NCBI GenBank assembly: GCA_013042795.1 | Contig: JABDPK010000020.1 | Span: 1 to 7,422, forward strand | Source of the DNA: Saprospiraceae bacterium | GTDB taxonomy: Bacteria > Bacteroidota > Bacteroidia > Chitinophagales > Saprospiraceae | Length of the DNA stretch: 7,422 nt | Direction: 5' to 3' | Shown: one piece after another, positions 1-7,422 of the stretch | Position numbering within the stretch: position 1 is the stretch's first letter | Layout: each line of letters opens with the position of its first letter | The notes under the pieces: model-generated | Database searches by the model: none | What the model saw: only the letters and a program-made list of their open reading frames with translations | Told to the model about the DNA's origin: nothing | Program-made: the position numbers and the translations under genes

Positions 1-2465
1 CGGGACACTGCAATATATTCAACCCCTTCCCTCTTCAAGGTTGGAATCTTATCATCATCATTCCATATTTCCTGGAACACATTCTCCGAGAGTATAACAT
101 CCTTTATGCCCATCTGCTTTGCTTTGCGACAAGCATCCCATGAGAACAACTCCATCATAAGGCGGGAAGGATCTGTGAACAATGGCACAAAACTTTCCGG
201 ATCATTCACCTTGTCTGTAACGAGGATGGCGTCAGGATGATTTTCAAACCATTGATTTATCATTGGCATATCCATCGAGGTGTATAGTTCCAGTTTCTTA
301 TACTTCCTGAAAGTCGCCAGGTCGACAGGTATATCACCAGCATATTTTGTAAGGTATCGCCATTTCTCCCAATCATGGCCAGCAACGTATTGACCGTCTG
401 AAGTTTTGATAATATCCAATTCAAACAAGCGGAAACCTTTTTCATAGGCCAGGTCCATCGCTTCAAGGCAATTGGTGTAAGTATGGCCATCAATTTCTCC
501 TCCTGCATGGGCTATAAAACGAAAAGGATCCCTGGCCTCATCCAAAATCGTGGTCATAGAACGATTCGAATGATATGGCACAAATGAGCTTTTTAAATCG
601 GTTTTCTTATGATGGGTATGTTCACTTGTAATCCCGTGATTTGAATAGGCCATATAGGCTGTCCTGTTTTTCAGTTTGCTCAATTCGGGCATCCCTACTT
701 CCTTAAATTTATTTCCCCCGTTTTTATAAATATCTCCTGCAGAATCATGTACAAAAACATAGAAACAAAGTTTGTTTTCAACGAGTTCTTTCAATCGTCT
801 TTGCAGTCTGCCTGTTTCTTCCTTATTCTCCCAGGTATCATAATTCTCCAGTTGATATTCATTATTTCTATATACAAGCACATTTATCCCCCTTTTTACT
901 TTATGCTCTTTTCTCCCGGTATACACGACTGACCTTGCACCATAATTATCTTTGGACCAGGCATTGGCGTTGATATATACTGTATCCGGGTGCAATATCC
1001 TTTTACTTTTATTCTGTTCTTCTTCGATATTTAAATCTCTGACCAGTGCTGATTCGTTCAATTGAAGAATGGCTTTACGGTTGTCTTTAAGATACTCGAC
1101 TTTGTCTCCATTGATATGATCAGAAAGAAAAGTAAGATTATGATCAACTCCGGCGCCTTCGAGCAGAAGCCCGGGTATATCCATTTGCAGGATTGTTGTC
1201 CCGGGATCAAAAGAATGGGGGTTTGAATTGGTAATAACGAACAATCCTCGAGGTTCTCTGAAATCATTCAAAACCCGGCAACCTAAATAGTATAGTAAAT
1301 GATCGGGTATAATATATATGCTCGTATTATCAAGACGACCTTCCTCTTTCAAACGATCAACCAATTTTCCGATATGCATATCAAGTGCGGCTGCCATCAT
1401 TTCAAGCTGGCTCTTTTGTTCAGGGATGACCTTGGCCATTCTTGAATCAAAAACACCATCAGGACCGTGTGTAGAGATGGTAGAAATGAAGTAAGCAAAA
1501 GGCTGTTCGCTTTCATAGAGGGAATCCAATTGAATTTCCACGATGTCAAAGAGGTCCTTATCATGCAAACCCCAATGTTCAGTTGAATACTTTTGATCAT
1601 AATCCTTTTCAGACTTGACCTTAAACCCCATCATTTCGAGCATTTCATCAGTCCCTGCGAAATCTGAATTTCCCAAAAGGTATTCACTATGGTATCCGGC
1701 TTTGGTTAGTGCATCCACAATACTTGTAAGCGTGAAACTTTTAGTATTGAAGAAAACATTGTTGCCATGCTGTTTGAAAAACATTGGAACGCCGGTTAAC
1801 CAGGTATATAAAGCAGCAATGGTGTAGTCACCGCCTTCATGTTGTTCCAAAGGATAATAATTCATTTCCTCTTTCAACTTTCTGAGATTAGGTGTTACAT
1901 CTCTGAATTCATCCTGGAGATATCCTGCTTCAATCGATTCCATTGCAATTACGATAATATTCTTACCGGGAGTCGCAACAACGGAATCCCGAGGAACAAA
2001 ATCATCATAATCCAGTCGCTCTAGGGCATCTGTAAATGCCCTTTCTCCGGCAAGATGCATTTCTGATATATCAACCAGGTTTCTTACTATCCCATTTCTG
2101 ACACTCATTCCAGCCACCAGAAGCGGTAATATTAAATACAGGTAGAGTCGTCTAATTCTTTGAATCCTTGTATCCTTATTGATCAGATAATAAAAGGCAA
2201 CAGTGAATAATAAAAAGAACAAGATCAATATGATCGATTCTTTACTGAAAAATCCAGCCACACTGGAAAATACATCCATTTTAAAATGCGCATAAAACTT
2301 GAAATCGATGAACGCGCCTCCAATAATGACTGATCCAAGTTGTATGGTAACCAGGACTCCTGCCAATATACTAAATGCCATTTTATAAGACTTTGGCTTT
2401 ATCAGGAGTCCAAGTGCAAGAAAAAATATAAAAATCAATATCAGTTGAGAAATTACAAATAGCAT
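1..2465 (-). CDS. Membrane-anchored OpgB/LtaS-type phosphoglycerol transferase fused to ILEI/FAM3-like and GDPD-like domains (3' end outside window)
   Basis: The frame is open for 821 codons from ATG at 2465 to the window edge, with no stop; an in-frame TGA lies two codons before the ATG. Residues about 2-22, 30-52, 77-95 and 107-122 are hydrophobic helices, so the rest is probably outside the cytoplasmic membrane. Residues about 168-470 resemble the alkaline-phosphatase-superfamily phosphoglycerol transferases: NIIVIAMES (E176, metal), GGDYTIAALYTWLTGVP (T215, likely nucleophile), STHGPDG (H333) and IPDH (D388, H389). The YTIA...GVP and DH blocks are closer to E. coli OpgB/MdoB than to LtaS. 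Residues about 495-612 match the FAM3/ILEI fold: RGINVLV (525-531), NYDTW (541-545), FYVFVHDSAG (568-577), TAYMAYSNHG (602-611). From about 646 a GDPD-like domain begins: IAHAGG (H653), ELD (E682, D684), GHDW (H697). Inferred role: moving and trimming glycerophosphate on an envelope glycan or lipid. The sulfatase fold and GDPD are well supported; the exact substrate is unknown. Confidence 0.85.
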   Translation of the reverse strand, partial: MLFVISQLILIFIFFLALGLLIKPKSYKMAFSILAGVLVTIQLGSVIIGGAFIDFKFYAHFKMDVFSSVAGFFSKESIILILFFLLFTVAFYYLINKDTRIQRIRRLYLYLILPLLVAGMSVRNGIVRNLVDISEMHLAGERAFTDALERLDYDDFVPRDSVVATPGKNIIVIAMESIEAGYLQDEFRDVTPNLRKLKEEMNYYPLEQHEGGDYTIAALYTWLTGVPMFFKQHGNNVFFNTKSFTLTSIVDALTKAGYHSEYLLGNSDFAGTDEMLEMMGFKVKSEKDYDQKYSTEHWGLHDKDLFDIVEIQLDSLYESEQPFAYFISTISTHGPDGVFDSRMAKVIPEQKSQLEMMAAALDMHIGKLVDRLKEEGRLDNTSIYIIPDHLLYYLGCRVLNDFREPRGLFVITNSNPHSFDPGTTILQMDIPGLLLEGAGVDHNLTFLSDHINGDKVEYLKDNRKAILQLNESALVRDLNIEEEQNKSKRILHPDTVYINANAWSKDNYGARSVVYTGRKEHKVKRGINVLVYRNNEYQLENYDTWENKEETGRLQRRLKELVENKLCFYVFVHDSAGDIYKNGGNKFKEVGMPELSKLKNRTAYMAYSNHGITSEHTHHKKTDLKSSFVPYHSNRSMTTILDEARDPFRFIAHAGGEIDGHTYTNCLEAMDLAYEKGFRLFELDIIKTSDGQYVAGHDWEKWRYLTKYAGDIPVDLATFRKYKKLELYTSMDMPMINQWFENHPDAILVTDKVNDPESFVPLFTDPSRLMMELFSWDACRKAKQMGIKDVILSENVFQEIWNDDDKIPTLKREGVEYIAVS

Positions 2466-2472
2466 TTTACAT

Positions 2473-2504
2473 CAAATCGAGTCGCAAGTTATGTTATAAA
2501 CAAA
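2473..2504 (-). promoter_or_regulatory. Possible Bacteroidota-type promoter for the phosphoglycerol transferase fusion gene
   Basis: Read on the minus strand, TTTG (2504-2501) is followed after exactly 20 bases by TCGATTTG (2480-2473), one mismatch from TAnnTTTG. Spacing and sequence fit the -33/-7 elements of the Bacteroidota housekeeping sigma factor. The predicted start would fall only a few bases before the ATG at 2465, giving an almost leaderless mRNA, which lowers confidence. No Shine-Dalgarno sequence precedes the ATG. Confidence 0.3.
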
Positions 2505-2562
2505 GAGCATCATAGTTCATCATACCGAAATTCATAAATTGAATCACTGATGAAATTAATAC

Positions 2563-2591
2563 CGATCGTTTTGATCGCAGAAAAGCTTTTC
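2563..2591. repeat. Two adjacent small palindromes, possible operator
   Basis: CGATC-N5-GATCG occupies 2563-2577, and the 12-base perfect palindrome GAAAAGCTTTTC occupies 2580-2591. They lie between the two divergent start sites, where a regulator could act, but short AT-rich palindromes also arise by chance. The symmetry is plain in the sequence; any function is speculation. Confidence 0.3.
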
Positions 2592-2616
2592 AAGAATTCA
2601 ACGTCAATAAAGGCAT

Positions 2617-2660
2617 TTGAAAGTTTTTTTACGATATAGTGACTATCAAAAAACCTTCAA
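2617..2660. repeat. 44-base inverted repeat with 13-bp arms in the divergent promoter region
   Basis: TTGAAAGTTTTTT (2617-2629) faces AAAAAACCTTCAA (2648-2660), giving 12 of 13 pairs with one A/C mismatch at 2622/2655. The 18-base loop contains its own dyad, ATAGTGACTAT (2636-2646). With T-runs on one arm and A-runs on the other it resembles a bidirectional intrinsic terminator, but no gene ends here. An operator, a cruciform or the remnant of a lost gene's terminator are alternatives. It ends 87 bases before the first trp leader ATG. Confidence 0.6.
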
Positions 2661-2747
2661 GCAGGCACTGCATAAAATCAAATAAGTGAATCATAAATTT
2701 TTCACATTTAAAAACAGAAAGTTCATAAAGAAGTATATATTTACCTT

Positions 2748-2804
2748 ATGAATTTCAATAAACTTAATAAAAATTGGTGGTGGACTTTAGATGTATTAAT
2801 CTAA
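2748..2804 (+). CDS. trpL: First trp leader peptide (attenuator 1), 18 aa
   Basis: ATG at 2748 to TAA at 2802-2804 encodes MNFNKLNKNWWWTLDVLI. Three consecutive TGG codons (2775-2783) in an 18-codon ORF just upstream of a trp operon are the hallmark of ribosome-mediated attenuation. Stalling on them when charged tRNA-Trp is scarce would sense tryptophan. There is no other ATG between the preceding in-frame stop (2709-2711) and this start, and no Shine-Dalgarno, as usual in Bacteroidota. The stop codon sits inside the distal arm of the hairpin 2785-2806, so a ribosome finishing the peptide would cover that arm. The symbol trpL is by analogy with the E. coli leader; there is no sequence homology beyond the Trp run. 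Confidence 0.9.
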   Translation: MNFNKLNKNWWWTLDVLI

Positions 2805-2853
2805 AGGAAGCGCTATTTATAAATATAACATAAGAGATCTGCTTCCGGCAGAT
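2785..2853 (+). promoter_or_regulatory. Attenuator 1: alternative pause hairpin and antiterminator
   Basis: Two mutually exclusive foldings can be drawn. Pause hairpin: CTTTAGAT (2785-2792) pairs perfectly with ATCTAAAG (2799-2806) over a 6-base loop, beginning one base after the last Trp codon. Antiterminator: ATCT (2799-2802) and GGAAGC (2806-2811) pair with AGAT (2850-2853) and GCTTCC (2841-2846), separated by a 3x3 internal loop. The antiterminator uses bases of the terminator stem and loop. A ribosome stalled on UGG codons would cover 2785-2792 and free 2799-2811, favouring readthrough into the second leader and trpE. Confidence 0.8.
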
Positions 2854-2863
2854 CTTTTTTTTT
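2835..2863 (+). terminator. Intrinsic terminator of trp attenuator 1
   Basis: AGATCTGC (2835-2842) pairs perfectly with GCAGATCT (2848-2855) across the loop TTCCG, followed by eight T (2856-2863). This is a textbook Rho-independent terminator, placed 30 bases after the first leader's stop codon. It lies upstream of a second leader and far from any long gene's end, so its role must be attenuation. Confidence 0.92.
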
Positions 2864-2869
2864 AGAGCA

Positions 2870-2929
2870 ATGAATTTGATTATAAGAAATAATAACTGGT
2901 GGTGGATTTACACTCGATTTATAATCTGA
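2870..2929 (+). CDS. trpL: Second trp leader peptide (attenuator 2), 19 aa
   Basis: ATG at 2870, seven bases after the U-tract of terminator 1, to TGA at 2927-2929 encodes MNLIIRNNNWWWIYTRFII. Again three consecutive TGG codons (2897-2905) stand at residues 10-12, preceded by Asn. It has the same start (MN), Trp-run position and length as leader 1, and the two ATGs are 122 bases apart. This suggests a duplicated attenuator unit that has diverged outside the Trp run. Because it lies after terminator 1 it is transcribed only when the first attenuator reads through, so tryptophan supply is sensed twice on one transcript. No Shine-Dalgarno is seen. Confidence 0.9.
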   Translation: MNLIIRNNNWWWIYTRFII

Positions 2930-2976
2930 GGAGACATTGCCATATGTATAAAACATTTAAAGCTTGCTTCTTGCAG
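2913..2976 (+). promoter_or_regulatory. Attenuator 2: alternative pause hairpin and antiterminator
   Basis: Pause hairpin: CTCGATT (2913-2919) pairs with AATC (2923-2926) and GAG (2928-2930), with U2927 bulged and a three-base loop; it starts eight bases after the last Trp codon. Antiterminator: CTG (2926-2928) and AGGAG (2929-2933) can pair with CAG (2974-2976) and CTTCT (2967-2971), with two bases bulged and one G-U pair. This would disrupt the terminator stem. The layout matches attenuator 1, but the competing helix is weaker, so the exact pairing is less certain. Confidence 0.6.
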
Positions 2977-2988
2977 GCTTTTTTTTTT
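2959..2988 (+). terminator. Intrinsic terminator of trp attenuator 2
   Basis: AGCTTGC (2961-2967) pairs with GCAGGCT (2973-2979) with one G-U pair and the loop TTCTT; AA at 2959-2960 can extend it with TT. The T-tract runs 2979-2988 (ten T). It ends 14 bases before the trpE ATG, the expected place for the attenuator that directly gates the structural genes. The stem is slightly weaker than in terminator 1 but the U-tract is longer. Confidence 0.88.
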
Positions 2989-3002
2989 GAAATTTTTGAA
3001 TA

Positions 3003-4418
3003 ATGATCTACAACATATTTACCAGGTACAAAAAAACGCTTGCTGACCTGCATACCCCGGTAGGCATTTACAATAAGCTAAGAGACAACTTTCCGAATGC
3101 TTTGCTTTTGGAAAGTGCAGATTATCATGACAGGACAGACAGTAAAAGTTTTATTTGCTTAGAACCTATTGCCGGGTTTGAGGCCAAAGGAAATTCCTAT
3201 ACGATTGAAATGCCGGATGGTGAAAAAAATCAGAAGACAACTGAATTTTCTAAAGATATATTTACAGCTTTCAGATCGTTTATTTCCAAATTTAAACCGG
3301 ACCTTCAAAATGAGATTCCTTTTGACATTCATGGTATTTGGGGATATAGTTCTTTCGAAGCTGTTCGGTACATGGAAGATATTAACATGGATTTACCTGT
3401 ATCTGAAGCCAAGGACAATCCTGATTTAAAATATCAGTTCTTCAAATACATCCTTGTACTTGATCACTTTAAAAACGAACTGTTTGTTTTCTGTAATGAT
3501 ATAAATGAATCAAACGATTTTCAAGAAGAGATTGATCATATTCTTCAACTGATCCTGACGAATAATCAACCCATATTTGAATTTGAATCGCTCGGCAACG
3601 AAACTTCAAGTATTGAAGATGAAGAATACAAACACCTTGTGGAAAAAGGAATTAATCATTGCAAGATTGGTGATGTATTCCAGGTCGTACTTTCCAGGGA
3701 ATACCAGCAAAAGTTCAGAGGTGATGACCTCAATTTATACAGATGTTTGAGAAGTATTAACCCATCTCCTTACCTGTTCTATTTCGATTATGGGAATTTT
3801 AAAATAATGGGATCCTCTCCTGAATCGCAATTACAGGTGATGGAAGGAACTGCAATCATTAATCCAATAGCTGGTACCATATTAAAAACCGGCAATCATG
3901 AAATAGATCTTGAAAATGCCAGGAAATTAAAAGAAGACCCCAAGGAAATGTCGGAACATGTCATGCTGGTCGACCTGGCAAGAAATGACCTGAGTAAAAA
4001 GTCAAAACACGTTGAGATAGAACGTTATGCTGAAATTCAATACTTCTCACATGTCATCCATATGGTTAGTAAAGTAAAGGGAGAGCTTTATAAAGTGCAT
4101 GACGGGCTTGAGGTATTTGCTGACACATTTCCTGCAGGTACTTTGTCTGGAGCTCCAAAATATCGTGCCATGGAAATCATCAGGGAGAATGAAAAAAATG
4201 CCAGGAATTTCTATGGAGGTGCATTGGGTTTTATTGGATTTAACGGAGCGATAAATCATGCGATAATTATCCGATCTATCCTGAGTAAAAACAATGTACT
4301 TAGCTACCAGGCTGGGGCTGGCATTGTAATCAACAGTTCTCCGGAAGGTGAACTAAAAGAAGTAAAAAACAAAACCGAAGCCATAAGAAAAGCCATAGAA
4401 AAAGCAAATGAACTATGA
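3003..4418 (+). CDS. trpE: Anthranilate synthase component I (aminase subunit)
   Basis: TrpE uses chorismate and ammonia, supplied by TrpG, to make anthranilate, the first committed step to tryptophan. At 471 aa it has normal length. The N-terminal anthranilate synthase domain carries the feedback-site motif LLES (35-38) and the second part of the Trp pocket, NPSPY (253-257), so allosteric inhibition by tryptophan is likely retained. The chorismate-binding domain shows GDVFQVV (223-229), SSPE (271-274), PIAGT (288-292), EHVMLVDLARNDL (318-330), DTFPAGTLSGAPKYRAM (374-390) and AGAGIV (437-442). PIAGT rather than PIKGT argues for anthranilate synthase over PabB aminodeoxychorismate synthase, as do the Trp leaders. 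The start is 14 bases after terminator 2, and there is no Shine-Dalgarno. The stop overlaps trpG by ATGA. Cytoplasmic. Confidence 0.98.
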   Translation: MIYNIFTRYKKTLADLHTPVGIYNKLRDNFPNALLLESADYHDRTDSKSFICLEPIAGFEAKGNSYTIEMPDGEKNQKTTEFSKDIFTAFRSFISKFKPDLQNEIPFDIHGIWGYSSFEAVRYMEDINMDLPVSEAKDNPDLKYQFFKYILVLDHFKNELFVFCNDINESNDFQEEIDHILQLILTNNQPIFEFESLGNETSSIEDEEYKHLVEKGINHCKIGDVFQVVLSREYQQKFRGDDLNLYRCLRSINPSPYLFYFDYGNFKIMGSSPESQLQVMEGTAIINPIAGTILKTGNHEIDLENARKLKEDPKEMSEHVMLVDLARNDLSKKSKHVEIERYAEIQYFSHVIHMVSKVKGELYKVHDGLEVFADTFPAGTLSGAPKYRAMEIIRENEKNARNFYGGALGFIGFNGAINHAIIIRSILSKNNVLSYQAGAGIVINSSPEGELKEVKNKTEAIRKAIEKANEL

Positions 4419-4996
4419 AGATCCTTGTAATTGACAACTACGACAGTTTTACCTATAACCTTGTTTATATTCTTCGAAAAGAATACCCGGATACAGCTAT
4501 TTTCAGAAATGACAAAATAACACCTGAGCAATGCCTGGCCTATGATTCGATAATACTTTCTCCGGGACCAGGCATCCCAAGAGATGCAGGGAATCTTTGT
4601 TCCATTATTGAATCTTGTGCCGGTAAGGTTCCCATATTGGGTGTATGCTTAGGCCATCAGGCTATCGCAGAATATTTAGGTGGAAAAATCAGGATGCTGG
4701 AAAAAGTATACCATGGTGTACAGTCTCTTGTAAGGCATACAAATGATCCGCAGGGAATATTTGATAATATCCCCGATTTATTTCACGCTGGCAGATATCA
4801 TTCATGGGATGTTATTTCTAATGGACATGAAAACTTTCAAGTGACAGCATTTTCAGAAGATGAATGTATCATGGCCATTCAAAACTCAGAAATGAATTTA
4901 TATGGTATTCAATTTCATCCAGAAAGTATATTAACCCCGCAAGGAGAAACGATTGTTAAAAACTATTTACGTATTTCTGAAAACCATGGCCGATGA
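4415..4996 (+). CDS. trpG: Anthranilate synthase component II (glutamine amidotransferase)
   Basis: This class I glutamine amidotransferase hydrolyses glutamine and passes ammonia to TrpE. The 193-residue protein is a complete stand-alone subunit, not fused to TrpD as in E. coli. The triad is C78 in GVCLGHQ and H168/E170 in QFHPE; the oxyanion loop SPGPG is at 49-53, and the N-terminal DNYDSFTYNL is typical. GRYHSW (126-131) is the usual conserved loop. Such subunits can also serve PabB for folate, which sequence alone cannot exclude, but the position between trpE and trpD with ATGA overlaps on both sides makes tryptophan synthesis the main role. Confidence 0.97.
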   Translation: MKILVIDNYDSFTYNLVYILRKEYPDTAIFRNDKITPEQCLAYDSIILSPGPGIPRDAGNLCSIIESCAGKVPILGVCLGHQAIAEYLGGKIRMLEKVYHGVQSLVRHTNDPQGIFDNIPDLFHAGRYHSWDVISNGHENFQVTAFSEDECIMAIQNSEMNLYGIQFHPESILTPQGETIVKNYLRISENHGR

Positions 4997-5982
4997 AAAA
5001 GATATTGGAAAAATTGTTTAATCACCAATACCTCACGAAAGAAGAGGCCAGGAAAATTCTGGGTGAAATATCAGAAGGAAAATATAATCCATGCGAGATT
5101 AGTGCATTTCTTTCCGTCTTCAAGATGAGGAACATTACTGTAGATGAACTGATCGGTTTCAGGAATTGCCTTAGAGAAAGATCATTGCATATTGATTTGA
5201 ACAATTTTAATCCTATCGACCTTTGTGGAACCGGGGGGGATGGAAAAGATACGTTCAATATCAGTACACTTTCTTCATTTGTTGTAGCAGGCGCAGGCTA
5301 CAAAGTAGCCAAACATGGAAACTACGGGGTCAGTTCAGTTTGCGGATCTTCAAATGTAATGCAACATCTTGGTTATCAATTTACCAATGATGAGAATAAA
5401 CTAAAGCAGCAAATAGACAAGTCGGGAATCTGTTTTCTTCATGCACCCCTCTTTCATCCTGCGATGAAAGAGGTAGCACCTGTTCGAAGAAGTATTGGTG
5501 TAAGTACATTTTTCAATATGCTGGGCCCCATGGTCAATCCCTCCTTTCCTGGTAATCAACTTGTTGGTGTCTATTCACACAAACTCCAACGATATTATAA
5601 ATATATCTACCAGAAAGAAAATACTTCTTACAGAATTGTTCATTCAATGGATGGCTATGACGAAATCAGTCTGACCGGTAAAACCAAAATAGTCAGTCCA
5701 GAAAAAGAATATTTGTTGAATCCCGGTTTTGTATCAAAAAACACAATCACACCTCTCGATTTAAAGGGTGGTAAGAATATTAAAGAATCTGCAGACATAT
5801 TCATTAAAATCTTAGAAACAAACGGAAGTGAAGCACAAAACAATGTTGTCATTGCCAATGCTGCTATGGCAATTCAATGCCTTGAACAACATCAGGATTA
5901 CTCAGAATCATTGGAGATTGCAAGAGAATCTCTCTTAAGCAAAGCAGCATATAATTCCTTAAACAAACTTATTGCAACATGA
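4993..5982 (+). CDS. trpD: Anthranilate phosphoribosyltransferase
   Basis: TrpD joins anthranilate and PRPP to give N-(5-phosphoribosyl)anthranilate. The 329-residue protein has the small helical N-terminal domain (about 1-70) and the nucleoside-phosphorylase-like domain. Visible are the pyrophosphate loop GTGGD (79-83), NIST (89-92), KHGN (107-110), the anthranilate-pocket block FLHAPLFHP (148-156) with VRRSIG (164-169), FNMLGP (174-179) and the Mg-binding DE pair (223-224). GNYGVSSVCGSSNV (109-122) replaces the more widespread GNR...SGS/TADV form; I recall this as common in Bacteroidota, so I do not read it as loss of function. There is no TrpG fusion. It contains no Trp residue. ATGA overlaps join it to trpG and trpC. 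Confidence 0.97.
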   Translation: MKKILEKLFNHQYLTKEEARKILGEISEGKYNPCEISAFLSVFKMRNITVDELIGFRNCLRERSLHIDLNNFNPIDLCGTGGDGKDTFNISTLSSFVVAGAGYKVAKHGNYGVSSVCGSSNVMQHLGYQFTNDENKLKQQIDKSGICFLHAPLFHPAMKEVAPVRRSIGVSTFFNMLGPMVNPSFPGNQLVGVYSHKLQRYYKYIYQKENTSYRIVHSMDGYDEISLTGKTKIVSPEKEYLLNPGFVSKNTITPLDLKGGKNIKESADIFIKILETNGSEAQNNVVIANAAMAIQCLEQHQDYSESLEIARESLLSKAAYNSLNKLIAT

Positions 5983-6776
5983 ACATTCTCGACAAAATAA
6001 TAGAATACAAAAAATCATACATCCAGGAAACTAGAGAACTTAAACCTGTAAAGCTTCTCGAAAGGAGTCTGTTTTTCAATACCAAACCTGTCTCTCTAAA
6101 AAAATACCTGAACAGGGAGGACAGGGTTGGCATTATAGCTGAAATAAAAAGGAGTTCTCCAAGTGCCGGGATGATAAACAATAAAATAGATGTTGAAGAA
6201 TTAAGCATTGCTTATATGCAAGCCGGTGCTTCAGCTCTTTCAGTTCTTACCGATCAGAAGTTTTTTAACGGTAATAATATTGATCTAGAAATTGCAAGGA
6301 AATACAACTATTGCCCGATCCTAAGGAAAGATTTTATTATAGATGAATACCAGCTTATTGAAGCAAAAAGTATAGGGGCCGATTGTATATTGCTTATTGC
6401 AGCATGTCTCCATCCTGCAAAGTGCCAGGAACTTGCAGCATTCGCAAAAAGCCTGGACTTGGAAGTCTTACTGGAAATCCGGGAAAAAGAAGACATAGAG
6501 ACACATGTAAATGAACATATAGATTTAATTGGAGTCAACAACAGGGATCTGAAAACTTTTCGTACTGACCTGTTAAAAAGCAAGGCACTCCATGCTTACT
6601 TACCCAAGGAACTGACATGGATTAGTGAAAGTGGAATCAGTCAGCCAGATGAGATTATCGAATTGAAAAAACTTGGTTACAAAGGATTTTTGATAGGTGG
6701 TTATTTTATGAAATATGACGAACCCGGTCGCATATGTCAAAACCTTATCAAAGAAGTCAAAACGCTGATGCAATGA
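5979..6776 (+). CDS. trpC: Indole-3-glycerol phosphate synthase
   Basis: This (beta/alpha)8-barrel enzyme decarboxylates and cyclises CdRP to indole-3-glycerol phosphate. At 265 aa it is a stand-alone TrpC, not the TrpC-TrpF fusion of enterobacteria. Catalytic motifs are in order: AEIKRSSPS (54-62; E55 and K57), LTDQKFF (90-96), LRKDF (115-119; K117), EVLLEI (162-167; E166), GVNNRDL (185-191; N187 or N188) and ISESGI (215-220). The phosphate-binding end GFLIGGYFM (236-244) is present, with GGYF where many family members have GE(S/A)L. The start overlaps the trpD stop (ATGA), as does its stop with trpF. Confidence 0.97.
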   Translation: MNILDKIIEYKKSYIQETRELKPVKLLERSLFFNTKPVSLKKYLNREDRVGIIAEIKRSSPSAGMINNKIDVEELSIAYMQAGASALSVLTDQKFFNGNNIDLEIARKYNYCPILRKDFIIDEYQLIEAKSIGADCILLIAACLHPAKCQELAAFAKSLDLEVLLEIREKEDIETHVNEHIDLIGVNNRDLKTFRTDLLKSKALHAYLPKELTWISESGISQPDEIIELKKLGYKGFLIGGYFMKYDEPGRICQNLIKEVKTLMQ

Positions 6777-7399
6777 AAATTAAAGTCTGTGGGATGAAAT
6801 ATCAAGACAATATATCAGCCATTGTAAAATGCAAACCTGATTTCATCGGATTTATATTCTATCCGGGTTCTCCAAGGTTTATTGACAACCATAGAACCAA
6901 TTGCATTTTAGAAGAAGACAAATCTTCTCAGACCGTCGGTGTATTTGTTAACAGTGATTTAAACCTGGTCATTGAAACAGTTCAGAATTTGCAACTGGAT
7001 TATGTTCAGCTTCATGGAAATGAATCAGCTCTTTATGTTGCGAAGCTAAAGGAAGCCGATTGTAAGATCATTAAAGCATTTCAAATGATTGACAATTTTG
7101 AATGGGCCAGGCTAAATGAATTCACTGAAAATATCAGTTACTTTTTATTTGACACACCAAGTGTAAAATATGGAGGAAGTGGTTCTAGATTCAATTGGAA
7201 AAAGCTCCGGCAATACAGAGAGAATAAAGGTTTTTTTCTGAGTGGAGGCATTGCCTTTAATGACCTTGACGATATAAGGAGTTCTGATATACCTGAACCT
7301 TACTGTATAGATATCAACAGCAGGTTTGAAATTGAACCTGGAGTGAAAGATGCAGCATTAGTTGACAGATTTATTAAAAAAGTTAAAACTAAAATATAA
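6773..7399 (+). CDS. trpF: Phosphoribosylanthranilate isomerase
   Basis: TrpF performs the Amadori isomerisation of phosphoribosylanthranilate to CdRP, the step between TrpD and TrpC. I take the ATG at 6773 (MKIKVCGM): it places the family's N-terminal KVCGM at residue 4 and recreates the ATGA overlap seen at the other junctions. The in-frame ATG at 6734 would add 13 unrelated residues inside trpC. The resulting 208 aa is normal. The general base is C6 and the general acid is D127 (FDT). Others are YPGSPRF (30-36), VGVFVN (55-60), VQLHG (78-82), GGSGSRFNW (134-142), LSGGI (156-160) and the phosphate-binding DINSRFEIEPGVKD (180-193), with SRFE in place of the usual SGVE. Confidence 0.97.
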   Translation: MKIKVCGMKYQDNISAIVKCKPDFIGFIFYPGSPRFIDNHRTNCILEEDKSSQTVGVFVNSDLNLVIETVQNLQLDYVQLHGNESALYVAKLKEADCKIIKAFQMIDNFEWARLNEFTENISYFLFDTPSVKYGGSGSRFNWKKLRQYRENKGFFLSGGIAFNDLDDIRSSDIPEPYCIDINSRFEIEPGVKDAALVDRFIKKVKTKI

Positions 7400-7422
7400 T
7401 GTACCACGCCGACAACAAGGGT
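7399..7422 (+). CDS. trpB: Tryptophan synthase beta subunit, first 8 codons only
   Basis: The ATG at 7399-7401 overlaps the trpF stop by one base (TAATG) and opens MYHADNKG before the window ends. This resembles the start of Bacteroidota TrpB (M-Y-x-x-D-x-K-G, normally followed by a YYG-FGGAY-like stretch). TrpB condenses indole with serine using PLP. The call rests on eight residues plus operon order after trpF, so the family assignment is inference. Confidence 0.7.

Follow-up and report, generated by a model that had tools for sequence, protein, structure and literature searches.

The DNA upstream of trpE in a Saprospiraceae bacterium raises the question of whether a single operon can be governed by two Trp attenuators placed one behind the other. 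The window, i.e., the whole stretch of 7,422 nucleotides analysed, carries trpE, trpG, trpD, trpC and trpF in this order on the forward strand, and a divergent gene lies upstream of them; trpE (anthranilate synthase component I, 3003-4418), recognized by gene calls and by domain and similarity searches, is the first gene of trpEGDCF. The start of each of trpG, trpD, trpC and trpF (4415-6776; trpF from the ATG at 6773) overlaps the end of the gene ahead of it by 4 bases, and these ATGA overlaps suggest translational coupling. The divergent gene on the reverse strand (3-2465), cut by the window edge, encodes an 821-residue phosphoglycerol-transferase-like protein in which residues 168-391 form a sulfatase domain (PF00884) and, towards the C-terminus, residues 664-726 match GDPD (PF03009). 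The divergent intergenic region also holds an imperfect inverted repeat, GAAAGTTTTTTTACGATATAGTGACTATCAAAAAACCTTC (2619-2658), which was spotted by eye and could be an operator or a terminator.

The best reading of 2748-2863 and 2870-2988 is that they are two leader-peptide, i.e., ribosome-mediated, Trp attenuators in series before trpE. The parts and their arrangement, all on the forward strand, are directly visible. Unit 1 opens with leader ORF 1, MNFNKLNKNWWWTLDVLI (2748-2804; ATG at 2748, TAA stop at 2802-2804), which contains the control codons UGG UGG UGG (2775-2783) and is followed by an antiterminator strand GGAAGC (2806-2811), complementary to GCTTCC at 2841-2846. Terminator 1 (2832-2863), found by terminator scan and folding like terminator 2, consists of a 12-pair hairpin (2832-2858; -14.6 kcal/mol) and a T-run to 2863. 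After a spacer of 6 bases (2864-2869), too short for a promoter, leader ORF 2, MNLIIRNNNWWWIYTRFII (2870-2929; ATG at 2870, TGA stop at 2927-2929), carries its own UGG UGG UGG (2897-2905). Its antiterminator strand GAGGAG (2928-2933) overlaps the stop codon and has CTTCTT (2967-2972) as partner, with two G-U pairs, and terminator 2 (2959-2988) has a 9-pair hairpin (2959-2981; -11.9 kcal/mol) and a T-run to 2988, beyond whose end trpE starts at a distance of 15 bases. Both units thus hold a short Trp-run ORF and an intrinsic terminator before trpE. An earlier note on this DNA, made from the letters alone, had proposed two full units of 116 and 119 bases with WWW at residues 10-12 of each leader and a hairpin plus U-tract terminator in each, and all of this is borne out. 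It had also placed a hairpin behind the Trp codons of each unit. Such a hairpin is strong in unit 1 (2785-2806), where CTTTAGAT (2785-2792) pairs with ATCTAAAG (2799-2806), but unit 2 folds differently: there CATTGCCA pairs with the Trp codons, enclosing a small hairpin.

It is scarcely credible that this layout is a chance resemblance or an assembly duplication. A scan of 2400-3200 on both strands gave 4 terminator-like sites, terminators 1 and 2 among them, where 0.4 were expected. When 2466-3002 was shuffled 4000 times with dinucleotides preserved, the detector found two units in none of the shuffles and one unit once, and TGGTGGTGG did not arise in any of them. In a comparison of each unit with 250 others, the two find their best match in one another (score 42; for unit 2, L123 scores equally high), as a duplication during assembly would predict, but their identity of 62% in the tree alignment is too low for a copy produced by assembly, and the same layout in other genomes refutes this explanation, short of all of those being artefacts. 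No Rfam family matched the window at gathering score, in a collection that includes trp leader, T-box and riboswitch families.

If both leaders are translated and both terminators act in vivo, as we infer, a plentiful supply of Trp-tRNA would let the leader ribosome reach the stop codon and cover the strand that lies just after it (unit 1) or overlaps it (unit 2), so that the terminator forms. With scarce Trp-tRNA the ribosome would stall on WWW, the freed strand would pair with the terminator's loop and inner 5' arm, letting the polymerase pass; charging would be sampled twice, about 120 bases apart. The geometry is consistent with this scheme, as the unit 1 strand begins 4 bases after the first base of the stop codon and the unit 2 strand overlaps the stop codon. 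Under an assumed footprint in which 12 bases past the codon are masked, the strand of either unit would be covered once the ribosome sits at the stop codon and left free while the ribosome stalls on Trp. Minimum-energy folds of the full-length RNA with the ribosome masked always ended in the terminator and could not test the switch, and RNA that ended before the terminator 3' arm was folded instead. Because the complete transcript always folds to the terminator, the predicted switch rests on the folding order, and the truncated-RNA folds describe equilibrium, not kinetics.

In unit 1, the duplex GGAAGC:GCTTCC reaches -9.8 kcal/mol (p 0.015), GCTTCC being part of the terminator's loop and inner 5' arm. 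Its pairing probability is about 1 when any one of the three Trp codons holds the stalled ribosome and little of the 3' arm is out, 0 with the ribosome at the stop codon and at most 0.39 with no ribosome. The number of bases of the terminator 5' half paired upstream is correspondingly 7.0, 0.0 and 2.1 (stalled, at stop, no ribosome), vs 9.3, 1.5 and 8.8 in unit 2. Part of the fall between the stalled and the stop state is a product of the method, as more sequence is hidden by the stop mask; shuffling the intervening strand is the fairer test, and there the stalled value was matched in 24/1000 shuffles for unit 1 and 10/1000 for unit 2. The unit 2 antiterminator duplex is weaker (-7.8 kcal/mol; 12.5% of shuffles equally good, p 0.125), and its perfect Watson-Crick match extends over 3 pairs in a row (p 0.97 vs shuffles). 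Its position and its seven pairs, G-U included, agree with the clade of the window described below. In the pairing-probability folds the strand window of unit 2 lay 2 bases too far downstream, and the bases-paired counts and the shuffle test are independent of it. Unit 1 is predicted to be a textbook switch, and unit 2 is modelled as the same plan with a weaker, G-U-containing antiterminator. Since the latter forms almost as readily with no ribosome, the two units may be unequal in their contribution.

The survey of trpE upstream regions drew on at least 80 Bacteroidota contigs and on genome searches, whose places were read in part (30/118 in one search, 30 loci and 53 fetched of 140 in another); two further searches contributed the given loci and 27 fetched ones. 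Regions shorter than 250 bases or with long N runs were dropped and identical ones merged, which left 250, among them L087, a trpE paralogue (35% identity) without a leader, and L290, whose region was cut 4 bases off register. A lenient detector found one unit in 184 regions, two in 40 and none in 26, so that a single attenuator before trpE, which the earlier note had taken as the standard, is indeed the norm in Bacteroidota. After removal of L284, L060 and L309, 37 tandem regions were left, i.e., L023, L074, L120 and 34/69 from the family of G002, which is the genome of L074, a Draconibacterium record placed in Prolixibacteraceae at NCBI; the genomes behind the family search for L023 were the same. 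A further 60 regions from the order of G002 (60 of the 89 places found) comprised 36 single, 20 without a unit and 4 double ones, of which L333, L354 and L361 were accepted as tandem and L332 was not. The accepted total is 40/310 regions in addition to the window, with 4 false positives removed, and consists of 36/71 regions of the Draconibacterium family, 3 others in its order and L120 from the TrpE clade of the window. This total is no phylum frequency, because the Draconibacterium family was sampled for its tandem; in sets not chosen for a tandem the accepted numbers were 2/78 (the set from the contigs listed), 1/29 (order of G001) and 0/73 (phylum sample). The comparison of related regions proposed in the earlier note shows that paired Trp leader ORFs and terminators recur, and the doubling looks like a real, selected design, not an accident.

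Several candidates were discarded. The first apparent unit of L284 is the out-of-frame end of the upstream gene with its terminator, and the real leader has its own promoter; L332 is a false pair of the same kind. The first ORF of L060 is about 290 bases more distant upstream and that of L309 about 420, and both were rejected on distance alone, while the calls for L057, L295 and L300 came from the strict detector on weak non-ATG ORFs. The bare pattern of two WWW runs 98-128 bases apart occurred in 48/395 Bacteroidota genomes, and it was dropped because none of the matches, judged by eye from their first 80 bases, resembled a leader pair; many were glycine-rich GGT repeats. A scan of viral contigs found no TrpE relatives. 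A separate regularity appeared among the Bacteroidota Trp attenuators, in which the bases around the leader stop (often GTCGTGA, with a UGA stop) match the tip of the terminator hairpin. The mean longest perfect match was 5.4-5.5 vs about 4.0 in shuffles over 261 units (187 single, 37 first, 37 second), with no difference in kind between the three classes and p 0.05 or below in 78/187 single, 11/37 first and 16/37 second units. A rule for antiterminators that holds across the phylum seems to be at work.

Series action presupposes that one transcript runs through both units. It is very unlikely that the units lie on separate transcripts, or that a promoter downstream of one or both of them carries trpE with no series action. 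The Bacteroidota -7 promoter box has the consensus TAnnTTTG. In the window, the candidate TATATTTA (2736-2743, forward strand; 5 of 6) ends 4 bases before the ATG of leader 1, with a weak best -33 match of 1 of 4; as a promoter box it would imply a very short or absent 5' UTR for leader 1. Boxes at 2694, 2871, 2982 and 2991 also score 5 of 6, so that the window promoter is not settled by sequence; the one at 2871 speaks for separate transcription, as do those at 2982 and 2991, which would bypass both units, but 5-of-6 boxes occur in 35-56% of shuffled 60-base stretches. The earlier note had singled out a transcription start in the gap between the units as a way to bypass unit 1, and the 6 bases between terminator 1 and the second ATG leave no room for it; within 60 bases upstream of leader 2, no box scores higher than TTTTTTAG, 4 of 6, which lies in the T-run. 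A relative that favours separate transcription is L284, where the promoter TATATTTG stands directly before the second of two apparent units, its real leader. Against it, perfect TAnnTTTG boxes precede 3/32 second leaders, which is the shuffled rate (3.1%), vs 121/186 single leaders (shuffled 4.6%) among the strict-detector loci, so that second leaders look promoterless, and in L354 and L361 perfect boxes occur before leader 1 only. First leaders of tandem loci were not enriched for perfect boxes (2/31, shuffled 6.3%), and a degenerate TTnTTTG-like box was seen by eye at those of the Draconibacterium family. L354 (G1018) is the cleanest tandem, with the perfect box TACATTTG 19 bases before leader 1, WWW in both leaders, both stops within CTCGTGA and matching tips in both terminators, and it is a better experimental model than the window.

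In the Draconibacterium family, unit 1 mostly reads IWLPWWG or IWLWWG, and unit 2 has WWW or a W-rich run. A pattern search collected 50 regions with the unit 1 element, in which terminator 1 and the in-frame ATG of leader 1 were lost together in 15/15 single regions and both were present in 35/35 two-unit regions. Such joint loss is expected if terminator 1 needs leader 1 for relief. The 15 losses are not independent: on our reading, L169 and the L177-L207 group are separated in the tree, and the sequences of L245, L247 and L248 are of different types. First units have a strong antiterminator duplex (28/31 at p 0.05 or below), and in the stalled-pairing shuffles 29/37 first units of tandem relatives, L120 included, stood out. 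Second units reached 6/35 for the duplex at p 0.05 or below, a set that includes the false pairs L057, L284, L295 and L300, and 3/37, not above chance, in the stalled-pairing shuffles. The stop-codon region of the second units matched the terminator tip with a mean longest match of 5.54 vs 3.96 shuffled, which underlies the 16/37 given above. It was also observed that ATAAATACAATATGGCTTCCGTGGTGGGG...GCCATATTG, or its IWLWWG form, is almost invariant at the nucleotide level, with synonymous positions conserved too, even where the in-frame ATG and the terminator are gone (L169, L177, L198, L203-L205, L207, L238-L242, L245, L247 and L248, upstream of trpE). Over 31 IWLPWWG rows with and without the start, the codons were CCG in 31/31, ATA in 31/31 and CTT in 29/31, and this conservation hints at an RNA-level role or a recent loss.

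The window itself belongs elsewhere. A TrpE tree places it with L119, L120, L121, L122, L123 and L001 (98, starred), apart from the Draconibacterium family; it was built by a quick method from a single gene, has the window on a long branch and is a proxy only. On this tree the tandem label of the strict detector needs 8 changes, gains or losses, with L163, L172, L173 and L120 marked as single that are tandem by the lenient detector. Among the genomes searched, no relative exceeded 59% TrpE identity, which is that of L119, a carrier of one unit directly before trpE; outside this set, the TrpE of Brumimicrobium and Putridiphycobacter is closer (68-69%). L120 (TrpE 55%) has two units, MKNKVTNSIWWTWIS and MNRQQTTNTAFTVWW, with a terminator after each. 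L122, L123 and L001 keep unit 1 and, seen by eye at the place of the L120 terminator 2, a short hairpin with a T-run before trpE, which falls below the detector threshold and resembles a terminator 2 in decay. In L121 no unit was detected.

An alignment of the 8 units of this clade shows covariation, with shuffle tests that overstate independence because some rows are close relatives. Nine terminator pairs are kept in 98.6% of cells, and 10 cells are double-changed vs a shuffled mean of 3.5 (0/500 shuffles as high). Two of the five measures do not favour the helix, namely pairs with a double change (4 vs 2.6 shuffled, 47/500 as high) and pair types (6 vs 8.4 shuffled). An antiterminator of 6 to 8 standard pairs, such as GAGAAGC:GCTTCTC, can be drawn in 8/8 units with the register chosen by hand, and one A-U to G-C change falls in that of unit 1. 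At the terminator pairs in alignment columns 66-67/83-84, unit 1 of the window shares GA/TC with L120_1, L122, L123 and L001, and its unit 2 shares AG/CT with L120_2 and L119. This suggests that the unit pair of the window predates the split from L120. The unit DNA tree agrees weakly (85/89, 75/71), and a tree that holds the window units together is not rejected (p 0.33), so that a duplication within the window's own lineage is possible; the mutual best match of the window units leans the same way, away from a pair older than the L120 split.

It is also conceivable that only one unit still regulates and that the other is a duplicate on its way to decay, which we regard as unlikely. In the clade, L001, L122 and L123 have unit 1 with the remnant of terminator 2, L119 has the trpE-proximal unit only and L121 has none, and in the window the antiterminator of unit 2 is the weaker. 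Against such decay, reading frame, WWW and stop codon are preserved in both leaders of the window, its two terminators are complete and carry long T-runs, the base changes since divergence keep the terminator pairs, and the stalled-state pairing of unit 2 beats 990/1000 shuffles. We consider it highly probable that two ribosome-mediated attenuators read charged tRNA-Trp in series on one transcript into trpEGDCF.

A possible reason for the doubling lies in the regulators. Models for TrpR (PF01371) and TRAP (PF02081) matched 0/16 relatives, tandem and single carriers included, while the positive controls matched as they should (PF01371 in E. coli and B. subtilis, PF02081 in B. subtilis). Because the polymerase must pass both sites to reach trpE, shut-off would be tighter than with one unit, and, as the earlier note proposed, the two readthrough probabilities may multiply and the response may be steeper. 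We tentatively propose, as a serious possibility rather than a probability, that Bacteroidota that lack TrpR and TRAP repeatedly doubled a Trp attenuator for repressor-like tightness and a steeper two-sample response, and that the pair in the clade of the window is older than the L120 split, with one or the other member lost later. Regions with two, one and a half and one unit form a natural series in which the benefit of a second identical sensor is directly testable, and this series stands in genomes where neither TrpR nor TRAP was found among the 16 relatives.

The earlier note knew of no described tandem Trp attenuator of this kind, and the open-access literature yielded no tandem Trp leader-peptide attenuator; subscription papers lay mostly outside, so that its absence in print is unproven. 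Tandem T-boxes for trp and the tandem mgtCBR leader are published. T-boxes bind tRNA directly and need no leader translation. Leader-peptide attenuation as such is mentioned for Flavobacterium psychrophilum and Bacteroides thetaiotaomicron in the accessible text of PMC9723704 and PMC7366714. The Sinorhizobium trp leader peptide is reported to act in trans (PMC7298713), and on this model the first terminated RNA or leader peptide could act in trans while the second unit attenuates. We hold this to be highly improbable here, as nothing in the window points to it and, apart from the Trp run, its leader 1 peptide has little in common with those of L120, L122, L123 and L001.

The two units of the window can be set beside several known systems. 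The classical Trp attenuators, such as those of E. coli trp, of Streptomyces and Corynebacterium trpE and of the single-unit Bacteroidota, share the short Trp-run ORF, the antiterminator (a candidate in unit 2), the intrinsic terminator and a biosynthetic gene downstream, as far as the accessible text of PMC1262725 and PMC8079986 describes them. They have one unit, whereas the window has two in series; a further difference, in the clade of the window, is an antiterminator strand that overlaps or closely follows the stop codon and has its partner in the terminator's loop and inner 5' arm. In Salmonella, a single leader with two ORFs likewise controls transcription into the mgtCBR operon, but there, in the part of PMC3641672 available, they sense different signals (ATP and proline), while both units of the window read Trp and each has its own intrinsic terminator; the same source gives metE of B. 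clausii, unlike mgtCBR, two intrinsic terminators. The gammaproteobacterial rimP-leader resembles the window in having two tandem terminators within a single leader, of which the upstream one has a potential antiterminator, and differs in standing ahead of rimP and in that the accessible text of PMC2965389 names no Trp-codon leader ORFs. Engineered pT181 attenuators placed likewise in series improved the dynamic range, according to the available text of PMC3753616, and differ in being synthetic and controlled by antisense RNA. A further parallel is offered by the tandem T-boxes before trp operons, with two and rarely three tRNA-Trp sensors, which the text available in PMC12452182 describes as observed exclusively in Bacillota. 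They are, like the units of the window, serial sensors of tRNA-Trp charging before genes of the same pathway, whereas the window has leader-peptide sensors and no T-box match in Rfam. Serial sensing of one signal before trp genes was otherwise reported, in the literature covered, only for these T-boxes, and our results indicate that translation-coupled sensors have also been doubled, in at least two separate clades of one phylum.
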